Source: Chloroflexota bacterium (GTDB lineage: Bacteria > Chloroflexota > Chloroflexia > Chloroflexales > Roseiflexaceae). From it: a DNA stretch of 64,000 nucleotides. How positions within the stretch are numbered: position 1 is the first letter of the stretch; each line of letters opens with the position of its first letter. Positions 1 through 64,000 of the stretch are shown here, one piece after another. Under the pieces are notes generated by a model. The model was not told where the DNA came from, ran no database searches, and was given only the letters and a program-made list of their open reading frames with translations. The DNA is taken from NCBI GenBank assembly GCA_013388755.1, contig JACAEQ010000032.1, positions 1 to 64,000 of the forward strand. The letters run 5' to 3'. The translations under genes and the position numbers were made by a program.

Positions 1-33
1 CCACAGCACAGCCCAAAACGTCGTTTCGCTTAT

Positions 34-249
34 TTAAACGGCTTTGCGCCGAACCGTCGGTGGAACCAGGCGGATTGGTTGCTGCTGCTGGGCGCAGTAA
101 TTCGCCAGGTCAGCATTATAGCCGCAGGCATTGCAGATCGGCAGGCCGCCGGGCACGCGATAGTGAACCGTCGGGCGACCACAGTCGGGGCAATACTGCA
201 CGGAACCCTTGAGCCCATTGAGGCCGCTGTCTTTCATCAGAGTCATCAT
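34..249 (-). CDS. Small zinc-ribbon-like protein
   Basis: A 71-73 residue protein of unknown function. It carries two CxxC pairs, CPDC near residue 22 and CNAC near residue 41, about 16 residues apart, the spacing of a small rubredoxin-like zinc ribbon; the C-terminal third is Gln/Pro/Arg rich and without signals. No membrane segment. Start choice: the Shine-Dalgarno AAGGAG (256-261) touches the first possible ATG at 255, so the ATGs at 249 (6-nt spacer) or 246 are better starts. It stands alone downstream of the secreted repeat protein, with its own candidate control region (304-382). It could bind zinc, nucleic acid or a protein partner; nothing here decides. Confidence 0.7.
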   Translation of the reverse strand: MMTLMKDSGLNGLKGSVQYCPDCGRPTVHYRVPGGLPICNACGYNADLANYCAQQQQPIRLVPPTVRRKAV

Positions 250-271
250 CGCCATCTCCTTTGTTTATTCT

Positions 272-306
272 GGTGAACGTATGCCCGCGTTTCTTTTGCG
301 TTCACC
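272..306. repeat. Inverted repeat upstream of the zinc-ribbon gene
   Basis: Perfect 8-bp arms GGTGAACG (272-279) and CGTTCACC (299-306) with a 19-nt spacer. It lies in the leader of the small zinc-ribbon gene, just before its ribosome binding site, so it could be an operator, a leader hairpin or the terminator of the secreted-protein gene. Confidence 0.4.
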
Positions 307-382
307 ATACCACCCCTCCCCTGCGGTACGGCCCCGGTGTAACCATGGTGTAACCTCGGCGGGACTGCGGTGAGACTGCGGT
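304..382 (-). promoter_or_regulatory. Tandem direct repeats with 11-bp period
   Basis: Two pairs of 9-bp direct repeats lie side by side: GGTGTAACC at 336-344 and 347-355, and GACTGCGGT at 363-371 and 374-382. Each pair repeats every 11 bp, about one helical turn. On the minus strand the first pair reads TTACAC-N5-TTACAC, the layout used by OmpR/PhoB-type response regulators. A TATGGT candidate -10 (minus strand, 304-309) without a good -35 would put the repeats near -39 to -58, an activator position for the downstream small gene. Seen: the repeats. Inferred: regulator class and promoter. Confidence 0.45.
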
Positions 383-436
383 TACCGCCATGTTGGACGT
401 ATGAGGCGGCGTAAAGGTTCCCGCGTGGGGCAATGG

Positions 437-1954
437 TTACTGGATCAGCACACCACGCACACTACGCTGCACCAGATACATCTGGTAGTACGACTGCCAC
501 TGATCCTGGGACCACCAGCAGTTGGCGTGATAGGCGGCGTCGAAGGCCATGCGCAGTCCGCCCGTGCTGTCAATTGCCATAGCCGGAGTCCATGCGCTCC
601 AGATGCCGCCAGTGCAGACCGGCGCGAAGGCGACCGGCCATTCCTGGGCAAGCGTTGCCTGGGTATCAATGTCCTGTCGTTGCCATGTAGCCTGCGATGA
701 GGCGCAGTTGGCGTTACAGCGGGCATAGCCGATGCCGGAGTTCTGGGTGATAAAGATGGCATGTGATCGCCCCTGGGCGTCAATTTCCAGATCTGGCGCA
801 GCGCCGTGATATGCGCCCAGGCCAAGGCTGGTTTTGCCCCAATTGGTCGGGTTTACGCAGTTGATGTTGCACCAGCCGTAGTACAGCTCGGAACCCGTGC
901 CATTGTCAAGTGCTTCGGGATAATACAGGACGCGAGGATTGTCGTTGGCATCCAGTTCGAGATCCCAACCGGGGCGCGGTCCCTGACCTCGCGGCCAAAG
1001 CGCGACTCGCTTCCAGCCGTCAACTGTGTCGCAGCCAGTGTCGCAGGCCAGATAGTGGAGCATTGGAGTATCGCCACTGAGCGCTGTAAACGCTGCAAGA
1101 ACCCGCGGTTGACCGTTTGAGGTGAATTCCAGCGATGGATACTGGAAGTTTTCGGCATTGGCGGTTCCGTATACATGCTCGCCAATCTGAACTTCATACC
1201 AGCTGTCGATATTGCCGCAATCCATCTGGCAGTATACATAATATGTGCCATAGCGATCAGGCTCGGCGATATAATTGGCATCAGCGTAGACAAATGCCGG
1301 GTTGCCCTGGTTGTCGACATCAAAATAACGCTGCGGCAGGTCATTGTCGGTGAGATTCATGGGTGAAACCGCGGCGACCGGAATAAGATAGGTGACTTGC
1401 CATTGAGCGCGATCGATGCAGTTCGTATCACACTGGGCGTAATAGTAGTCATAGTTGACATAAATATTATTACGCCAGGTACGGAGCAGCAGGCGTGGCC
1501 GGCCATCGGGGGTCACGGCCAGTTGTACTTCATTGACGCGCACTCCCAGATCCTCAAGGAGTTTGACTTCATGCCAGTTGGCGCCCTGATTGCAGTTTGC
1601 CGCACAGTAACGATAGACGGCATAGGTTGGTGTGCGCTGATCGCCGCCATATTGGGCTTCGTAGTAATGGTAGGCCATATGAATGGCTTTCTGGTTGTCA
1701 ACTTCAATGGCGGCGCCACTGGTTTTCCAGCTGGAATCCACGAAAAATGAGGCGCGTTGCACCGGCGGCGGTTGATCAGGCGGCGGTTGATCGGGCGGCG
1801 GGGTGGTTTGCGTACCGGTGGTTACCAGCGGAAGATATGCGCGTGGCGTCAGGGCGGTGGTTGGCGCCGGTTCATTATTCGCCATGATGAGGTTAGGATT
1901 GGCCGCCAGCGCAATGAGCGGCAGCAAGAGCAGCAATGACAGATAACGGTGCAT
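437..1954 (-). CDS. Secreted six-repeat beta-propeller-like protein
   Basis: A 505-residue exported protein of unknown function. It opens with a signal peptide (MHRY plus a Leu-rich core, probable cleavage near residues 18-26), then a Pro-rich linker with PPPDQ repeats (about 52-65). From about residue 117 it has six units of roughly 50-60 residues, each with an aromatic residue, Cys-x3-Cys and a Trp five residues later (six in the last unit): CAANC, CDTNC, CQMDC, CDTGC, CNINC and CNANC. This suggests one disulfide per blade of a sialidase-like six-bladed propeller; sialidase catalytic residues were not recognised. A Cys/Trp-rich C-terminus (about 450-495) may be a degenerate seventh unit. 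The start has a good GGAGG site 8 nt upstream. It lies downstream of the cupin gene and past a terminator, so it is probably a separate unit. Confidence 0.75.
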   Translation of the reverse strand: MHRYLSLLLLLPLIALAANPNLIMANNEPAPTTALTPRAYLPLVTTGTQTTPPPDQPPPDQPPPVQRASFFVDSSWKTSGAAIEVDNQKAIHMAYHYYEAQYGGDQRTPTYAVYRYCAANCNQGANWHEVKLLEDLGVRVNEVQLAVTPDGRPRLLLRTWRNNIYVNYDYYYAQCDTNCIDRAQWQVTYLIPVAAVSPMNLTDNDLPQRYFDVDNQGNPAFVYADANYIAEPDRYGTYYVYCQMDCGNIDSWYEVQIGEHVYGTANAENFQYPSLEFTSNGQPRVLAAFTALSGDTPMLHYLACDTGCDTVDGWKRVALWPRGQGPRPGWDLELDANDNPRVLYYPEALDNGTGSELYYGWCNINCVNPTNWGKTSLGLGAYHGAAPDLEIDAQGRSHAIFITQNSGIGYARCNANCASSQATWQRQDIDTQATLAQEWPVAFAPVCTGGIWSAWTPAMAIDSTGGLRMAFDAAYHANCWWSQDQWQSYYQMYLVQRSVRGVLIQ

Positions 1955-1976
1955 GATAAGCCTCCGAATACAACAG

Positions 1977-2003
1977 GTTTCCGGGAGATATACTCCCGGA
2001 AAC
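1977..2003. terminator. Perfect hairpin between cupin and secreted-protein genes
   Basis: Arms of 11 bp (GTTTCCGGGAG at 1977-1987, CTCCCGGAAAC at 1993-2003) with a 5-nt ATATA loop. It lies 19 nt past the stop codon of the cupin gene. No long T run follows, so termination is inferred from stem quality and position. Confidence 0.65.
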
Positions 2004-2021
2004 TGTGATAGTTATTAATGG

Positions 2022-2489
2022 TTATGCGCGCATTTCGACGTGATAGCGGCCAGCAACTTCGGCCATAACGGTTTTGCTGGGCGGGCCGTTCTGTGCCACC
2101 TGGCTGAGCGCCAGCAGGAATTCTTCATGACCGCCGGGGAAGAGGCAGACCAGGATTTTACCGGGGACGTCGCCCACATTCCTGAAATTGTGGAGCAACC
2201 CTTCCGGCAGGATAGCAACATCGCCGGGGCCTGCGGGAACGACCTGGTTTCCTACCAGAATATTGAAGCTGCCATCAACGACATAGATGATCTTGTGACC
2301 TTCGTGCAGAATATGCGGCGGTGAGCCGCTGCCTGGCGATACGACCTGTTCGATAAGCGAGAATGCGCCGGCGGTATCAGCGGCGGTAACCTTGGGGGTA
2401 AGCTTGATGCCCATCATCGTGAATGCCGCGCGCTCATCGTGGGTGATCAGTTTGCCGGTCATGTCACTGGCGATACTCGTGGATGCCAT
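2022..2489 (-). CDS. Cupin-domain protein
   Basis: A 155-residue single-domain cupin. Cupin motif 1 is PPHILHEGHKIIYVVDGSF (about 57-75): the usual G(x)5HxH is altered, with His at HILHEGH, so metal ligation may be retained. Motif 2 is GPGDVAILPEGLLHNF (about 87-102), with the conserved Pro and His. Such proteins are small dioxygenases, isomerases or sugar-binding sensors; the substrate cannot be read from sequence. No signal peptide. The start follows GAGGAGG by 8 nt. It lies immediately downstream of the MalT-like regulator in the same orientation, separated by two hairpins, so it could be that regulator's target (inference). Confidence 0.8.
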   Translation of the reverse strand: MASTSIASDMTGKLITHDERAAFTMMGIKLTPKVTAADTAGAFSLIEQVVSPGSGSPPHILHEGHKIIYVVDGSFNILVGNQVVPAGPGDVAILPEGLLHNFRNVGDVPGKILVCLFPGGHEEFLLALSQVAQNGPPSKTVMAEVAGRYHVEMRA

Positions 2490-2519
2490 TGGTGAAGCCT
2501 CCTCATTTCATTTGTTACT

Positions 2520-2543
2520 GCCATCGTCCTGTGCGACGATGGC
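2520..2543. promoter_or_regulatory. Perfect hairpin/operator upstream of the cupin gene
   Basis: GCCATCGTC (2520-2528) and GACGATGGC (2535-2543) form a perfect 9-bp inverted repeat with a 6-nt loop, 31 nt upstream of the cupin start. A TATGAT-like -10 (minus strand) lies just upstream, so the palindrome would be near +1, either an operator or a leader hairpin. Confidence 0.4.
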
Positions 2544-2648
2544 TGCATCATAGCGGGGAGGAGGGTGTAGTGTGATGCCCCAAACGGGCCATTCGCCGGG
2601 TGTAGCAGGGTGTAGATTTTACGTCGCCAAAAGAGATGTTTCCGCTTT

Positions 2649-2671
2649 TTCGCGGGTGAGACGCCCGCGAA
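2649..2671. terminator. Hairpin downstream of the MalT-like regulator
   Basis: TTCGCGGG (2649-2656) and CCCGCGAA (2664-2671), perfect 8-bp arms and a 7-nt loop, 23 nt past the stop codon of the regulator gene. On the minus strand the hairpin is followed by A, not T, so classic Rho-independent termination is uncertain. Confidence 0.45.
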
Positions 2672-2694
2672 TCGACGAGCAGTGCGGGAGATGT

Positions 2695-5433
2695 TTATTT
2701 GAGGAGGCCGAGTTCGCGGGCGCGGGTTACGGCAGCGGTGCGATTTCCAACGCCAAGTTTGCCATAGATGTTGATGGTATGGCGTTTTACTGTCGCGGCG
2801 GCGACTACCAGGCGCCGAGCGATGTCGGCATTGCTGAGACCATGCGCCAGCAGGCGGAGAACTTCAATTTCACGGGGTGATAGCGCTTCGGTGAGTTGCG
2901 CGGTTGGAAGCGGTTGCGGCTGGGCGCTGGGTGATAGTGGCGAGGTTGTACTGTCGCGCTGGAAAATTGCGAGCGCCGAATCAATGAGCGTCGGCTGGAG
3001 GGCGTGGATATCGCGCCGTTTAAGTATGGGGATAATGACCGGGCCTTCCTGGAGCAAGATGCCGGGCATCGCGCGCTGTGCCATCTCAGCCAGGGTTTGA
3101 TCAAGGAGGGGCAGCGCATCATTGGGGCGTTGCCATGCCAGATAGAGTTGCGCCAGGCTAAGCTGGGCGTTGGTGATAAGCAGCGTATTGCGTGTGTGGC
3201 GCTGCCTGGCTACTGCGTCGCGCAGGTGTTCTTCGGCGTGCGCGAAGCGTTCCTCCGCGAGCGCCCCCAGGCCGGCCATCAGTGGCGCCGCAACATGGAT
3301 TTCCGGCAAATCATAGGGTTCTTCATGGGTCATCATTTGCCGATAGATATAACGCGCTTTATCAAGGTCGCCCTGGAGCAGTGCGGCGCGTCCCGCGAGG
3401 TAGCGATAGCAGACCAGCCACTGGCGATAGGTTAGCACCTGTTCGATCCGAGGCAGGATGGCGCTGAACTCCTCATCGAAACGGGTGTAGTCCCCCTGAA
3501 TCAGCGCGCTGGTAAGATGTACATGGTCGATAAAGAGATGGAGATGAGCGAAATCGCCCAGTTGATTACAGAATGCACGGGCGCGGGAGGCTATGGCGCA
3601 CGCTTGCTCAATATTGCCCTGAAGCAGTTCGATATAGCCCAGATAGGCAAGCGAACCGGCCGCGATCGGGCTGAGATCATCGCCAAACAATGTCAGTGCG
3701 CGGCGGCATAGCGCTTCAATTGGCGCCATGCCAATATTGCCGAAAACTGCATGCGGCCCCAGGCTGGAGATAATGCTATAGTAAGCCTTATGGTCGCCAG
3801 ATGCGCCAACATCAGCCAGTATCGCTTCAAGATACGCTTCACACTGAGGCCAGTCCTGCTGGTAGTAGGCGATCCAGCTAAGATTCACCGTAGATTTGAT
3901 TTTGCGGTGTAATGGTATGGTGTAACCAAGTGAGCGCTGTAAGACTGGTAGGGCAGGCTGTACTTGCGCCAGGCATGTGTATACCTCGCCAAGTTCCACC
4001 AGGGCTTCGCCCTCGCCCAGCGGGTCATTGATGCTTTCAAACCGATGTAGCGCCTGTTCCAGTATTGGGCGCGACATTTCATAATGACCACGGTGGGCTG
4101 CATCGGCGCCAAGCAGCAGAATAAGCCAGGGGCGCTGGTCACGGATGGACTGGGGGAGTTCCTCAATGAGGCGGCGTAGACCGCTCGTATAGCCTTCCTT
4201 GAGTAACTGCCGGCCTACCTGTTCCAGCAGTTCGGCAGCGTCATTCCACTGGCTGGCGGCAAGAAGATAATGAATGGCGCGGATTGGCAGGGTTTCCGCT
4301 TCAGCGGCGCGACGGTATAGTTCGCGTACATGGGATTCCGCGGCTTCCTGCCGCAATATGCGCTGCAGATACTGGGCGAATAGCGCATGATAGCGGTATA
4401 CCGGCGAATCCGCTGGGGAGTGCGGCGATCTTTCGGGATGCGGCCAGGTGCTGACAGTTGCTGACTGGCTGGTAAGTAGAAACAGATTGCCGCGATAGAG
4501 GCGTTCAAGGAGCGCGGCGGCATCAGCGAGACCGGTTACGGCCTGGCAGAGCGCGGGGGTCAGTTCCGCCAGGATGGAGGTTTCGAGCAGAAATGTTCGG
4601 GTTTGGGCGTCAATCTGGGTAAGCACTTCTTCGGCCAGAAAGTCGAAAATGTAATGCTGTGCATCGCCCAGATGCTGCAGGAAGATATGACGATGGCCGC
4701 TTCTGTCAATCTGTTCCAGTTTAAGGGATAGGAGGTGAATCCCCGCGGCCCAGCCTTCAGTGCGCTGGTGTAATTCCGTAAGTTGTTCCGGCAGCAGCGT
4801 CAGACCGCGCTGCTGATTGAGCCAGCGGTTCATTTCATCGATAGAAAAACGCAGATCGTCAAGGCGAAACTCGGCAAGTTGGTCACGAGCGCGCAGGCGG
4901 GCGAGTGCGAGCGGCGGATCATAGCGGGTTGTCACCGCCAGATGCATTGCTGGCGGCATGTGCTCAAGCAGGTAATCCAGCGCTGAAAAGATGGCTGGTT
5001 CGTAAATATGGTGGAGATCATCAAGCGCCAGAAGAAATGATGGTGGGTCCAGTTCGATGATCTCATTAATCAGCATGCTTGTGATTCGGCGTAGATCCTG
5101 TTCGGGGTGGGCGCTATTCTGGAGCAGTATACTGGTGTGAGCGCCAAAAGTTGGATGTAGCTGGCAGAGCGCTTTCAGAAGGCCGCTGAAGAAGAAACTG
5201 GGATTGTTGTCATCATCGTCAAGCGACAGCCATGCAATGGGAATGTCACGATGAATGCGCGGCAATGACGCCAGAAGTGTTGTTTTGCCTGAACCGGCGG
5301 GAGCCGAAAGCAGGATGAGCCGCCTGGTTGTAGCCGCGGCGGCAAGACGCTGCAATAACGCTTCGCGCCGGCATGGTTCGGCGCTAAGATGTGGCGGTTG
5401 CAGTTTGGTGCTGGGAAACCACCAGTTGTCCAT
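2695..5433 (-). CDS. MalT/LAL-type LuxR transcriptional regulator
   Basis: A 912-residue ATP-dependent regulator of the MalT family (LAL type: large ATP-binding LuxR regulators). An N-terminal STAND-type NTPase carries Walker A APAGSGKTTLL (about 45-55) and a Walker B-like FLLALDDLHHI (about 115-125). A long helical, TPR-like middle (about 430-800) should bind an inducer. The C-terminus is a LuxR helix-turn-helix beginning LSPREIEVLRLLAHGLSN (about 850-868) and containing VKRHTINIYGKLGV. In this family an inducer and ATP drive oligomerisation and activation of nearby operons. The Shine-Dalgarno is weak (AGAAG). A 16-bp perfect GC palindrome (5453-5468) lies about 20 nt upstream. Its target is unknown; the cupin gene downstream is the nearest candidate. 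Confidence 0.9.
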   Translation of the reverse strand: MDNWWFPSTKLQPPHLSAEPCRREALLQRLAAAATTRRLILLSAPAGSGKTTLLASLPRIHRDIPIAWLSLDDDDNNPSFFFSGLLKALCQLHPTFGAHTSILLQNSAHPEQDLRRITSMLINEIIELDPPSFLLALDDLHHIYEPAIFSALDYLLEHMPPAMHLAVTTRYDPPLALARLRARDQLAEFRLDDLRFSIDEMNRWLNQQRGLTLLPEQLTELHQRTEGWAAGIHLLSLKLEQIDRSGHRHIFLQHLGDAQHYIFDFLAEEVLTQIDAQTRTFLLETSILAELTPALCQAVTGLADAAALLERLYRGNLFLLTSQSATVSTWPHPERSPHSPADSPVYRYHALFAQYLQRILRQEAAESHVRELYRRAAEAETLPIRAIHYLLAASQWNDAAELLEQVGRQLLKEGYTSGLRRLIEELPQSIRDQRPWLILLLGADAAHRGHYEMSRPILEQALHRFESINDPLGEGEALVELGEVYTCLAQVQPALPVLQRSLGYTIPLHRKIKSTVNLSWIAYYQQDWPQCEAYLEAILADVGASGDHKAYYSIISSLGPHAVFGNIGMAPIEALCRRALTLFGDDLSPIAAGSLAYLGYIELLQGNIEQACAIASRARAFCNQLGDFAHLHLFIDHVHLTSALIQGDYTRFDEEFSAILPRIEQVLTYRQWLVCYRYLAGRAALLQGDLDKARYIYRQMMTHEEPYDLPEIHVAAPLMAGLGALAEERFAHAEEHLRDAVARQRHTRNTLLITNAQLSLAQLYLAWQRPNDALPLLDQTLAEMAQRAMPGILLQEGPVIIPILKRRDIHALQPTLIDSALAIFQRDSTTSPLSPSAQPQPLPTAQLTEALSPREIEVLRLLAHGLSNADIARRLVVAAATVKRHTINIYGKLGVGNRTAAVTRARELGLLK

Positions 5434-5452
5434 GCTGAGGCTTCTCTTTTTG

Positions 5453-5468
5453 CCGCGCCGCGGCGCGG
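5453..5468. promoter_or_regulatory. 16-bp perfect palindrome before the MalT-like gene
   Basis: CCGCGCCGCGGCGCGG is fully self-complementary and sits about 20 nt upstream of the regulator's ATG. It could be an autoregulatory operator or a terminator for the hydroxylase gene upstream. Its pure GC content raises the chance of coincidence. Confidence 0.3.
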
Positions 5469-5581
5469 TATTGGATATGCGTCGCCAGCCGTGGCCTTCA
5501 CCCTCACCCTTTTCGGCCAGTTCAGACCACGACTGGCGGCGTCGTTGACTTCAACTGTAACTGTTTCCAGGGCGCGCCGGC

Positions 5582-7867
5582 TTACGCCTGCGCTTCCCGC
5601 ATCGCGCGCCAGAGCATTTCTGCACGGATCGGAATCTCTGTCACGCGAACGCCGGTGGCAGCGCGGACGGCGTTGGCGATGGCGGCGGCGCCCGCGGTAA
5701 TTGGCGGCTCGCCGATGCCGCGCGCACCAAACGGGCCGTGCGGTGAGCGATTCTCCACCAGCACCGCCTCAATATCGGGCACCTGGTCAAACGCCGGCAG
5801 GTTGTAATCCATGAAACTGGCCGTCAGCAACTGGCCATATTCATCGTAGACCATCGCTTCGTACATACCCCAGCCAATCCCCTGGACCGACCCGCCATGG
5901 ATCTGGCCAATCACCATCGTCGGGTTAAGCGCAAAACCCACATCCTGCACCGCGACATATTGCTTGAGCGTCACCTGGCCGGTGTCGGGATCGACATGGA
6001 CCTTTGCAAGGTGAGCGACGAAGCCGGGAGCATTTTCGGAAACCGCGGCGCCACCTTCCGCGACGATCGGCCCGGGACCACCGGCCCTGCCTTCGGCAAT
6101 CGCCGCCAGTTCGCCAATCGGCGCCGCCTTATCGGGAAAGCCCTTGACGCTGACAATGCCGTCGCGCAACTCAAGATCCGCCGCGCTCGCTTCGAAGTGA
6201 TCGGCAGCAACCTGAAACAGCTTTTCGCGCACCGCACGCGCCGCGTTCGCCACCGCCCCGGCGACGCTGTAGGTCGTCTGGCTCCCGCCAGACGGCCCGG
6301 CGAACGGGCCGCTCCGCGTATCGCCCTGAATCAGTTCCACCTGTTCCGGCGGGACGCTAAGGATTTCAGCGGCAACCAGCACCAGCGACGAATTGACACC
6401 TGAGATATCGACCGAACCGACATGCACCCGGACCGTGCCATCGGTGTCTACACGGCATACTGAAGCGGCAGGCGACATACCGCATGGCCAGCCACCGACG
6501 GCAATGCCGATCCCTTCGTTCGGTCCCGCCTCACGTTCCTTCCAGGCAGGGTGATCGCGCAGCCGTTCGAGCACCAGGTTCAGCCCCATGTGGGGCCATG
6601 GATCATTGTTTCCCATGGGATCGCCGGTTTCGGCGGCATTCTGCAGGCGAAACTCGAGCGGATCACGGCCAAGGGCACGCGCGATGTCATCAATCGTAGA
6701 CTCAATCGCGAATGTCGCAGTCGGCGCGCCAGGCGCACGATAGGCGCCGCCTTGCGGTTTGTGGGTCAGCACCTCATAGCAGTCAATCTGCAGATTTGGG
6801 CACTTATAGTAACCACCGAGCAGGATGCTGACAATGCCCCCGAGGGTAAATGGAAAGACGCCATTGTCCATCAAGACGCGCGCCTGAAGCGCAGTCAGCG
6901 CGCCGTCGGCACGCGCGCCAACCTTCAGCTCCACAATTGCGGCAGGCGATGGCGTGGTTGAGAGAAAATCCTCGGTGCGGGTCAGCACCAGCCGCACCGG
7001 GCGTTTGACCGTGACTGCAACCGCCGCCGTCAATGGATCGATAATGCCATACTTCGCGCCAAAGCCGCCACCGATCGTCATCGGCACGACACGCACCCTG
7101 TGCTTCGGGAGTGAAAGCAGGCGTGCCACTTCGTCGCGCACGCCAAACTGCCCCTGTGTACTGGTATAGACCGTCACGCTGCCACGATACGGGTCCGGCT
7201 CGGCCACCGACGCATGCGGCTCAAGGTATCCCTGATGCACCATCGGTGTGCGGTAGACACGCTCGATAACGACATCGGCGTCGGCAAAACCACGTTTCAC
7301 GTCGCCGCGCGCATAGTGTGCTTCGTCATGGATATTCGACGGCGCGCCGGCTGTCTCCTGTTCGCGTTTGTCAACCGCCGCGTGCGCCGCCGTCAGATCC
7401 ATGCCCTCTTTTGGCAGACCGTTCGGCCAGATGACCGGCGCATCAGGCGCGGCTGCCCTGATCACATCAACAACCGGCGGCAGCGGTTCATACTCGATGA
7501 CCACCTGATCGGCGGCATCCTGGGCAGCCGCCTCGGTCTCACCGACCACGACGACCACCGGCTGCCCGCGAAACAGCACGCGTTCTTTTGCGAGGACGGC
7601 ACTATGGCGCGAATTGACGGCACGGTCGCGCGTGGGTAAGTCATCGGCGGTCAGGACAGCGACGACGCCCGACATGGCCTGCGCGGCAGAGACATCAATC
7701 GCTGTAATACGCGCATGGGCGTACGGGCTCAGCACCGGGCGGGCATGCAGCATGCCGGGCAGAACCAGGTCACCGGCATATTTCGCGCTGCCGGTTACTT
7801 TCTCGAGGCCCTCAACCAGACGATGCCCTTTGCCAAGATAGCGAAACTCTGATCCATTCTGTGTCAC
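5582..7867 (-). CDS. Xanthine dehydrogenase-family molybdopterin subunit
   Basis: Large molybdenum-cofactor subunit of the xanthine dehydrogenase/aldehyde oxidase family, about 761 residues. An a/b hammerhead domain comes first (GSAKYAGDLVLPGMLHAR), then the MoCo-binding region with TIGGGFGAK, GGAYRAPGAP and, near the C-terminus, GARGIGEPP with the family's catalytic Glu. Such enzymes hydroxylate purines, aldehydes or CO and normally work with FAD and 2Fe-2S subunits. Neither is encoded next to this gene, so partners must lie elsewhere; the substrate is open. Start: a GTG at 7867 with a strong AAGGAAGG just upstream fits best; ATG 7891 and 7951 are longer options, the last overlapping gatC. 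It lies 28 nt downstream of gatC and may be cotranscribed. Confidence 0.88.
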   Translation of the reverse strand: MTQNGSEFRYLGKGHRLVEGLEKVTGSAKYAGDLVLPGMLHARPVLSPYAHARITAIDVSAAQAMSGVVAVLTADDLPTRDRAVNSRHSAVLAKERVLFRGQPVVVVVGETEAAAQDAADQVVIEYEPLPPVVDVIRAAAPDAPVIWPNGLPKEGMDLTAAHAAVDKREQETAGAPSNIHDEAHYARGDVKRGFADADVVIERVYRTPMVHQGYLEPHASVAEPDPYRGSVTVYTSTQGQFGVRDEVARLLSLPKHRVRVVPMTIGGGFGAKYGIIDPLTAAVAVTVKRPVRLVLTRTEDFLSTTPSPAAIVELKVGARADGALTALQARVLMDNGVFPFTLGGIVSILLGGYYKCPNLQIDCYEVLTHKPQGGAYRAPGAPTATFAIESTIDDIARALGRDPLEFRLQNAAETGDPMGNNDPWPHMGLNLVLERLRDHPAWKEREAGPNEGIGIAVGGWPCGMSPAASVCRVDTDGTVRVHVGSVDISGVNSSLVLVAAEILSVPPEQVELIQGDTRSGPFAGPSGGSQTTYSVAGAVANAARAVREKLFQVAADHFEASAADLELRDGIVSVKGFPDKAAPIGELAAIAEGRAGGPGPIVAEGGAAVSENAPGFVAHLAKVHVDPDTGQVTLKQYVAVQDVGFALNPTMVIGQIHGGSVQGIGWGMYEAMVYDEYGQLLTASFMDYNLPAFDQVPDIEAVLVENRSPHGPFGARGIGEPPITAGAAAIANAVRAATGVRVTEIPIRAEMLWRAMREAQA

Positions 7868-7895
7868 AGCTTCCTTCCTTCTCTCACACATCGTC

Positions 7896-8186
7896 TCATT
7901 CTTCAAAAATGGCACGGACACGGAACATGCCGTCCTGCTGCACCGGCGCATTCGCCAGCGCCTGCTCGCGCGCTAGCGATGGCCGCAATTCATCATCGCG
8001 CATCACATTGACCAGGTCGGTCACCTGCGCCGTGGGCGGGATCGTGCTGACATCAATCTGCTGCAACATCTGGAAGTGATCGAGGATATTTGAGAGTTGC
8101 TCGCGCATCTTCTCAAGTTCGGCTGGTGAAAGGCGCAGGCGCGCCAGACGTGCAACATGTTCCACTTCCGCCAGGGTCAGTGCCAT
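7896..8186 (-). CDS. gatC: Asp-tRNA(Asn)/Glu-tRNA(Gln) amidotransferase subunit C
   Basis: A 96-residue GatC, the small belt-like subunit of the GatCAB amidotransferase, which converts Glu-tRNA(Gln) or Asp-tRNA(Asn) to the amide form. The family signature is clear: LAEVEHVARLARLRLSPAE at the N-terminus, then NILDHFQMLQQIDVS and the C-terminal DELRPSLAREQALANAP. Start ATG 8186 has a GGAGG six bases upstream; a longer reading frame to 8246 lacks family similarity. gatA and gatB are not in this window, so the subunit is encoded apart from its partners, here at the end of the cdaA-ybbR run (gap 87 nt). Confidence 0.93.
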   Translation of the reverse strand: MALTLAEVEHVARLARLRLSPAELEKMREQLSNILDHFQMLQQIDVSTIPPTAQVTDLVNVMRDDELRPSLAREQALANAPVQQDGMFRVRAIFEE

Positions 8187-8273
8187 TATCAACCTCCATC
8201 GATCTCGACCCACATCTTGCCAGTACCGGCCATGCTCCAGGTTCACCGGCAGGCATGCCGCAGCGTCAACCGG

Positions 8274-9605
8274 TCACGGTGTTGGTGTTGGTGTCTCACT
8301 TGCCGGTGTTGGTGTCGTCTGTTCCTCACCTTCGGGTGGTGTCGGTGATGGTTCAGGTGTCAGAGTTGGTGGCAACCGCAGTGTGACGATCACACGTGGT
8401 ACCGGCGTAACAAGCGCAACCCCCTCGGGCAATGCAAACACCGGCTCAAGCTCGTAGGTTCCTGGCGTGCGTCCACGCACGTTGACGATACCCACCAGCT
8501 GCGCTGATGACAGCGCGGCAAGCCGGCTCGCCGACCCGGAAAGCGTAACCGACGTCACGGCAGGGCTGAGCGAGACCAGTAATCCATCCGACATGCCGGT
8601 CACCTGAACCAGGGCCGGCAAGGTCACTTGAAACGGCTGATCGATCGGCGCAATGGTAACGGTCACAACTGCCTCGACCGGCTCACCGAATCGCAGTTGC
8701 GTATTACGTGGCGTAATCAGGGCCACAGTGCGCGTAAAGGTCTCGCTGGCGCCGCCCACATCAACATCAGCGGTTGTCACATTCTCCACGTCATCGAGCG
8801 GCCCTGAACTACCGGTGAGCGTCACCAGCAGCGGCGCAACCGAAACGCCGACGACCGTATACCCACTGGCCGGCGCGCCGGTCACAGAGGGCACGATCGG
8901 CACACGTTTAATGCCGACACTTGAGGTAATCGGCACCAGCACATCAACCGTTGCCGGTTCAACCGTCACGCCGGCAACCGGCTGGCCATCGGCATCAACC
9001 GGTTCGAGTGTGCGCGGTGAATTATAATTCGCCGTCAGCCGGTCAATATCCGCGCGTGCGCGCACCGCCGTCACACGCTCGACCCGCCCCTGTGGCCCGC
9101 GCACGGTCACCGCATTCACGGGCTGCGCGCGAGACGTTACCTGGGGCGCTCCAGCTTCAAAGCCAAACGGGACCACACCGGTAATCTCAACCGTAAGTGG
9201 CACCGTCTGCATGATCTCCTGATCGAGCCGGATGAGCATATAATCGGGGTCAGCGGAGGCGCGCAGGCGGATCGAACGTGTTGTGACCACATTGATCGGG
9301 ATATTATGTTCGCCGGGGCCACGGCCCTCAAGATCGACGAACACGCGCAGATCGCTAACCCGCACATTGCGCAGCGTCTCCTCGTCGGTATTGACGCTGA
9401 CATCCACCGCCTGGCGCTGCGCGCGCGGCAGGCCTTGCTCGTCAACCACCACCAGGCCCGGCTCAAGCCCTTCAATATCAACGGGCACATTATCGTACGA
9501 GATCGACTGATCGGGATTCTGGGCATACGACACAAAGACCCACAACGCGAAGGCCAGCGCCAGGGCCAGGAGCAATCGCAACACCGAGGTACTCAGCGCG
9601 CCCAT
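8274..9605 (-). CDS. YbbR/CdaR-like membrane-anchored protein
   Basis: A 443-residue protein with one N-terminal membrane segment (about 8-28) and a long extracytoplasmic part made of several YbbR repeats, beta-rich units of about 80 residues. The last 45 residues are a Pro/Thr/Glu tail (TPEPSPTPPEGE and similar), typical of exposed linkers in this phylum. In Firmicutes the YbbR protein CdaR sits next to CdaA and modulates diadenylate cyclase activity; the same order (cdaA then ybbR, 72 nt apart) supports that role here. Start ATG has AAAGG nearby. Gene symbol withheld because CdaR function is shown only in other phyla. Confidence 0.85.
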   Translation of the reverse strand: MGALSTSVLRLLLALALAFALWVFVSYAQNPDQSISYDNVPVDIEGLEPGLVVVDEQGLPRAQRQAVDVSVNTDEETLRNVRVSDLRVFVDLEGRGPGEHNIPINVVTTRSIRLRASADPDYMLIRLDQEIMQTVPLTVEITGVVPFGFEAGAPQVTSRAQPVNAVTVRGPQGRVERVTAVRARADIDRLTANYNSPRTLEPVDADGQPVAGVTVEPATVDVLVPITSSVGIKRVPIVPSVTGAPASGYTVVGVSVAPLLVTLTGSSGPLDDVENVTTADVDVGGASETFTRTVALITPRNTQLRFGEPVEAVVTVTIAPIDQPFQVTLPALVQVTGMSDGLLVSLSPAVTSVTLSGSASRLAALSSAQLVGIVNVRGRTPGTYELEPVFALPEGVALVTPVPRVIVTLRLPPTLTPEPSPTPPEGEEQTTPTPASETPTPTP

Positions 9606-9677
9606 GGCCGGTACCTTTCGGCGTGGATGCGAATTCGAGCGTCACAGAGCGCAGCACCACCACATCGTGACGGGGGG

Positions 9678-10526
9678 TCACCGTGCTGACAGAACACCGT
9701 CGTGCTTCGGCTCATCTTCAAGCTGTACTTTCAGCAATCCCGCCAGCATGCTGCGTAGCCGGGCTTCGTTGAGATAGCTCACCATGCGACCATCGTTGAC
9801 CAGCGAGATCGCGCCGGTTTCCTCGGAGACGACGACCGCAATCGCATCGGACTGTTCAGATATGCCTTTTGCGGCCCGATGGCGTGTGCCGAGGCGGCGC
9901 GGGCCGACGACATCTTCGCTGAGCGGCAGGACGACATTCGCCGCCAGGATACGATTACCACGCAGAATGACGGCCATGTCGTGGAGCGGCGCGTTGGGAT
10001 AGAAAATATTCATGAGCAGCGGCACGGCAAGGCGTGCATCGAGAATCACGCCACGATCCGCATATTCCTGCAGGCCGGTCTCACGCTCAATGACCATCAA
10101 CGCGCCGACGCCCTGCTGTGACAATTGTTGCGCCGCGCGTGAGACACCGACCACGGTTTCGATCAACTCCGAGCGATTGGCGCGCGCAAATGGGCGACCA
10201 AACAGATCGTTGGTACGACCAAGGCTTTCCAATGCGCGGCGCAACTCCGGCTGGAACAGGACCGGGATGGCAACGATCAGCGCCGGCTGGATCGCATTCT
10301 CCAGCAACCAGCGCAATGTTTCGAGCGGCAGCACCGAACTGAGGACGATTGAGATCGCCAGCATCACGCCGAAGCCGCGCAGCAACTGGACGGCGCGTGT
10401 CCCCCGAATGACACCGAGCAGCCAGTAGAAGATGAGCGTGACGATCGCAATATCAAGCAGCGCGCGCGAGTCGAGGCGATCGGTAAGGCGAGAAATCCAC
10501 TCCAGGATGATACGAATGTCGGGCAT
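9678..10526 (-). CDS. cdaA: Diadenylate cyclase (c-di-AMP synthase), CdaA type
   Basis: A 282-residue membrane DAC-domain protein that should condense two ATP into c-di-AMP. Three N-terminal membrane helices (about 25-45, 50-68, 80-95) precede the DAC domain (about 115-260). The RHR motif is present in LGTRHRAAKGISE, and the distal SEETG is present. The DGA motif (normally LHDGAVII) reads LHDMAVIL: the key Asp is kept but Gly is Met, encoded by ATG, so not a one-base change from a Gly codon. Activity is likely but worth testing. It is followed by the YbbR gene and preceded by the TPR gene (79 nt) on the same strand. Confidence 0.9.
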   Translation of the reverse strand: MPDIRIILEWISRLTDRLDSRALLDIAIVTLIFYWLLGVIRGTRAVQLLRGFGVMLAISIVLSSVLPLETLRWLLENAIQPALIVAIPVLFQPELRRALESLGRTNDLFGRPFARANRSELIETVVGVSRAAQQLSQQGVGALMVIERETGLQEYADRGVILDARLAVPLLMNIFYPNAPLHDMAVILRGNRILAANVVLPLSEDVVGPRRLGTRHRAAKGISEQSDAIAVVVSEETGAISLVNDGRMVSYLNEARLRSMLAGLLKVQLEDEPKHDGVLSAR

Positions 10527-10605
10527 ACATTTCGATCGGCGACAGACGGTGTGCGCAGTCGTTCAGGCAGGAAGCTGCAACCCATCGCCGCGCCTGTGAC
10601 GTCTC

Positions 10606-13600
10606 TTACCGCTTATTCGCTTGCTGCTGCTCAAGCATGCGTTTAGCCGCGGCCTGCAGCGCCTCGACACGCTCAACCTCGATATCGGGCAACTTTGCCA
10701 GCCGGTTGTAGATCCGCACCGCCTGCTCGAACTCCTGCCGTCGCATCAGCGCATCACCGAGCTGAAACAGATTGTCGGTGTCATTCTGGTCGAGGCCGTA
10801 GATCTGGTGCATCTCGGCGATTGCATTATCGAAGTCACGCATCTGGATCAGGATACGGACGATCTGTTTCTTTTCGGCGATCGCCTCGCGGGTGCGCCCC
10901 GCCAGAGTATACATGAAAGAGAGCCACTGGCGCGCTTCGACATCATTGGGCGCAATATGCACGATTTTGTCATAGAGTGCACGCGCCTCTTCCTGTTTCC
11001 CCAGTGTCCAGTGGACATCGGCGGCCTGTTGCAGATTGGCGACAGCATCTTTGATCTGGCCGGCCTTTCGTTGCTGGTCAGCCACGCGCACCAGCGAGTC
11101 GACCCCTTTGTCGAGATAGCCGCGCCGAATATACATCCTGGCAAGGCGATTACCGATTGGAATATTGTTAGGCGCCAGGCGCGCTGCATTTTCCAGCGCC
11201 TCAATCGCGCGATCAAGGTCCTGGCGCTGTTCATAATAGGTCGCAAGTTCGTCCAGTTGCGCCAGCGCTTCATGCAGGCGGCCCTGGCGAAAATAGATAT
11301 CCGCCAGTTTGGTATAGATTGCGCGGTCATACGGCAGAAACTGCTTGGCTTCCTGCAATGCGCGTTCCGCGCCGGCCAGATCCTCGGTTGCGGCATAGGC
11401 TTCCGCCATGCGCCGCACGAGTTCGCCCTGCGAGAGCGGTGTTGCGAAGGGATATCGCGCCCCTTCCGGCGGTGGTTGTGCCGGGCCGAGTTCGAGGCAG
11501 CGCTGCAGATGATGGCGCGCTTCGTCGGCCTGCTCGAGCGCAATGCAACTGTCGGCCAGCGCCTGGTGCACCAGGTGGCGCTGCAAGAACGAATCCGCCT
11601 CGGTCTCGAACGACTCCAGCGCCTGTTCCAGTTCCAGCAACGCCGACTGGTGTTGCTCGAGGCTCTGCTGGATGACTCCCAGAATATAATGCAACACCGG
11701 CAGATCAGCGATCAGCAGTGCCGCACGATATTCGGCCTGTATCTCATTCTGGCGCTGCGGATTGCGTTTCAGTTGATCGAGCAGCGTGGCCAGCGACTGC
11801 CAGACCGCTACCGGCTGTTCGCCCATCATCGCCAGCGTCAGGTTGATACGCGCAATATTGACCGGGTTCTGCTGATCGAGTTCGAGTGCGCGTCGAAAAG
11901 CGACGAGCGCAGCCTCGGCGCGATCGAGCTTCAGCAAGGCCTGGCCATACTGCGCATGCAACTCGGCACTGGCAGGCGACCATTGGAGCCCACGACGATA
12001 CTCCTCGAGCGCCTTGTTCGTCTGCCCCATACGGAAGTACGCGCCGGCCACAAACGCAATCTGGGCGGCAGCTTCGTCGTCGCGCCGCTCGGCACGCAGC
12101 AACTCCGCCAGCCGCGAACGCGCATTGATTGTGTCGGGCGACAGTTCAATGAGACGGTAGTAGACGTCGATCGCCCGCTGTGGCTCACCACGCGCCACAT
12201 ATGTATCGATCAGCAACTGATACTTGACCAGCGCCTCGTCCGGTCGCCCATCACGCTCATAGATCTCGCCCAGGCGCAAGTGGATCGGCAGATAATCCGG
12301 GTTCAGCCGGATGACTTCCATGCAGGCATCAATTGCCGCCAGCATCAACCCTTGCTCAATATACTTCTCGCTGGCAATGACGTAGCGCTCGCAGATCTCA
12401 TCCAGGCCACTGACATCGAGCGGCGTCATCAGGGCGAACGCCCTGTGTTCGGTGGCCGGCAGTGCTTCAAGGACGGCAAGCGGGTCAATCGGTTCGGGCG
12501 CAGTCGGGGCAGTGGTGCTGAAGACCGCCTCATCCGGTGACCGGGTATCAGGAGCGCGCAAGAAGTCGGTAATCGGCCGGATCTTCCCCCAGGTTTCGGG
12601 CATCGGGCTTTCAGGCGGCGTCTCCGGTTCCGGCGTGATCGGGGGCGCGAGCGCGCCGGTGCCAAGGGTGCGCAACTTGGCAAACATGTTGCGCTCGGTC
12701 AGATCCTTGGCTTTCTGGCGAAACTCATCGGCGCGCTCGCGCCCCCAGCGTTTGCTCTGCAGAAAGTTGGCCAGTGTCGAGTACAACGTCGCGGCGCGCG
12801 CAATATCGTCAAGTTGAACATAGATCTGTGCCGCGCTTTCATACATCTGGATCATGTCATCCGACTCGGCGCGCCCGATCGAGTCCAGCGGCAGCAGGCG
12901 GATGGTCTGCTCATATTCCTGAACTGCCTCGGGCAACTTACCCAGCGCCTGGTATGATTGCCCGAGCATATAGTGCGCCGAAAGCGCATATTCGGCGTCG
13001 TCTGCGGCGCTCTGCAACAGATCCACCGCTCGCTGATGGTCGCCACGTTCCTGATAGAGCAGACCCAGGCTATAGAACACATCGCTCCGATTGGTTCCCA
13101 GCTTGAGCGCGCGCTCATACTGCTCGATCGCACCCGCTGCATCGCCGGCTTCCTGGTGCTCGTGCGCCAGGGCGATGATGCGATCAATCGCGATCTGTGC
13201 ACCGCGCAGGCCACCGGTGCCACCCAGAACCACCGGTGGCGCATCAGGCGCCGGCTGCGCCGGCGCAGCGGCAAACGCCGACTGGACGGCACTGGCCAGT
13301 GCGCCGTGCAACGCAGCAATCAGTTCTTTCGCCTCACGATTACCCGGATCACAACGAAGCGCCGTTTCCGCCAGATCCGTCGCCTGTTCCAGTCTGCCCT
13401 GCGTCTGATTGCGGCGTGCCAGTTCAAGATACTGTGTTGCAGCCTCCGCAGCGGCGCCATTTTCGGCGAGGAGGTGCGCCAGCCGCGCGCGCTGATCGTC
13501 GGCATCGGGACGCAGGCGCAGCGCCTCGCGGAGCGCATCGATTCCTCGCGCCGCCAGACGCCGGCCAAGTTGCAGATCGGCCAGTTGAATATATGCTGCG

Positions 13601-13887
13601 ACGGCTGCAGTATCATCGCCGAGGCGTTCGTGGGTGCGGGCGAGGTATTCGAGGAAGAACGGGTTACCGGAGTCGGCGCGGCGCAATTCATCAAACACCT
13701 GGAGCGCCTGAGCATATTTCGCAGTGTTGAACAGCGCGACGGCGACGGACGAGCGCGCATCCAGATCCTGTGGAAACTCCTGGAGTGCGCGCACCGCTTG
13801 CTTCAGCGCCTCGTCCCAATGCATGAGCCGCGCTGCCTCGCGGCTTTGCTCCATGGCACGATCGAAGAGTGCGCGATTGCCTGGCAT
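10606..13887 (-). CDS. Large TPR-repeat protein
   Basis: A protein of about 1,093 residues built almost entirely of tetratricopeptide repeats, with at least 15 recognisable units (for example YERALKLGTNRSDVFYSLG, YDKIVHIAPNDVEARQWLS). A Pro/Glu-rich break (about 440-500) separates two TPR superhelices. No signal peptide, membrane segment or catalytic domain. TPR arrays are protein-protein scaffolds. Start: ATG 13887 (MPGNRALFDRAMEQS) with AGGGG 6-8 nt upstream; the frame runs on to 14172 without a better site and would carry an un-TPR-like Cys/Arg-rich extension. It is first in the cdaA-ybbR-gatC run, so its partners may include membrane or c-di-AMP machinery (inference). Confidence 0.85.
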   Translation of the reverse strand: MPGNRALFDRAMEQSREAARLMHWDEALKQAVRALQEFPQDLDARSSVAVALFNTAKYAQALQVFDELRRADSGNPFFLEYLARTHERLGDDTAAVAAYIQLADLQLGRRLAARGIDALREALRLRPDADDQRARLAHLLAENGAAAEAATQYLELARRNQTQGRLEQATDLAETALRCDPGNREAKELIAALHGALASAVQSAFAAAPAQPAPDAPPVVLGGTGGLRGAQIAIDRIIALAHEHQEAGDAAGAIEQYERALKLGTNRSDVFYSLGLLYQERGDHQRAVDLLQSAADDAEYALSAHYMLGQSYQALGKLPEAVQEYEQTIRLLPLDSIGRAESDDMIQMYESAAQIYVQLDDIARAATLYSTLANFLQSKRWGRERADEFRQKAKDLTERNMFAKLRTLGTGALAPPITPEPETPPESPMPETWGKIRPITDFLRAPDTRSPDEAVFSTTAPTAPEPIDPLAVLEALPATEHRAFALMTPLDVSGLDEICERYVIASEKYIEQGLMLAAIDACMEVIRLNPDYLPIHLRLGEIYERDGRPDEALVKYQLLIDTYVARGEPQRAIDVYYRLIELSPDTINARSRLAELLRAERRDDEAAAQIAFVAGAYFRMGQTNKALEEYRRGLQWSPASAELHAQYGQALLKLDRAEAALVAFRRALELDQQNPVNIARINLTLAMMGEQPVAVWQSLATLLDQLKRNPQRQNEIQAEYRAALLIADLPVLHYILGVIQQSLEQHQSALLELEQALESFETEADSFLQRHLVHQALADSCIALEQADEARHHLQRCLELGPAQPPPEGARYPFATPLSQGELVRRMAEAYAATEDLAGAERALQEAKQFLPYDRAIYTKLADIYFRQGRLHEALAQLDELATYYEQRQDLDRAIEALENAARLAPNNIPIGNRLARMYIRRGYLDKGVDSLVRVADQQRKAGQIKDAVANLQQAADVHWTLGKQEEARALYDKIVHIAPNDVEARQWLSFMYTLAGRTREAIAEKKQIVRILIQMRDFDNAIAEMHQIYGLDQNDTDNLFQLGDALMRRQEFEQAVRIYNRLAKLPDIEVERVEALQAAAKRMLEQQQANKR

Positions 13888-14021
13888 GGATGACCCCTGA
13901 TGCGGCGCGTGCTGGCGTGGATAGTTCCACGACGAAACGGTGGCCACAGCGCGACGGATCGCGCTATGATCGCTGATATGATAGCATAAAACGCGGTGAC
14001 AGGGGAATGATGATCGCGTGA

Positions 14022-15029
14022 TCACGCGCCGATCGGGGCACGGCGCTCCAGCCAGGCGATACCCGCCAGCGCGACCAGCGCAAGCATCCCGGCGGCTATA
14101 TAGGCATCGGGCGCGCGAGCCTGTGAAATGTACACGGCAACCATGCCGGCACCGCACCCCAGCAGGTAGCACACCAGCACCGCCTCACGGCGCGTCAACC
14201 CGAGCGCATGCAGGCGATGCGATAGATGATCCTTCCCGGGCGTCGTCAGCGGATTACGGCCGCGCCACAACCGTGAGACGAACACCAGAGTGGTATCGAA
14301 CAGCGGCAACGCCAGCACGCACACAGGCACGAGCCAGGTGACCCACGGCACATTGGACGGAAAGCGGAGTTTGATCGCCAGCGCTGCAAGCAGAAATCCG
14401 AGAAAGAGCGCTCCTGCATCACCCATGAAGATCGTCGCCGGGTTGAGGTTGTAGCGCAGGAACCCGACACAGGCGCCGATCAGGGCGGCAGCCATCGCGC
14501 CGACGAGGTATTGCCCGCTGATTGCCGCCAGGAGCAGAAAGAACGCTGCCGCAACCGTCGTGACCCCTGCGGAGAGACCGTCCATGTTATCGAGCAGGTT
14601 GAGCGCATTGGTCATGCCGACGACCCAGAGTAGCGTGAGCGCCCAGTTCAGCCACTCGACCGGGAAGAGGCGCACCTGCGTTCCCCCAAGGATGAGGATC
14701 GCGCCCGCCAGCGCCTGCCCGCCGAGTTTCAGGTAGGCATTGAGGCCCCAGCGATCATCGGCCAGGCCAAACAATGAGACGAGCGTCGCGCCGAGCATAA
14801 TGCCCACCAGTTCACGAACGTAGAATCGGTCGCCGAAGACGATCAGGGCAATCACAAAGGCTGCATAGATCGCCGCGCCACCGAGCAACGGCACGGGCAC
14901 GACCTGGATCTTGCGCGACGCCGGCGCATCAACGATCCCTGTCCGCAATGCCAGGCGCCGCACCAGCGGCGTCGCCAGTACGGAGAAGACCAGCGCGGTA
15001 AAGAAAATCAGGAGGGTCTGGGTTATCAC
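14022..15029 (-). CDS. Undecaprenyl-phosphate sugar-1-phosphate transferase (WecA/MraY family)
   Basis: A 335-residue integral membrane protein with about 10-11 helices. It transfers a sugar-1-phosphate (usually GlcNAc) from a UDP-sugar to undecaprenyl phosphate, the first step of a teichoic acid, arabinogalactan-like or polysaccharide chain. Family motifs: GLADDRWGL (Mg-binding Asp pair, about 91-99), [15 protein letters not shown] (about 145-159), [12 protein letters not shown] (about 200-211) and the C-terminal [13 protein letters not shown] (HxxH-type loop). WecA/TagO is more likely than MraY because no mur genes are adjacent. Third in an operon after the thioesterase and dimethylargininase-like genes (15-nt gap). 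The LCP enzyme downstream could take its products. Confidence 0.88.
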
Positions 15030-15044
15030 TGCTCTCCCCCGATC

Positions 15045-15908
15045 CTATCCACGCAAGATTGGCCTGGTCAGGCATGTCGCGCCACCTTCCGCTTTAAGCG
15101 AGATTTCAGCACCGCGGTAGGTCAACACTTCGCACCCCACCTCTTCCAGGCGTCGCTTCGTCAAGGGATTACCCTCCAGCATCAGGCACTGGCCGGGAGC
15201 AAGCGCCAGCACATTCGGCCCCATTGTGAGAAACTCAGCCTCGGGAACTTCAACCATGCGAAAGCCGCGCCGCAGCAACTCCTGGTAGAATGGCACCGAC
15301 AACAGCGGCGGGTACACAACCGCCAGACGCTCATCCACAATGCTGATCAGCGACAGCAGATGCAGGCAGGCATCCGGCCCCTGATAATGCGGCAACTCAA
15401 CCGGCATGGTGCGAATGCCGTGTGGCGCCAGAGCAGCGGTCAACTGGCGCAACCCTTCGGCGTTGGTGCGATAGCCGAGGCCGACGGCAAGGGTTTCTTC
15501 GTCGAGCCAGAGCAGATCACCGCCTTCAGCAAGCGCCGCACCGCCAAGCGTCGTCAGAATCGGAATGCCGAGGCGTTCAAACCGCTGCGCCATCGCTGTC
15601 TCCTCGCCACGACGTAGCTCCTTCGCCATGCGCAAAATCACCGCACCGGCATTGGTCACGATCGCCGGGTCAAAGACGAAAATCGAGTCTGCGCGGCCAG
15701 GTTGTGGTGCGTCATGGGCGATCACCTCCGCCCCGAAACGGCGCAACGTGTCTACCAGCGCATCGTGCTCTTCCCGGGCGCGTGCCAGGTGAGGGCGCGC
15801 CGTGTAGTGCCACAGAACCGGGTCGGCATCGCCGAACGACTCGTCTGGGCGCCGCACCAGTACACGCCGAAGCGGGGCAATCATACTCTGAGCGCCGTAG
15901 GCGCGCAT
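15045..15908 (-). CDS. Dimethylargininase/arginine deiminase-like hydrolase
   Basis: A 287-residue amidinotransferase-fold enzyme. The catalytic set of dimethylarginine dimethylaminohydrolases is present: EGGD (about 147-150), His in DACLHLLSLISIVD (about 190) and the nucleophilic Cys in GGATCLTRPI near the C-terminus. Members cleave N-methylated arginine to citrulline, or deiminate related guanidino compounds. The length fits DDAH rather than the roughly 400-residue arginine deiminase. The ATG follows AAGGAG, and this site overlaps the TAA of the upstream thioesterase gene, indicating a translationally linked operon. Biological substrate unknown. Confidence 0.85.
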   Translation of the reverse strand: MRAYGAQSMIAPLRRVLVRRPDESFGDADPVLWHYTARPHLARAREEHDALVDTLRRFGAEVIAHDAPQPGRADSIFVFDPAIVTNAGAVILRMAKELRRGEETAMAQRFERLGIPILTTLGGAALAEGGDLLWLDEETLAVGLGYRTNAEGLRQLTAALAPHGIRTMPVELPHYQGPDACLHLLSLISIVDERLAVVYPPLLSVPFYQELLRRGFRMVEVPEAEFLTMGPNVLALAPGQCLMLEGNPLTKRRLEEVGCEVLTYRGAEISLKAEGGATCLTRPILRG

Positions 15909-15919
15909 AGCCGTGCTCC

Positions 15920-16438
15920 TTATGGCTCGTGCCGTTCCGCAGACAGTTCATCCGGATGCAACCGGATGTCCAGGCTGCGCTGTTCGATTTCGCGGCGGAA
16001 CTGGCGCCGCAGTTGCGCCGCCTTCCAGCGCCGCTCCTCAACTGGCGTCGTGGGCGTGAACCGCGGGACACTATGCGGCTTGCCGTGCTCATCCACAGCA
16101 ACCATGGTGAAATAGCAGGTCATGACATGCCGTTCACTGCGCTCCTGAATATGCTCCGCCGTCACACGAATGCCGACTTCCATGGAGCTATACCCGGTGT
16201 AATTCACTGATGCCATAAACGTGACCAGCTCACCAACATGCACTGCCTGGTGAAAAACCACCTGGTCCACCGACATGGTTACCACATATGAGCCTGAATA
16301 GCGAGCTGCACAGGCATACGCCACCTGATCGAGCAGTTTCAGGATCGATCCACCATGCACCCGCCCGGCGAAATTCGCCATGTCGGGCGTCATCAGCACC
16401 GTCATTTCCAGCCGCCGAAAGGTGTGGTCATCATCCAT
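15920..16438 (-). CDS. Hotdog-fold acyl-CoA thioesterase
   Basis: A 172-residue thioesterase of the YciA/BACH group, which hydrolyses acyl-CoA to free acid and CoA. The hotdog core begins with TPDMANFAGRVHGGSILKLL (about 17-36), holding the Asn and the HGG of the family's N-x-x-G-x-(V/I)-HGG motif. The Arg-rich C-terminal tail (130-172) is extra. The start ATG has GAGAGGAG upstream. First gene of an operon with the dimethylargininase-like hydrolase and the WecA-like transferase (gaps 11 and 15 nt). Why these three functions are linked is not apparent. Confidence 0.88.
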   Translation of the reverse strand: MDDDHTFRRLEMTVLMTPDMANFAGRVHGGSILKLLDQVAYACAARYSGSYVVTMSVDQVVFHQAVHVGELVTFMASVNYTGYSSMEVGIRVTAEHIQERSERHVMTCYFTMVAVDEHGKPHSVPRFTPTTPVEERRWKAAQLRRQFRREIEQRSLDIRLHPDELSAERHEP

Positions 16439-16493
16439 ACGATTGCTCCTCTCTCTCCCCCCCTGGCGCCCACTCCAGAGGTGATCATGCCCC

Positions 16494-16625
16494 GATACCG
16501 TTCAAATAAGGCGTTACGCACCGCATGGCCCCCCGCCCAACCTCCTCCCACTGGGGGAGGAGTCGGACTTCCTTCCCAGCGGGGGAGGGCCGGGGTGGGG
16601 GTGATGGGCTTATGTGAAACGTATT
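16494..16625 (+). repeat. GC-rich G4 element, copy 1
   Basis: A 132-bp MITE-like element with imperfect 15-bp terminal inverted repeats: GATACCGTTCAAATA (16494-16508) and TATGTGAAACGTATT (16611-16625). The core starts with GCACCGCATGGCCCCCCGCC and contains a G-quadruplex motif G5-A-G3-CC-G4-T-G5 at 16581-16601. It ends 4 nt before the stop codon (read on +) of the aldo/keto reductase gene, so it is that gene's immediate 3' flank. Copies 2 and 3 are at 32686-32856 and 61549-61682. No coding capacity. Confidence 0.8.
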
Positions 16626-16629
16626 GATC

Positions 16630-17598
16630 CTAATCCGCCTGGTCCCGCCAGTCGCTCGCCTGGTTGATCGCCGCCACATCCTCGGTGGTCAGGCGCACCT
16701 TGAGCGTGCCAAGAATGTCATTCAGTTGTTCGACGCTGTTGGCGCCGATGATCGGGGATGTGATCGCCGGGCGCTGGAGCAACCATGCAAGCGCCATCTG
16801 CGCCACCGTCGCGTTATGCACTTTACCGCGCTCCTCCAGGAGATCAATCAGGGCAAAGTTGCGTTCGGTCATGTAGCGTTTCAATCCTTCGGCACGCACG
16901 CTGTCTGGCGTTGCACCGCGGCGGTACTTGCCGGTAAGGAACCCGCCCTGCAACGGGCTATACGGAATGACACCCACACCCTGATCGAGGCACAGGGCTT
17001 CGTTTTCACGCTCGAAGTTGGCGCGGCGCACCAGGCTGTATGGTGGCTGCAGGCTGATGAAGCGATACAGATGCTCGCGTTCGCTGATCCACAATGCCTT
17101 GCACAGCCGCCATGCTGGCTCGTTGGAGCAACCAATGTACCGGACCTTGCCCGACCGCACCATGTCATCGAGTGCGCGCATCGTCTCTTCCTGTGGCGTG
17201 TCATAGTGCGGCCAGTGCGTCTGGTACAGATCAATGTAGTCGGTCTGCAAGCGACGCAGGCTGTCATCAAGCGCTTTCATCAAATGGCCGCGCGAAAGAC
17301 CATCGCCATTGGGGCCGGGCCACATACGTCCATTGCCTTTGGTCGCGATCACGAACAGGTGCCGGTCACCACGGCGCTTCAGCCAGCGACCGATAATCTC
17401 CTCACTGACGCCGCCAGGATTGCCGGGAACCCAGCTCGAGTAGACGTCGGCAGTATCGATGAAATTGCCGCCAGCGTCGGCATAGGCATCGAGAATATGG
17501 TACGACTGCTGCTCATCGGCGGTCCAGCCGAACTGCATTGTGCCGAGGCAGATCGGGGCGACTTTGAGGCCGGAACGACCTAACGTGCGGTACTCCAC
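16630..17598 (-). CDS. Aldo/keto reductase
   Basis: A 322-residue NADPH-dependent (beta/alpha)8 oxidoreductase. Seen: [20 protein letters not shown] at the start, [11 protein letters not shown] with the catalytic Asp and Tyr, the Lys in [12 protein letters not shown], the catalytic His in [22 protein letters not shown], and the C-terminal [12 protein letters not shown] for NADP binding. It resembles the YajO/Tas group that reduces small aldehydes and ketones; the substrate is not determined. Start: GTG 17598, five bases after a clear GGAGG; an upstream in-frame stretch to 17646 lacks a site and family similarity. Monocistronic. A dispersed G4 element begins 4 nt past its stop codon. Confidence 0.9.
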
Positions 17599-17901
17599 TG
17601 TGACCTCCGTATGCAGAAACCCGGATGCAGCGTGCAGCATTGGCACGCATGAGAGGTGTCTCCCGACCGCGCATCAGGCGATCGCCCGGCAAGTGATCGC
17701 TGGATGCGCGAATCCGGCGCCGCAATTCTAGCACGGATCGCATCTCGGCACCTCTGGCGCCGCAGCCTGAACCACCGGCAACCACTCGCGCGGCAGGTCG
17801 CTGAGGCACGCGATGCCGTCTCGCATGGCGTTCGCCAGGCTCGAGCGGGCAGAAGAGTGCATATCACCGGCGAAGACCTGCAACCTGGACCAGTCAGCGA
17901 A
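17599..17901. other. Intergenic, nothing recognised
   Basis: About 300 bp between the aldo/keto reductase start and the LCP gene end. Open frames here lack codon structure or known motifs. It should contain the promoter of the aldo/keto reductase, but no clear -35/-10 pair was seen. Confidence 0.5.
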
Positions 17902-19419
17902 CTACTCGCCCATCAACCGCGCGCGAAGTGTCTCGATCGCACCGGGCAGCGCATACTGGGCATAGGGGTCACCTGGCGCGCCAATGCTGACATACTCGGC
18001 GTCAAGCGCATACCGCTCCACACGCTCGGGTGCGAAATCGCGGAAGGCCCATGCCAGGCCAAGCATCTGCGTTTCAGGGATGTCGGTGGTAACGAATCCG
18101 CGCAACGCAGCGGTAAGTGCCGCAATGCTCTCGAGCCGGCCAGGGATGTTCTGCGCGCGCACCTGTCCCATTGCCGCCAGAATCACGGCCTGTTGCCGTT
18201 TCATCCGCTCCCAGTCGCTGTCCATGTGTCGCGTGCGCGCGTACATGAGCGCCCGCGCGCCGTCCATATGCTGCACTCCTGGCAAAAAATGAGCCACCGT
18301 ATAGCCATAATCCATCGTCGGGTATTCTGGATCGTACAACTCGACTGGCACGTCAATCGTCACGCCGCCAATCGCGTCCACCGCCCCGACAAAGCCGGAG
18401 AAATCAACTGTCACCACATAATCAATTGGAACATGGAACAACTCACCCACGGTGCGACGCATCAACGCGATGCCGCCGCCAAGCGCGGGGTTCAACTCGC
18501 CATACACAGATGCCGCATTAATGCGTGACCAGCCCCAACCGGGAATCGGCACCACCAGATCGCGTGGCAGTGAGAGTAGCGCAATCCGGCGGCGCTCAGG
18601 TTCGATACGCGCCACAATCACCGTATCAGCACGCGCCGGAAAGGTTTCGCCCGGACGTCGGTCAACACCCAGCATCAGCACCGTAATCGCCTGGCCGGCC
18701 AGCGGCGCCCGCGCACCGGTTGCCGGCAACGTCGGCAACGCCACCAGCGCCGGGGTCGCCCCGGACGATGGCTCGGTGCGACCGGCGAACTGGAGAGGAA
18801 CGGGAGTGATGGTGGCGGGAGGGAGTACCGTGGCTGTCGCCGCTGGAACCGTCGGGGGCGCGGGTGATGCACCGACCGGATCGATCGTTGCGGCTACCGC
18901 GATGGATGGCAGCGCAGTCGGAACAATGACAGGCGAGGTCACCGCTGTTGCTGGCGGGTGCGGCGGCGCTCCGGTTTCGGCGCGTATCCAGGATGGTGGT
19001 GGCAATGTCGGCGGCACCAGCGTCGCGAGCCCGGCAGGTAGCGTACTGACCGGCGGCAGGGCGCCCGATGGTGAGGCAGTACCGGCCATCGCGCGCACAT
19101 TACTGGCAATTGCCGCAAGCGTGACCGCAACGCGGGCGGCCAGCAGCAGGCCTAGCACTGCCGCAACACCCACCAGGGCAAGGCTGACATTGCGCACCAG
19201 GAGCTCCGCTGATCGGCGGCGGCGCTGTGGCGCCGGTCGCGGCGCAGGCCGTAGTGGTTCTTCCAGCAGCGCAGCCAGTAATGCATGATGCGCACCGGCG
19301 CGATAGGCGCGACATGCCGGGCAACTGGCAAGGTGAAACCCCAGTGCGGCACGCTCCGGTCGCGCTGAACCAGGAGCGACGCCGTGATCGAGCAGAGACC
19401 GCGCTTCACGACAATTCAT
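17902..19419 (-). CDS. LytR-CpsA-Psr (LCP) enzyme with N-terminal zinc finger
   Basis: A 505-residue membrane protein. Residues 1-45 look like an anti-sigma-type zinc finger (Cys3, then HLASCPACRAY with H-x3-C-x2-C). One membrane segment follows (about 77-100), then a Pro/Thr/Ala-rich linker (about 110-240) and the LCP domain (about 245-500). LCP hallmarks: LMLGVDRRPGE, ADTVIVARIEP, LSLPRDLVVPIPG, RINAASVYGE, GGVTIDVP and YARTRHMDSDWERMKRQQ with the phosphate-binding Arg residues. LCP enzymes move glycopolymers from undecaprenyl carrier to peptidoglycan or protein, which suits the nearby WecA-like transferase. The zinc finger on the same chain is unusual and suggests a cytosolic regulatory contact. 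No clear Shine-Dalgarno; divergent from the glycosyltransferase gene. Confidence 0.9.
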   Translation of the reverse strand: MNCREARSLLDHGVAPGSARPERAALGFHLASCPACRAYRAGAHHALLAALLEEPLRPAPRPAPQRRRRSAELLVRNVSLALVGVAAVLGLLLAARVAVTLAAIASNVRAMAGTASPSGALPPVSTLPAGLATLVPPTLPPPSWIRAETGAPPHPPATAVTSPVIVPTALPSIAVAATIDPVGASPAPPTVPAATATVLPPATITPVPLQFAGRTEPSSGATPALVALPTLPATGARAPLAGQAITVLMLGVDRRPGETFPARADTVIVARIEPERRRIALLSLPRDLVVPIPGWGWSRINAASVYGELNPALGGGIALMRRTVGELFHVPIDYVVTVDFSGFVGAVDAIGGVTIDVPVELYDPEYPTMDYGYTVAHFLPGVQHMDGARALMYARTRHMDSDWERMKRQQAVILAAMGQVRAQNIPGRLESIAALTAALRGFVTTDIPETQMLGLAWAFRDFAPERVERYALDAEYVSIGAPGDPYAQYALPGAIETLRARLMGE

Positions 19420-19445
19420 ATCATTGATGCATCACAACGCCACGC

Positions 19446-19474
19446 TTTACAATCATGGCGTGCTCGGGTAGAAT
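19446..19474 (+). promoter_or_regulatory. Sigma-70-like promoter of the GT2 gene
   Basis: TTTACA (19446-19451), 17-nt spacer, TAGAAT (19469-19474). Transcription would start near 19481, giving a leader of about 32 nt before the glycosyltransferase ATG. It lies in the divergent region shared with the LCP gene. Confidence 0.6.
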
Positions 19475-19512
19475 CGCGCCACACGACACATAGTAAAGAC
19501 TTGCAGCCGGCC

Positions 19513-20610
19513 ATGAAACTGATCGTCCAGATCCCTGTCCTGAATGAAGCCGAGTCCATCGCGCGCGTGCTCGCCGATATTCCACGTACCATCCCGGGCA
19601 TTGTCACCGTCGAGGTACTGATCATTGATGATGGCTGCACCGATGATACCATCGCGGTTGCTCTGGCGCATGGCGCCGACCATGTTGTGCGGCACACCAG
19701 CCGTAAAGGCCTCGCCACCGCCTACCAGACCGGCATCGACACTGCATTGCGGCTCGGCGCCGACATTATCGTCAATACCGACGGTGACAACCAGTACCCC
19801 GGCCACGAGATACCACGGCTGGTTGCGCCCATCCTTGCCGGCCAGGCCGATCTGGTGATCGGCGATCGCCAGATCGAGAGTAACGTCCATTTTTCGCCAT
19901 TCAAGAAGGCGTTGCAGGCCCTTGGAAGCAGCGTGGTACGCTGGGCATCCGGCACCAATGTGCCCGACACTGTGAGCGGGTTCCGCGCCCTGTCGCGCGA
20001 AGCGGCGCTGCGCACCTTCGTCACCAGCGATTTCTCCTATACCGTGGAGAATATCATCCAGGCCGGCAAACGTCGTCTGACCATCTGCACGGTACCGATC
20101 GTCACCAACCGTGTGCAACGCGAGTCACGTCTGCACACCGGCAACTGGAACTTCATCAAGCGCCAGGCGTCAACGATTGTGCGCACCTATACCGCCTATG
20201 AGCCGCTCAAAACGTTCTCGTATATCGCAGCGCCATTTCTGATCGCGGGCATCGTGTTTCTGGGGCGGGCGCTCTATGTCTACCTGATGCGCCAGCTGGT
20301 CGACAATTTCCCCCAGGATAACACCCAGTCGCTGGCCATCGGTGGCACGGCGCTCATCATCGGCTTCGTCGTCTTCCTCATTGGCCTGCTGGCCGACCGG
20401 ATCGGCGGGACGCGGCGTCTGCTCGAAGAAGTGCTGTATCGCGTTCGCTCCCAGGAGATTGCCGATCAGGCGTGGCGGCGCGAGGTGCAGGCGTATCTTG
20501 AGCGGATCGAGCATGATCTGTCAACACGCTCCAACGCCGGCACAGATGAAACCGGCAGCACGTACCACGAACTTGAAGCAGAGAAACACGAATTGAGGCT
20601 TGGGAATTGA
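19513..20610 (+). CDS. Family 2 glycosyltransferase, DPM1/DPMS-like with membrane tail
   Basis: A 365-residue GT-A glycosyltransferase of the dolichyl/polyprenyl-phosphate mannosyl- or glucosyltransferase group. The domain begins IVQIPVLNEAESIARVL, with IIDDGCTDDT (nucleotide-binding Asp), NTDGDNQYPGHEI (DxD-like) and GDRQIESN further on. Two C-terminal membrane helices (about 237-258 and 275-300) and a coiled tail follow. It should make polyprenyl-phosphate sugars on the cytosolic membrane face, substrates for wall glycosylation; the sugar is not known. Start ATG 19513 fits the family and the predicted promoter; the Shine-Dalgarno is weak. The stop codon lies inside the left arm of a long inverted repeat (20600-20672). 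Confidence 0.88.
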   Translation: MKLIVQIPVLNEAESIARVLADIPRTIPGIVTVEVLIIDDGCTDDTIAVALAHGADHVVRHTSRKGLATAYQTGIDTALRLGADIIVNTDGDNQYPGHEIPRLVAPILAGQADLVIGDRQIESNVHFSPFKKALQALGSSVVRWASGTNVPDTVSGFRALSREAALRTFVTSDFSYTVENIIQAGKRRLTICTVPIVTNRVQRESRLHTGNWNFIKRQASTIVRTYTAYEPLKTFSYIAAPFLIAGIVFLGRALYVYLMRQLVDNFPQDNTQSLAIGGTALIIGFVVFLIGLLADRIGGTRRLLEEVLYRVRSQEIADQAWRREVQAYLERIEHDLSTRSNAGTDETGSTYHELEAEKHELRLGN

Positions 20611-20672
20611 GAATGGGGAAGCAGCCAGCCTCGTATGCCCTCAGCGCTCATGTCTTCCTTCTCAATTCCCAA
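20600..20672. terminator. Bidirectional hairpin with TGGGAATTGAGAA arms, copy 1
   Basis: Perfect 14-bp arms TTGGGAATTGAGAA (20600-20613) and TTCTCAATTCCCAA (20659-20672) with a 45-nt loop, between convergent genes. The TGA of the glycosyltransferase lies in the left arm; the acyltransferase gene stops 6 nt past the right arm. A related element is at 57903-57966. Confidence 0.65.
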
Positions 20673-20677
20673 CCCGA

Positions 20678-22069
20678 TCAGCGCCCGAAGAAGACCGAGC
20701 GGCGCTCAGCAGTGTATTCGTCGAGCAATTCCTGAATGCGCAGCCGCACCTGGTCGTTGATCCGTGCTATGACGTCAGGATTGTCGGCAGCATCGGCACC
20801 ATAGGCGCCGGTATCGATCGGCGCATCGAACACGATTGACCATTTGCTCGGCAGCGGCACCATCCCCAGCAGACCCAGCCACGGAAAGAGCGGCGTCAGC
20901 GGGAAGTATGGCAGGTTCAGTAACTGGGCGATCGGGCGGGCGTTGGCAATCATCGGGTAGATCTCTTCGGCGCCGACCACCGCCACTGGAATGATCGGTG
21001 CGCCGACCCGCAGCGCAAGCCGGATATATTCCCCCGCCTCGAAACCGGTCAACCGGTAGCGATTCCAGAACAACTTACCCGCCCCCTGTGCTCCTTCGGG
21101 GAACACACAGACCAGTTGCCCCTCGTCGAGCAGGCGTGCAGCATTCTCCGGCAACGCCTGCACCTGCCCAAACGCAGCCAGCGCCGGCGCAGCGCCGGGA
21201 ACCATTGCCAGCCAGGGGACGTGCAGTGTGCGCACAAGGCGGGCCGAAGGATGCTCCTCCAGCACTGCCGTCGCAATCATGGCGCTATCCCATGGCAACA
21301 CGCCGGAGTGATTGGCGAGCAGCAGCGCCGGCCCATCGCCCGGCACGCCGTCGAGGCCCTCAGCCGTTACGCGCCACCAGGAACGGTACAGGAAGCCGGC
21401 GAACGGGCGCACCAGTTCGATCAGTTCCGCATCCATCCCATAGCTATCGATCGCGAATTCACCACGTAACCGGCGCTGCACCAGCGCCGTCAGTTCGGTG
21501 ACCTGGTACTGCAGCACCATACCGATCCCGCGCCAGAAGTCAGGGTCGAGATAGTCGCTGTTCAACACATTCTGGCGCAGCGCGGCAACGACATTATCGA
21601 GCGCTGGCGGGCGCAACCGTTCGAGGTTCTCACGGATCAGACGCAACACCTCTGCCGCCATAGTCCGCGTCTCGTCGGGCCCTGCCGTGTGATTCCGGAT
21701 CTCCACTTCAAGTTCCTGCACGGCAGCCGCCGTCTCGGCGCGCAGGGCCGCCACGTGATCTGCAGCGGCAGCGGGTGTCTCCGGCAGAGGCGCCGCCGTT
21801 TCAATCGGGATCTCTACTGCAACCTCGGCCATGGCTGCCGGCGTCGCTTCGGAAGGCACGGCGACACCGGGCGTCGCCGCGACTTCCCCGACATGGTTCT
21901 CCGCCGGCACCACCGCGCTCACCTCAACTGGTGCAGCAGGTGCAGCCGGCCTGGCCCGCCTGGCGCGTTTCGGTTTCGCCGGCGCGTCAGAGGGTGTGTC
22001 GCCGCTGCGCTCTTGCGCTGCCAGCGTTTCGGCGGCATCCTCTGCCGCAGGATCGTGCTGATCGGTCAT
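20678..22069 (-). CDS. Lysophospholipid acyltransferase family protein
   Basis: A 463-residue protein. The first 150 residues are Ala/Pro/Glu-rich and poorly structured, with a basic KPKRARRARP patch (about 28-37). The C-terminal half is a glycerol-phosphate acyltransferase domain: LLANHSGVLPWDSAMIAT (H-x6-D variant of the catalytic motif, about 250-267), VCVFPEGAQGAGK (FPEG, substrate binding) and GAPIIPVAVVGAEEIYP. The HSG(V)LPWD form is typical of a subgroup often found beside SDR epimerases, as here (46-nt gap). It probably acylates a lipid intermediate at the membrane. Start: ATG 22069 with GAGG six bases upstream. Confidence 0.85.
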   Translation of the reverse strand: MTDQHDPAAEDAAETLAAQERSGDTPSDAPAKPKRARRARPAAPAAPVEVSAVVPAENHVGEVAATPGVAVPSEATPAAMAEVAVEIPIETAAPLPETPAAAADHVAALRAETAAAVQELEVEIRNHTAGPDETRTMAAEVLRLIRENLERLRPPALDNVVAALRQNVLNSDYLDPDFWRGIGMVLQYQVTELTALVQRRLRGEFAIDSYGMDAELIELVRPFAGFLYRSWWRVTAEGLDGVPGDGPALLLANHSGVLPWDSAMIATAVLEEHPSARLVRTLHVPWLAMVPGAAPALAAFGQVQALPENAARLLDEGQLVCVFPEGAQGAGKLFWNRYRLTGFEAGEYIRLALRVGAPIIPVAVVGAEEIYPMIANARPIAQLLNLPYFPLTPLFPWLGLLGMVPLPSKWSIVFDAPIDTGAYGADAADNPDVIARINDQVRLRIQELLDEYTAERRSVFFGR

Positions 22070-22115
22070 ATCAATCCTCGCTATCAGAAACGGTATGCCG
22101 GCACGGGCATACCGA

Positions 22116-23045
22116 TCAGGCGGCAAGTTCGCGCAACGTCTCCTCAGGTGAATGCTGCATTTCCCATTGCAGTTCACGTACCGCGCGCCGGGTATCACCG
22201 ACGCATGCATAGCGCAAGTAGTCGACAGGAAATGGGAGCTCACCCACAAGCGTACTCAGCGGCTCGAACCATGGCGCGGCGCTGAACGCCAGCGCTGGCA
22301 GCGGCAGCACCGACCCGCCGGCGAAGTGAATGGCCTGCGACAGGAGCAGCGGCGGATCGGCCGCGATGTTCAAGGGGCCATCAACCCGGTCGTTCAGCAC
22401 CGCCAGCGCAATCGCAACCGCAGCATCATACGCATGCACCACCTGGATTCGCGGATCGAAACCGGCGATCATCGGCGCGGGCCGGCGTACAAGAAAACGT
22501 GCCAGTGGTGAACCGATCTGGCCACCTGCAATACCAGCGCAACGCAGGATGGTCAGCCGCATACTGGAATGACGCGCGCCAAAATCGGCCGCCACGCGTT
22601 CGATCTCAACATAGTCCTGCAACAGGCCGGCCGGTTCGCCACTTGACAATGGCGCCGACTCAGCCACAAACGCTGGCCTGTCGGGCCGCGCGCCATACAC
22701 CATCAGGCTGCTGCGTAACACAACACGGGGAACACCCGCGGCCTGACATGCCCCGAGTACCTCGATTGTGCGATAGACATTACCACGGCCGGCAGCCTCG
22801 CGTGACACCGGCCACTCTTCACCGGCAATATCGAGGTGCGCCACCACATCGACCGGTACGACGCGCATCAACGCCAGCAGCGTATCGCCACGCATATCGC
22901 AGACGCGAACATCCACATCAGCGAGTGCGCACTCGGGCGCCGCTCGCCCAACGCCAATCACGCGCATGTGGGGCCGTGTCGCGAGCACACCGGCAACCAG
23001 GCCTGCCAGCGCGCCATCAATCCCGGTGACAAGCGCAGTTGTCAT
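22116..23045 (-). CDS. NAD-dependent epimerase/dehydratase (SDR family)
   Basis: A 309-residue extended SDR. The cofactor motif is ALVTGIDGALAGLVA (G-x2-G-x2-A variant, about 4-18). The active-site Tyr is within the LMVYGARPD segment (about 140), although the usual YxxxK is not evident, so catalysis may differ from a true epimerase. FDPRIQVVHAYDAAVAIALA is the conserved distal block (about 212-231). The substrate is unknown. Start: ATG 23045 with GAGG five bases upstream, rather than the GTG at 23051. It lies directly before the acyltransferase gene, a pairing also seen in actinobacteria, suggesting a common lipid or glycolipid step (inference). Confidence 0.82.
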   Translation of the reverse strand: MTTALVTGIDGALAGLVAGVLATRPHMRVIGVGRAAPECALADVDVRVCDMRGDTLLALMRVVPVDVVAHLDIAGEEWPVSREAAGRGNVYRTIEVLGACQAAGVPRVVLRSSLMVYGARPDRPAFVAESAPLSSGEPAGLLQDYVEIERVAADFGARHSSMRLTILRCAGIAGGQIGSPLARFLVRRPAPMIAGFDPRIQVVHAYDAAVAIALAVLNDRVDGPLNIAADPPLLLSQAIHFAGGSVLPLPALAFSAAPWFEPLSTLVGELPFPVDYLRYACVGDTRRAVRELQWEMQHSPEETLRELAA

Positions 23046-23069
23046 GCCCACCTCTGAGGAGCAGATCGC

Positions 23070-23456
23070 TCAAGACACGATACGCTGGCGCAACCAGTGC
23101 TCCAGCCCATTGCGATCAAGATCGGAGTTCGAAACCGAACGGACCAGCCAGAGCAACTCCGCATCCACCACGTCATCAGGCAGCGACACACCGTTGAGGG
23201 TAAGGAACCGGAACATGGAGAGGAGCGCCGTCGATTCGTTGGCACTCAGGAAGGGGCGGCTCTTCACCATGAGAAATACCAGCGCCGCAGCCTTACTCGG
23301 CAGGTCGGGATACAACTCTGCGTTGAACAAGACCTGGCGCGGCGCATCCAGCACCGTCATCAGCCGATCATGGCTGGCGATACCCAGCCGGCCGCCATAG
23401 CGTATGACGGCATAGGCATGTAAATCCAGCACATCATCTTTGGTCAGATACTGCAT
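23070..23456 (-). CDS. Doc-like protein with degenerate Fic motif
   Basis: A 128-residue death-on-curing family protein. The N-terminus MQYLTKDDVLDLHAYAV and ELYPDLPSKAAALVFLMV follow Doc closely. Where active Doc/Fic toxins have H-x-F-x-(D/E)-G-N-K-R, this protein reads RPFLSANEST: catalytic His is Arg, Gly is Ala, Lys is Glu and Arg is Ser; only Phe and Asn remain. Kinase or AMP-transferase activity is therefore unlikely, yet the frame is intact. Start at Met 23456 by family alignment; the Shine-Dalgarno is weak. It follows the small antitoxin-like gene by 54 nt, the usual antitoxin-first order, and lies between lysS and the epimerase gene. Confidence 0.82.
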   Translation of the reverse strand: MQYLTKDDVLDLHAYAVIRYGGRLGIASHDRLMTVLDAPRQVLFNAELYPDLPSKAAALVFLMVKSRPFLSANESTALLSMFRFLTLNGVSLPDDVVDAELLWLVRSVSNSDLDRNGLEHWLRQRIVS

Positions 23457-23510
23457 CCGAAGCTCGTCAGAATGCGACGCGCGACAGCGCAACCGCTACG
23501 CTTGAGCCTA

Positions 23511-23726
23511 CTAGAGCCCCGCCAGTTCGCGAAACATCTTATCATAGCGATCACTCACGCCCCGCGCCCATTCGCGGAGTTGCGGGCTCATCGGGCGGCG
23601 CAGTAACACCTCGTTCTCGGTGAAGATCAGTTCGATCAACTCCTCGTCACCGAGACCGGCGGCGCGCAACCAGCCCTGCACCGACTCAGGCAGATTCTCT
23701 CGTTCAATGGTAAATGATCGCGGCAA
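23511..23726 (-). CDS. Antitoxin-like partner of the Doc-like protein
   Basis: A 71-residue acidic protein upstream of the Doc-like gene. The N-terminal part (PRSFTIERENLP, then LIELIFTENEVLLRRP) is beta-rich and may be an AbrB/MazE-like swapped hairpin for DNA binding, with a helical C-terminus that could clamp the partner (LREWARGVSDRYDKMFREL). This assignment rests on position, size and weak likeness. The start is a TTG (23726) right after a strong AGGAGGAGCGA, so the translation signal is unusually strong for a non-ATG codon. Confidence 0.7.
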   Translation of the reverse strand: MPRSFTIERENLPESVQGWLRAAGLGDEELIELIFTENEVLLRRPMSPQLREWARGVSDRYDKMFRELAGL

Positions 23727-23781
23727 TCGCTCCTCCTGGTTCCTCGGTTACACTCATGTTGCCGTACGCAATCCTTCTGCA

Positions 23782-25251
23782 TCAATCCCGCTGGCGCAGG
23801 TGCGGGAACAGGATCACCTCGCGAATCGTCGACTGATCGGTGAACAGCATCGTTGTGCGGTCAATGCCGATACCAAGCCCGCCGGTAGGTGGCATCCCAT
23901 ACATGAGCGCATTGATGTAGTCAACATCCATCTGTTGCGCTTCGTCGTCGCCTGCGGCATACGCGCGCCCCTGCTCCAGGAAACGCTGCTCCTGGTCAAG
24001 CGGATCGTTGAGTTCGGTGAATGCATTACCGAGCTCCATTCCGGCGACGACCGGTTCGAAACGCTCAACCAGGAGCGGGCGATCCGGGCTGCGCTTGGCC
24101 AGCGGCGAGAGCGCCAGCGGATGATCCAGAACAAAGGTCGGCTGGATCAACTCTGGCTGGACATACACACTGAACACCTCATCAACCTGCTTCGCCCACG
24201 AAGGCTTCGGTTCAACCTTCAACCCCGCCGCGCGAATGGCCTGCTGCAGCGGCGCAAGCTCGGTGCATTCGAGAATATCGATCCCGGTACGCTCTGCAAT
24301 TGCCGCCGGGATCGACACACGCCGCCAGGGCGGGCCGAAGTCAATCGTCTGACCCTGAAACACAATGGTCAGGCTACCGGCGACCGCCAGCGCCAGCGCG
24401 CGGTACATCTCCTCAACCAGGCGCATGATATCGTTATAATCGGCATACGCCTGATAACATTCCATCATCGTAAATTCAGGGTTGTGCGTGCGGTCAACCC
24501 CTTCATTGCGGAACACCTTACTGATCTCATAGACACGCTCAAACCCGCCGACAATCAACCGTTTCAGGTAGAGCTCGACGGCAATTCGCAGGTAGAGATC
24601 CTGTTTCAGTTGATTGTGGTGCGTGATGAACGGTCGCGCCGAGGCGCCGCCATAGATCGGCTGCAACGTCGGCGTTTCCACTTCGAGAAAGCCGCGCTCG
24701 TCGAGAAAGCGCCGCATGGCGCTGACAATCTTCGCGCGGGTGCGAAAGACATCGCGGACCTCCGGGTTAACGATCAGGTCAAGGTAGCGCTGGCGATGCC
24801 GTTCCTCAAGATCGGAGAGGCCGTGCCATTTCTCAGGCGGCGGGTTGAGCGACTTGGCGAGCAACGCCAGGCGCTCAACAACAACCGAGGCTTCACCCGT
24901 CTTTGTACGCCGCAACGTTCCCGTCGCTTCAACAATGTCGAACGTGTCGAGATCATCGCGAAAGCGCTCGAACCACTCATCGCCAATGTCGCCCCGGCTG
25001 ATCCAGAGTTGTATCCGGCCAGTTTCGTCTTCAACGTGCGCAAACGCCAGTTTCCCCATCACACGGCGCGCGCCGATAATCCGCCCGACAACAGTCACAC
25101 ATTCGTTTCGCTCAATCCGGTCATCGAAACCGTCAAGGACGGCGGCAATCGTATGGGTGCGTTGCGCGCGGGGCGGGTAGGGATCGATCCCCGCGGCGCG
25201 TAAACGCTCCAGTTTTGCGAGGCGCTGCTGCTGCAGTTCATTCAGTTCCAT
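23782..25251 (-). CDS. lysS: Lysyl-tRNA synthetase, class II
   Basis: A 489-residue class II lysyl-tRNA synthetase, charging tRNA(Lys) with ATP and lysine. An N-terminal OB-fold anticodon domain (about 48-145, including [20 protein letters not shown]) precedes the catalytic domain: motif 1 around [21 protein letters not shown], motif 2 [20 protein letters not shown], motif 3 [15 protein letters not shown] with the ATP-binding Arg. Length is normal. It follows greA (118 nt), with a long inverted repeat between them, and precedes the toxin-antitoxin-like pair. No Lys-responsive leader was recognised. Confidence 0.97.
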
Positions 25252-25284
25252 GGCGCCTATGATACGCGATAACGCCCAAAACGC

Positions 25285-25348
25285 AAAGCGTAAAACGCAC
25301 CGGCTCGCGCCACCCGGGCAGGCGCATCCACCGTACGTTTTACGCTTT
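25285..25348. terminator. 13-bp inverted repeat between greA and lysS
   Basis: Perfect arms AAAGCGTAAAACG (25285-25297) and CGTTTTACGCTTT (25336-25348) with a 38-nt loop that is itself GC rich. It starts 21 nt past the greA stop and ends 33 nt before lysS, so it could terminate greA or attenuate readthrough into lysS. Confidence 0.5.
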
Positions 25349-25369
25349 CAACTCGATCAGGCGTGGATT

Positions 25370-25843
25370 CTACTGGATCTTGACGATCGTAATCTTCATG
25401 GTACCTGAGGGGGTATGCGCAGTCACCTTCTGGCGTACCCGCTTCCCGAGCAGGGCCGCTCCGATCGGCGATTCATTCGATATCTTGCCTTCACGCGGCT
25501 TTGCCTCGGTGCTGCCGACAATCGTCCAGGTTTCGTCGCTATCCTCACCCTCAATACGGACGGTGACGCGCGAACCGACGCGAACTTCGTGATTGTCGCC
25601 ATTATCGTTTTCGATGATCTGCGCGCGCGAGAGGATGCTCTTGATCTCACGTATTCGCCCTTCGAGATGAGCCTGCTGGTTTTTGGCATCCTCGTATTCA
25701 CCGCTCTCGGAGATATCGCCCAGTTCTTTGGCGGCATTGATACGCTCCGCGATCTCCTTACGGCCATTGGTGACAAGCTCTTCCAACTCGGCTTCGAGCC
25801 TGGCGCGCCCATCACGCGTGAGGTATGCTGGTCTGTCGCTCAT
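25370..25843 (-). CDS. greA: Transcription elongation factor GreA
   Basis: A 157-residue Gre factor, which enters the RNA polymerase secondary channel and triggers cleavage of backtracked transcripts. The N-terminal coiled coil (about 8-78) carries the acidic tip GDISESGEYEDAK with the Asp/Glu pair that places the catalytic Mg. The C-terminal FKBP-like domain (about 85-157) has VRVGSRVTVRI, NESPIGAALLGKRV and TPSGTMKITIV. ATG 25843 is preferred over 25849 because AAGG then has an 8-nt spacer. Upstream are direct GGTGCAAC repeats (25933-25962). Confidence 0.96.
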   Translation of the reverse strand: MSDRPAYLTRDGRARLEAELEELVTNGRKEIAERINAAKELGDISESGEYEDAKNQQAHLEGRIREIKSILSRAQIIENDNGDNHEVRVGSRVTVRIEGEDSDETWTIVGSTEAKPREGKISNESPIGAALLGKRVRQKVTAHTPSGTMKITIVKIQ

Positions 25844-26491
25844 CGTCATCGCCTTCTTCCGGACTTCGTCCTGCTGAATCTACCTGGATTGCGCCGCCAT
25901 CATGGCGCGGCAGGTTCTTTGCGCTCGACACAGGTGCAACCCACCAGCCGGTGTGGTGCAACTGAGCCATCAGGCACACCCCATTAACAGGTAACAGAAA
26001 CATGACCTGACGCTCCATGGCGCCCGGTCACCGCGTTGCCCGTTCTCCTGGTAGGGGAGCGGTCAGGGTGTGAGGTCACCCGTCGCATGCATCGGGTAAA
26101 TGAAAGAACTGAGAGTCATACTCTCAGTCTTCGTACCGGACCTGCCCTCTACGCCGGCGCTATTGAACAACGCTGGCGTAACGTTATTATATGTGATGGC
26201 GAACCATTTGTAAAGACTATGCATGCTATAATGCAGCTACGGGAAACAACGAATGCCCCGTGTCATGTCACAGACGATCACCGAACTACTCGATACCGGC
26301 GAATCGCAGTAGTACACCCGCCTGACGGCGAACGTGCTGCCGGGGGTACGCGGCGCGGGTGAGGGGCGCCCATCAACAGCGACGCATAGCACCCGGGCAA
26401 CCTGGCCAGGGCCCGGCCTGGCGCCGTCACCGTGCGGTCCAGGGTGTAACTCGTATTAGATGAAACGGGACCAGCAGCGAAAGGAGGAACA
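25844..26491. other. Divergent intergenic region of greA and the HIT gene
   Basis: About 650 bp. It holds a direct repeat GGTGCAAC (25933-25940 and 25955-25962, period 22), a perfect hairpin (26108-26128), a TATAAT candidate -10 (26227-26232, + strand, poor -35) and a 19-codon frame (26253-26312, reads MPRVMSQTITELLDTGESQ then stop) without a clear ribosome binding site. A long leader to the HIT gene is possible. No known riboswitch motif was recognised. Confidence 0.5.
26108..26128. terminator. Perfect short hairpin in the greA-HIT region
   Basis: ACTGAGAGT (26108-26116), loop CAT, ACTCTCAGT (26120-26128). On the minus strand it is followed by TCTTTCATTT, a weak T tract, which fits a terminator for an unidentified minus-strand transcript; it could equally be an operator. 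Confidence 0.4.
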
Positions 26492-26902
26492 ATGCCCACC
26501 GTCTTCGCCCGTATCGTCAGCGGCGAGATCCCGGCTGTCAAAGTCTACGAAGATGACGCGACGCTCGCATTCATGGATGTCAATCCGGCAAGTCGCGGCC
26601 ACACCCTGGTGATCTGCAAAGCCGAACACCCCGATGTTTTTACGGTACCACCCGAACTGTTGCTGGCCACGGCTCGCACCGTGCAGCGCGTGGCGCTCGC
26701 GCTACGCGCGGCGCTCAATATCGAAGGCTTGAACATTCTGCAAAACAATGGCGCCGCCGCAGGACAAACCGTGTTTCACTATCATGTTCACCTGATTCCA
26801 CGCTGGGCCGGCGATCATGTGCTGCGTCCGTGGATGCCGCACCAGGTCGAACCCACAGAGTTGCACGCACTTGCCGCACAGATTCGCGCTGCACTGGAGT
26901 GA
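26492..26902 (+). CDS. HIT-family nucleotide hydrolase/transferase
   Basis: A 136-residue histidine-triad protein of the Hint/HinT branch, which hydrolyses adenosine phosphoramidates and similar nucleotides. The triad is HYHVHLIPR (about 97-105, His-x-His-x-His), preceded by NNGAAAGQTVFH. The N-terminal FARIVSGEIPAVKVYEDD and FMDVNPASRGHTLVI are typical. The start ATG has AAAGGAGG 5-8 nt upstream. First gene of a tight trio with a small membrane protein and a hypothetical protein (7-nt and zero-nt gaps). Confidence 0.93.
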   Translation: MPTVFARIVSGEIPAVKVYEDDATLAFMDVNPASRGHTLVICKAEHPDVFTVPPELLLATARTVQRVALALRAALNIEGLNILQNNGAAAGQTVFHYHVHLIPRWAGDHVLRPWMPHQVEPTELHALAAQIRAALE

Positions 26903-26909
26903 ACGCCCG

Positions 26910-27107
26910 ATGGATACCGAAACGACCGACACGCAACCGATGGCGGCTGCCGACGCGCAAGATGACACCGCGCAGGCGCGGCGCAGTGCGCTCTCGGCAA
27001 TCATGCTGTTGTTGTTGCTGCTCCTTATCCTGCTGCTTTTCGCCGCTGCGATCGAACGCACTGATATCATCAATTTCACTGCTGCGGCCTGTGCACCGGC
27101 AATCTGA
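26910..27107 (+). CDS. Small single-pass membrane protein
   Basis: A 65-residue protein: an acidic, Thr/Ala-rich N-terminus (about 1-25), a strongly hydrophobic segment with nine consecutive Leu/Ile residues (about 29-48) and a short tail IERTDIINFTAAACAPAI. Probably one membrane helix. Unrecognised family. The ATG lies 7 nt after the HIT stop codon and its TGA is immediately followed by the next ATG, so the three genes should be translated together. Confidence 0.65.
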   Translation: MDTETTDTQPMAAADAQDDTAQARRSALSAIMLLLLLLLILLLFAAAIERTDIINFTAAACAPAI

Positions 27108-27530
27108 ATGGATGATGCGCTCTACACGCTGGCGGCCGAGCAGGGCCTCGATCTCGAGGCTTTACGTCATGGTCTGGCCGATCTGCGCGCGCGCGCCGGC
27201 GGCGACGCCTTTTATGTCTTCTGGACCACGCGTGGTGGTGAACGTACTGAATCCAGTGGGCGCGAGCGCATACTGCTGGCATTTCCTTCCCCGGATACCG
27301 CCCTCGCCTTTGCACAGCGTAACCGCCTCACGCAACCACCTGATGCGCCACGGTTGCGCCGCCTCGCACTGGTGCACCTCCTGCGCGCGATGTTACGCGA
27401 ACCGGCGATTGCAACACTCTACCTGGTCTTCGAAGCCGATGACCTGCAGGAATACCCGCCGGGTAGATTGCCTGCCGGCTTGCGCCTCTCGCGCTCTGAA
27501 TTGCTGCGCCTGATCGGCGCTCGCCCGTAA
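27108..27530 (+). CDS. Conserved-looking hypothetical protein
   Basis: A 140-residue soluble protein, alpha/beta in appearance, with no recognised motif. Seen: an acidic Leu-rich start (MDDALYTLAAEQGLDLEALR), a central YVFWTTRGGE and RILLAFPSPDTALAFAQRN, and a Leu/Arg-rich end. Its ATG directly follows the TGA of the small membrane protein. Codon use matches the neighbours, supporting a real gene. A 6-bp hairpin (27544-27567) follows. Confidence 0.75.
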   Translation: MDDALYTLAAEQGLDLEALRHGLADLRARAGGDAFYVFWTTRGGERTESSGRERILLAFPSPDTALAFAQRNRLTQPPDAPRLRRLALVHLLRAMLREPAIATLYLVFEADDLQEYPPGRLPAGLRLSRSELLRLIGARP

Positions 27531-27543
27531 CGGCCCCTCCGAC

Positions 27544-27567
27544 CACCGGTTGATGGCGTAGCCGGTG
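27544..27567 (+). terminator. Hairpin after the HIT operon
   Basis: CACCGG (27544-27549) and CCGGTG (27562-27567) with a 12-nt loop, followed by GAAAATCAC. Weak stem, but placed 14 nt past the last stop codon of the trio. Confidence 0.4.
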
Positions 27568-27691
27568 AAAATCACACCCTGAACAAACAATACCACTCTG
27601 CAGAAGGCAAAAAAGGCACATTGCGCGTCACCTGAAGCGGTGGACGCGTCACTCCGTTTTTGCATATATCGTGCAACTCCCATGCAAACCC

Positions 27692-27737
27692 TTGACATGC
27701 CTCGTGAACCGTGGTAGACTATTTCTGACCGTTCGGT
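27692..27737 (+). promoter_or_regulatory. Promoter and operator of the TetR-MacAB operon
   Basis: TTGACA (27692-27697), 17-nt spacer, TAGACT (27715-27720): a near-consensus promoter. Directly after it lies the inverted repeat ACCG-TT-CGGT (27728-27737), at about +1 to +10, the classic place for TetR-family autorepression. Promoter seen; autoregulation inferred. Confidence 0.75.
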
Positions 27738-27816
27738 ATACACGACAAAATCTTTGCAAGCATGCACGTTACTGTGCAATCGGTGCGGCATCAGCGCGCC
27801 AGACTGGACCATCATC

Positions 27817-28452
27817 TTGAACAGTGACCTCAGCGAACCAGCCTATAGCCCCGCAGCGACGCGGATTCTTACGACGGCCACGCGGCTGTTCATGCAACGC
27901 GGCTATAGTGCCGTGTCGGTGAATGATATCGTCCAGGCGGCTGATGTCACCAAGCCGACGCTCTACTACCACTTTTCTGACAAAGAAGAGCTGTTCGTGG
28001 TCGTGTCCATCCATATGCTGGCAGAAATGCACGCGGTAATGCGCCAGGCAGTCGCAGGCCAGCCCGATACGCGCCAGCGCCTCGTGGCGCTCGCCCATGT
28101 GCTGCTGCAGGCACCCAACGGCGACACGCGCATGATGCGCCACCAGGCGCGCGAGCATCTCAGCCCTGAGCGCCAGCAACGCCTGGCGGCTGCGTTTGGC
28201 CGGTACATGGTTACGCCGCTCCGCGAAGTGATGCAGCAGGGTCTCGATAGTGGCGAACTCGCCGGGCACAGTGCCGATGAACTCGCCTTCCTGTTCCTCG
28301 GCCTTATGGAGGGGTTCCAGCGTCAGACGGCGCCTGATCGCGAGCCCGACATCGCTGCTGCGGAACCTTCCTTCTCGACCGATCGATTCTCAGCTGAAAC
28401 GGTGGTGGATCTGTTCTTGCACGGAACCGCCGCCCGCAATCGCGCATCATGA
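27817..28452 (+). CDS. TetR/AcrR-family transcriptional regulator
   Basis: A repressor of about 211 residues. The N-terminal helix-turn-helix is ATRILTTATRLFMQRGYSAVS then VNDIVQAADVTKPTLYYHFSDKEELF, a textbook TetR domain; the C-terminal helical part (about 65-205) would bind a ligand, and is unclassified. Start uncertain: TTG 27817 fits family length; TTG 27754 would add a Cys-rich stretch unlike TetR proteins; neither has a clear Shine-Dalgarno. The gene heads the efflux operon and probably controls itself through the ACCGTTCGGT repeat at its transcription start. Confidence 0.9.
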   Translation: MNSDLSEPAYSPAATRILTTATRLFMQRGYSAVSVNDIVQAADVTKPTLYYHFSDKEELFVVVSIHMLAEMHAVMRQAVAGQPDTRQRLVALAHVLLQAPNGDTRMMRHQAREHLSPERQQRLAAAFGRYMVTPLREVMQQGLDSGELAGHSADELAFLFLGLMEGFQRQTAPDREPDIAAAEPSFSTDRFSAETVVDLFLHGTAARNRAS

Positions 28453-28546
28453 CGCGGTTGTGACGGTCAAGACTACCGATTGCAGCAGCCAGGTCATCGC
28501 CAGTCTGCAAGCAGAAATCTGTAATCATAGTAAGGAGCCTGTTCTC

Positions 28547-30310
28547 GTGACCACTCTCCCGCAATCATCGCCGCGACTCCGGCTGCCGCGACCGGCGCTG
28601 CCGGTCATTATCGCCACAATCCTTGTGGTTGCCGTCATCGCGACGTTCGTTATCCCACGCCTGACGACGGGCGCTGCTGACGCCCTCCAGGGCGGTACGG
28701 CCGTCTCCGTGACCCGCGGCGACATTGTCGCCGGTATCAGCGCGACTGGCCGCATCGAACCGCGCCAGGAGTCGGCGCTGAGTTTCACCACGCCAGGACG
28801 CATCGCCGAAGTGCTGGTCGCCGAAGGCCAGCAGGTGCAGGCCGGCACGCCATTGATTCGTATTGATAGCCGCGAGCTTGTCGCACAGGTTGCGGCGGCG
28901 CGTGCCGCCCTTGCCCAGGCTGAGGCCGACCTGCAGCAACTCGAGGAAGGCGCGACGCCCGAAGAGATCGCCCAGGCGCGCGCGCAGGTGGATTCCGCCC
29001 GCGGTGCACTGGTGCAGACTGCAGGCAGCGTCACCGCCACCGACATCACCGCCGCGCGCGCGCGCGTCGAGGAGGCCCGCGCGCGCCTCAGCGCACTGCA
29101 GGGTTCGCCAAACAATGATCAACTGACGGCCGCTCGTGCGGCGCTTGCTGAGGCGCAGGCCACGCTGGAACGACAGCGCAGCGCCCTTGCCACCGCCAAG
29201 GTTGACGCCGAGCGCCAGGTGTTTGAACGCGCCAATCGCCTGCGTGATGCCCAGACAGCCTTCGCTGCCGCTCGCGACAATCTGGCGAGCGTCGAGACCG
29301 ACGGGAAGGATCCCCTCACCGGCCTGTCACTGACCGATGCCGGCGAACGCTCATATCGCGATGCATTCGCTCAGGCGCAGCGCGCCATGGCCGATGCCGA
29401 GCAGGCGCTTGCCCAGGCGCGCGTCGCCTACGAAACGGCACGGCAAAATGAGATCAGCGGCGTGACCGAAGCCGAGGCGCGCGTCGCAACCGCCCGGGCA
29501 AACCTCGATACACTGCTCAAGCCGAACGCCGATACGCTGGCCGCCGCTCGCGCTGCACTTGCTCAGGCCGAGGCCGACCTGGCTCGTCTGCTTGGTGATC
29601 AGCGACAGGGCGCCCTCACGGTGCAACAGGCCAACCTTGCTGCGGCCGAATCCAACCTGGCCCGCCTGACGGCCGACCCGCGCGCGACCGACATGGCACG
29701 TGCCCGGGCACGCGTCGCGCAGGCGCAGGCGCAACTCGACCTGTCACAGATCCGGCTGGATGATGCCACCCTTGTTGCGCCCTTCGCTGGCGTTGTCGCC
29801 AGCATTGCCGTTGCGCCCGGCGAGCAGGTGGGCCAGGCGCCGGTGCTGCGCCTGATTGATATCAGCCGCTTCAATGTGACCGTCACGGTGGATGAGGTGG
29901 ATGTGGCACGCGTCACGCCTGGCCAGGAGGTTCAGGTGCTGATTGACGCGCTCGGCCCGCCGCTGCTCACCGGCGTCGTGCAGCGTATCGCGCCCCAGGC
30001 CAGTACTGATCGCGACGTGACCGCCTACGAAATCGAGCTTGAGGTGATGCCTGGCGATCGCCCGTTACGTTCAGGCATGACCGCCAGCGCAACGATTATC
30101 ACTGCGAAGCGCGAGAATGCACTCAGCGTACCGGTGCAGGCGATCCGCGACGAGAATGGCTTGACCGTTGTCGATGTGGTGACCGTCGAAAATGGGCGTA
30201 CAACTGTTGTTGTCCAACCAGTGACCACCGGTATCCGCACCGGTGACCAGGTCGAAATCGTCAGCGGTCTGACCGACGGCCAGCAAGTCGTGCTGCCGGC
30301 CTCGAAGTAG
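28547..30310 (+). CDS. HlyD/MacA-type membrane fusion protein
   Basis: A 587-residue periplasmic adaptor-like protein for an ABC exporter. One N-terminal membrane segment (about 18-38); a split lipoyl half (GRIEPRQESALSFTTPG, VLVAEGQQVQAG); a very long Ala/Gln/Arg coiled coil (about 105-390) with at least three helical repeats; the second lipoyl half (ATLVAPFAGVVASIAVAPGE); beta-barrel and membrane-proximal domains. Start GTG 28547, nine bases after AAGGAG. In diderms MacA links MacB to TolC; no TolC-like gene is here and Chloroflexota are usually held to be monoderm, so the long hairpin's partner is an open question. Followed by the ATPase and permease genes. Confidence 0.9.
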   Translation: MTTLPQSSPRLRLPRPALPVIIATILVVAVIATFVIPRLTTGAADALQGGTAVSVTRGDIVAGISATGRIEPRQESALSFTTPGRIAEVLVAEGQQVQAGTPLIRIDSRELVAQVAAARAALAQAEADLQQLEEGATPEEIAQARAQVDSARGALVQTAGSVTATDITAARARVEEARARLSALQGSPNNDQLTAARAALAEAQATLERQRSALATAKVDAERQVFERANRLRDAQTAFAAARDNLASVETDGKDPLTGLSLTDAGERSYRDAFAQAQRAMADAEQALAQARVAYETARQNEISGVTEAEARVATARANLDTLLKPNADTLAAARAALAQAEADLARLLGDQRQGALTVQQANLAAAESNLARLTADPRATDMARARARVAQAQAQLDLSQIRLDDATLVAPFAGVVASIAVAPGEQVGQAPVLRLIDISRFNVTVTVDEVDVARVTPGQEVQVLIDALGPPLLTGVVQRIAPQASTDRDVTAYEIELEVMPGDRPLRSGMTASATIITAKRENALSVPVQAIRDENGLTVVDVVTVENGRTTVVVQPVTTGIRTGDQVEIVSGLTDGQQVVLPASK

Positions 30311-30340
30311 CGCCTGGCTGCGTGAAGCAAGGAGTATGGC

Positions 30341-31168
30341 ATGTATCACGATACTGAATACCTGACGCCGGTCGAAGTAACCGACTACGTCACCGAGCCT
30401 GTGGTTCGGATAGAACATGTAACAAAGGATTTCGTCACGGGCGGCAACCTGTTCCGTGCGCTTGACGATGTGTCTCTCGAAATCCATCGTGGTGAGATGA
30501 TTGCGATCATGGGCCCATCGGGCAGCGGCAAGAGTACCTTAATGACCATTCTCGGCCTGCTCGATGTTCCGACCAGTGGCACGTACTGGCTCGACGGGCA
30601 GGATGTAAGCGCACTCAATCGCGGCCAGCAGGCCCGGGTGCGGAACCAGAAGCTTGGCTTCGTGTTCCAGAACTTCAATCTGTTGCCGCGCCTGAGCGCG
30701 CTGAAAAACGTCGAACTCCCGCTGGTGTATGGGCGCCTTGGCGCACGCGAACGCGAAGAACGCGCCCGCCAGGCGCTCGAAGCCGTCGGTCTGGGGGCCA
30801 GGCTCCACAACCGGCCCAATGAACTGTCGGGCGGGCAGAAGCAGCGTGTCGCCATCGCCCGCGCCCTGGTCGGCAACCCGGCGATGGTCCTGGCCGATGA
30901 GCCGACCGGCGCACTCGACACGCGCACCGGCGCCGAGATTATGGGGCTGTTCCGCCAGTTGAACCGTGAGCAAGGCATTACCATCGTGGTCGTCACTCAC
31001 GACCCTGAGATCGGCAAACAGATGGATCGGGTCGTCGGCCTGCGTGACGGGCGCATCACCGAGAACATTCTGCAAGAGTACTATCACGTTGGCGTGGCAA
31101 CCGAAGAACTGGAGTTGCCGGGCCGTGACCCTGTGCCGGTGCCGGTGCAGGTCGAGCAGCAAGGATAA
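30341..31168 (+). CDS. ABC transporter ATP-binding protein, MacB/LolD type
   Basis: A 275-residue ATPase. Walker A GPSGSGKST (about 65-73), Q-loop FVFQNFNLLPRLSA, signature LSGGQKQRVAIARAL, Walker B MVLADEPTGALD, and switch His in VVVTHDPE. A 25-residue N-terminal leader and a C-terminal extension of about 40 residues (ending PVPVPVQVEQQG) are extra. It should couple ATP hydrolysis to the FtsX-type permease encoded 5 nt downstream. The ATG has AAGGAG seven bases upstream. Confidence 0.95.
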   Translation: MYHDTEYLTPVEVTDYVTEPVVRIEHVTKDFVTGGNLFRALDDVSLEIHRGEMIAIMGPSGSGKSTLMTILGLLDVPTSGTYWLDGQDVSALNRGQQARVRNQKLGFVFQNFNLLPRLSALKNVELPLVYGRLGAREREERARQALEAVGLGARLHNRPNELSGGQKQRVAIARALVGNPAMVLADEPTGALDTRTGAEIMGLFRQLNREQGITIVVVTHDPEIGKQMDRVVGLRDGRITENILQEYYHVGVATEELELPGRDPVPVPVQVEQQG

Positions 31169-31173
31169 GCGTC

Positions 31174-32418
31174 GTGTTCAAAGAACTTGGGCTGATGGCC
31201 CTGGATAGTTTGCGAGCAAACAAGTTCCGCTCGTTGCTCACCATGCTGGGTATTATTATCGGCTCGGCAACGCTGGTGGCGGTGCTCTCGCTCGGTAATG
31301 CGTTGCAGAGCCAGGTGTTCGAGCGCTTCGTTGACCTGGGGACGCGCCGGATCGCTGTGCTGCCCGGCGACCCTCAGGCGCGCGGTGCGCGGGATGTGCC
31401 CGGCTATGGCCTGCTCTCCATTCGCGACTACCAGGCGCTGGAGCAACTGGTGGCGCGCCACCCGGATGTGTTCCGCACGATCGTGCCGGAAGTGTCGCTC
31501 CGCGTCCAGGCGCGCGCCGGCAACTCATCCGTCACATCCACCGTTGTCGGTACCACGAAGGATTACCAGCTCGTCCAGACGGTACCGGTCATGTATGGCC
31601 GGTTCCTGACCGACACCGACGATCAACAGACGGCGCGCGTCGCGGTGCTTGGCGCACTGGTGGCGGAGGACCTCTTTGGCAAGGAAAACGTCGCCGGCGC
31701 CATCGGGCGGACGATCGAGGTCAATGGAAAACCGCTGCAGGTGGTGGGTATCTTGCGCCAGCTGGGCGGACCATTCTCGTCTGACCAGCGGATCCTGGTG
31801 CCGGTGAGCACTGCGCGGCTCCGCATTGCCGGCAACCAGGATTTGCCCGGTCGCGGCCTGCAGATGAGCAGTATTCTGCTCAATTTGCAGAGTGAGCGCA
31901 TGGTGGAACGTGGCGAACGACTGGTAACCTCCACACTGCGCGCAACACGAAACGTGCCCGATGGCGTGATTGACGACTTCCGCCTCAACCTGCCGACCCA
32001 GGCGCTTGGCGTGCTTGCCGGCATCAACGGCGCGATCACCGGCTTTATTGCGCTGGTGGCGGGGATCAGCCTGGTCGTCGGTGGCATCGGGATCATGAAC
32101 ATTATGCTGGTGGCCGTCACTGAGCGGACGCGCGAGATCGGTGTGCGCAAGGCGCTCGGCGCGACCGACGGCGATGTGTTGAGCCAGTTTGTGCTCGAAG
32201 CTGTGGCAATCAGTGTCGTGGGCAGCCTGATCGGGGTGACGAGCGCGATTGCGCTGGTGGCGCTGGTTGGAGCCGCGGCCGGCCTGGGGGTCGCTATTTC
32301 GTGGGTTGCCGTCGGCCTGGCGCTGGCGTTCGCCTGTATCATTGGCATTGGCTTTGGGTACTACCCGGCGCGACGCGCGGCGCTGCTTCTGCCGATCGAG
32401 GCCCTGCGTTACGAATAG
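31174..32418 (+). CDS. ABC transporter permease, MacB/FtsX family
   Basis: A 414-residue permease with the MacB layout: an N-terminal membrane helix (about 20-40), a long extracytoplasmic MacB-PCD domain (about 45-270), then three helices (about 290-315, 335-365, 375-405). Conserved parts: LRANKFRSLLTMLGIIIG, GIGIMNIMLVAVTERTREIGVRKALGA, and YYPARRAALLLPIEALRYE at the C-terminus. MacB-type pumps export peptides, macrolides or lipoproteins; the cargo is unknown. Starts with GTG after CAAGGATAAG; the ATPase stop is 5 nt upstream. A strong inverted repeat (32435-32461) follows. Confidence 0.93.
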   Translation: MFKELGLMALDSLRANKFRSLLTMLGIIIGSATLVAVLSLGNALQSQVFERFVDLGTRRIAVLPGDPQARGARDVPGYGLLSIRDYQALEQLVARHPDVFRTIVPEVSLRVQARAGNSSVTSTVVGTTKDYQLVQTVPVMYGRFLTDTDDQQTARVAVLGALVAEDLFGKENVAGAIGRTIEVNGKPLQVVGILRQLGGPFSSDQRILVPVSTARLRIAGNQDLPGRGLQMSSILLNLQSERMVERGERLVTSTLRATRNVPDGVIDDFRLNLPTQALGVLAGINGAITGFIALVAGISLVVGGIGIMNIMLVAVTERTREIGVRKALGATDGDVLSQFVLEAVAISVVGSLIGVTSAIALVALVGAAAGLGVAISWVAVGLALAFACIIGIGFGYYPARRAALLLPIEALRYE

Positions 32419-32434
32419 CATGGTCGGGGCTGCC

Positions 32435-32461
32435 GGTTGCACCGGCAAAGCTGGTGCAACC
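32435..32461 (+). terminator. Terminator hairpin of the MacAB-type operon
   Basis: GGTTGCACC (32435-32443) and GGTGCAACC (32453-32461), perfect 9-bp arms with a 9-nt loop, 17 nt past the permease stop. No T run follows. Confidence 0.6.
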
Positions 32462-32618
32462 ACAGCAAATGGAACATGCGACGCCGGGACGCAGCAATGC
32501 CGTGGCACAGCATCGCCCAGGACGAGCTACTACCGCGCACATACGTCCCGATGTGGCTCGCGCCAGGCTGCAACGATGCCATACATCAGGCCTGGACGCG
32601 TCAGACTCCGGCGGCTTC

Positions 32619-32672
32619 ATGCCTATCCGAAAAACGCTATGCCTCGTGTCATTACGAGGAGCGTCAGCAACC
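32619..32672 (+). repeat. Fragment of the GTGCCTATCCGAA element
   Basis: Reads ATGCCTATCCGAAAAACGCT, then a part close to the 39871 copy (GTCATTACGAGGAGCGT). Only the left end is present; the right terminal repeat is missing and the G4 element begins 14 nt later, so it looks truncated. Confidence 0.55.
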
Positions 32673-32685
32673 TGGATCGAGATGC

Positions 32686-32856
32686 AATACCTTGCGCATA
32701 AGGCTCGACGCACCGCACAGCCCCCCTCCCAACCTCCCCCCGCTGGAGGGAAGCCCCAGACTCCCCAGCCCTCCCCCGCTGGGCGGAAAGCCCCAGACTC
32801 CCTCCCCCGCCAGGGGAGGGCCGGGGTGGGGGCGAAGGACCTATTTGAAAGGTACC
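32686..32856 (+). repeat. GC-rich G4 element, copy 2
   Basis: 171 bp. The left terminal repeat is eroded (AATACCTTGCGCATAAGG); the right one is TATTTGAAAGGTACC (32842-32856). The core has an internal duplication (GCCCCAGACTCCC occurs twice) that makes it longer than the other copies. G-quadruplex motif G4-A-G3-CC-G4-T-G5 at 32813-32832. It ends 4 nt before the stop codon of the minus-strand hydrolase gene, the same position copy 1 has beside its gene. Confidence 0.8.
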
Positions 32857-32860
32857 GGAT

Positions 32861-34879
32861 CTAGATGGCCCGTAACGTATCGAGCACCGGCAGAAAGACC
32901 TGGTCGTAGAGTTCGTCGCGCTTCTCCGGATCACTGATCAGGATCACAACAAACGTACCACCATCGCTCTCAGCCAGGGCAATGTCGGTCGGCTGGCCGC
33001 GAATGGTCGTCGTATAGAGCTGCCAGACGGCGCGCTCGCCCGTATATTCACCCGCTGCTTCAGGCGCGCGATCCAGGTTGAACTGCCGCCCCAGCCCTGT
33101 CAGAACTTCAGATGCGGGCAATGGCAGCCGCCACTGAATGATCGCCGCGTCGCCCGCCGGGCGCGCATATATCCCCTGGCTGACACCCGTCCATCCTTGC
33201 GGAGTCACGCCTGCAAGGCCGAGGTCGGCATCACGGTAGGGAACCAGTCGTACCGGCGCGCCCGCGACCTCGAACGGCGGGCCGCCGAGTTGCGCCATGC
33301 ACGCATCGTCAGGCTTGCGCAGCGGATCGTCGAGAAATGCCAGCGTCATGCTCAGCGGACAGCCGCCATCGAGTGTGACACCGTGGCCGGCACCGGGGAA
33401 CTCGAAAAAGAAGCTGCGGCGAAGTGTGGCCGCCGCGGCTCGCCCATCATCCGGCGGCGTCGCAGGATCATATGCCCCGGCCAGGAGAATCGCAGGAATA
33501 TCACTCTGCACTGGCTGGTTCTCGATTGCCGGCGCCTTACCGGCGCCCCAGGCCGCGCAAATGTTCCAGAATGAGGTCATGTCGAACACATCCTGTTGCT
33601 GCGGGAAGGCCTCATCGGCCTGCGAAAGTTGATCGCGCGTTTCGAAGGCGATTTCGTCATAACAGCGCGCCGAATACATGACCCCATAGCTGAAATAATC
33701 ACTCTGTGCAACATTATTCATAATCAGGCGCACCCACGGGCCGAACTCCCCTTTCTGCGCCGAGTCAGCAACCATGCGCGGTAGCGAAGGAATGATGTCA
33801 GTCGAGTACAACGCCTGGAACAGGGTGCTGATCAGGCTGTCGCCATTGATGAGCACCTGGTAGCCGCGCCCCGTGAACGGATCAATCCCCGGAAGCGTGA
33901 CCGGGTCGGTGTTCAACTTCGCGACCAGGTCATAGAAGGTTCGCTCCAGATCAGGGTATGCCGTCGTGCATGCCGGGTCAGCGGCGCACCCCTGGAACAA
34001 CTTCTGGAATGCGCGCTCGGCATCTGCCGGCGTCTGTGACTCATTGACCTGCAGCGGGCGAACCGAGTCGAGAACCACACTGCGAATACCCTGCGGATAC
34101 TCGCGCATCGCCGTCAGCGCCAGGCGCGTACCATACGAACTGCCGATCAGGTTCCACCGCTCATACCCCAGCGCCAGACGCAGGTCCTCCAGATCGGCGG
34201 CGTTGGCCAGCGTATTGTAGGCCGACAGGTTAATCCCCTCGGCAGCCAGGCGCGTGCGGCATTCGAGCGCCGCCGCTTCCCAGAGCCGGGCACTCTCGTC
34301 AGCCCGTATATCTTTCGGCAACAGGTCGAAGCTCAGCCGCGTCATCTCCGGGCAGGCGAGCGACGGCGTCGAGTAGCCGGTACCACGCTGGTCAAAGATG
34401 ATAAAGTCGCGATTGGCCAGGAATGGGCGGAACCAGACATTGAAGACCAGGGGCAGGCGTTCGAGCGCATCAACGCCTGGCCCGCCTTCAAGATAAACAA
34501 TCGGATCGTCTGGCGGGTTGGCCCGCGTACTGCGAAACACCGCGACGTGTAACCGCACACCCGGCCCATCGGGGCGCGCGCGGTCCTCCGGGACGCTCAA
34601 CCAGCCGCACTCCACCGTGACGCCGTCTGGCGGCGCAAACTCGCAATCAGCCGTCACATAGCGTGGAGCAGCCGGCGCCGGCTCAGGGGTTGACGCCACG
34701 AGCGCCGTCGCGCTCGGAGCGATACTTGAGGTGACACCGGGCGTCGGCGTCGGTACGCCAATCAACGCTTCGGCTCCCGGCGCAAACGTCGGAGTGGGAT
34801 TCGGTTGCGGACCGAACGACCATGAGCATGCATTCAGCAGCAACGTGATCATTCCCAGCAAGACCAGCCGTGCACCCAT
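32861..34879 (-). CDS. Secreted lipoprotein alpha/beta hydrolase (TAP-like)
   Basis: A 672-residue exported hydrolase, related to tripeptidyl aminopeptidases and proline iminopeptidases. A lipoprotein signal ends in LLNAC (Cys18); a Pro/Thr-rich linker (about 22-75) follows. Catalytic fold: YLEGGPGVDAL (oxyanion region), FDQRGTGYSTPSLACP, nucleophile in IGSSYGTRLAL, Asp in LLAGAYDPATPPDDG and His in PGAGHGVTLDGGCP. The last 150 residues form an extra domain of unknown role (from about VRLVPYRDADL). It should cleave peptides outside the cell. Stop codon 4 nt from G4 element copy 2; the MFS gene is 83 nt upstream on the same strand. Confidence 0.88.
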   Translation of the reverse strand: MGARLVLLGMITLLLNACSWSFGPQPNPTPTFAPGAEALIGVPTPTPGVTSSIAPSATALVASTPEPAPAAPRYVTADCEFAPPDGVTVECGWLSVPEDRARPDGPGVRLHVAVFRSTRANPPDDPIVYLEGGPGVDALERLPLVFNVWFRPFLANRDFIIFDQRGTGYSTPSLACPEMTRLSFDLLPKDIRADESARLWEAAALECRTRLAAEGINLSAYNTLANAADLEDLRLALGYERWNLIGSSYGTRLALTAMREYPQGIRSVVLDSVRPLQVNESQTPADAERAFQKLFQGCAADPACTTAYPDLERTFYDLVAKLNTDPVTLPGIDPFTGRGYQVLINGDSLISTLFQALYSTDIIPSLPRMVADSAQKGEFGPWVRLIMNNVAQSDYFSYGVMYSARCYDEIAFETRDQLSQADEAFPQQQDVFDMTSFWNICAAWGAGKAPAIENQPVQSDIPAILLAGAYDPATPPDDGRAAAATLRRSFFFEFPGAGHGVTLDGGCPLSMTLAFLDDPLRKPDDACMAQLGGPPFEVAGAPVRLVPYRDADLGLAGVTPQGWTGVSQGIYARPAGDAAIIQWRLPLPASEVLTGLGRQFNLDRAPEAAGEYTGERAVWQLYTTTIRGQPTDIALAESDGGTFVVILISDPEKRDELYDQVFLPVLDTLRAI

Positions 34880-34962
34880 GAGCGATCTTCCCTTCTTATT
34901 GAAGCGCCAGGCGCGAGTATGCGGCCAGACACCCGATACGATCCCGCATAGCGCCCGTGGCG

Positions 34963-36201
34963 TTACGATGATGCAGCCGTATCAACGGCATGTGCCATGC
35001 GCCGTGTAAGGCGCCGATCGAGGAGCGCCAGCCCCGACACGGAGCTGATACCGACAACCAGGCAAATGAACCACGGGAGCGCCGGAACGCCGGCATCACG
35101 GGCAAAACCGTACAGCACCCCGCCGGCATAATTGCCGATGCCACCTCCAAGCGCCAGGGCGAGGGCACTGACCCCAAAATACGAACCCAGCGCCGCCGGG
35201 TTCGCCAGGTCGGCGGCAACCGTCTGCTGGCCTGGAGCCGCCAGCAGTGCTCCGAGCGAGAACAGTGCCACGCACGCCAGGAGTGCGACAATATTGCCTG
35301 CCAGCGCCACGCCGCCAAGCCCCAGCGCCATCACGGCCATGCCAAGCATCAGGATCGGCATTGGCCGGAGCCAGCGTTCCGCCAGTTGCATCACCGGGTA
35401 CTGCAAAACGATACTCATGACCGCATTCAGGGTGTACAACCAGCTGACCGCATCGGCGGTACCGGCAAGCGCCCGCGCCTCGAGCGGCAACGAGATGGTC
35501 AACTGCACCCACATGAACCAGTATCCCATGAGCAAGATGTTGAACATCATAAACCGGCGGTCACGCAGCGCAAGCACCGTGCCAGACATCAAGTCGCCGC
35601 GTTCGGTCGCCACGCGCACCGGCGGCAGGAACAGCAGCGTTACGCCGAATGCCAGCAGAAAACAGGCTGACGCAGCAAGGGCAACCAGGGCGAAATCAAG
35701 TCGCAGCAATGCGGCGCCAGCCAGTGGCCCGAGCGACATACCCAGCCCGCGCACCACACCGAGTAGCGCAAAATAGCGACTACGATCCTCGCGCCGGGTC
35801 AGAGCAGCAATCGTGGCCGATGACGGCGAGTCGAACAACGCGCCACCCAGCGCCGCAAGGAGAGCGCTGAGCATCAAGAGCGGGTAGGTGGTTGCGACCG
35901 CCATGCCGCCGAAACTCAACGCCCGGATCAGCATCCCGGCGGCAATCAACCCTCTGGCGCCCAGCCGATCCGCCAGCGCGCCGCCAATCACGGTCAATCC
36001 TTGCTGCGTGAGCTGGCGCACCGCCAGCACCAGCCCGATCGCGCCGGCGGCCCAACCCAGGCCATCAACATAGTGGATCGAAATCAGCGGGATGACCATG
36101 AAAAACCCGCCCCACATCAAGAATGTGTCGACGAGCATGACGATCAATCCGCGCCGACGATCTGCCTCGGCCAGCATGGCTGGCCGGCCTGCTCCTGTCA
36201 T
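34963..36201 (-). CDS. MFS transporter
   Basis: A 412-residue major facilitator with 12 predicted helices. The loop 2-3 motif is GGALADRLGARGLIAAGM (the GxxxDRxGRR motif, about 75-92), and FDSPSSATIAALTRREDRSRYF follows helix 4. It resembles drug/sugar exporters of the DHA1 type; the substrate is not determined. Two start codons are adjacent (TTG 36204, ATG 36201); ATG is taken. It is divergent from the diguanylate cyclase gene, with a near-perfect 18-bp palindrome (36248-36265) between. Confidence 0.9.
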   Translation of the reverse strand: MTGAGRPAMLAEADRRRGLIVMLVDTFLMWGGFFMVIPLISIHYVDGLGWAAGAIGLVLAVRQLTQQGLTVIGGALADRLGARGLIAAGMLIRALSFGGMAVATTYPLLMLSALLAALGGALFDSPSSATIAALTRREDRSRYFALLGVVRGLGMSLGPLAGAALLRLDFALVALAASACFLLAFGVTLLFLPPVRVATERGDLMSGTVLALRDRRFMMFNILLMGYWFMWVQLTISLPLEARALAGTADAVSWLYTLNAVMSIVLQYPVMQLAERWLRPMPILMLGMAVMALGLGGVALAGNIVALLACVALFSLGALLAAPGQQTVAADLANPAALGSYFGVSALALALGGGIGNYAGGVLYGFARDAGVPALPWFICLVVGISSVSGLALLDRRLTRRMAHAVDTAASS

Positions 36202-36247
36202 CAAGCCGTCATCCTGGCTTTACATGATCACCTGTACGTTCCGCTAT

Positions 36248-36304
36248 ATGCATAGTACCATGCATCATCACAATCGATCATTACAACATATATGAGGGTA
36301 TAAT
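36248..36304. promoter_or_regulatory. Palindrome and -10 box in the MFS/GGDEF divergent region
   Basis: ATGCAT-AGTACC-ATGCAT (36248-36265) is symmetric at 16 of 18 positions, a plausible operator between divergent genes. TATAAT on the + strand at 36299-36304 is a perfect -10 for the cyclase gene (leader of about 150 nt), but no good -35 is at 16-18 nt. Confidence 0.45.
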
Positions 36305-36458
36305 CAGAACGCACGCGATCGCTCCGTACCGAAGGAACGGCTGCTGGACCAGTCACGCACGCCTGGACGCTGGGAGTCGAGCCTTCCGGCGATCCCGACG
36401 AAAGCCGTGATACCTGTTGTTCAACGCATGCACGATCCTTCCTACGAGGAACTTGATC

Positions 36459-38510
36459 ATGGTCGGTGTTCGCCATCTGGAGATCACACAGAGCAGCGCC
36501 GATGCCGCACGGCACGCTGATGCCGGTAGCGCAGCATCAAGCGACAGCGCACTGAGACCCAACAATGAGTCCTCCGACGAGGCACTCGCGCGGACGCTCC
36601 TGCGCGAGCGGCGGCTCAATACACTTACCCAGCTGCTCAGCAGCGCGCAGGACATCGGCGACGTTCTGACCGACATTGTCTGCATGGCAGTCGAACTGGT
36701 CGAAGCGGATGCTGGAGCGCTGCCTTTGTTGAGTGACGATGGCACGCGACTCGAGTTCCATTATACGCACGGCATTCCGGAGGTACTGCAGGGTTTGAGC
36801 ATTCTGCGCGGCACCGGACTCGCCTGGCGGATCATTGACAGCAGTTTGCCGGCGCTGCTGAACGACTATCAGTGGCTCGACGGCGCACTTGTTGAACTGG
36901 TCAATCAGGATGTCCGGGCCGTTATCGGCGTGCCGATTGTCGCCGAAGAGCGCCCGGTTGGCGTGCTCGCGCTCTACCGCATCGGCCGCGACGACAACTT
37001 CACCCCACACGATCTCGACCTGCTGGCGATCGTCGGGAGGCAGGTCGGTATGGCGATCGAACGCGCCCGGCGCTATCAGGCGGCAGTGCGCGAGGCAGAG
37101 CGGCGTGTTGTGCTCTTCACAGCCAGCCAGCAGATCGGTGCATCACTCGACCTGCCACAACTCTACCAGTTGATCCACCATGCCGTCGCTCAACTGGTGC
37201 GGTGCGACGCATTCACCCTGACGCTGATCGACAATGCCAGCGGCCTGCCGACCCTGGTGTACCGCTCGACCGACGATCCTGCCTTTGCCACGCCCGCCAC
37301 CGACGACCTGATCACCCAGGTGCTCGCAACGGGTCAATCAGTGTGTCTGACCGGCGGTGCGCAACACACCCGTTTACTGATCGCAATGCGCCGTGGCGGC
37401 CATACTGTGGGGGTCATGTCGGCCCATGTGCGTGTGCCGCACGTCTATTCAGGCGCCGATCTGGAGTTACTCGATCAACTGGCGACAACTGCGGCGATCG
37501 CGATTGAGAATGCACGTCTCTTCGAGACTGCGCGTCGGGAGGCGACGGTGCGCACCCACCTGTATCACGCAAGCCAGCGTCTCGGCGCTCTGCTCGAACT
37601 GGGGCAGATCTACGAAGAGCTTCACCGCGCAACCGCATCGCTCGTCGTGTGTGACGGGTTTCTCGTCGCACTTCAATCTGGCGAGTATGGCCCGCCCATG
37701 GTGGTGTACCGCCTGGGTCGAGCGCACGACGACATGTGCGATGCCCTGGTGAATCGCGCCATCGCCAGCGGCGAATCGCTGCGCTGCGAAGGCGAACCAT
37801 GCGCCGGCAGTGCGCTGGTAGCGTTGATGCGGCGCGGCGGGCGCGTCGTCGGCGCAATCCTGGTGCGCGCCCGCGCCCTCCACGCCTACACCGACGCCGA
37901 CCGCAGTGCCATCGAATTGCTGGCTGCCACCGCCGCCATCGCGATCGAGAATGCCCGCCTCTTTGCTGATGCGCGTCGCCTGGCAACCATTGATGAACTG
38001 ACAGGCATCTGGAGCCGGCGTTCCTTTTTCGAACACGCCGCCCGCGAATTTCAACGCAGCAACCGCACATCACGACCACTGGCAATCTTGATGGTTGACG
38101 CCGATGATTTCAAGGTCGTGAACGACACCTATGGGCACGCAACCGGCGACCAGATGCTGCGTGGCCTGGCAGAGCGCTGTTGCAGCCTCCTGCGAACGAT
38201 CGATGTCGTCGGTCGCTACGGGGGTGAGGAGTTTGCCGTCGTGTTGCCAGAAACCGGTATCGATTCGGCCATAAACGTTGCCGAACGTCTGCGCGCCGCC
38301 GTCGCCGGAACTCCCTTTCCGACCGATCGTGGCGCGTTGCCGCTGACGGTCAGCGTCGGCGTGGCTGTCTATGTTCCGGGTGACGAGACGACGTTCGACA
38401 CGCTGCTCGATCGCGCCGATCGAGCAATGTATGTCGCCAAGCACAGCGGGCGCAATCGTGTCTGCGCGTGGAGCGATTCGCCATCCGCCAGGACCGAACT
38501 TCTCGATTAA
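36459..38510 (+). CDS. GAF-GAF-GAF-GGDEF diguanylate cyclase
   Basis: A 683-residue soluble sensor enzyme predicted to make c-di-GMP from two GTP. Three GAF domains in tandem (about 60-205, 215-365, 375-515), each ending with the typical AIAIENARLFE-like helix (the first with MAIERARRY), then a GGDEF domain (about 525-680). Active-site motif RYGGEEFAVVLPE. An inhibitory RxxD I-site (RTID) is five residues before GGEEF, so product inhibition is likely. ATG 36459 is preceded by ACGAGG; an upstream in-frame ATG lacks a site. No membrane segment; GAF ligands unknown. No EAL or PilZ gene is adjacent. Confidence 0.93.
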   Translation: MVGVRHLEITQSSADAARHADAGSAASSDSALRPNNESSDEALARTLLRERRLNTLTQLLSSAQDIGDVLTDIVCMAVELVEADAGALPLLSDDGTRLEFHYTHGIPEVLQGLSILRGTGLAWRIIDSSLPALLNDYQWLDGALVELVNQDVRAVIGVPIVAEERPVGVLALYRIGRDDNFTPHDLDLLAIVGRQVGMAIERARRYQAAVREAERRVVLFTASQQIGASLDLPQLYQLIHHAVAQLVRCDAFTLTLIDNASGLPTLVYRSTDDPAFATPATDDLITQVLATGQSVCLTGGAQHTRLLIAMRRGGHTVGVMSAHVRVPHVYSGADLELLDQLATTAAIAIENARLFETARREATVRTHLYHASQRLGALLELGQIYEELHRATASLVVCDGFLVALQSGEYGPPMVVYRLGRAHDDMCDALVNRAIASGESLRCEGEPCAGSALVALMRRGGRVVGAILVRARALHAYTDADRSAIELLAATAAIAIENARLFADARRLATIDELTGIWSRRSFFEHAAREFQRSNRTSRPLAILMVDADDFKVVNDTYGHATGDQMLRGLAERCCSLLRTIDVVGRYGGEEFAVVLPETGIDSAINVAERLRAAVAGTPFPTDRGALPLTVSVGVAVYVPGDETTFDTLLDRADRAMYVAKHSGRNRVCAWSDSPSARTELLD

Positions 38511-38551
38511 TCAGACTCCCTGGAACCACCCGGCACTGCCACCGGCGATCC

Positions 38552-39496
38552 TCAGTCGCCAATCGCTGCGACTGGAGCGACCTGGCGCTTCGATACGACC
38601 AGGCGTGGCAACGCAATAGCCGACAGGATCATTGCCATGCCGAGAACTTGCAGCGATTCGAGGCGTTCACCAAGGAGTGCGACGGCAATCATGGTGGCAA
38701 CTGGCGCTTCGATCACCGAAATCAGGCCAGCAACCCGGCCGGGGATGTGACGTAGCGCCAGCGTAAAAAGGGCGTATCCGCTGAGAGTCGGCCCGATTGC
38801 GATCGCGGCAAGGATCAGCCAGGCGAGTGGTTCATCGACTGCCCACAGGTACGAACGCTGCGCAGGCGCCAGCATGTCGGCGCCAACAACAAGCACCAGC
38901 AATGTCAGCGAGCCGAAGGTCATGGTGTAGGTCAGCGTTGCCCATGGGCTGATCGAAAGCGCGTTGCGCTGGCCAACCAGCACATACACCGTATGGGTCA
39001 GCGCCGTCAGCAGGCCAATCGCCGCCCCAGGCCAGCTAATCCGCAAGACTGCCGGATCATACGCGCGCACCACCAGCGCGCACCCGGCCAGCGCCAGCGC
39101 CAGTGCCACCATATGCGGCTTGCCGATTGGCTCGCGGAACAGCAGCCAGGCGCCAATCGTGACAAACGTCGGATAGGTATAGATAAGTACGACCGCTACT
39201 GCTGCACCATTCAAGGTCACCGACCAGAGCCACAACGCGTGGTAGACGCCAATGGACACGATGCCAGTCAGCGCAAGATTGCCAATCTCACGCCGCCCGA
39301 TTCGCAGCATCGCGGGGCGCACCAGCAGTACTCCAGCAATACATGCGCCGGCAATGAAGACATCACGCCAGAGCGCAAGTGTCAATCCAGGGATCCGGTA
39401 CGTGGTAATGAGATAGGCCAGGCCGGGCGCGGTGGCTGCCCAGACGATCGCTGCCAGGACGCTGAGGGCGTAGCCGGTACGAGGATGGGGGTGCAT
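38552..39496 (-). CDS. EamA/DMT-family transporter
   Basis: A 314-residue drug/metabolite transporter with ten predicted helices in two EamA halves (about 10-140 and 155-290). The second half ends with GRVAGLISVIEAPVATMIAVALLGE, the conserved glycine/proline pattern of the family; the first has the GAAVAVVLIYTYPTF block. Probable exporter of amino acids or other metabolites. It is convergent with the cyclase gene (41-nt gap). A 90-nt element that also occurs before glmU begins 67 nt upstream of its start codon. Confidence 0.9.
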   Translation of the reverse strand: MHPHPRTGYALSVLAAIVWAATAPGLAYLITTYRIPGLTLALWRDVFIAGACIAGVLLVRPAMLRIGRREIGNLALTGIVSIGVYHALWLWSVTLNGAAVAVVLIYTYPTFVTIGAWLLFREPIGKPHMVALALALAGCALVVRAYDPAVLRISWPGAAIGLLTALTHTVYVLVGQRNALSISPWATLTYTMTFGSLTLLVLVVGADMLAPAQRSYLWAVDEPLAWLILAAIAIGPTLSGYALFTLALRHIPGRVAGLISVIEAPVATMIAVALLGERLESLQVLGMAMILSAIALPRLVVSKRQVAPVAAIGD

Positions 39497-39562
39497 GGAT
39501 ACGTGTTTCTCCCTCTGGAACAGACAGATAGCAGAGCATAATGACGCCGCTGCCTACAGCTA

Positions 39563-39652
39563 CAGCGGCGAGCAGAAACCGTGATCCGCGGGCGCGTCGC
39601 CGTTCCTGCTCGTCGCGCGCCCTACCGGGACGCACGGTTGTTACACGTTGCT
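39563..39652 (-). repeat. 90-nt leader element, copy 1
   Basis: Read on the minus strand it starts AGCAACGTGTAACAACCGTG and ends GGATCACGGTTTCTGC followed by TCGCCGCTG. About three quarters of the bases match copy 2 (47341-47428). The two ends can pair (AGCAACGTG with CACGGTTTCT, one mismatch and one bulge), and GGGCGCG pairs with CGCGCCC inside. It lies 67 nt upstream of the EamA gene start. Confidence 0.55.
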
Positions 39653-39870
39653 CGAGCGCCGGAACGGTAGCATGCGGCAGAGGCTCCAGCATACCACGTT
39701 TGCCGCATCCGGCAATACTGGCCTATCCCGACCATGTTTGCATTGCGTCGGGACGAGCAAGCGTCGCGCCCGCCAGGCCGCAGTTGTCACGAACCATGCA
39801 ACGGAATGAACAGCTTCCGGGAAGCCTGCGACGCGGCATCAACCTGGCTCAGTGCAGTATCTTTGCCTCA

Positions 39871-40028
39871 GAGACTATCCGAAAACCAGATGGTCCATGT
39901 CATTACGAGCGCGAGCGAAGCAATCTCCGCTCGCGCCGCTCGATTGCTTCAGTCACGCTTCGCTCGCTGCACGCTGTCGCTGGCGCTCCGCGCAATGACA
40001 GCATGCCCATGGGTGTTCGGATAGGCAC
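39871..40028 (+). repeat. GTGCCTATCCGAA-type element, copy B
   Basis: 158 bp with ends GACTATCCGAAAACC (left, eroded) and TTCGGATAGGCAC (40016-40028). Inside is a second inverted pair: GTCATTACGAGCGCGAGCG near the left and CTCCGCGCAATGAC near the right. It shares most of GATTGCTTCAG(T/C)CACGCT and GCTCCGCGCAATGACA with copy A (55541-55696). MITE-like; no transposase here. Confidence 0.75.
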
Positions 40029-40055
40029 TTAGCCCTGCGCCATTGCAACGTCTGC

Positions 40056-40084
40056 TTGACTCTCCCCAGGCAGGGTGATATACT
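40056..40084 (+). promoter_or_regulatory. Near-consensus promoter of the phasin-like gene
   Basis: TTGACT (40056-40061), 17-nt spacer, TATACT (40079-40084). Transcription should begin near 40091, about 70 nt before the ATG. Confidence 0.78.
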
Positions 40085-40089
40085 GAACT

Positions 40090-40108
40090 CATAACGCAAT
40101 GCGTTATG
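40090..40108. promoter_or_regulatory. Perfect 19-bp operator palindrome at +1
   Basis: CATAACGCA-A-TGCGTTATG: 9-bp perfect arms and a single central base, six bases after the -10 box and covering the predicted start of transcription. This is the geometry of a repressor operator. The regulator is not known. Confidence 0.7.
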
Positions 40109-40161
40109 AAGGTTGTGCGGGCGGGCTTTATCCGCACACAGAAGACATCAGGAGGCACCCC

Positions 40162-40548
40162 ATGACCGAAGAAGTTGAGGTCAAAGTCACCGAAGTTGAA
40201 GAGAGCGCTGCTGGCGCCAACAAGTGGGTCATTGATGGAATGCGCCGGTTGCTGCTGGCCAGCTTTGGCGCCGTCGCTATGACGTTCGACGAGGTTGAGG
40301 CGTTTGTAAAGAAGCTCGTTGAGCGAGGCGAACTGGCCCAGAAGGATGCCGAGAAGCTGCTGCACGAGATGCAGGATCGGTTGAACGCCAACCGGCCGCA
40401 GATTGAGAAGGTCGGCGACCGCGTTGAACATGGTATGGAGGAATTCCTCAACCGATTGAATATCCCGTCAAAGCGCGACATTGACGATCTGAGCCAGAAG
40501 ATTGCGCAACTGGCCGCACGCGTTGATGAACTACGCAAGAGCCAGTAG
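40162..40548 (+). CDS. Phasin-like coiled-coil protein
   Basis: A 128-residue helical protein of the PhaI/PhaF-like phasin family. Seen: a region AANKWVIDGMRRLLLASFGAVAMTFDEVEAFVKKLVERGELAQKDAEKLLHE (amphipathic helix then charged helix, about 19-68) and a Leu-heptad C-terminus (DIDDLSQKIAQLAARVDELR, 105-124). Such proteins coat polyhydroxyalkanoate granules or act as small structural regulators; no PHA synthase is in this window, so the granule role is inferred from family only. ATG has GGAGG six bases upstream. Strong promoter and operator upstream, perfect 18-bp terminator stem downstream: an independently controlled, probably well expressed gene. Confidence 0.8.
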   Translation: MTEEVEVKVTEVEESAAGANKWVIDGMRRLLLASFGAVAMTFDEVEAFVKKLVERGELAQKDAEKLLHEMQDRLNANRPQIEKVGDRVEHGMEEFLNRLNIPSKRDIDDLSQKIAQLAARVDELRKSQ

Positions 40549-40562
40549 TTACGTCTTCATTG

Positions 40563-40603
40563 AACAACAGGCAGCGGGCCGGAATGGCCCGCTGCCTGTT
40601 GTT
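40563..40603 (+). terminator. Perfect 18-bp stem after the phasin-like gene
   Basis: Arms at 40563-40580 (AACAACAGGCAGCGGGCC) and 40586-40603, 5-nt loop GGAAT, no mismatch. It starts 14 nt past the stop codon. The T-rich 3' arm (TGTTGTTG) helps termination, although a pure T run is absent. Confidence 0.8.
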
Positions 40604-40636
40604 GCCTGCTCCGCCACGGCCATATTGCCCTTATCT

Positions 40637-40666
40637 TTGCCGCCACGACACCATACATGCTATACT
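40637..40666 (+). promoter_or_regulatory. Candidate promoter of the nucleotidyltransferase/PMM fusion gene
   Basis: TTGCCG (40637-40642), 18-nt spacer, TATACT (40661-40666); transcription would start near 40673, leaving a leader of about 36 nt. Confidence 0.5.
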
Positions 40667-40708
40667 GAAGACGTGTGCAACGCCGATACATCGCGGGCGA
40701 GGTAACGC

Positions 40709-43207
40709 ATGAAGGCTGTGGTGATGGCTGGCGGCGAAGGTTCACGCCTCCGACCCCTGACGATCAATCGTCCGAAACCAATGGTACCGATCGTCGATCG
40801 CCACGTCATGGCTCATATTATCGAACTCCTGAAACGACACGGCATTACGGATATCGTCGTTACGGTCCAGTACCTCGCAAATGTCATACAGGATCACTTC
40901 GGTGATGGCTCAGCGTCTGGCGTACATATCGAGTATTCGCTCGAAGAACAGCCGCTTGGAACCGCCGGCAGTGTCAAGAATGCCGAACATCTCCTGCGCG
41001 AGCCGTTTCTCGTAATTTCTGGCGATGCGCTGACCGATCTCGACCTTGGCAAGATCGTCGAATTTCATACCAGCCGTGCCGCAACGGCCACCATCACCCT
41101 GACCCGTGTCCCCAACCCGCTTGACTATGGCGTCGTCGTCGCCGATGAACGCGGGTATGTGCGCCAGTTCCTGGAAAAACCAAGCTGGGGCGAGGTATTC
41201 TCCGATACGGTCAATACCGGCATCTATGCCCTCACGCCAGAGATTTTCCGTTACATCGAAAAAGGCGCCTTTACCGACTGGTCAAAAGATGTCTTTCCGC
41301 GCATGTTACGCGATGGCAACGCGCCGCTGGGATATGTTGCCGACGGCTACTGGACCGATATCGGCACCATCGAGGAATACATGCGCGCCAGCCGCGATTA
41401 TATGCAGGGCAAGGTCAACCTGCCGCGCGTCGGCGAACGGATCTTTGACGATGTATGGGTGGAAGGTGATGTCGAAATCGCTCCCGACGCACAGTTCCAC
41501 GGGCCGGTGTTCCTCGGCCACGGCGTCAAGGTGAAAGGCGGCGCGATCATCCATGGCCCGACTGCCATTCGGGATTATACGATCGTTGATACACGCGCCA
41601 CGGTCGATCGCTCGATTATCTGGCGCAACTCGTATATCGGCGAGCGCGCCGAATTGCGTGGCGCGATTGTGCTGCGCCAGTGCAATATCAAGAGCCGGGT
41701 GGTACTGTTCGAGGGAACCGTCGTCGGCGATCAGACGATCATTAATGCCGGCGCGGTCATCGGCGCCAACGTCAAAATCTGGCCCAGCAAAGAGGTTGAT
41801 GAAGGCGCCACGATCAGTTCCAGCATCATCTGGGGATCGCAGGGGCGGCGCGTCCTGTTCGGGCGCTCGGGAATCTCAGGACTGGTCAATATCGATCTCA
41901 CGCCTGAGTTCGGCGCCAAGCTTGGCGCCGCCTTCGGCGCAACATTGCCACGCGGCGCAAGTGTCACCACCAGCCGCGATACACACTACACGCCGCGGAT
42001 GATCAAGCGTGGCCTGGTGGCAGGCCTGCCCTCGGCTGGCGTCAATGTTGCTGAGCTTCACGATGTACCGCTCCCCGTTGCGCGAATCATCACCCACGCC
42101 AGTGATGCAGCGGGAGGCATCCATGTACGCCTGTCGCCGCTCGACAGTCGCGTGGTTGACATCAAGTTCTTCGATGCTGACGGCCTCGATATTGATACAG
42201 CGACCGAACGCAAAATCGAAGGCATCTTCTTCCGTGAGGATTACCGGCGCGTCTATCTTGATGAAATCGGGCGTATCAACGAAGTCGAGCATATCAGCAA
42301 AACCTACACCGACGCATTCTTCCGCGCGCTGCGCACTGATGCGCTTGCGGCCATTGCGCGCAATTTCCACCTGGTGGTTGATTACGCCAATACCAATGCC
42401 TCCACCATTCTGCCACCTATTCTCCGCTGGCTTGGGATCGATACGGTCGAACTGAATGCCAATCTCGACGCCCAGTTACTATTTCAGACACCACAGCAGT
42501 TCGAAGAGGGCATGGAGCGGCTGGCGCGGATCGTACCGGTCCTTGATGCATCCTTCGGTGTACGGCTCGATGCGAGCGGCGAAAAGGTGTTCCTGGTCGA
42601 TGATACTGGTCGGCGCCTGCCGGGTGTGCAGGCGCTGGCCGCAGTAACGGCGCTGGTTATGGCAGTAAATGGCGGCGGCACGGTTGCCGTCCCGGTCACC
42701 GCGCCGCGCGCATTCGAGGAAATTGCCGCACGTTATGGCGGGCACATCGTGCGAACGCGCACGACGCTCGGCGCGCTGATGCGTACGGCAGCCGCAAATC
42801 GCGACATGTTGCTGCTTGGCGACGGCACCGGCAACCTGATCTTTCCCGCGTATTACCCGATTTCCGATGGGTTGTTCGCAACCGTAAAGCTCATCGAGTT
42901 GCTGGCGCTGCGCAATGCCCGCCTCTCCGAGATCATCCGCGATCTCCCGCGTTACTCAATGAGCCAGGCGCGCGTCCCCTGTCGCTGGGAATTCAAAGGC
43001 AAGGTGATGCGCATCCTGAACCAGCAGTACCAGGATCGCAAGCTTGACCAGGTCGACGGCGTGAAAATTGACCTGGGCGATGAATGGGTGCTGATCCTCC
43101 CGGATCCGGACGGGCCATTCTTCCATGTGATCGCTGAGGGAAGCAGCGATGAGCAGGCGCGGGTGCTGGCCGAGAAGTACGCCGGCCTGGTCACCGGTCT
43201 GCAGTAA
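40709..43207 (+). CDS. Mannose-1-phosphate guanylyltransferase/phosphomannomutase-like fusion
   Basis: An 832-residue three-part protein. Residues 1-235 are a sugar nucleotidyltransferase ([54 protein letters not shown]). Residues 250-370 are left-handed beta-helix hexapeptide repeats. Residues 380-830 resemble phosphomannomutase, but the phosphoserine loop (TxSHNP) reads [13 protein letters not shown] and the metal loop (DGDxDR) reads [12 protein letters not shown], so mutase activity is doubtful. The fusion type is known in cyanobacteria and other phyla. It should make GDP-mannose or a related NDP-sugar for surface glycans. ATG at 40709 is followed directly by the NTP-binding motif. Monocistronic, convergent with cdd. 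Confidence 0.88.
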
Positions 43208-43485
43208 CTGGTTGCCAGGCGTCTCGAACGCTCTGCAACCATACACCGGTGTGATTGCGGGTCGGGCACGGCGCGTCTGGACGCGGCCGACACGGGTTCA
43301 TGCCCCAACAGATCGCCTGGAACGTCACCGGTCCAGCTTCCCGGAAGTTCGCACGTTGCCGGGCGCCTCTCATGGTGGTGCGCGACCGCCATCGTTATCC
43401 TGCGCCAGCTTCCGGGGAGCCTGTTTCCGCGATTCGCAGACCAGAGCTCCTTGCGCGCATGCAGGATGCTGTACCGGTAGCGCCA

Positions 43486-43905
43486 TCACCTGTTGACCTG
43501 TGGCAGGCTGGCAGGATCGAAGCCGTCGGGCAGCAACTCGTGCGCAAACGTCACGCGCAGCATGCCGTGCAGATTGGCGAGTACCACGATTGCGCGCGGC
43601 GCCAGTTCGAAGATCACCTGGCGGCAACTACCGCATGGACTGACCGGCCCGGGGGTATCGGCGATCACTGCCAGCCCGATGATGTCGCGCTCACCCGCCG
43701 CATACGCGCCGTACAACGCCGTGCGCTCAGCACAGATCGTGACCGGGTAGGCGGCATTCTCGATATTGCAGCCAGGGAAGATCATGCCGGACGCAGTGCG
43801 CACCGCCGCGCCAACCGCGAAATGCGAGTATGGGCAGTACGCACGTTCGCGCACCATGCGCGCCGCCTCCAGCAACTCAACCAGCGCAGGCGCGATATCA
43901 TTCAT
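43486..43905 (-). CDS. cdd: Cytidine deaminase
   Basis: A 139-residue homotetrameric-type cytidine deaminase, converting cytidine/deoxycytidine to uridine forms. Zinc-site motifs: CNIENAAYPVTICAERTAL (Cys and catalytic Glu, about 45-63) and SPCGSCRQVIFEL (two Cys, about 87-99). Start: ATG 43905 with GAGGAA nine bases upstream; it overlaps the last 8 nt of the CorC-like gene (ATG within GATGAATGA), so translation is coupled. Last gene of the prs-corC-cdd group. Confidence 0.96.
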   Translation of the reverse strand: MNDIAPALVELLEAARMVRERAYCPYSHFAVGAAVRTASGMIFPGCNIENAAYPVTICAERTALYGAYAAGERDIIGLAVIADTPGPVSPCGSCRQVIFELAPRAIVVLANLHGMLRVTFAHELLPDGFDPASLPQVNR

Positions 43906-45223
43906 CACCGATTTCCTCGCCGCGCGCACTGTTCATTTCGACTTCCTGCGCTGGGCGATAACTCAGACGCAACCGGCGAGGTCGCAGGCCATCAACAGAG
44001 AGTACCGTAATCGTCACACCTTCCGCCGGGTAGACCTCGTCGCCAACTTTCGGCACCCGACCGAGGTGCTCGAACACCACACCGCCGATACGATCCGACT
44101 CTTCCGATGCCAGGCGCAACCCGGTCAGATCATTAATATCGTCAATCGGTACCCGCGCATCAATCTCGAGTTCGCCGGCGCCCAGCTCCTTGATTGGCGG
44201 CTCGTCCACATCGTATTCATCCTGGATCTCGCCAACAATCTCCTCAATCACATCTTCGATGGTCACCAGACCGGCGGTACCGCCATACTCATCCACAACA
44301 ATCGCAAGATGCACCTTGCGGGCCTGGAGATCCTTCAGCAGGACATCAACCTTCATGGTATCCGGCACAAAGTAGGCAGTGCGCAGGAGGGGGCCAAGCT
44401 GCGCATCGCGCCGTTCGGAGCGCAACCAGAGCAATAGATCCTTGGCATACAACATGCCGACCACATGATCGATCGTCTCGCGATAGACCGGAATACGCGA
44501 GTGCCCTTTGGCGATCACAATGTTCAGGGCCTCGTCCACCGTAGCAGTTTCTTCCAGCGCAACAATATCCACACGCGGGATCATCACTTCACGCACGGTC
44601 GTGTCGCCAAACGAGAAAATCCCTTCAATCATCTCGCGTTCATCAGGCTCGATGAGGCCTTCCTCTTCACCCACGTTCACCAGCAGGCGCAATTCTTCTT
44701 CCGTCACCAGCGGCGTTGGCGGCGCGGCGCGGCCACTGACGAGGCGGATGAGCGGGCGCGTCAGCAGGCCGACCAGCCACACCAGTGGCGAGATCAACTG
44801 GGCGCCAAGCGCCATAGGGCCGGCAAGCAGACGCGCCGCAGCAGTGGGATGGGTGATGGCCAGCGCCTTGGGTAGCGCCTCGGCAAAGATCAGAATGAGG
44901 AGCAGAAGCCCGCCCAGCGCAGCGATCCGCTGCCAGAGCGGTTGCGTGCCAACCAGGCGCAACACAAGCGCCGTCGCGACAATGGTCGCCATGCTATTCA
45001 GCAACAGGATCGTCGCCTTGAATTGATAGGGTTCTGTCAGCAGGCGATCGATAAGTTGCGCCCGGCGCGCATCAATCTCGTGCAACAGGCCCAGGCGATG
45101 GCGGCCAATGGCGGTCATTGCCGCATCCACCGCTGACGTAAATGCCAGCAGAAGTACGCACAGCACAATACCTGCGATGACCAGGCCAGTCTCAACATCC
45201 AAGGGTACTTGTTCCTCAACCAC
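43898..45223 (-). CDS. CNNM/CorC-type hemolysin-family membrane protein
   Basis: A 441-residue protein with a four-helix CNNM/DUF21 membrane domain (about 8-185), paired CBS domains (about 205-325) and a C-terminal CorC_HlyC domain (about 345-425). Motifs: REVMIPRVDIVALEE at CBS1, HLAIVVDEYGGTAGLVTIEDV at CBS2, then EEIVGEIQDEYD. Members take part in Mg/Co efflux or sensing; earlier names as hemolysins are historical. Start unclear: GTG 45223, or TTG 45202 nine bases after GAGGAA, which would shorten the N-terminus by seven residues. 49 nt after prs. Confidence 0.92.
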   Translation of the reverse strand: MVEEQVPLDVETGLVIAGIVLCVLLLAFTSAVDAAMTAIGRHRLGLLHEIDARRAQLIDRLLTEPYQFKATILLLNSMATIVATALVLRLVGTQPLWQRIAALGGLLLLILIFAEALPKALAITHPTAAARLLAGPMALGAQLISPLVWLVGLLTRPLIRLVSGRAAPPTPLVTEEELRLLVNVGEEEGLIEPDEREMIEGIFSFGDTTVREVMIPRVDIVALEETATVDEALNIVIAKGHSRIPVYRETIDHVVGMLYAKDLLLWLRSERRDAQLGPLLRTAYFVPDTMKVDVLLKDLQARKVHLAIVVDEYGGTAGLVTIEDVIEEIVGEIQDEYDVDEPPIKELGAGELEIDARVPIDDINDLTGLRLASEESDRIGGVVFEHLGRVPKVGDEVYPAEGVTITVLSVDGLRPRRLRLSYRPAQEVEMNSARGEEIGDE

Positions 45224-45272
45224 GCGATTGCGCTGGCGGCCTCAGCCGTACATAGCCATCGCCAGGCACGAC

Positions 45273-46211
45273 TCACGAAAACAGCGCGCTCAATGACAGG
45301 TCCTTGTGAATACGTATGATTGCTTCAGCAAATAACGGCGCAACACTGATTGCGCGAATGCGCGCCTCGCGACATCGCTCAGGCAACGGGATCGTATTGG
45401 TCACGATCGTCTCGACCAGCACCGACCGCGCGATAATTTCCGTCGCCTCGCCAGCGAAAATCCCGTGGGTTGCGCAGGCATAGACTGCCACAGCGCCGCG
45501 TTCGCGCAATGCGCGCGCAGCCTCGGCCAGCGTTCCTCCGGTGGAGATCATGTCGTCAACGATCACTGCCGTCTTGCCTTCGACATCACCGACCATATCC
45601 AGCATTTCGGCCACATCGGGTTGCGGGCGCTGCTTGGCGATTATCGCCAGACCGGCGCCAATCCGCTCACGGAAGCTATTGGCGCGCCCCACACCACCTG
45701 CATCGGGTGAGACGACGACGACGCGCAAGAGGCCCATGTCGCGAATATGTTCGGCCAGGATCGGCCCGGCTTGCAGGTGATCGACGGGAATATCGAAGAA
45801 CCCTTCAATCGCAGGGGCGTGCAGATCCATGGTCAGAACACGGTCGGCGCCGGCGGTGCGAATAAGGTTGGCAACCAGTTTCGCCGAGATCGGTTCGCGA
45901 CCGGTGGTTTTCTTTTCCTGTTTTGCGTAGCCGTAGTACGGGATCACAGCGGTGACACGCGCCGCCGATGCACGCCGCAACGCGTCGATCAGCAACAGGA
46001 GCTCCATCAGATTGTGGTTGACGGGCGTACACGTTGATTGCACGACGAACACATCGGAGCCGCGAACATTCTCTTCCACCTTCACGCGCGTTTCGCCATT
46101 TTTGAAGGTGCCGACCATCGCACGGCCAAGGTTGATATTGAGGTGGGCGGCAATCTCCTGTGCCAGAGGCCGGTTTGCATTGCCGCTGAAGATCTGTAAA
46201 CGCCCTTCCAT
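45273..46211 (-). CDS. prs: Ribose-phosphate pyrophosphokinase
   Basis: A 312-residue PRPP synthetase, forming 5-phosphoribosyl-diphosphate from ribose-5-phosphate and ATP. Signature and active-site blocks: NGETRVKVEENVRGSDVFV, IPYYGYAKQEKKTTGREPIS (flexible loop), VLTMDLHAPAIEGFFDIPVD, VSPDAGGVGRA, and the PRPP loop IVDDMISTGGT. The loop reads KQEKKTTGRE rather than the common RQDRKARSRE, a conservative change. Length normal. It follows glmU by 52 nt, a common bacterial order. PRPP feeds nucleotides, His and Trp. Confidence 0.96.
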   Translation of the reverse strand: MEGRLQIFSGNANRPLAQEIAAHLNINLGRAMVGTFKNGETRVKVEENVRGSDVFVVQSTCTPVNHNLMELLLLIDALRRASAARVTAVIPYYGYAKQEKKTTGREPISAKLVANLIRTAGADRVLTMDLHAPAIEGFFDIPVDHLQAGPILAEHIRDMGLLRVVVVSPDAGGVGRANSFRERIGAGLAIIAKQRPQPDVAEMLDMVGDVEGKTAVIVDDMISTGGTLAEAARALRERGAVAVYACATHGIFAGEATEIIARSVLVETIVTNTIPLPERCREARIRAISVAPLFAEAIIRIHKDLSLSALFS

Positions 46212-46263
46212 AAGGCTTGATCAACTCCGGATGAACCTGACGATCTATCAAACGACCAGCCGG

Positions 46264-47274
46264 TTACGTCTGTAGATGGGTGAATGGCCCGATATCCGCA
46301 TTGGCTGCAATCACAGCACCTTCGGCGAGCGTATAACGTATACGCGCCCCGTCGGCGACGGTTGTATCTACCAGCAATGTGTGCGGCCCGATGGTACACT
46401 GCGCGCCAACACGCGTTGCGCCGCGCAACATGGTTCCCGGCAGTAATGTCGTGTCCTGGCCGACCACCACACCAACATCAACATAGGTTGCTGCGGGATC
46501 GAGAATCGTCACACCACTGCGCATCAACGCATCAAGCAAACGTGTTTGCAGCACCCGCTCAACCTGCGCCAGTTGTGCACGGTCGTTCACACCCCAGGCC
46601 TCGGTTGGATCTGTGGCAGGCAGCGCTGCGACCGCGCCGACGCCGCCATCCTCAATCGCGAGCGCAATCAGATCGGTCAGGTAATACTCCCCCTTGACCG
46701 GGCTACGCTGCACGCGATCGAGCGCCTGCCACATCCAGGCGGCGTCGAAACACATCGCGCCACTGTTCACTTCGCGGATCGCACGCTGCTCCTCGGTCGC
46801 ATCCCGCTCTTCGACGATCGCGGTCACCTGGCCGGCGGCATCGCGTACCACCCGGCCATAACCGGCAGGCGGATCGGCAATGAAACTCAGCAACGCCACC
46901 AGTGCGCCGCGCGCCCGGCGCAACGCCACAACCGCCTGCAGCGTCTCGGGTCGAACAAGCGGCGCATCACCAAGCAGCACCAGCACCTCGTCGCAGCGAT
47001 CGCGCAACACAGGGCGCGCCTGGAGCGCGGCGTGACCGGTGCCAAGGCGTTCGGCCTGAACGACATAGAGATACTTCTCGCCAAACTGTGCACGAACCCG
47101 TTCGACCGTCTCGCGCGCAAGCACCACAACACTCGCCACGGGCGCCAGGGCGTCGGCAGCGGCAAGAATGTGGCCCAGCAGCGGGCGCCCGCAGAGTGGA
47201 TGCAACACCTTCGGCAGCGATGAACGCATACGCGTGCCTTCACCGGCGGCCAGAATAATGACGCTGAGTTTCAC
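46264..47274 (-). CDS. GlmU-like UDP-GlcNAc pyrophosphorylase, short form
   Basis: A 336-residue protein matching the N-terminal half of GlmU. The uridylyltransferase domain has LAAGEGTRMRSSLPKVLHPL, GTGHAALQARPVL, VLLGDAPLVRPETL, GYGRVVRD, VKGEYYLTDL and AWGVNDRAQLAQVE. The left-handed beta-helix ends after about 85 residues at ANADIGPFTHLQT, where full-length GlmU (about 456 residues) continues into the acetyltransferase active site. So the uridylyltransferase step is supported and the acetyltransferase step is not; past the stop no remnant coding sequence is seen. Start: GTG 47274 (VKLSVIILAAG); a longer frame would run through the tRNA gene. Downstream of tRNA-Gln, before prs. Confidence 0.88.
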   Translation of the reverse strand: MKLSVIILAAGEGTRMRSSLPKVLHPLCGRPLLGHILAAADALAPVASVVVLARETVERVRAQFGEKYLYVVQAERLGTGHAALQARPVLRDRCDEVLVLLGDAPLVRPETLQAVVALRRARGALVALLSFIADPPAGYGRVVRDAAGQVTAIVEERDATEEQRAIREVNSGAMCFDAAWMWQALDRVQRSPVKGEYYLTDLIALAIEDGGVGAVAALPATDPTEAWGVNDRAQLAQVERVLQTRLLDALMRSGVTILDPAATYVDVGVVVGQDTTLLPGTMLRGATRVGAQCTIGPHTLLVDTTVADGARIRYTLAEGAVIAANADIGPFTHLQT

Positions 47275-47340
47275 GACAGTGAAGAAGGGGACCACCAGGA
47301 GGGGTTTCCCCAGTGATCCCCCATGCAACTTGTCCTTCTC

Positions 47341-47428
47341 CAGCGGCACGCAGCAACCGTGATCCGTGGATGCGCCCGTGCCTGCGCGCCGCGCGCCCCA
47401 TCGAGGCGCAAGATGTTTGCACGTTGCT
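47341..47428 (-). repeat. 90-nt leader element, copy 2
   Basis: Minus-strand ends AGCAACGTGCAAACATCTTG and GGATCACGGTTGCTGC. It starts 4 nt after the tRNA-Gln CCA and ends 67 nt before the glmU GTG. AGCAACGTG pairs with CACGGTTGCT (one bulged G). It matches copy 1 (39563-39652) over its whole length. Confidence 0.55.
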
Positions 47429-47432
47429 ATGG

Positions 47433-47506
47433 TGGCTGCCGGGCCAGGATTCGAACCTGGACAGACGGATCCAAAGTCCGCCGTGCTGCCATTACACAAC
47501 CCGGCA
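47433..47506 (-). tRNA. tRNA-Gln (anticodon UUG)
   Basis: A 74-nt cloverleaf with CCA encoded. Acceptor stem TGCCGGG (47500-47506) with CCCGGCA; D region TTGTGTAATGGCAGCAC; anticodon arm GCGGA-CTTTGGA-TCCGT with anticodon TTG; T arm CCAGG-TTCGAAT-CCTGG; discriminator G. This reads CAA (and CAG by wobble). A TATAAT (minus strand, 47544-47549) lies 38 nt upstream of the tRNA 5' end. Confidence 0.97.
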
Positions 47507-47543
47507 TCTTCGCGCCATCAGTTTCAGGCACTATGGCATTTCC

Positions 47544-47549
47544 ATTATA
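47544..47549 (-). promoter_or_regulatory. -10 box overlapping the folD stop codon
   Basis: Minus-strand TATAAT, whose last bases hold the TAA of folD (CTA TAA TGG). It would serve the tRNA-Gln gene. The -35 at 17 nt is poor, so this is a candidate. Confidence 0.4.
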
Positions 47550-48438
47550 GCACACGGGTCGCATCTCTCGGCGATGAATCAGCCTGCCGTGCCCAGGTAT
47601 GCGCCGCGCGGAGGACGTTGCGCAACAGCATCATATTGGTCACCGGCCCGGTACCGCCTGGCACCGGCGTGATCGCCGCGGCAACCTCCACCACGCTGGC
47701 GAAATCGACATCGCCAACCACACGGCCATCGTCCAGCACGTTGATGCCGAAATCAACGACGACGGCGCCAGGTTTCACCATGGCGCCGGTGATCAGCCCC
47801 GGCTTGCCGGTGGCAGCCACCACAATGTCGGCTTCGCGCACAACGGCGGCCAGGTCGGTGGTGCGCGAGTGGGCAATGGTAACCGTTGCATGCTCTTGTA
47901 GCAGCAGGAAGGCCATCGGTTTACCGACAACAACGCTGCGCCCGACAACCGTGGCGCGGCGCCCCTTGAGCGGCACACCATTGCGCAACAGCAATTCCAG
48001 ACCACCCGCAGGAGTGTTCGGCACCATGCCTGGCTGCCCGATCGCCAGCAATCCTGCATTGTAGGGATGAATGCCGTCGACATCCTTGCGCGGATCGATC
48101 TGGGCAATCGCTCCCGCAGCATCAAGACCGGCCGGCAACGGCATGTGCAGGAGGACCCCGCTCACTGCCGGGTCGGCGCTGAGGGAGCGCAGCGTTTCTT
48201 CCAGCCCTGCCTGGGAGGTGGCGGCGGGCAGCGTCTGATCCTGGAAGGCGATGCCAACATCGTCACATCCTTTGCGGATCGTGCGCGCATAGCGCTCGGA
48301 TGCCGGATCACCCGCAACCTGCACGACGGCAAGCGTGGGAGAAAAACCCATCGCGCGAGTAAACGTCTGCACATCGGCGCGCAACTCCTCGCGCAGGGTT
48401 TTCGCCAGTGCACGGCCATCGAGGATCGTTGCAGTCAT
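47545..48438 (-). CDS. folD: FolD bifunctional methylene-THF dehydrogenase/cyclohydrolase
   Basis: A 297-residue enzyme that interconverts 5,10-methylene-THF, 5,10-methenyl-THF and 10-formyl-THF with NADP. Motifs: [20 protein letters not shown] (substrate site; the catalytic Lys is in RKGC), [45 protein letters not shown] (cofactor), and [15 protein letters not shown] near the C-terminus. Start ATG 48438 by family alignment; the frame is open further upstream without similarity. The stop codon lies in the presumed -10 box of the tRNA-Gln gene. Confidence 0.96.
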
Positions 48439-48709
48439 AGCTCGTGTTCCCTGTTTCTTCGATATAGCAGAGTTGCTTCTATTCTGGAGGACGATATGCT
48501 CGTGACAGAAGGAGCGATGGGTTGCGGTGGCACAGCCGCCGCGACCCATCGCCGTCGATCGCCCCTTCCCGGCATGTGAGGAAGAGACGGATGACATCCG
48601 GATGTCTCGTGCAACAGCCCCGATCGTCAGTATCATGCTGCCGCAGGCAAGATCTACCGCCAGTGTTATTATACGCGCGACATACATCCTGCCGAATGGA
48701 GCACGTACC
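48439..48709. other. Divergent region of folD and threonine aldolase
   Basis: About 270 bp. It should hold both promoters; a TATTAT (48667-48672) suits the + strand and a TATATC on the minus strand suits folD, each lacking a good -35. No hairpin or repeat was recognised. Confidence 0.4.
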
Positions 48710-49750
48710 ATGCCACAGAAAACGATCGATCTCCGTAGCGATACGGTCACGCTGCCCACATCCGCAATGCGCTCGGCAATGGCGCGCGCCGAACTCGGCG
48801 ACGACGTCTATGGCGAAGATCCGACCGTCAACCGGCTGGAGGCACTGGCCGCCGAACGCGTCGGCAAGCAGGCTGCCATGCTGACACCCAGCGGGACGAT
48901 GGGCAACCTCTGTGCGCTGCTGGCGCATTGCGGCCGCGGCGATGAGGCAATTGTCGGCGACGGATCGCACATTTACAATTACGAAGGCGGGGGTGCATCG
49001 GCGCTTGGCGGTATCGTGTACCACGTCCTCCCCAACCAACCCGATGGAACGCTTGCACTCGACCACCTGCGCGCGGCGGTGCGCTGGCTCGACGATCCCC
49101 ACTCGGCGCAGACACGGCTGATCTGCCTTGAGAATACGCATAACCACTGCGGCGGTACGGTCCTCCCACCGGCCTACATGGCCGACGTGGCGCGCCTGGC
49201 TCGCGAGCGTGGCCTGGCGATACATCTCGACGGCGCGCGGCTGTTTAATGCCGCCGTGGCGCTCGGCATTGACGCGCGGGAGATCACGCGTCACGTTGAT
49301 AGCGTTCAGTTCTGCTTATCCAAGGGCCTCTCGGCGCCGGTTGGTTCGCTGTTATGCGGTGATGCCGACTTTATCAAACGCGCCCGTCGCGCGCGAAAGA
49401 TGCTGGGGGGTGGGATGCGCCAGGCCGGCGTCATTGCCGCCGCCGGAATCGTGGCCCTCGAAACCATGATCGACCGCCTTGCCGAAGACCATGCCAACGC
49501 GCGCATACTCGCCGAAGGGCTGGCCGGTCTTCCGCAGATCGCCATCGATCTGGAGCGGGTGCAGACTGATATTGTCATCTTTGAACTGCGGAATGGTATG
49601 GATGCCGACACGTTCGTTCACCGGCTACGTGCGCGCGGCGTACTTGTAGGCGACATGGGAGGCGAGCGCATCCGCGCCGTCACCCACTACGGCATTGACG
49701 CCGGCGACATTGAGCAGGCGCTCGATGTCATCAGCAGCGTGCTTGTGTGA
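48710..49750 (+). CDS. Low-specificity L-threonine aldolase
   Basis: A 346-residue PLP enzyme of fold type I, cleaving threonine or allo-threonine to glycine and acetaldehyde. Seen: [12 protein letters not shown] at the start, [38 protein letters not shown], the PLP Asp in [16 protein letters not shown], and the Schiff-base Lys in [17 protein letters not shown] 48710 with GGAG eight bases upstream. Its TGA abuts the stop codon of the convergent O-antigen ligase-like gene with no spacer. Glycine made here could feed one-carbon metabolism next to folD (inference). Confidence 0.94.
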
Positions 49751-51241
49751 CTATCTCGGGGACAGGCCTGAGACGGTCGCCTTGTCGTCTACCTCTTCCG
49801 GCAGCGACTCGATCGTGATTGCCAGGCCGATCGCCCCCCATAACAGCGCGCTCATATGGCTGAATTCGATGTTGAAGAAATAATGGTCGAGCAGGCCCAC
49901 CGCAAGTGCAGCAGCAACCGCCGCCTGCAACGACACGAGCCAGGCGGCAAGTTCATGATCGCCATGTGCGCCGGCCACACGCAGCGCGCGCCAGCTCCGC
50001 AGAAAGAACCAGCTCATGATGCCGGCAAACGCCGCCAGGCCCACCAGCCCGGTACGCTGGGCAATTGCCAGGTAGATGCTTGACACGCCGGCGACCAGAT
50101 CTCGTTCCGGCGCCGCGCCGAAACCGATGCCAAAGACCGGGTATGCCTGGATGATCGCCAGCGCATTCTGGTATTCCGCCAGGCGCATCTGGTTCGCCTG
50201 GTCGCGGAACTGCACCCCTTCGATCACGCGCTCGGCGAATTGCTCACCGATACCCACACCGATCAGCAGCACAGCCGCCAGCGCACCCGCACCGAGGATT
50301 GCCCACCAGAGCCGCCGGTAGCGCAACGTCGCGACATACATTGCGGCAACGATTATGCCCCCCAGGGCGGCGCGCGAGTAGGTCAGAAACAATGCCAGCA
50401 AGATCGCGCCGGTTACAACCAGTAACAGGCGCCGCGGCAGCACCGGTCGTTCGCCAACCAGTTGCGTCGCCGCAAGCGCGCCAACCAGCGCCAGCATACC
50501 ACCAAAACTGTTCGGGTCGACCGACAGGCCGATCGCGCGCATCAATCCATTCGGGTCATCTTCGACATAGCGCAGCACGCGCCCCTCGGTCGGGTAGCCG
50601 ATGCGGCCGAATGCGACCAGGATCTGGAGCGCCAGGTGATCGGGTATCACATAGAGCGCAAGCGCAATGATCGCCGAGATTGCAGCACCAATGATGAACA
50701 TGCGCATGACCCAGCGCACGGTCTGCCGGTCGCGAACACAGTTCACAACACTGAAGAAGAACAGCACTGCCGTCACAAACTTCACATAGTTGTGGAACAG
50801 GGATGGTTCGGGGCTGAGATTCGCGCCAAGCAGAAATGCAAACAGGGTCATGCCGAGAAACCCGATTAACGCCAGGCCGATCGGCGTGACAGCCAGGCGC
50901 TCCTCACGATGCACAAGGAACCGCAGCAACCAGACGCCCATCAACACCACCAGGGCCAGCGTGAGCAGTGTAGGGGTCACAACCGCTCGAAACGGCAGGG
51001 TTCCGAAGGGCACGATGGTGGCAATCGCGATGACGACAGCCAGCCCGACGCGGGTATCGCGCAGCAGGGCGTAGGTCCCGGCCAGGGCCGCCAGGGCAAC
51101 GAAGCCAAGCCAGAATGGCCCGAATGCGACTATTGCGCCGCCGGCCAGGCCCAGCGCGACCGCGGCGAGCACCGCAGCCAGCGGGCCACGGCTGAATGCA
51201 CCGGCAAGTCGATCACGCGTTGTTGCGGGGAACAGACTCAT
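49751..51241 (-). CDS. O-antigen ligase/polymerase-like membrane protein
   Basis: A 496-residue integral membrane protein with about 12 helices and the Wzy_C/RfaL-type long outer loop (about 330-395, including YQNALAIIQAYPVFGIGFG, the characteristic PxxGxGxG end of the loop). SRAALGGIIVAA precedes it. Members join glycan chains to lipid carriers or polymerise repeat units. The acceptor is not known; in a probable monoderm it may act in exopolysaccharide or S-layer glycan assembly. ATG 51241 is preferred over GTG 51250. Convergent with the aldolase gene, zero gap. Confidence 0.85.
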   Translation of the reverse strand: MSLFPATTRDRLAGAFSRGPLAAVLAAVALGLAGGAIVAFGPFWLGFVALAALAGTYALLRDTRVGLAVVIAIATIVPFGTLPFRAVVTPTLLTLALVVLMGVWLLRFLVHREERLAVTPIGLALIGFLGMTLFAFLLGANLSPEPSLFHNYVKFVTAVLFFFSVVNCVRDRQTVRWVMRMFIIGAAISAIIALALYVIPDHLALQILVAFGRIGYPTEGRVLRYVEDDPNGLMRAIGLSVDPNSFGGMLALVGALAATQLVGERPVLPRRLLLVVTGAILLALFLTYSRAALGGIIVAAMYVATLRYRRLWWAILGAGALAAVLLIGVGIGEQFAERVIEGVQFRDQANQMRLAEYQNALAIIQAYPVFGIGFGAAPERDLVAGVSSIYLAIAQRTGLVGLAAFAGIMSWFFLRSWRALRVAGAHGDHELAAWLVSLQAAVAAALAVGLLDHYFFNIEFSHMSALLWGAIGLAITIESLPEEVDDKATVSGLSPR

Positions 51242-51296
51242 GGTCGCCACGGTTCCAGCAATTGAACACGGATGAACCAGGGAAGTATACCACCGC

Positions 51297-51326
51297 TTGA
51301 CAAATCAAACCGCATGTCTCTATGCT
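51297..51326 (+). promoter_or_regulatory. Promoter of the nucleotidyltransferase-phosphoesterase pair
   Basis: TTGACA (51297-51302), 18-nt spacer, TATGCT (51321-51326). An ATG at 51322 lies within this -10, so the gene probably starts at the ATG 51364. Confidence 0.6.
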
Positions 51327-51363
51327 ATACATAGAAAGGTCAAATCGTATTAACTGGCCCCTC

Positions 51364-52101
51364 ATGATAACTCACACCCATTTGTACGACGATGCCCGAC
51401 GCCTTGTCGCAGCCGCCAGCAGCGCCGGGCTGAACCTGCGGTTGCTTGGCGGCATCGCAGTGTTTCATCTCTGCCCCACAGCGCGCCGCGAGGGCATGCA
51501 GCGCTCATACAAGGACATAGATTTCGCCGGTCGAGCCGACGAGCGCGTGGCGCTCCAGAATCTGTTCACGGGTCAGGGTTATCAGCCGGACCGTGAGTTT
51601 AACCTGTTGAACGGTGCCAACCGGCTGATCTTCCGCAGTACAGATGGCAACCGCCACGTTGATGTTTTCCTTGATCAGTTCCGCATGTGCCATACATTCG
51701 ATCTGCGCGAGCGTCTGGATCTGCACCCCCTGACACTGGCGCCGACCGACCTGTTGCTGACCAAGCTGCAGGTGGTGCATGCCACGGAAAACGACCTGCG
51801 CGACATGTTTGCCCTGCTCTCGGATCTGCCGCTCGATGATGCGCCGGGAGCGATAGACACGGCCCATATTGCCCACCTTGCTGCGCGTGATTGGGGGTTG
51901 TACCGAACGCTCACCCTTAGCCTGGATCGGCTAGAACAGTGGGCCGCGGATCGTCCTGCATACGGGCCGTATCGCCTTCCTGACCAGATTGCGCTCCTGC
52001 GCCACGCGATCGAAGCCCGCCCCAAGACGATGGCATGGAAGATGCGTGCACGGATTGGCGATCGCGTACGCTGGTATGACGTTCCCGAGGAAAGTGGGTA
52101 A
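51364..52101 (+). CDS. Nucleotidyltransferase-fold protein (AbiEii-like)
   Basis: A 245-residue protein of the polymerase-beta-like nucleotidyltransferase superfamily. Core: LRLLGGIAVFHLCP (the GG(S/I) helix turn, about 26-39), YKDIDF (Asp-x-Asp metal site, about 51-56) and HVDVF (third Asp, about 98-102), followed by a helical C-terminus. This arrangement is seen in AbiEii toxins and related NTases that modify tRNA or proteins, but the substrate cannot be read. Start chosen after the promoter; the Shine-Dalgarno is weak. Five bases upstream of the phosphoesterase gene. Confidence 0.78.
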   Translation: MITHTHLYDDARRLVAAASSAGLNLRLLGGIAVFHLCPTARREGMQRSYKDIDFAGRADERVALQNLFTGQGYQPDREFNLLNGANRLIFRSTDGNRHVDVFLDQFRMCHTFDLRERLDLHPLTLAPTDLLLTKLQVVHATENDLRDMFALLSDLPLDDAPGAIDTAHIAHLAARDWGLYRTLTLSLDRLEQWAADRPAYGPYRLPDQIALLRHAIEARPKTMAWKMRARIGDRVRWYDVPEESG

Positions 52102-52106
52102 GACGC

Positions 52107-53090
52107 ATGTGGCCATTTGTACGCAAACAACAGGCTGACGCCCGTGCAACGGTACGACTATTTTATAGCAGCGACATCCATGGTTCGGAACGCTGCTGGC
52201 TGAAGTTTCTCAATGCCGCCCGGTTCTATGGTGTGCAGGCGATCATTATGGGGGGCGATCTGACCGGTAAGCTTCTCGTGCCACTGGTGGAGGAAGCGCA
52301 GGGCTATCGGGCACTCCTGCTTGGCCAGCCCATGCTGGCGCGTGATGATGCGGAACTGGCTGAACTTGAGAAGAATATTCGCTTCAATGGCTTTTATCCC
52401 TACCGTTGCTCTCCTGCAGAATATCAGCGCCTCGAAACGGATCCTACCTATCTGGAGGAGGTATTCCGCCAGGTGATGGTAGCAGCGGTGAGGCGCTGGG
52501 TTGCGCTGGCAGAAGAGCGCCTGAGCGAGAGTGGTGTGGCGTGCTTTGTGATGGCCGGCAACGACGATGAACTGGCAGTGGATGATGTGCTGCCCGATGG
52601 CCCGGTGGTGCGCAATCCTGACGGGCGCGTGCTGGAGTGGGGCCATTACCAGATTCTCGCCGAATCCTGGGTGCCGCCAACTCCATGGAACAGCCCGCGT
52701 GAATTGAGTGAAGAGGCCCTGGAAGCCAGGATTCGCGCCGTGGCCGTGCACCTCGACCGTGATCGCCCGGCGATTTTTGTGCTCCACAGCCCGCCATACC
52801 GCAGCACGCTGGATGACGCGCCGCAATTGCGCGATGATCTGACGGTTGTTACAACCGGCGGGCAGGTGGCGATGACGCCGGTTGGTAGTGTTGCGGTTCG
52901 CCGGGTCATCGAAACCTATCAACCGGTGCTGGCACTGCATGGCCATATTCACGAGTCGCGTGGCGCGGTGCGCATAGGAAACACACTCTGTATCAACCCC
53001 GGTAGCGCCTATGGTGAAGGTGTGTTACACGGTGCCCTGGTCACCCTCGAGCATGGCCGGATCAGATCCCACCAGCTGGTGAGCGGATAA
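52107..53090 (+). CDS. Calcineurin-like metallophosphoesterase
   Basis: A 327-residue binuclear-metal phosphoesterase. All motifs are present: SDIHGSE (D-x-H), IMGGDLTG (GD), AGNDDE (GN, with Asp instead of the usual His of GNHD), VLHSPPY (H) and ALHGHIHESRG (GHxH). The GNDD substitution removes the catalytic acid His found in many members, so activity or chemistry may differ; some family branches have this naturally. Substrate unknown: nucleotides, cyclic nucleotides or phosphoproteins. Cotranscribed with the nucleotidyltransferase gene 5 nt upstream. Confidence 0.88.
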   Translation: MWPFVRKQQADARATVRLFYSSDIHGSERCWLKFLNAARFYGVQAIIMGGDLTGKLLVPLVEEAQGYRALLLGQPMLARDDAELAELEKNIRFNGFYPYRCSPAEYQRLETDPTYLEEVFRQVMVAAVRRWVALAEERLSESGVACFVMAGNDDELAVDDVLPDGPVVRNPDGRVLEWGHYQILAESWVPPTPWNSPRELSEEALEARIRAVAVHLDRDRPAIFVLHSPPYRSTLDDAPQLRDDLTVVTTGGQVAMTPVGSVAVRRVIETYQPVLALHGHIHESRGAVRIGNTLCINPGSAYGEGVLHGALVTLEHGRIRSHQLVSG

Positions 53091-53186
53091 CACCTGTATG
53101 GAACACTCCGGTCCTGCAGCTATCTTGCGGGAGTACAAGGCATGCGCCATACAAATCGCGGCGCGGAGTGAACTGGACACGCCATC

Positions 53187-53831
53187 ATGATGTACGACCT
53201 GACGCACCGGCTCACCGACGATGTTCCAACGTATCCAGCCGACCCGCATGTGCGCATCATCACCGGGTTCGGGGTCAGGCCGTGGTGCGTCAGTGCGCTG
53301 CACCTGGGTAGTCACAGCGGCACCCATGTTGATGCGCCGCTCCACTACATGGTCGCAGGGCGCGGTATCGGCGCCTATGCACCCGACCGGTTCGTCGGTC
53401 GCGGGATTGTGATTGATGCTCGCGGGTATGAGCCGGATGCGCCGGTTGGCCCCGAAATCCTGACGGATTATCATCTGCGGCCTGGCATGATTGCCGTGAT
53501 CCGAACCGGTTGGGAAATCTTCTGGAACGATGCGCGTTATTTCCAGCATCCCTACCTGAGCGATGGGCTGGCTCAGGCACTGGTGGAACGCGGCATCTCG
53601 CTCGTCGCGGTTGACGCGCTGAATGTTGACTCGACGCCGGGTAGCGGGGAGACCGTACACGCGACGTTGCTCGGCGCCGACATCCTGATCGCCGAAAATC
53701 TCTGTGGCCTGGAGCAACTTGATTGTGGCCGCGAATATGTCTTTGCCATCCTGCCACTGGCGCTTGGCGACGTTGACGGCGCGCCGGTGCGCGCCCTGGC
53801 GTGGGATATCGATCACCGGTTTGGATCATAG
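53187..53831 (+). CDS. Cyclase-family metal-dependent amidohydrolase (kynurenine formamidase-like)
   Basis: A 214-residue cyclase-family protein. The metal motif HSGTHVDAPLHYM (H-x-GTH-x-D-x-P-x-H, about 48-60) is intact, and YDLTHRLTDDVPTYPADP is the usual start. Later blocks: VDALNVDSTPG and LLGADILIAENL. Members hydrolyse N-formylkynurenine, other amides or lactones. The following amino acid permease suggests the substrate derives from an amino acid. Start: ATG 53187 or 53190; no strong ribosome site. Confidence 0.87.
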   Translation: MMYDLTHRLTDDVPTYPADPHVRIITGFGVRPWCVSALHLGSHSGTHVDAPLHYMVAGRGIGAYAPDRFVGRGIVIDARGYEPDAPVGPEILTDYHLRPGMIAVIRTGWEIFWNDARYFQHPYLSDGLAQALVERGISLVAVDALNVDSTPGSGETVHATLLGADILIAENLCGLEQLDCGREYVFAILPLALGDVDGAPVRALAWDIDHRFGS

Positions 53832-53899
53832 CGATCATGTGGACCAGGCACTTCGTCGCACCTGACTACGAACCGTAATCGAGCAAGAGGAGAAGACAC

Positions 53900-55540
53900 A
53901 TGGCCGAAAGCGCCCGCCCAACGGCTGCCCCGCGCGTCTTCGTGCGCAAGGCTACGGGCCTGGTACGCCAGGCAGGCATGCTCGACGTCCTGATCTATAA
54001 CGTCAACTTCATCAGCATTGGCCTGATGGTGGCATTGATGCTGTTGATCATTCCCTCGTATGCTGGCGGCAATATCACACTCTCACTGTTGATCTGTGCC
54101 CTGCTCGCCCTGCCGACGGCCTGCGTCTATGCCTTTCTTTCGGCCGCAATGCCGCGCAGTGGCGGCGATTATGTCTATGTCAGCCGCGTACTCGGGCCGG
54201 CGCTCGGAATGATGGGCAGCTGGAACATGACGATCTGGTGGGTGCTCTATGGTGGCGTTCCATCAGCCTTCCTGGCAACCTATGGCGTGGCGCCCTTCTG
54301 CCGTGTGCTGGCGGCGATGACCGGTAATGCCGGGTTGATTGCCATCGCAGACTGGGTCGTCACGCCAACGGGCCAGTTTATCATTGGCGCTTTGCTCATT
54401 CTGCTCCTGACGAGCCTGTTCACAATCGGGCTGAAATCCTTCTTTCGTGTGCAGAATGTTCTGTTTCTGCTGGCGACACTCAGTGCACTGGTCGCACTGG
54501 TCGTCGGCCTGGCTGGCGATGCGGCCTCGTTCCCCCAGGTGTTCAACCGCTACGCCGGCGCCTTGAGCGGCCTGCCCGATACGTACGAGCAGATCGTGGC
54601 AGCCAGCGGTTATGCCGCAGCGCCATTCGACTGGATGAACACGCTGCTGCCAATGACATGGATCTACCTGACGATGGGTTTCAGCTTCTCGTCGGCATAT
54701 ATTGGCGGCGAGGTAAAACAGGCGGCGCGTCTTCAGGTCTGGTCAATCCCCGGCACCGTCCTCTACGCGACGATCTGGGGCGTGTTGCTGGTCTGGGCAA
54801 CGAGCCGGGCAGTCGGAGACGACTTTCTTGGCGCGGTCAGCACACTGAGCGACCTGGGCGCCGGGCAGGTCGGGTTGAGTGCGATGCCACGTTTCCATGA
54901 GTTGATCGCCTTTTCGAGCCAGAACATTCTGGTTGCCTTCCTGATCTGCTCTGGCTTCATCTTCTGGTCGTATGCCTGGTTGCCCGGTCAGATCCTGAAT
55001 GCTTCGCGAAACCTGCTGGCCTATGCCATCGATGGGTTGATGCCGGCGCAGCTGGCAACGGTCAGTGAACGCTTTCACACACCGGTCGTCAGCCTGTGGG
55101 TCATGGGTATTCTGTCCATCGTATCACTGGCGATCTATGTCTTCACACCATACTTCGCGACACTCTCCGGAATCTTCGGCTTTATTCTTACCTTCATGCT
55201 CGTCTCGCTGGCTGCGATTCTGCTGCCGTACCGGCGTCCAGAGGTCTTTGAAGGCTCGCCGGTCAGATGGCGCGTCGCCGGCATTCCCGTGATCAGCATT
55301 GTCGGTCTACTCTCGCTTGTGGCCTGCCTGGTCATGGAATGGGCCTATCTGAACGATCCGTTCTCCGGCATCAGCCTCGACCCGAGCACCTTACGTGATG
55401 GTGTACTCGGATTCGGCATGTTTCTGATCAATGCCGGCATCTTCCTCTCGGGGCTGATCATCTACTTCGTTGCCCGGGCCGCGCGCCGGCACGCCGGAAT
55501 TGACGTCACATTGAACTACAAGGAAATCCCCGCAGAGTGA
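53900..55540 (+). CDS. APC-family amino acid permease
   Basis: A 546-residue transporter with 12-14 predicted membrane helices, of the amino acid-polyamine-organocation superfamily. Helix 1 follows a positively charged stretch FVRKATGLVRQ and carries VNFISIG; AAMPRSGGDYVYVSRVLG (about 85-102) is the conserved GGxYxY-type block of the family. It probably moves an amino acid or related amine with protons. ATG has AGGAG about 7 nt upstream. Its TGA is immediately followed by a repeat element end (GTGCCTATCCGAA, 55541), with no gap. Probably cotranscribed with the cyclase gene (68-nt gap). Confidence 0.92.
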   Translation: MAESARPTAAPRVFVRKATGLVRQAGMLDVLIYNVNFISIGLMVALMLLIIPSYAGGNITLSLLICALLALPTACVYAFLSAAMPRSGGDYVYVSRVLGPALGMMGSWNMTIWWVLYGGVPSAFLATYGVAPFCRVLAAMTGNAGLIAIADWVVTPTGQFIIGALLILLLTSLFTIGLKSFFRVQNVLFLLATLSALVALVVGLAGDAASFPQVFNRYAGALSGLPDTYEQIVAASGYAAAPFDWMNTLLPMTWIYLTMGFSFSSAYIGGEVKQAARLQVWSIPGTVLYATIWGVLLVWATSRAVGDDFLGAVSTLSDLGAGQVGLSAMPRFHELIAFSSQNILVAFLICSGFIFWSYAWLPGQILNASRNLLAYAIDGLMPAQLATVSERFHTPVVSLWVMGILSIVSLAIYVFTPYFATLSGIFGFILTFMLVSLAAILLPYRRPEVFEGSPVRWRVAGIPVISIVGLLSLVACLVMEWAYLNDPFSGISLDPSTLRDGVLGFGMFLINAGIFLSGLIIYFVARAARRHAGIDVTLNYKEIPAE

Positions 55541-55696
55541 GTGCCTATCCGAATAACGGATTGGATGGTAGTGCGCGCGAAGCGAAGCAGTCTACCAACG
55601 CGAGAGGAGATTGCTTCAGCCACGCTGCGCTCGCTTCAGGCTGTCGCTCGTGCTCCGCGCAATGACAGGGAAGCGTATCGTTGTTCGGATAGGCAC
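55541..55696 (+). repeat. GTGCCTATCCGAA element, copy A
   Basis: 156 bp with 13-bp perfect terminal inverted repeats GTGCCTATCCGAA (55541-55553) and TTCGGATAGGCAC (55684-55696). The inside is close to copy B (39871-40028). It begins on the base after the permease stop codon; the following PAS-STAS gene starts 29 nt after its right end. No target-site duplication is evident. Confidence 0.8.
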
Positions 55697-55725
55697 CCGG
55701 CTGAGCGCAAAGGAGGCGCTGGCCC

Positions 55726-57021
55726 ATGACATACGATACAGGTAGCGCCGATACAAGTGTGGCTCGGCATATCGCCGAACTTGAAGCCAGGCTCGATGCG
55801 GCGTACCGGCGGATCACCGAGCTTGAGCAGGAGGTGGCACGTGATCGCGAGATGCTGGACGCTATTCCGGCTCTTGTCTATCTCAAGGACCGCCAGCATC
55901 GCTATGTGTTCGGCAATCGCGCCTTCACCGAACGCGTCAGCGTTCCTGCCGCAGACCTGATCGGCAAGACCGACAGTGAATTGTTCCCACCCGAAGTCGC
56001 CGAGGCATACCTGGATGATGACGAGCGCGTCATGGCTACCGGTGTGCCAAGCCTCGGCGTTGAACTACCGGTCACCCGGCCAGACGGCACGGTCGGCTGG
56101 GTGGCCAACTCGGCGGTGCCATACCATGACGCAGCCGGGAACGTTATCGGGCTGGTTGGCATTGCACTCGACATCACCGAACGTAAACGCGCGGAAGAGG
56201 CGCTGCATCGCAGCGAAATCGAACGCCAGGCGCTCCTCGATGCCATCCCGGCGATGATCTACTTCAAAGGGCGCGATCACCGCTATCTGCTGGGCAACCG
56301 CATCTTCGCCGATGCAGCCGGCATCACGATTAACGAAATTGCAGGAAAGACCGATCATGAGTTGTTTCAGCCTGCCGAAGCTGAGGCATACATGACCGAC
56401 GACGAACAGGTGATGGCTTCCGGCGAACCGCATCTCGGCATCGAGGAGCAGATCACCGAGGCTGGCGGTCGGGTTGCCTGGCTGGCGGTCTACAAGGTGC
56501 CATATCGCAATGATGAGGGCACGATTATCGGCATGGTCGGCATTGCGCTCGACATCACCGAACGTAAACGTGTCGAGGAGGAGTTGCGCCACAGCCAGGC
56601 CAGGCAACAGGCGCTGATCGAACAGCAGGGCCACCTGCTGGAGACGATACGCAAGATGTCCACACCGGTGCTACCCGTGACCAGTAACGCGCTTGTGTTG
56701 CCGCTGGTGGGCGACATTGACTCGGCGCGTAGCCAGCAGATCATGGAAACGCTCCTGACCAGTGTGCAACGACTTGGCGCCGAATGGGTTATCATTGACA
56801 TTACCGGCGTACCGTTGATCGATACGGCGGTTGCAAATCACCTGATCCAGGCGACGCGCGGGGTCGAGCTTCTTGGCGCACGCACCATCCTGGTCGGTGT
56901 GTCACCTGAACTGGCACAGACAATCGTCGGCCTTGGCATCAATCTGAGTAATCTGATCACCCACAGCGATCTGCGCTCCGCCATTACGTTTGTGATGCAG
57001 CGGTCACAGCGACACACCTGA
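55726..57021 (+). CDS. PAS-PAS-STAS sensor protein (RsbR-like)
   Basis: A 431-residue soluble signalling protein. A coiled start (about 12-42), PAS1 (about 45-155), PAS2 (about 170-285) and a C-terminal STAS domain (about 315-425). The STAS part follows stressosome RsbR: VIIDITGVPLIDTAVANHL and VGVSPELAQTIVGLGINL, including the two Thr positions phosphorylated by RsbT in Bacillus. PAS1 and PAS2 end with nearly the same sequence (GLVGIALDITERKRAEE, GMVGIALDITERKRVEE), also alike in DNA: a recent tandem duplication. Ligand unknown. No RsbS, RsbT or phosphatase gene is in the window. ATG has AAAGGAGG about 10 nt upstream. Confidence 0.92.
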   Translation: MTYDTGSADTSVARHIAELEARLDAAYRRITELEQEVARDREMLDAIPALVYLKDRQHRYVFGNRAFTERVSVPAADLIGKTDSELFPPEVAEAYLDDDERVMATGVPSLGVELPVTRPDGTVGWVANSAVPYHDAAGNVIGLVGIALDITERKRAEEALHRSEIERQALLDAIPAMIYFKGRDHRYLLGNRIFADAAGITINEIAGKTDHELFQPAEAEAYMTDDEQVMASGEPHLGIEEQITEAGGRVAWLAVYKVPYRNDEGTIIGMVGIALDITERKRVEEELRHSQARQQALIEQQGHLLETIRKMSTPVLPVTSNALVLPLVGDIDSARSQQIMETLLTSVQRLGAEWVIIDITGVPLIDTAVANHLIQATRGVELLGARTILVGVSPELAQTIVGLGINLSNLITHSDLRSAITFVMQRSQRHT

Positions 57022-57081
57022 TGTGGCCAGGTGGCACGAAACATGCTGTCGAAGAACAGCTTCGGCTGACACGGCCCCCCG

Positions 57082-57110
57082 TTGACGACCCCCGTCCCTG
57101 CGACTATACT
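57082..57110 (+). promoter_or_regulatory. Near-consensus promoter of the ThuA gene
   Basis: TTGACG (57082-57087), 17-nt spacer, TATACT (57105-57110); start of transcription near 57117, about 52 nt before the GTG. Confidence 0.7.
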
Positions 57111-57168
57111 GGCGCTCGCCATCCGGCGGGCAAGACGTTCCGCCACACTGCAGCGAAAGGACGCATCT

Positions 57169-57894
57169 GTGGGCACGATCCGCGTAACTGTCTGGAATGA
57201 GTTCCGCCATGAGAAGGATAGCCGTCATCCGGCAAGCACGATCTATGGCGAGGAGGGCATCCACGGCGCCATCGCCGCGGGGCTGCGCGAACTCGGTGAT
57301 TTTGACGTTCGTACCGCAACGCTCGATGAAGCCGAACACGGCCTGACCGACGAGGTGCTGGCGCAGACCGACGTATTGACCTGGTGGGGGCATATGGCCC
57401 ATCATGAAGTGAAGGACGAGATTGTCGAGAAGGTCCATGCTCGCGTCCTCGACGGTATGGGATTGATTGTGCTGCACTCAGCTCACTTCTCGAAAATCTT
57501 TCGCAAGCTGATGGGAACGACCTGCGATCTCAAGTGGCGCGAAGCCGACGATATTGAGCGTGTGTGGGTGGTTGAACCGGGGCACCCGATCGCCGCCGGT
57601 CTTGGGGAGTACTTTGAGCTGCCGGAAGAGATGTATGGCGAGCGTTTCGACATCCCCGCACCCGAGCAACTGGTCTTTGTCAGCTGGTTCACTGGCGGTG
57701 AGGTGTTCCGCAGCGGCTGCTGCTACACGCGCGGGCGCGGGAAGATCTTCTACTTCCGCCCGGGTCACGAGTCCTACCCGACCTACCGTGACGCAAGCGT
57801 GCGGCGAGTGATTGCCAATGCAGTGCGCTGGGCCGCGCCATCGGGTGGGCCGAAGCCAGTGTTCGGCAACGCGAAGCCGGTGGCAAAACGTTGA
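57169..57894 (+). CDS. ThuA-domain (trehalose-utilisation) protein
   Basis: A 241-residue ThuA-like protein with a class I glutamine amidotransferase-like fold. Seen: [13 protein letters not shown] (about 3-15), [13 protein letters not shown] (about 66-78) and [16 protein letters not shown], plus the C-terminal [18 protein letters not shown]. Rhizobial ThuA acts in disaccharide oxidation with ThuB, a Gfo/Idh-type dehydrogenase; the convergent neighbour here is of that type. Start: GTG 57169, eight bases after AAAGGA, fits the promoter; upstream codons would overlap it. Confidence 0.9.
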
Positions 57895-57902
57895 ACAGGA
57901 TC

Positions 57903-57966
57903 AGGAACTGGGAATTGAGAACCGACCGGATGTCGTTGGCATACTGGTTCTCAGTTCCCACTTCCT
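57903..57966. terminator. Bidirectional hairpin with TGGGAATTGAGAA arms, copy 2
   Basis: A 21-bp stem (57903-57923 with 57946-57966; one mismatch and one G-T pair) and a 22-nt loop. The inner left arm shares TGGGAATTGAGAA with copy 1 at 20600. The right arm carries the last codons and the stop of the convergent Gfo/Idh/MocA gene. No T run. Confidence 0.65.
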
Positions 57967-59069
57967 GGCTCGACACGCATCCAGGCACCTCCGGTCGTGG
58001 CACTCTGCCGCGCCGCGCCGATGATCCGATCCACTGCCAGGCCATCAGCCAGACCAGGAACGGGAGGCGTACCACGACCAAGGGCATCAACCCACGCCGC
58101 CACTGAGGCAAGGTGCCACTGGAGCGTTCCGGTCGGTGCTTCGGGCGAGGGCAACGAGGCAGGCGGCGTCGTCCGGCTAAGGGTTGCGATGCGGCGCGCG
58201 CAGCCGTCTTCCACAACCTCCAGACCATTCGGATCGCGCGTGTCGAAAACCAGGGCGCCGGTATCACCATACGCTTCGATGCGAATGTCGTCGCCGGCGC
58301 CGGGAACCACTTTCGAAACCTCAATTGTGCCATAACCGCCGACTGCCAGTTCAAGGCTCAGCCATGCCGCATCATCACCCTCCACCAGTGCAGGGCGACC
58401 GTCCGGACCGGGGCGTTCGGCGATCGTGGTGACGGTTCGCGCGGACACCGCGGCGACAGGACCGAGCAGGTAGAGGACCAGGTCAATCATATGCGCGCCG
58501 AGGTCGGCAAGCACGCCGCTACCGGGGCCGCTGAAGCGCCAGCTCAGCGCCCGGTCGCGGCGCAGATTACTGGAGCGATAGTAGCGCAGATGAAAACTGC
58601 GCACCGTGCCGAGCATGCCGCTGGCGACGTACCGGTGCGCTTCCTGAAGAGCGGGGGCAAAGCGAACATGAAAGTTGACGCCACCCGGCAGGCCACGCTC
58701 CTGTGCCAGTGTCACGATCCGTTCGGCCTCTCCAGGTGTCGCGCCCAGCGGTTTCTCACAGAAGAGCGCCTTGCCGGCGCGTAACGCTGCTTCTGCCAGC
58801 CGCGCGTGATCGCCCGTCGGCGCGCAACAATCAACCGCCGTAACTGCGGGGTTTGCCAGCACCGCACCAGCGTCGGTCGTCGTCAGCACGCCATCCCCCA
58901 GCTCACGGCGCGCACGCTCCGCCGAAGCCGCACTCGCCGTAACCACTGCGACAATACGGGCACGCGCGGCCAGGCCAGGGTATGCCAGCGGCAGCATACG
59001 ATAACAGAGCGCGTGGACGCGCCCGATGCCGCCATAGCCAATCAAACCGATGCCGATATCACGATTCAT
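57951..59069 (-). CDS. Gfo/Idh/MocA-family oxidoreductase
   Basis: A 372-residue NAD(P)-dependent sugar dehydrogenase-like enzyme. Rossmann motif IGLIGYGGIGRVHALCY (about 6-22); ALFCEKPLGATPGEAER has the conserved EKP Lys (about 110); ADLGAHMIDLVLYLLG has the second-domain D-x-x-x-H/D pattern (about 193). Substrate: probably an inositol, hexose or disaccharide derivative. Convergent with the ThuA gene, to which it may be linked as in trehalose/sucrose oxidation (inference). Its stop codon lies within the right arm of a long hairpin. The next gene upstream on the same strand is DUF402 (10-nt gap). Confidence 0.92.
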   Translation of the reverse strand: MNRDIGIGLIGYGGIGRVHALCYRMLPLAYPGLAARARIVAVVTASAASAERARRELGDGVLTTTDAGAVLANPAVTAVDCCAPTGDHARLAEAALRAGKALFCEKPLGATPGEAERIVTLAQERGLPGGVNFHVRFAPALQEAHRYVASGMLGTVRSFHLRYYRSSNLRRDRALSWRFSGPGSGVLADLGAHMIDLVLYLLGPVAAVSARTVTTIAERPGPDGRPALVEGDDAAWLSLELAVGGYGTIEVSKVVPGAGDDIRIEAYGDTGALVFDTRDPNGLEVVEDGCARRIATLSRTTPPASLPSPEAPTGTLQWHLASVAAWVDALGRGTPPVPGLADGLAVDRIIGAARQSATTGGAWMRVEPGSGN

Positions 59070-59079
59070 CGTCGGCCCT

Positions 59080-59565
59080 TCAGCTCCGAAGGGTTATCCC
59101 GCCATCAAACGGCGGTTGCGCCATTCGCGCCAGGTATTCCAGTTCACCAAGCGCGGCAAGCGCCGCAGCATATGCAGCCGGGTCGTTCTGTGCAATGCCA
59201 CGCGCCTCGAACTCATCTTCATCGAGCCGGATCAACTGCTCACGGTCAGCGGAGACGAACAGGTCCAGTTCCAGATCCTCAGAGATAATGGCATTGTGTT
59301 CGATCACCGCCGGGCGCGTCACATTGCAGTACCAGCCTTTGAGCACACCCGATGCTGCGCGCACTTCGAACACATTGTACCAGCGCCAGGCATAGAAATA
59401 CTCGAAGAAGACGTCACCCGGCTCAAAAACGATATAGCCCAGGTCGGCGCGCGGACGATTCCACTCGGCGCGCACCAGCGCAAAGCCCGGCGCCGCCTGT
59501 ACACATTCGGCGTCATAGGTGACAACGGTGTTTTTTCCGGGTTTGAGCAGCGTGATGGTCATCAT
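59080..59565 (-). CDS. DUF402-family protein
   Basis: A 161-residue protein of the DUF402/FomD-like family, some members of which are nucleoside tri/diphosphate or phosphonate-CMP hydrolases. Family blocks: YAWRWYNVFEVRAASG, LKGWYCNVTRPAVIE and DLELDLFVSADREQLIRLDEDEFE, holding the conserved Asp/Glu metal ligands. Substrate not determined. Two adjacent ATGs (59565, 59562) and no Shine-Dalgarno. First of a pair with the Gfo/Idh/MocA gene, but they need not be related. Confidence 0.88.
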   Translation of the reverse strand: MMTITLLKPGKNTVVTYDAECVQAAPGFALVRAEWNRPRADLGYIVFEPGDVFFEYFYAWRWYNVFEVRAASGVLKGWYCNVTRPAVIEHNAIISEDLELDLFVSADREQLIRLDEDEFEARGIAQNDPAAYAAALAALGELEYLARMAQPPFDGGITLRS

Positions 59566-59594
59566 GGCAACGTTGAGCGCTGAATGTGAAACTG

Positions 59595-60293
59595 CTACAC
59601 ATAACTGCGGCGGAACAGCCTGCGAAGCCGTCGGCGTGCGGTAACACCAAGGGAGCGGGCGATAAACGATCCAATGAACAACCCGATCAACTGAATGAGT
59701 GACAGCCGGGGGCGCACCAGTTCGCGCAGAACCACCGGATCGCGCAGTTGCAGCGGTGAGGCATCGCGCACGTCAACCTTCAGATCCGCGCCGCGCCACT
59801 CGCGCTCAACCCAGAACAGGTCTGGCATACTACGCTGAAAGAAGTAATACGCCGGGTTGTACTCATACAGGTAGTCAAACAATTCGCCAAACGGCTCCTG
59901 AGACTCGCGCGGATGGAGTACCAGCGTATCGCCCACCAGGTTCACATACCAGCGATGGAACGACCAGTGAAACAGGCGCTCGGCGATTTCGGAGGGGCTC
60001 TGAATATACCCGGCAGCACTGACACGCCGAAGTTCCGCGGCGAACTGCTGTGGATCGTCCATGTGTTCCAGAATGTGCGAGCAGATAGCATACGCAAACG
60101 CGCCATCCTTGAAGGGAAGGAAATGCGCATCGGCAACCACGAACGGGCGATCAACCACCAGATCACCGCCGCGTTCGCGATTATCTGCGCCAGGGTAGCG
60201 ATCGACCAGCACGTTGGAACGCGGATGCGGATTGTCACCGCTACCAATTTCGAGCACCAGGCCGGTTGCAGGAGGGTTGAGCTTCTGTCTCAT
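59595..60293 (-). CDS. SAM-dependent methyltransferase
   Basis: A 232-residue class I methyltransferase. Motif I LVLEIGSGDNPHPRSNVLVD (about 13-32), acidic VADAHFLPFKDGAFAYAIC (about 53-71) and the type 11 SHILEHMDDPQQFAAELRRV block. After residue 90 it diverges (IQSPSEIAERLFHW...) and ends in a basic helix (RRRLRRLFRRSYV). A hydrophobic stretch (about 198-216) may bind the membrane. The substrate is unknown; nearby envelope genes suggest a glycan or lipid. No clear Shine-Dalgarno. Confidence 0.85.
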   Translation of the reverse strand: MRQKLNPPATGLVLEIGSGDNPHPRSNVLVDRYPGADNRERGGDLVVDRPFVVADAHFLPFKDGAFAYAICSHILEHMDDPQQFAAELRRVSAAGYIQSPSEIAERLFHWSFHRWYVNLVGDTLVLHPRESQEPFGELFDYLYEYNPAYYFFQRSMPDLFWVEREWRGADLKVDVRDASPLQLRDPVVLRELVRPRLSLIQLIGLFIGSFIARSLGVTARRRLRRLFRRSYV

Positions 60294-60307
60294 GCGGCCT
60301 TATTCAA

Positions 60308-60324
60308 GCAACGTTCAACGTTGC
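60308..60324 (-). terminator. Hairpin after mreB
   Basis: GCAACGT (60308-60314), loop TCA, ACGTTGC (60318-60324): perfect 7-bp arms, 23 nt past the mreB stop codon and before the methyltransferase start. Confidence 0.5.
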
Positions 60325-60347
60325 ACATTCCCACGTTCAACTCGCCA

Positions 60348-61358
60348 CTAATTCAAATCATCGCCACTGAGGCTATCGCGCAGGATGTCAAGATACTCCA
60401 GCGCCAGGCCGGTACCAATCGCCACGCAGTTTGCCGGTTGATCGGCCACATAGCAGGGAACACCGGTCACATCGGTCAGCAGTTCGTTAATTCGCCGCAA
60501 CATCGATCCGCCGCCGGTCATGATCATCCCCTTATCAATGATATCCGACGACAGCTCGGGCGGCGTCTCGGCCAGCACGCGTCGCACCGCGCTGATGACC
60601 GCCTCCAGTGGTTCTTGAATCGCGTCCGTAATCTCATTCGAACTGATCTCAATGGTACGCGGCAGACCGGCAACCTGATCGCGCCCGCGCACCTGCATTG
60701 ACAATGGGCGTTCAAGCGGCAAGGCCGAGCCAATTTCGATTTTGATACTCTCGGCGGTACGTTCGCCGATCAGCACGTTGTACTTGCGCTTGACATAGGC
60801 CGCGATCGTCTCGTCGAACTTATTGCCGCCAACCCGTACCGAGTGGCTGACGACAATGTCATTCAGCGAGATGACGGCCACTTCGGTCGTACCACCACCA
60901 ATATCAATAATGAGATTACCGGAAGGCTGTGCAACCGGAATATTCGCACCGATCGCGGCGGCCAGCGGCTCACGGATCAGGTATGCTTGCCGCGCGCCAG
61001 CGGCCTCGGCAGCCTGGCGCACGGCACGCATTTCAACCGTGGTCACGCCAGCAGGAATACAGATCATCACATCCGGCTTGCTGATGGTCAACGGCCCGCT
61101 TGCCTTCTTAATGAAGTACTTCAGCATTGCCTCGGTGATATCGTAATCGGCGATCACGCCCTCGCGCAGCGGGCGCACCACTTCGATACTCTCGGGTTCG
61201 CGCCCCAGCATTGCCAGCGCATCGGCACCCACCGCTTTGATACGGTTGTCTCTTGTCGAGAGCGCGACGACCGATGGTTCGGAAAGGACGATGCCACGGC
61301 CCTTGACATACACAAGGACGTTGGCAGTCCCTAGATCGATGCCAATCTTTTTCGCCAT
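60348..61358 (-). CDS. mreB: Rod shape-determining protein MreB/Mbl
   Basis: A 336-residue bacterial actin that directs cell-wall growth along the side wall. Actin-fold motifs: [17 protein letters not shown] (phosphate 1), [16 protein letters not shown] (phosphate 2), [16 protein letters not shown]-like adenosine loop ([13 protein letters not shown]) and [13 protein letters not shown]. The MreB/Mbl type is clear; mreC and mreD are not adjacent, which differs from most rods. Weak ribosome site (AGGCT). It lies 532 bp downstream of atpC on the same strand. Confidence 0.95.
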
Positions 61359-61548
61359 AGCCTGTTCTCAGAACGCTACGCTGACGAGCCAGTATGGAAT
61401 CATGGCACACTGCCGCAGACCGGGTGCAGCCGGATAGGCGCCACGGCCTATCCCCTGCCGATGACACGAAGTACGCGGTGGCGCAGGTTCCGCATCCGGA
61501 GATCCTGCCGCAGCGCGCGTGGTACCCGGAGGAAGGGTGGCTAGCACC

Positions 61549-61682
61549 AATACTTTTCAAATACGCCCGCCGCCCCCACCCCGGCCCTCCCCCGCCGGGG
61601 GAGGGAGTCTGACTCCGCCCCCCAGCGGGGGGAGGTTGGGCGGGGGGCTATGCGGTGCGTGAAGCCTTATTTGAAAGGTATT
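61549..61682 (-). repeat. GC-rich G4 element, copy 3
   Basis: 134 bp with terminal repeats AATACTTTTCAAATA (61549-61563) and TATTTGAAAGGTATT (61668-61682), 14 of 15 positions complementary. It is inverted relative to copies 1 and 2, and its quadruplex motif is on the minus strand (C5-A-C4-GG-C3-T-C5 on +, 61573-61593). It ends with TGCGGTGCGTGAAGCC next to the right end, matching the left side of copy 1. Confidence 0.82.
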
Positions 61683-61807
61683 GCGGCTTGCCAGCCGCTC
61701 CAACGCTGCACGGCCACTCAGGGTGTGTCAATTCGGTACGATCGAATGCCACCTGGTATGACGCGCCGCGAAAGAGAGCACCTGCGCACCTCGGACCCAT
61801 AACAAAA

Positions 61808-61860
61808 TGTCGCAGATCGCGGCGGCGGCATCAGTGATACCACCCCATCAATCTGCGACA
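61808..61860. terminator. Inverted repeat past the atp operon
   Basis: TGTCGCAGAT (61808-61817) and ATCTGCGACA (61851-61860), perfect 10-bp arms with a 33-nt loop, 30 nt after the atpC stop. After the left arm (minus strand) the sequence is TTTTGTT, a usable T tract, supporting termination of the atp operon. Confidence 0.65.
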
Positions 61861-61890
61861 TCGTCCACACCGTCTGCGAAGCGCGCAATC

Positions 61891-62307
61891 TCACTTGTCG
61901 CGCCGGACCTTCTTCAACTGCGCAACCTTCAACTGAATCAGCGCGCGGCGCAACTCGGCTTCGGCCAGCGCAAGATCCTGGGCACTCTTCCGCTCGGCAA
62001 TACGTTGTTCGGCGGCGCGACGCGCTTCCTCGGCGCGCGCTTCATCAATTTCATCGGCACGCTCGGCAGTATCGGCCAGGATCGTCACCCGGGTCGGCAG
62101 CACTTCCATAAATCCGCCTGAGATGGCGAATGGCATGGTCACGCCATCCTTGATAATATCAAGTTCGCCGACCTCAAGTATCGTCAGCAGCGGGGCGTGG
62201 CGTGGCAAAATACCAACACGACCGTCTTTCGTCGGCGCATTGATCATGTCAACATCATCAGAGAGCACAACCCGTTCTGCCGTCACGATTTCGAGATGGA
62301 TGGGCAT
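61891..62307 (-). CDS. atpC: F1-ATPase epsilon subunit
   Basis: A 138-residue epsilon subunit of the central stalk. The N-terminal beta-sandwich carries EIVTAERVVLSDDVDMINAPT and GRVGILPRHAPLLT, then ISGGFMEVLPTRVTILADTAE. The C-terminal two-helix hairpin (about 88-138) is Ala/Glu/Arg rich and can inhibit ATP hydrolysis in other bacteria. Its GGAGG site overlaps the last codons and the stop of atpD (6-nt gap), so translation is coupled. Last gene of the atp operon. Confidence 0.96.
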   Translation of the reverse strand: MPIHLEIVTAERVVLSDDVDMINAPTKDGRVGILPRHAPLLTILEVGELDIIKDGVTMPFAISGGFMEVLPTRVTILADTAERADEIDEARAEEARRAAEQRIAERKSAQDLALAEAELRRALIQLKVAQLKKVRRDK

Positions 62308-62313
62308 GGTGTG

Positions 62314-63789
<1,476 letters not shown>

Positions 63790-63820
63790 TCAAAACCTGG
63801 TACTCGTCAATCGCCAACGA

Positions 63821-64000
<180 letters not shown>

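Follow-up and report, generated by a model that had tools for sequence, protein, structure and literature searches.

What kind of repeat carries the same G-rich core at three sites of one Chloroflexota contig, how it was dispersed, and whether that core serves any purpose of its own are the questions raised by the 64,000-nt stretch analysed here (hereafter the window), which is contig 7 of a 5.08 Mb genome assembled in 145 contigs. The earlier note had described a MITE-like family of three elements with shared inverted ends and a shared core. All three were located where that note had placed them, with each end one base wider, the complete element reading CAATACC...GGTATTG. The six end sequences differ from AATACCTTTCAAATA by 0-3 mismatches each (chance expectation 0.33; none of 100 shuffles gave six), and the core GGGGGAGGGCCGGGGTGGGGG occurs three times in the window with 0-1 mismatch, where 0.00 occurrences are expected. 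The individual features are as follows.

16493-16626, plus strand: MITE copy 1, 134 bp, CGATACCGTTCAAATA...TATGTGAAACGTATTG; apparently older, ends degraded, aligned with the family
16569-16601, plus strand: G-rich core of copy 1, with degraded pyrimidine stem, purine stem and putative third strand or G4 motif
16627-16636, no strand: flank beside copy 1; duplication beyond recognition, 3/10 identical
32675-32684, no strand: left target site duplication of copy 2, GATCGAGATG; 9/10 the same as the right copy
32685-32857, plus strand: MITE copy 2, 173 bp, CAATACCTTGCGCATA...TATTTGAAAGGTACCG
32800-32832, plus strand: triplex-type core of copy 2, CCCTCCCCC-GCC-AGGGGAGGG-CC-GGGGTGGGGG; 8 predicted triads, 0 mismatch
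32858-32867, no strand: right target site duplication of copy 2, GATCTAGATG; holds the stop codon of a 672-aa alpha/beta hydrolase gene
61538-61547, no strand: left target site of copy 3, TGGCTAGCAC; 6/10 the same as the right side
61548-61683, minus strand: MITE copy 3, 136 bp, inverted; the minus strand reads CAATACCTTTCAAATAAGG...TATTTGAAAAGTATTG
61573-61605, minus strand: triplex-type core of copy 3, CCCTCCCCC-GGC-GGGGGAGGG-CC-GGGGTGGGGG; 8 predicted triads, 0 mismatch
61684-61693, no strand: right target site of copy 3, CGGCTTGCCA

Copy 2 owes its greater length to a partial duplication of the inner hairpin unit, while copies 1 and 3, judged by their eroded duplications, look older or altered. 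The 21-mer G5AG3CCG4TG5 is exact in the core of copy 1, and a triplex arrangement there needs three mismatches. A search for Rfam families in the window returned one tRNA and nothing else. A second MITE-like repeat was also seen in the window, at 39873-40026 and 55543-55694, with ends CCTATCCGAA...TTCGGATAGG and inner GTCATTACGAG and AATGACA stretches.

The family extends well beyond the window. Across the 5.08 Mb of the genome, the ends gave about 173 matches with at most one mismatch (79 forward and 94 reverse; none for a reversed-pattern control), and the core gave 126 matches at up to three mismatches as compared with three for its reversed control. When copy 3 was used as the query, at least 40 other elements were retrieved from the same genome at 85-91% identity, mostly at full length. 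The ends conform to CAATACCTTTCA(A/C)ATA(AGG) as terminal inverted repeats of 16-19 bp, and the elements, typically 136 bp and mostly 134-138 bp long, contain no gene. The prediction that further copies with conserved ends would be found was thus borne out; element counts for this genome, here and below, are taken among the matches listed and the stretches fetched. Most apparent cores without ends proved to belong to truncated or degraded MITEs, whose right-hand end is still recognisable by eye. Plasmid records yielded no match, and the end sequence was found in a single open-access paper, which was unrelated. Many of the contigs end within one of these MITEs (e.g. L031, L050, L057, L060), and such breaks probably explain part of the fragmentation of the assembly. 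Four contig starts (L058, L122, L292, L296) run from a shared leading sequence, such as ...AAGTCTTGACACGCCCACGGAATGTC...CTCTACCCTTGAGAG, into MITE cores, which may mark a further repeat or a join made in assembly, and several family members (e.g. L003, L005, L027, L030) adjoin ends of the second MITE-like repeat mentioned above.

The mode of dispersal is recorded in the flanks. Among 72 end pairs from fetched loci of this genome, a few of them spurious, the identity between left and right flank was 0.753 at a length of 10 bp and 0.16-0.29 at all other lengths from 4 to 12, and 26 pairs displayed perfect 10-bp duplications. Since the signal exists at 10 bp only, the boundaries of the element are fixed as CAATACC...GGTATTG. 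The duplicated target site has the consensus NNNYTAGNNN, the commonest central tetramers being CTAG (31), TTAG (24) and CTAA (22) of about 122. Taken together, the inverted ends, the constant 10-bp duplication, the many dispersed gene-free copies and the existence in relatives of insertion sequences (IS) with the same ends strongly support the identification of the three repeats as MITE copies.

Those insertion sequences came to light when the end search was extended to other genera, which also carry the end sequence. The earlier note had proposed looking for a transposase with the same ends, and this expectation held for relatives, with no such gene found in the genome's own assembly. A class-wide search revealed a complete IS with exact ends and a single 483-aa ORF in genome G091 (L173:1411-2955). 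Another complete IS, likewise with a single 483-aa ORF, lies in G056 (L172:1444-2925); its end, CAATACCATTCAAATA, carries one substitution in 16 bp, and it is flanked by a perfect 10-bp duplication, TCTTTACGAC. In a third genome (G004), one IS4-family transposase is split into two halves (233 and 277 aa, with an 18-residue overlap) on two contigs, each of them broken within an element that has exactly these ends. The G091 and G056 transposases score 171 and 198 bits against NF033592 (cut-off 115) and carry PF13006 and PF01609 above the cut-offs. According to De Palmenaer et al. (2008, PMC2266710), subgroup IS4 is characterised by the end consensus -AATR--------WTW----, a duplication of 10-13 bp and a size of 1.4-1.65 kb; CAATACCTTTCAAATA fits the consensus of their Table 1, and the 10-bp duplications of both the MITEs and the G056 IS fall within the stated range. 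The partner IS also resemble the subgroup, as described there, in size and in having an Nterm_IS4 and a DDE domain in a single ORF. They differ in the YREK signature, Y(2)R(3)E(6)K, of which Y, R and E are present (YHERWEIE, YHERWESE) and K gives way to D or A; the window elements further differ in lacking a transposase, and the target consensus NNNYTAGNNN does not appear in the passages of PMC2266710 on which this comparison draws.

No homologue of the partner transposase was found in the 145 contigs of the genome itself, which leaves the MITEs there orphaned as far as the assembly goes; a transposase source within the host genome is usual for MITEs, though it does not strictly define them. 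Four PF01609 matches of this genome were considered as mobilisers, and none has CAATACC ends within the fetched sequence, which reaches up to about 1.5 kb to each side; an ISAs1-like and an IS5-like ORF (family names by sequence reading) were rejected on this ground, as was a degraded IS4-like transposase whose ends are different. The latter gene (L064:1058-2311, at about 82.4-83.7 kb of contig C8) is frameshifted and has the inverted ends CGCATGTTTGACTACCGTACAGAA.

The same ends recur across the class with different contents. Twenty-four of 158 Chloroflexia genomes contain the 16-bp end without a mismatch (reversed control, 0), and nine of 400 genomes of the phylum, all of them in this class, contain the 19-bp end without a mismatch; a contig scan, which may omit the genome itself, named Oscillochloris, Candidatus Viridilinea halotolerans, an Ardenticatenaceae and an Anaerolineae bin as hosts. 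About 100 elements or element ends were read in other genomes, and the ends are constant, 10-bp duplications are frequent, and several unrelated types of core lie between them: G/C-rich double hairpins (G028, G049, G061 and G063; less regular in G004 and G026), a ACCTCACAGGTC palindrome (G041, G065), a GCGCAAAGGCGCAAAGG-type core (G010-13, G065, G066) and further types. In G065, which has 105 exact ends (54 and 51), the duplications are often centred on CATG rather than CTAG (e.g. L210, L270-L278), and the target preference may differ between lineages.

Given a family with defined ends and duplications, ends in common with complete IS4 elements and exchangeable cores, all of which are observed, the explanation that we favour, at a probability of about 0.87, is that we are dealing with non-autonomous MITEs of a Chloroflexia IS that belongs to the IS4 family and resembles its IS4 subgroup. 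The IS transposase would recognise the 16-19 bp ends CAATACCTTTCAAATAAGG and insert the element at NNNYTAGNNN, duplicating those 10 bp. In cis, the ends alone seem to be required, which would account for the many unrelated cores found between the same ends in different genera, and the core most probably rides as a passenger. The successful core of this genome is an imperfect palindrome containing two G/C-rich hairpins, with a putative G-rich third strand on the outer side of each. The partner transposase presumably moved the copies and was later lost from the genome, or is missing from the assembly. Because no homologue was found, the link to IS4 rests on the relatives, and the lack of a conserved K in YREK also speaks against it; a repeated IS could have gone missing from an assembly of 145 contigs with many breaks inside elements, although unique flanks would then be expected, as in G004.

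The nature of the core deserves separate consideration. It can be written as a putative G-quadruplex, and a G3+ quadruplex motif is present in 57 of the 59 end-defined elements listed for this genome. Judged from its base order, the description that fits better, and is more specific, is the class-II intrastrand-triplex layout known as BoxC, PIT or TM. Using a simple custom script that required at least eight triads, at most one mismatch and the order pyrimidine, purine, third strand, the triplex arrangement was scored in 46 of the same 59 elements. Of 200 dinucleotide shuffles of the consensus core, 76 (38%) contained a G4 motif and none the triplex arrangement, which is why a hairpin plus triplex motif describes the core more specifically; shuffles of the G061 core gave 43 and 0, respectively. 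The G-rich strand CCCTCCCCC-GGC-GGGGGAGGG-CC-GGGGTGGGGG reads as pyrimidine stem, loop, purine stem, loop and third strand, with a T in the third strand mirroring the A of the purine stem. The core is predicted to form a triplex, and the whole element is predicted to fold as one long hairpin (z of -5.9 as DNA and -7.0 as RNA).

The same succession of pyrimidine stem, loop, purine stem, short loop and G-rich third strand defines the class-II TM motif, earlier BoxC/PIT, of Holder et al. (2015, PMC4666352), who demonstrated by NMR that the isolated E. coli strand adopts a triplex and not a G4, obtained a duplex when the complementary strand was present, and saw no stable triplex in their in vivo footprints. 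Besides this order, the core shares with E. coli motif 1 (type B) 28 of 33 positions without gaps, and its opposite-strand motif pairs have CC and TT/TC second loops as in the E. coli repeats. The strict TMECO consensus is not matched, however, the third strand being GGGTGGGGG instead of GGGNGAGGG, and the pair topology is reversed: the MITE has its hairpins in the centre and its third strands outward, whereas E. coli pairs have the hairpins outside and the third strands inside. For these two reasons the core is not classed as TMECO. The E. coli BoxC loci were likewise rejected as members of the same MITE, since the eight loci checked have the reversed topology and no CAATACC ends. Holder et al. 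reported no mobility genes around TM motifs and no such link, whereas the motif here lies inside a MITE. Among other repeats, and as far as the parts of the papers drawn on describe them, MITEAba12 (PMC6382973) is a comparable short non-coding IS-derived element of another family in other hosts, and the G4-forming repeats of Xanthomonas and Nostoc (PMC4692102) are similarly dispersed and G-rich with G4 potential, yet are simple sequence repeats with short units and not mobile elements bounded by inverted repeats.

The earlier note had further suggested a function for the quadruplex or a need for it in mobility, and this part is not supported. The idea that the G4 is a working part of the MITE, required for transposition or kept by host selection, draws on the retention of four G3+ tracts (loops of 1-7) in all 47 aligned copies, where 57% would be expected at the mutation rate of the rest of the core, and on an overall substitution rate of 0.021 in the PQS guanines against 0.045 in the mirror cytosines, other G/C positions being more variable as well. 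Nevertheless, private substitutions, which occur in one copy only and mostly postdate insertion, are alike in the two (0.0088 in the PQS guanines and 0.0077 in the mirror C-tracts), which gives no indication of selection once the copies had inserted, and conservation as evidence of selection was dropped on this comparison; the copies share a history and are not independent. The excess conservation of the G-tracts concerns subfamily-level changes common to several copies; constraint on the source copies, or chance, could account for it. Moreover, same-end elements lacking a G4 are common and have good 10-bp duplications in G010-13, G027, G029, G041, G065 and G066, some of them perfect (e.g. L271, L274, L275, L284), and a 71-bp copy in the genome itself has lost the G4 and retains a perfect duplication. 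As these elements are mobile, the G4 is not required for movement, and with the motif arising so readily in shuffled cores we consider a functional quadruplex improbable. More remote still is a REP/BIME-like or other non-transposon dispersed repeat, which the short, palindromic, numerous and mostly non-genic copies might bring to mind: the sharp ends held in common with an IS and the 10-bp target duplications already contradict it, and cores are swapped while the ends stay constant.

A role for the triplex or hairpin core itself, for instance in ending transcription or in structuring the 3' end of mRNAs at stop codons, for which it would have been amplified and recurrently captured, is less improbable than either, but still unlikely. 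It would be in keeping with the strong predicted fold, with the recurrence, in several genera, of IS4-MITEs that have TM-type cores (the genome itself, G000, as well as G028, G049, G061, G063 and one G004 element) and with the position of the copies. Of the 61 unique elements listed, 28 lie exactly 3 nt after the stop codon of an ORF with 100 codons or more, the stop falling within the duplicated site; with a limit of 120 codons, 23 flanks have this offset and each other offset from 0 to 39 has 0-2. Two of the window copies sit at stops, those of an aldo/keto reductase gene and of the alpha/beta hydrolase gene. However, the YTAG preference combined with avoidance of genes predicts such placement: among the non-genic target sites of the window, four of eight are stops, small numbers that depend on greedy gene calls. 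Active targeting of stop codons was rejected accordingly, since these counts show no excess, and target preference together with the loss of insertions within genes is enough to explain the pattern. As the duplication restores the stop codon, insertion at a stop is harmless to the reading frame. Furthermore, PIT elements are cited in PMC4666352 as having neither promoter nor terminator activity in E. coli.

The IS4-derived MITE with a passenger core therefore remains the reading of choice, and it offers a bacterial MITE system with constant ends and exchanged cores across genera, in which the role of the core is testable by swapping cores between identical ends. A wider and rather doubtful proposition is that BoxC/PIT triplex repeats are cargo of IS4-type MITEs in Chloroflexia, and perhaps elsewhere, the core having been retained in several genera for a function that would serve the element or the genes at whose stop codons it lies. 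If true, this would give a spreading route for triplex-type BoxC/PIT repeats, the dispersal of which through bacterial genomes has so far been unexplained.
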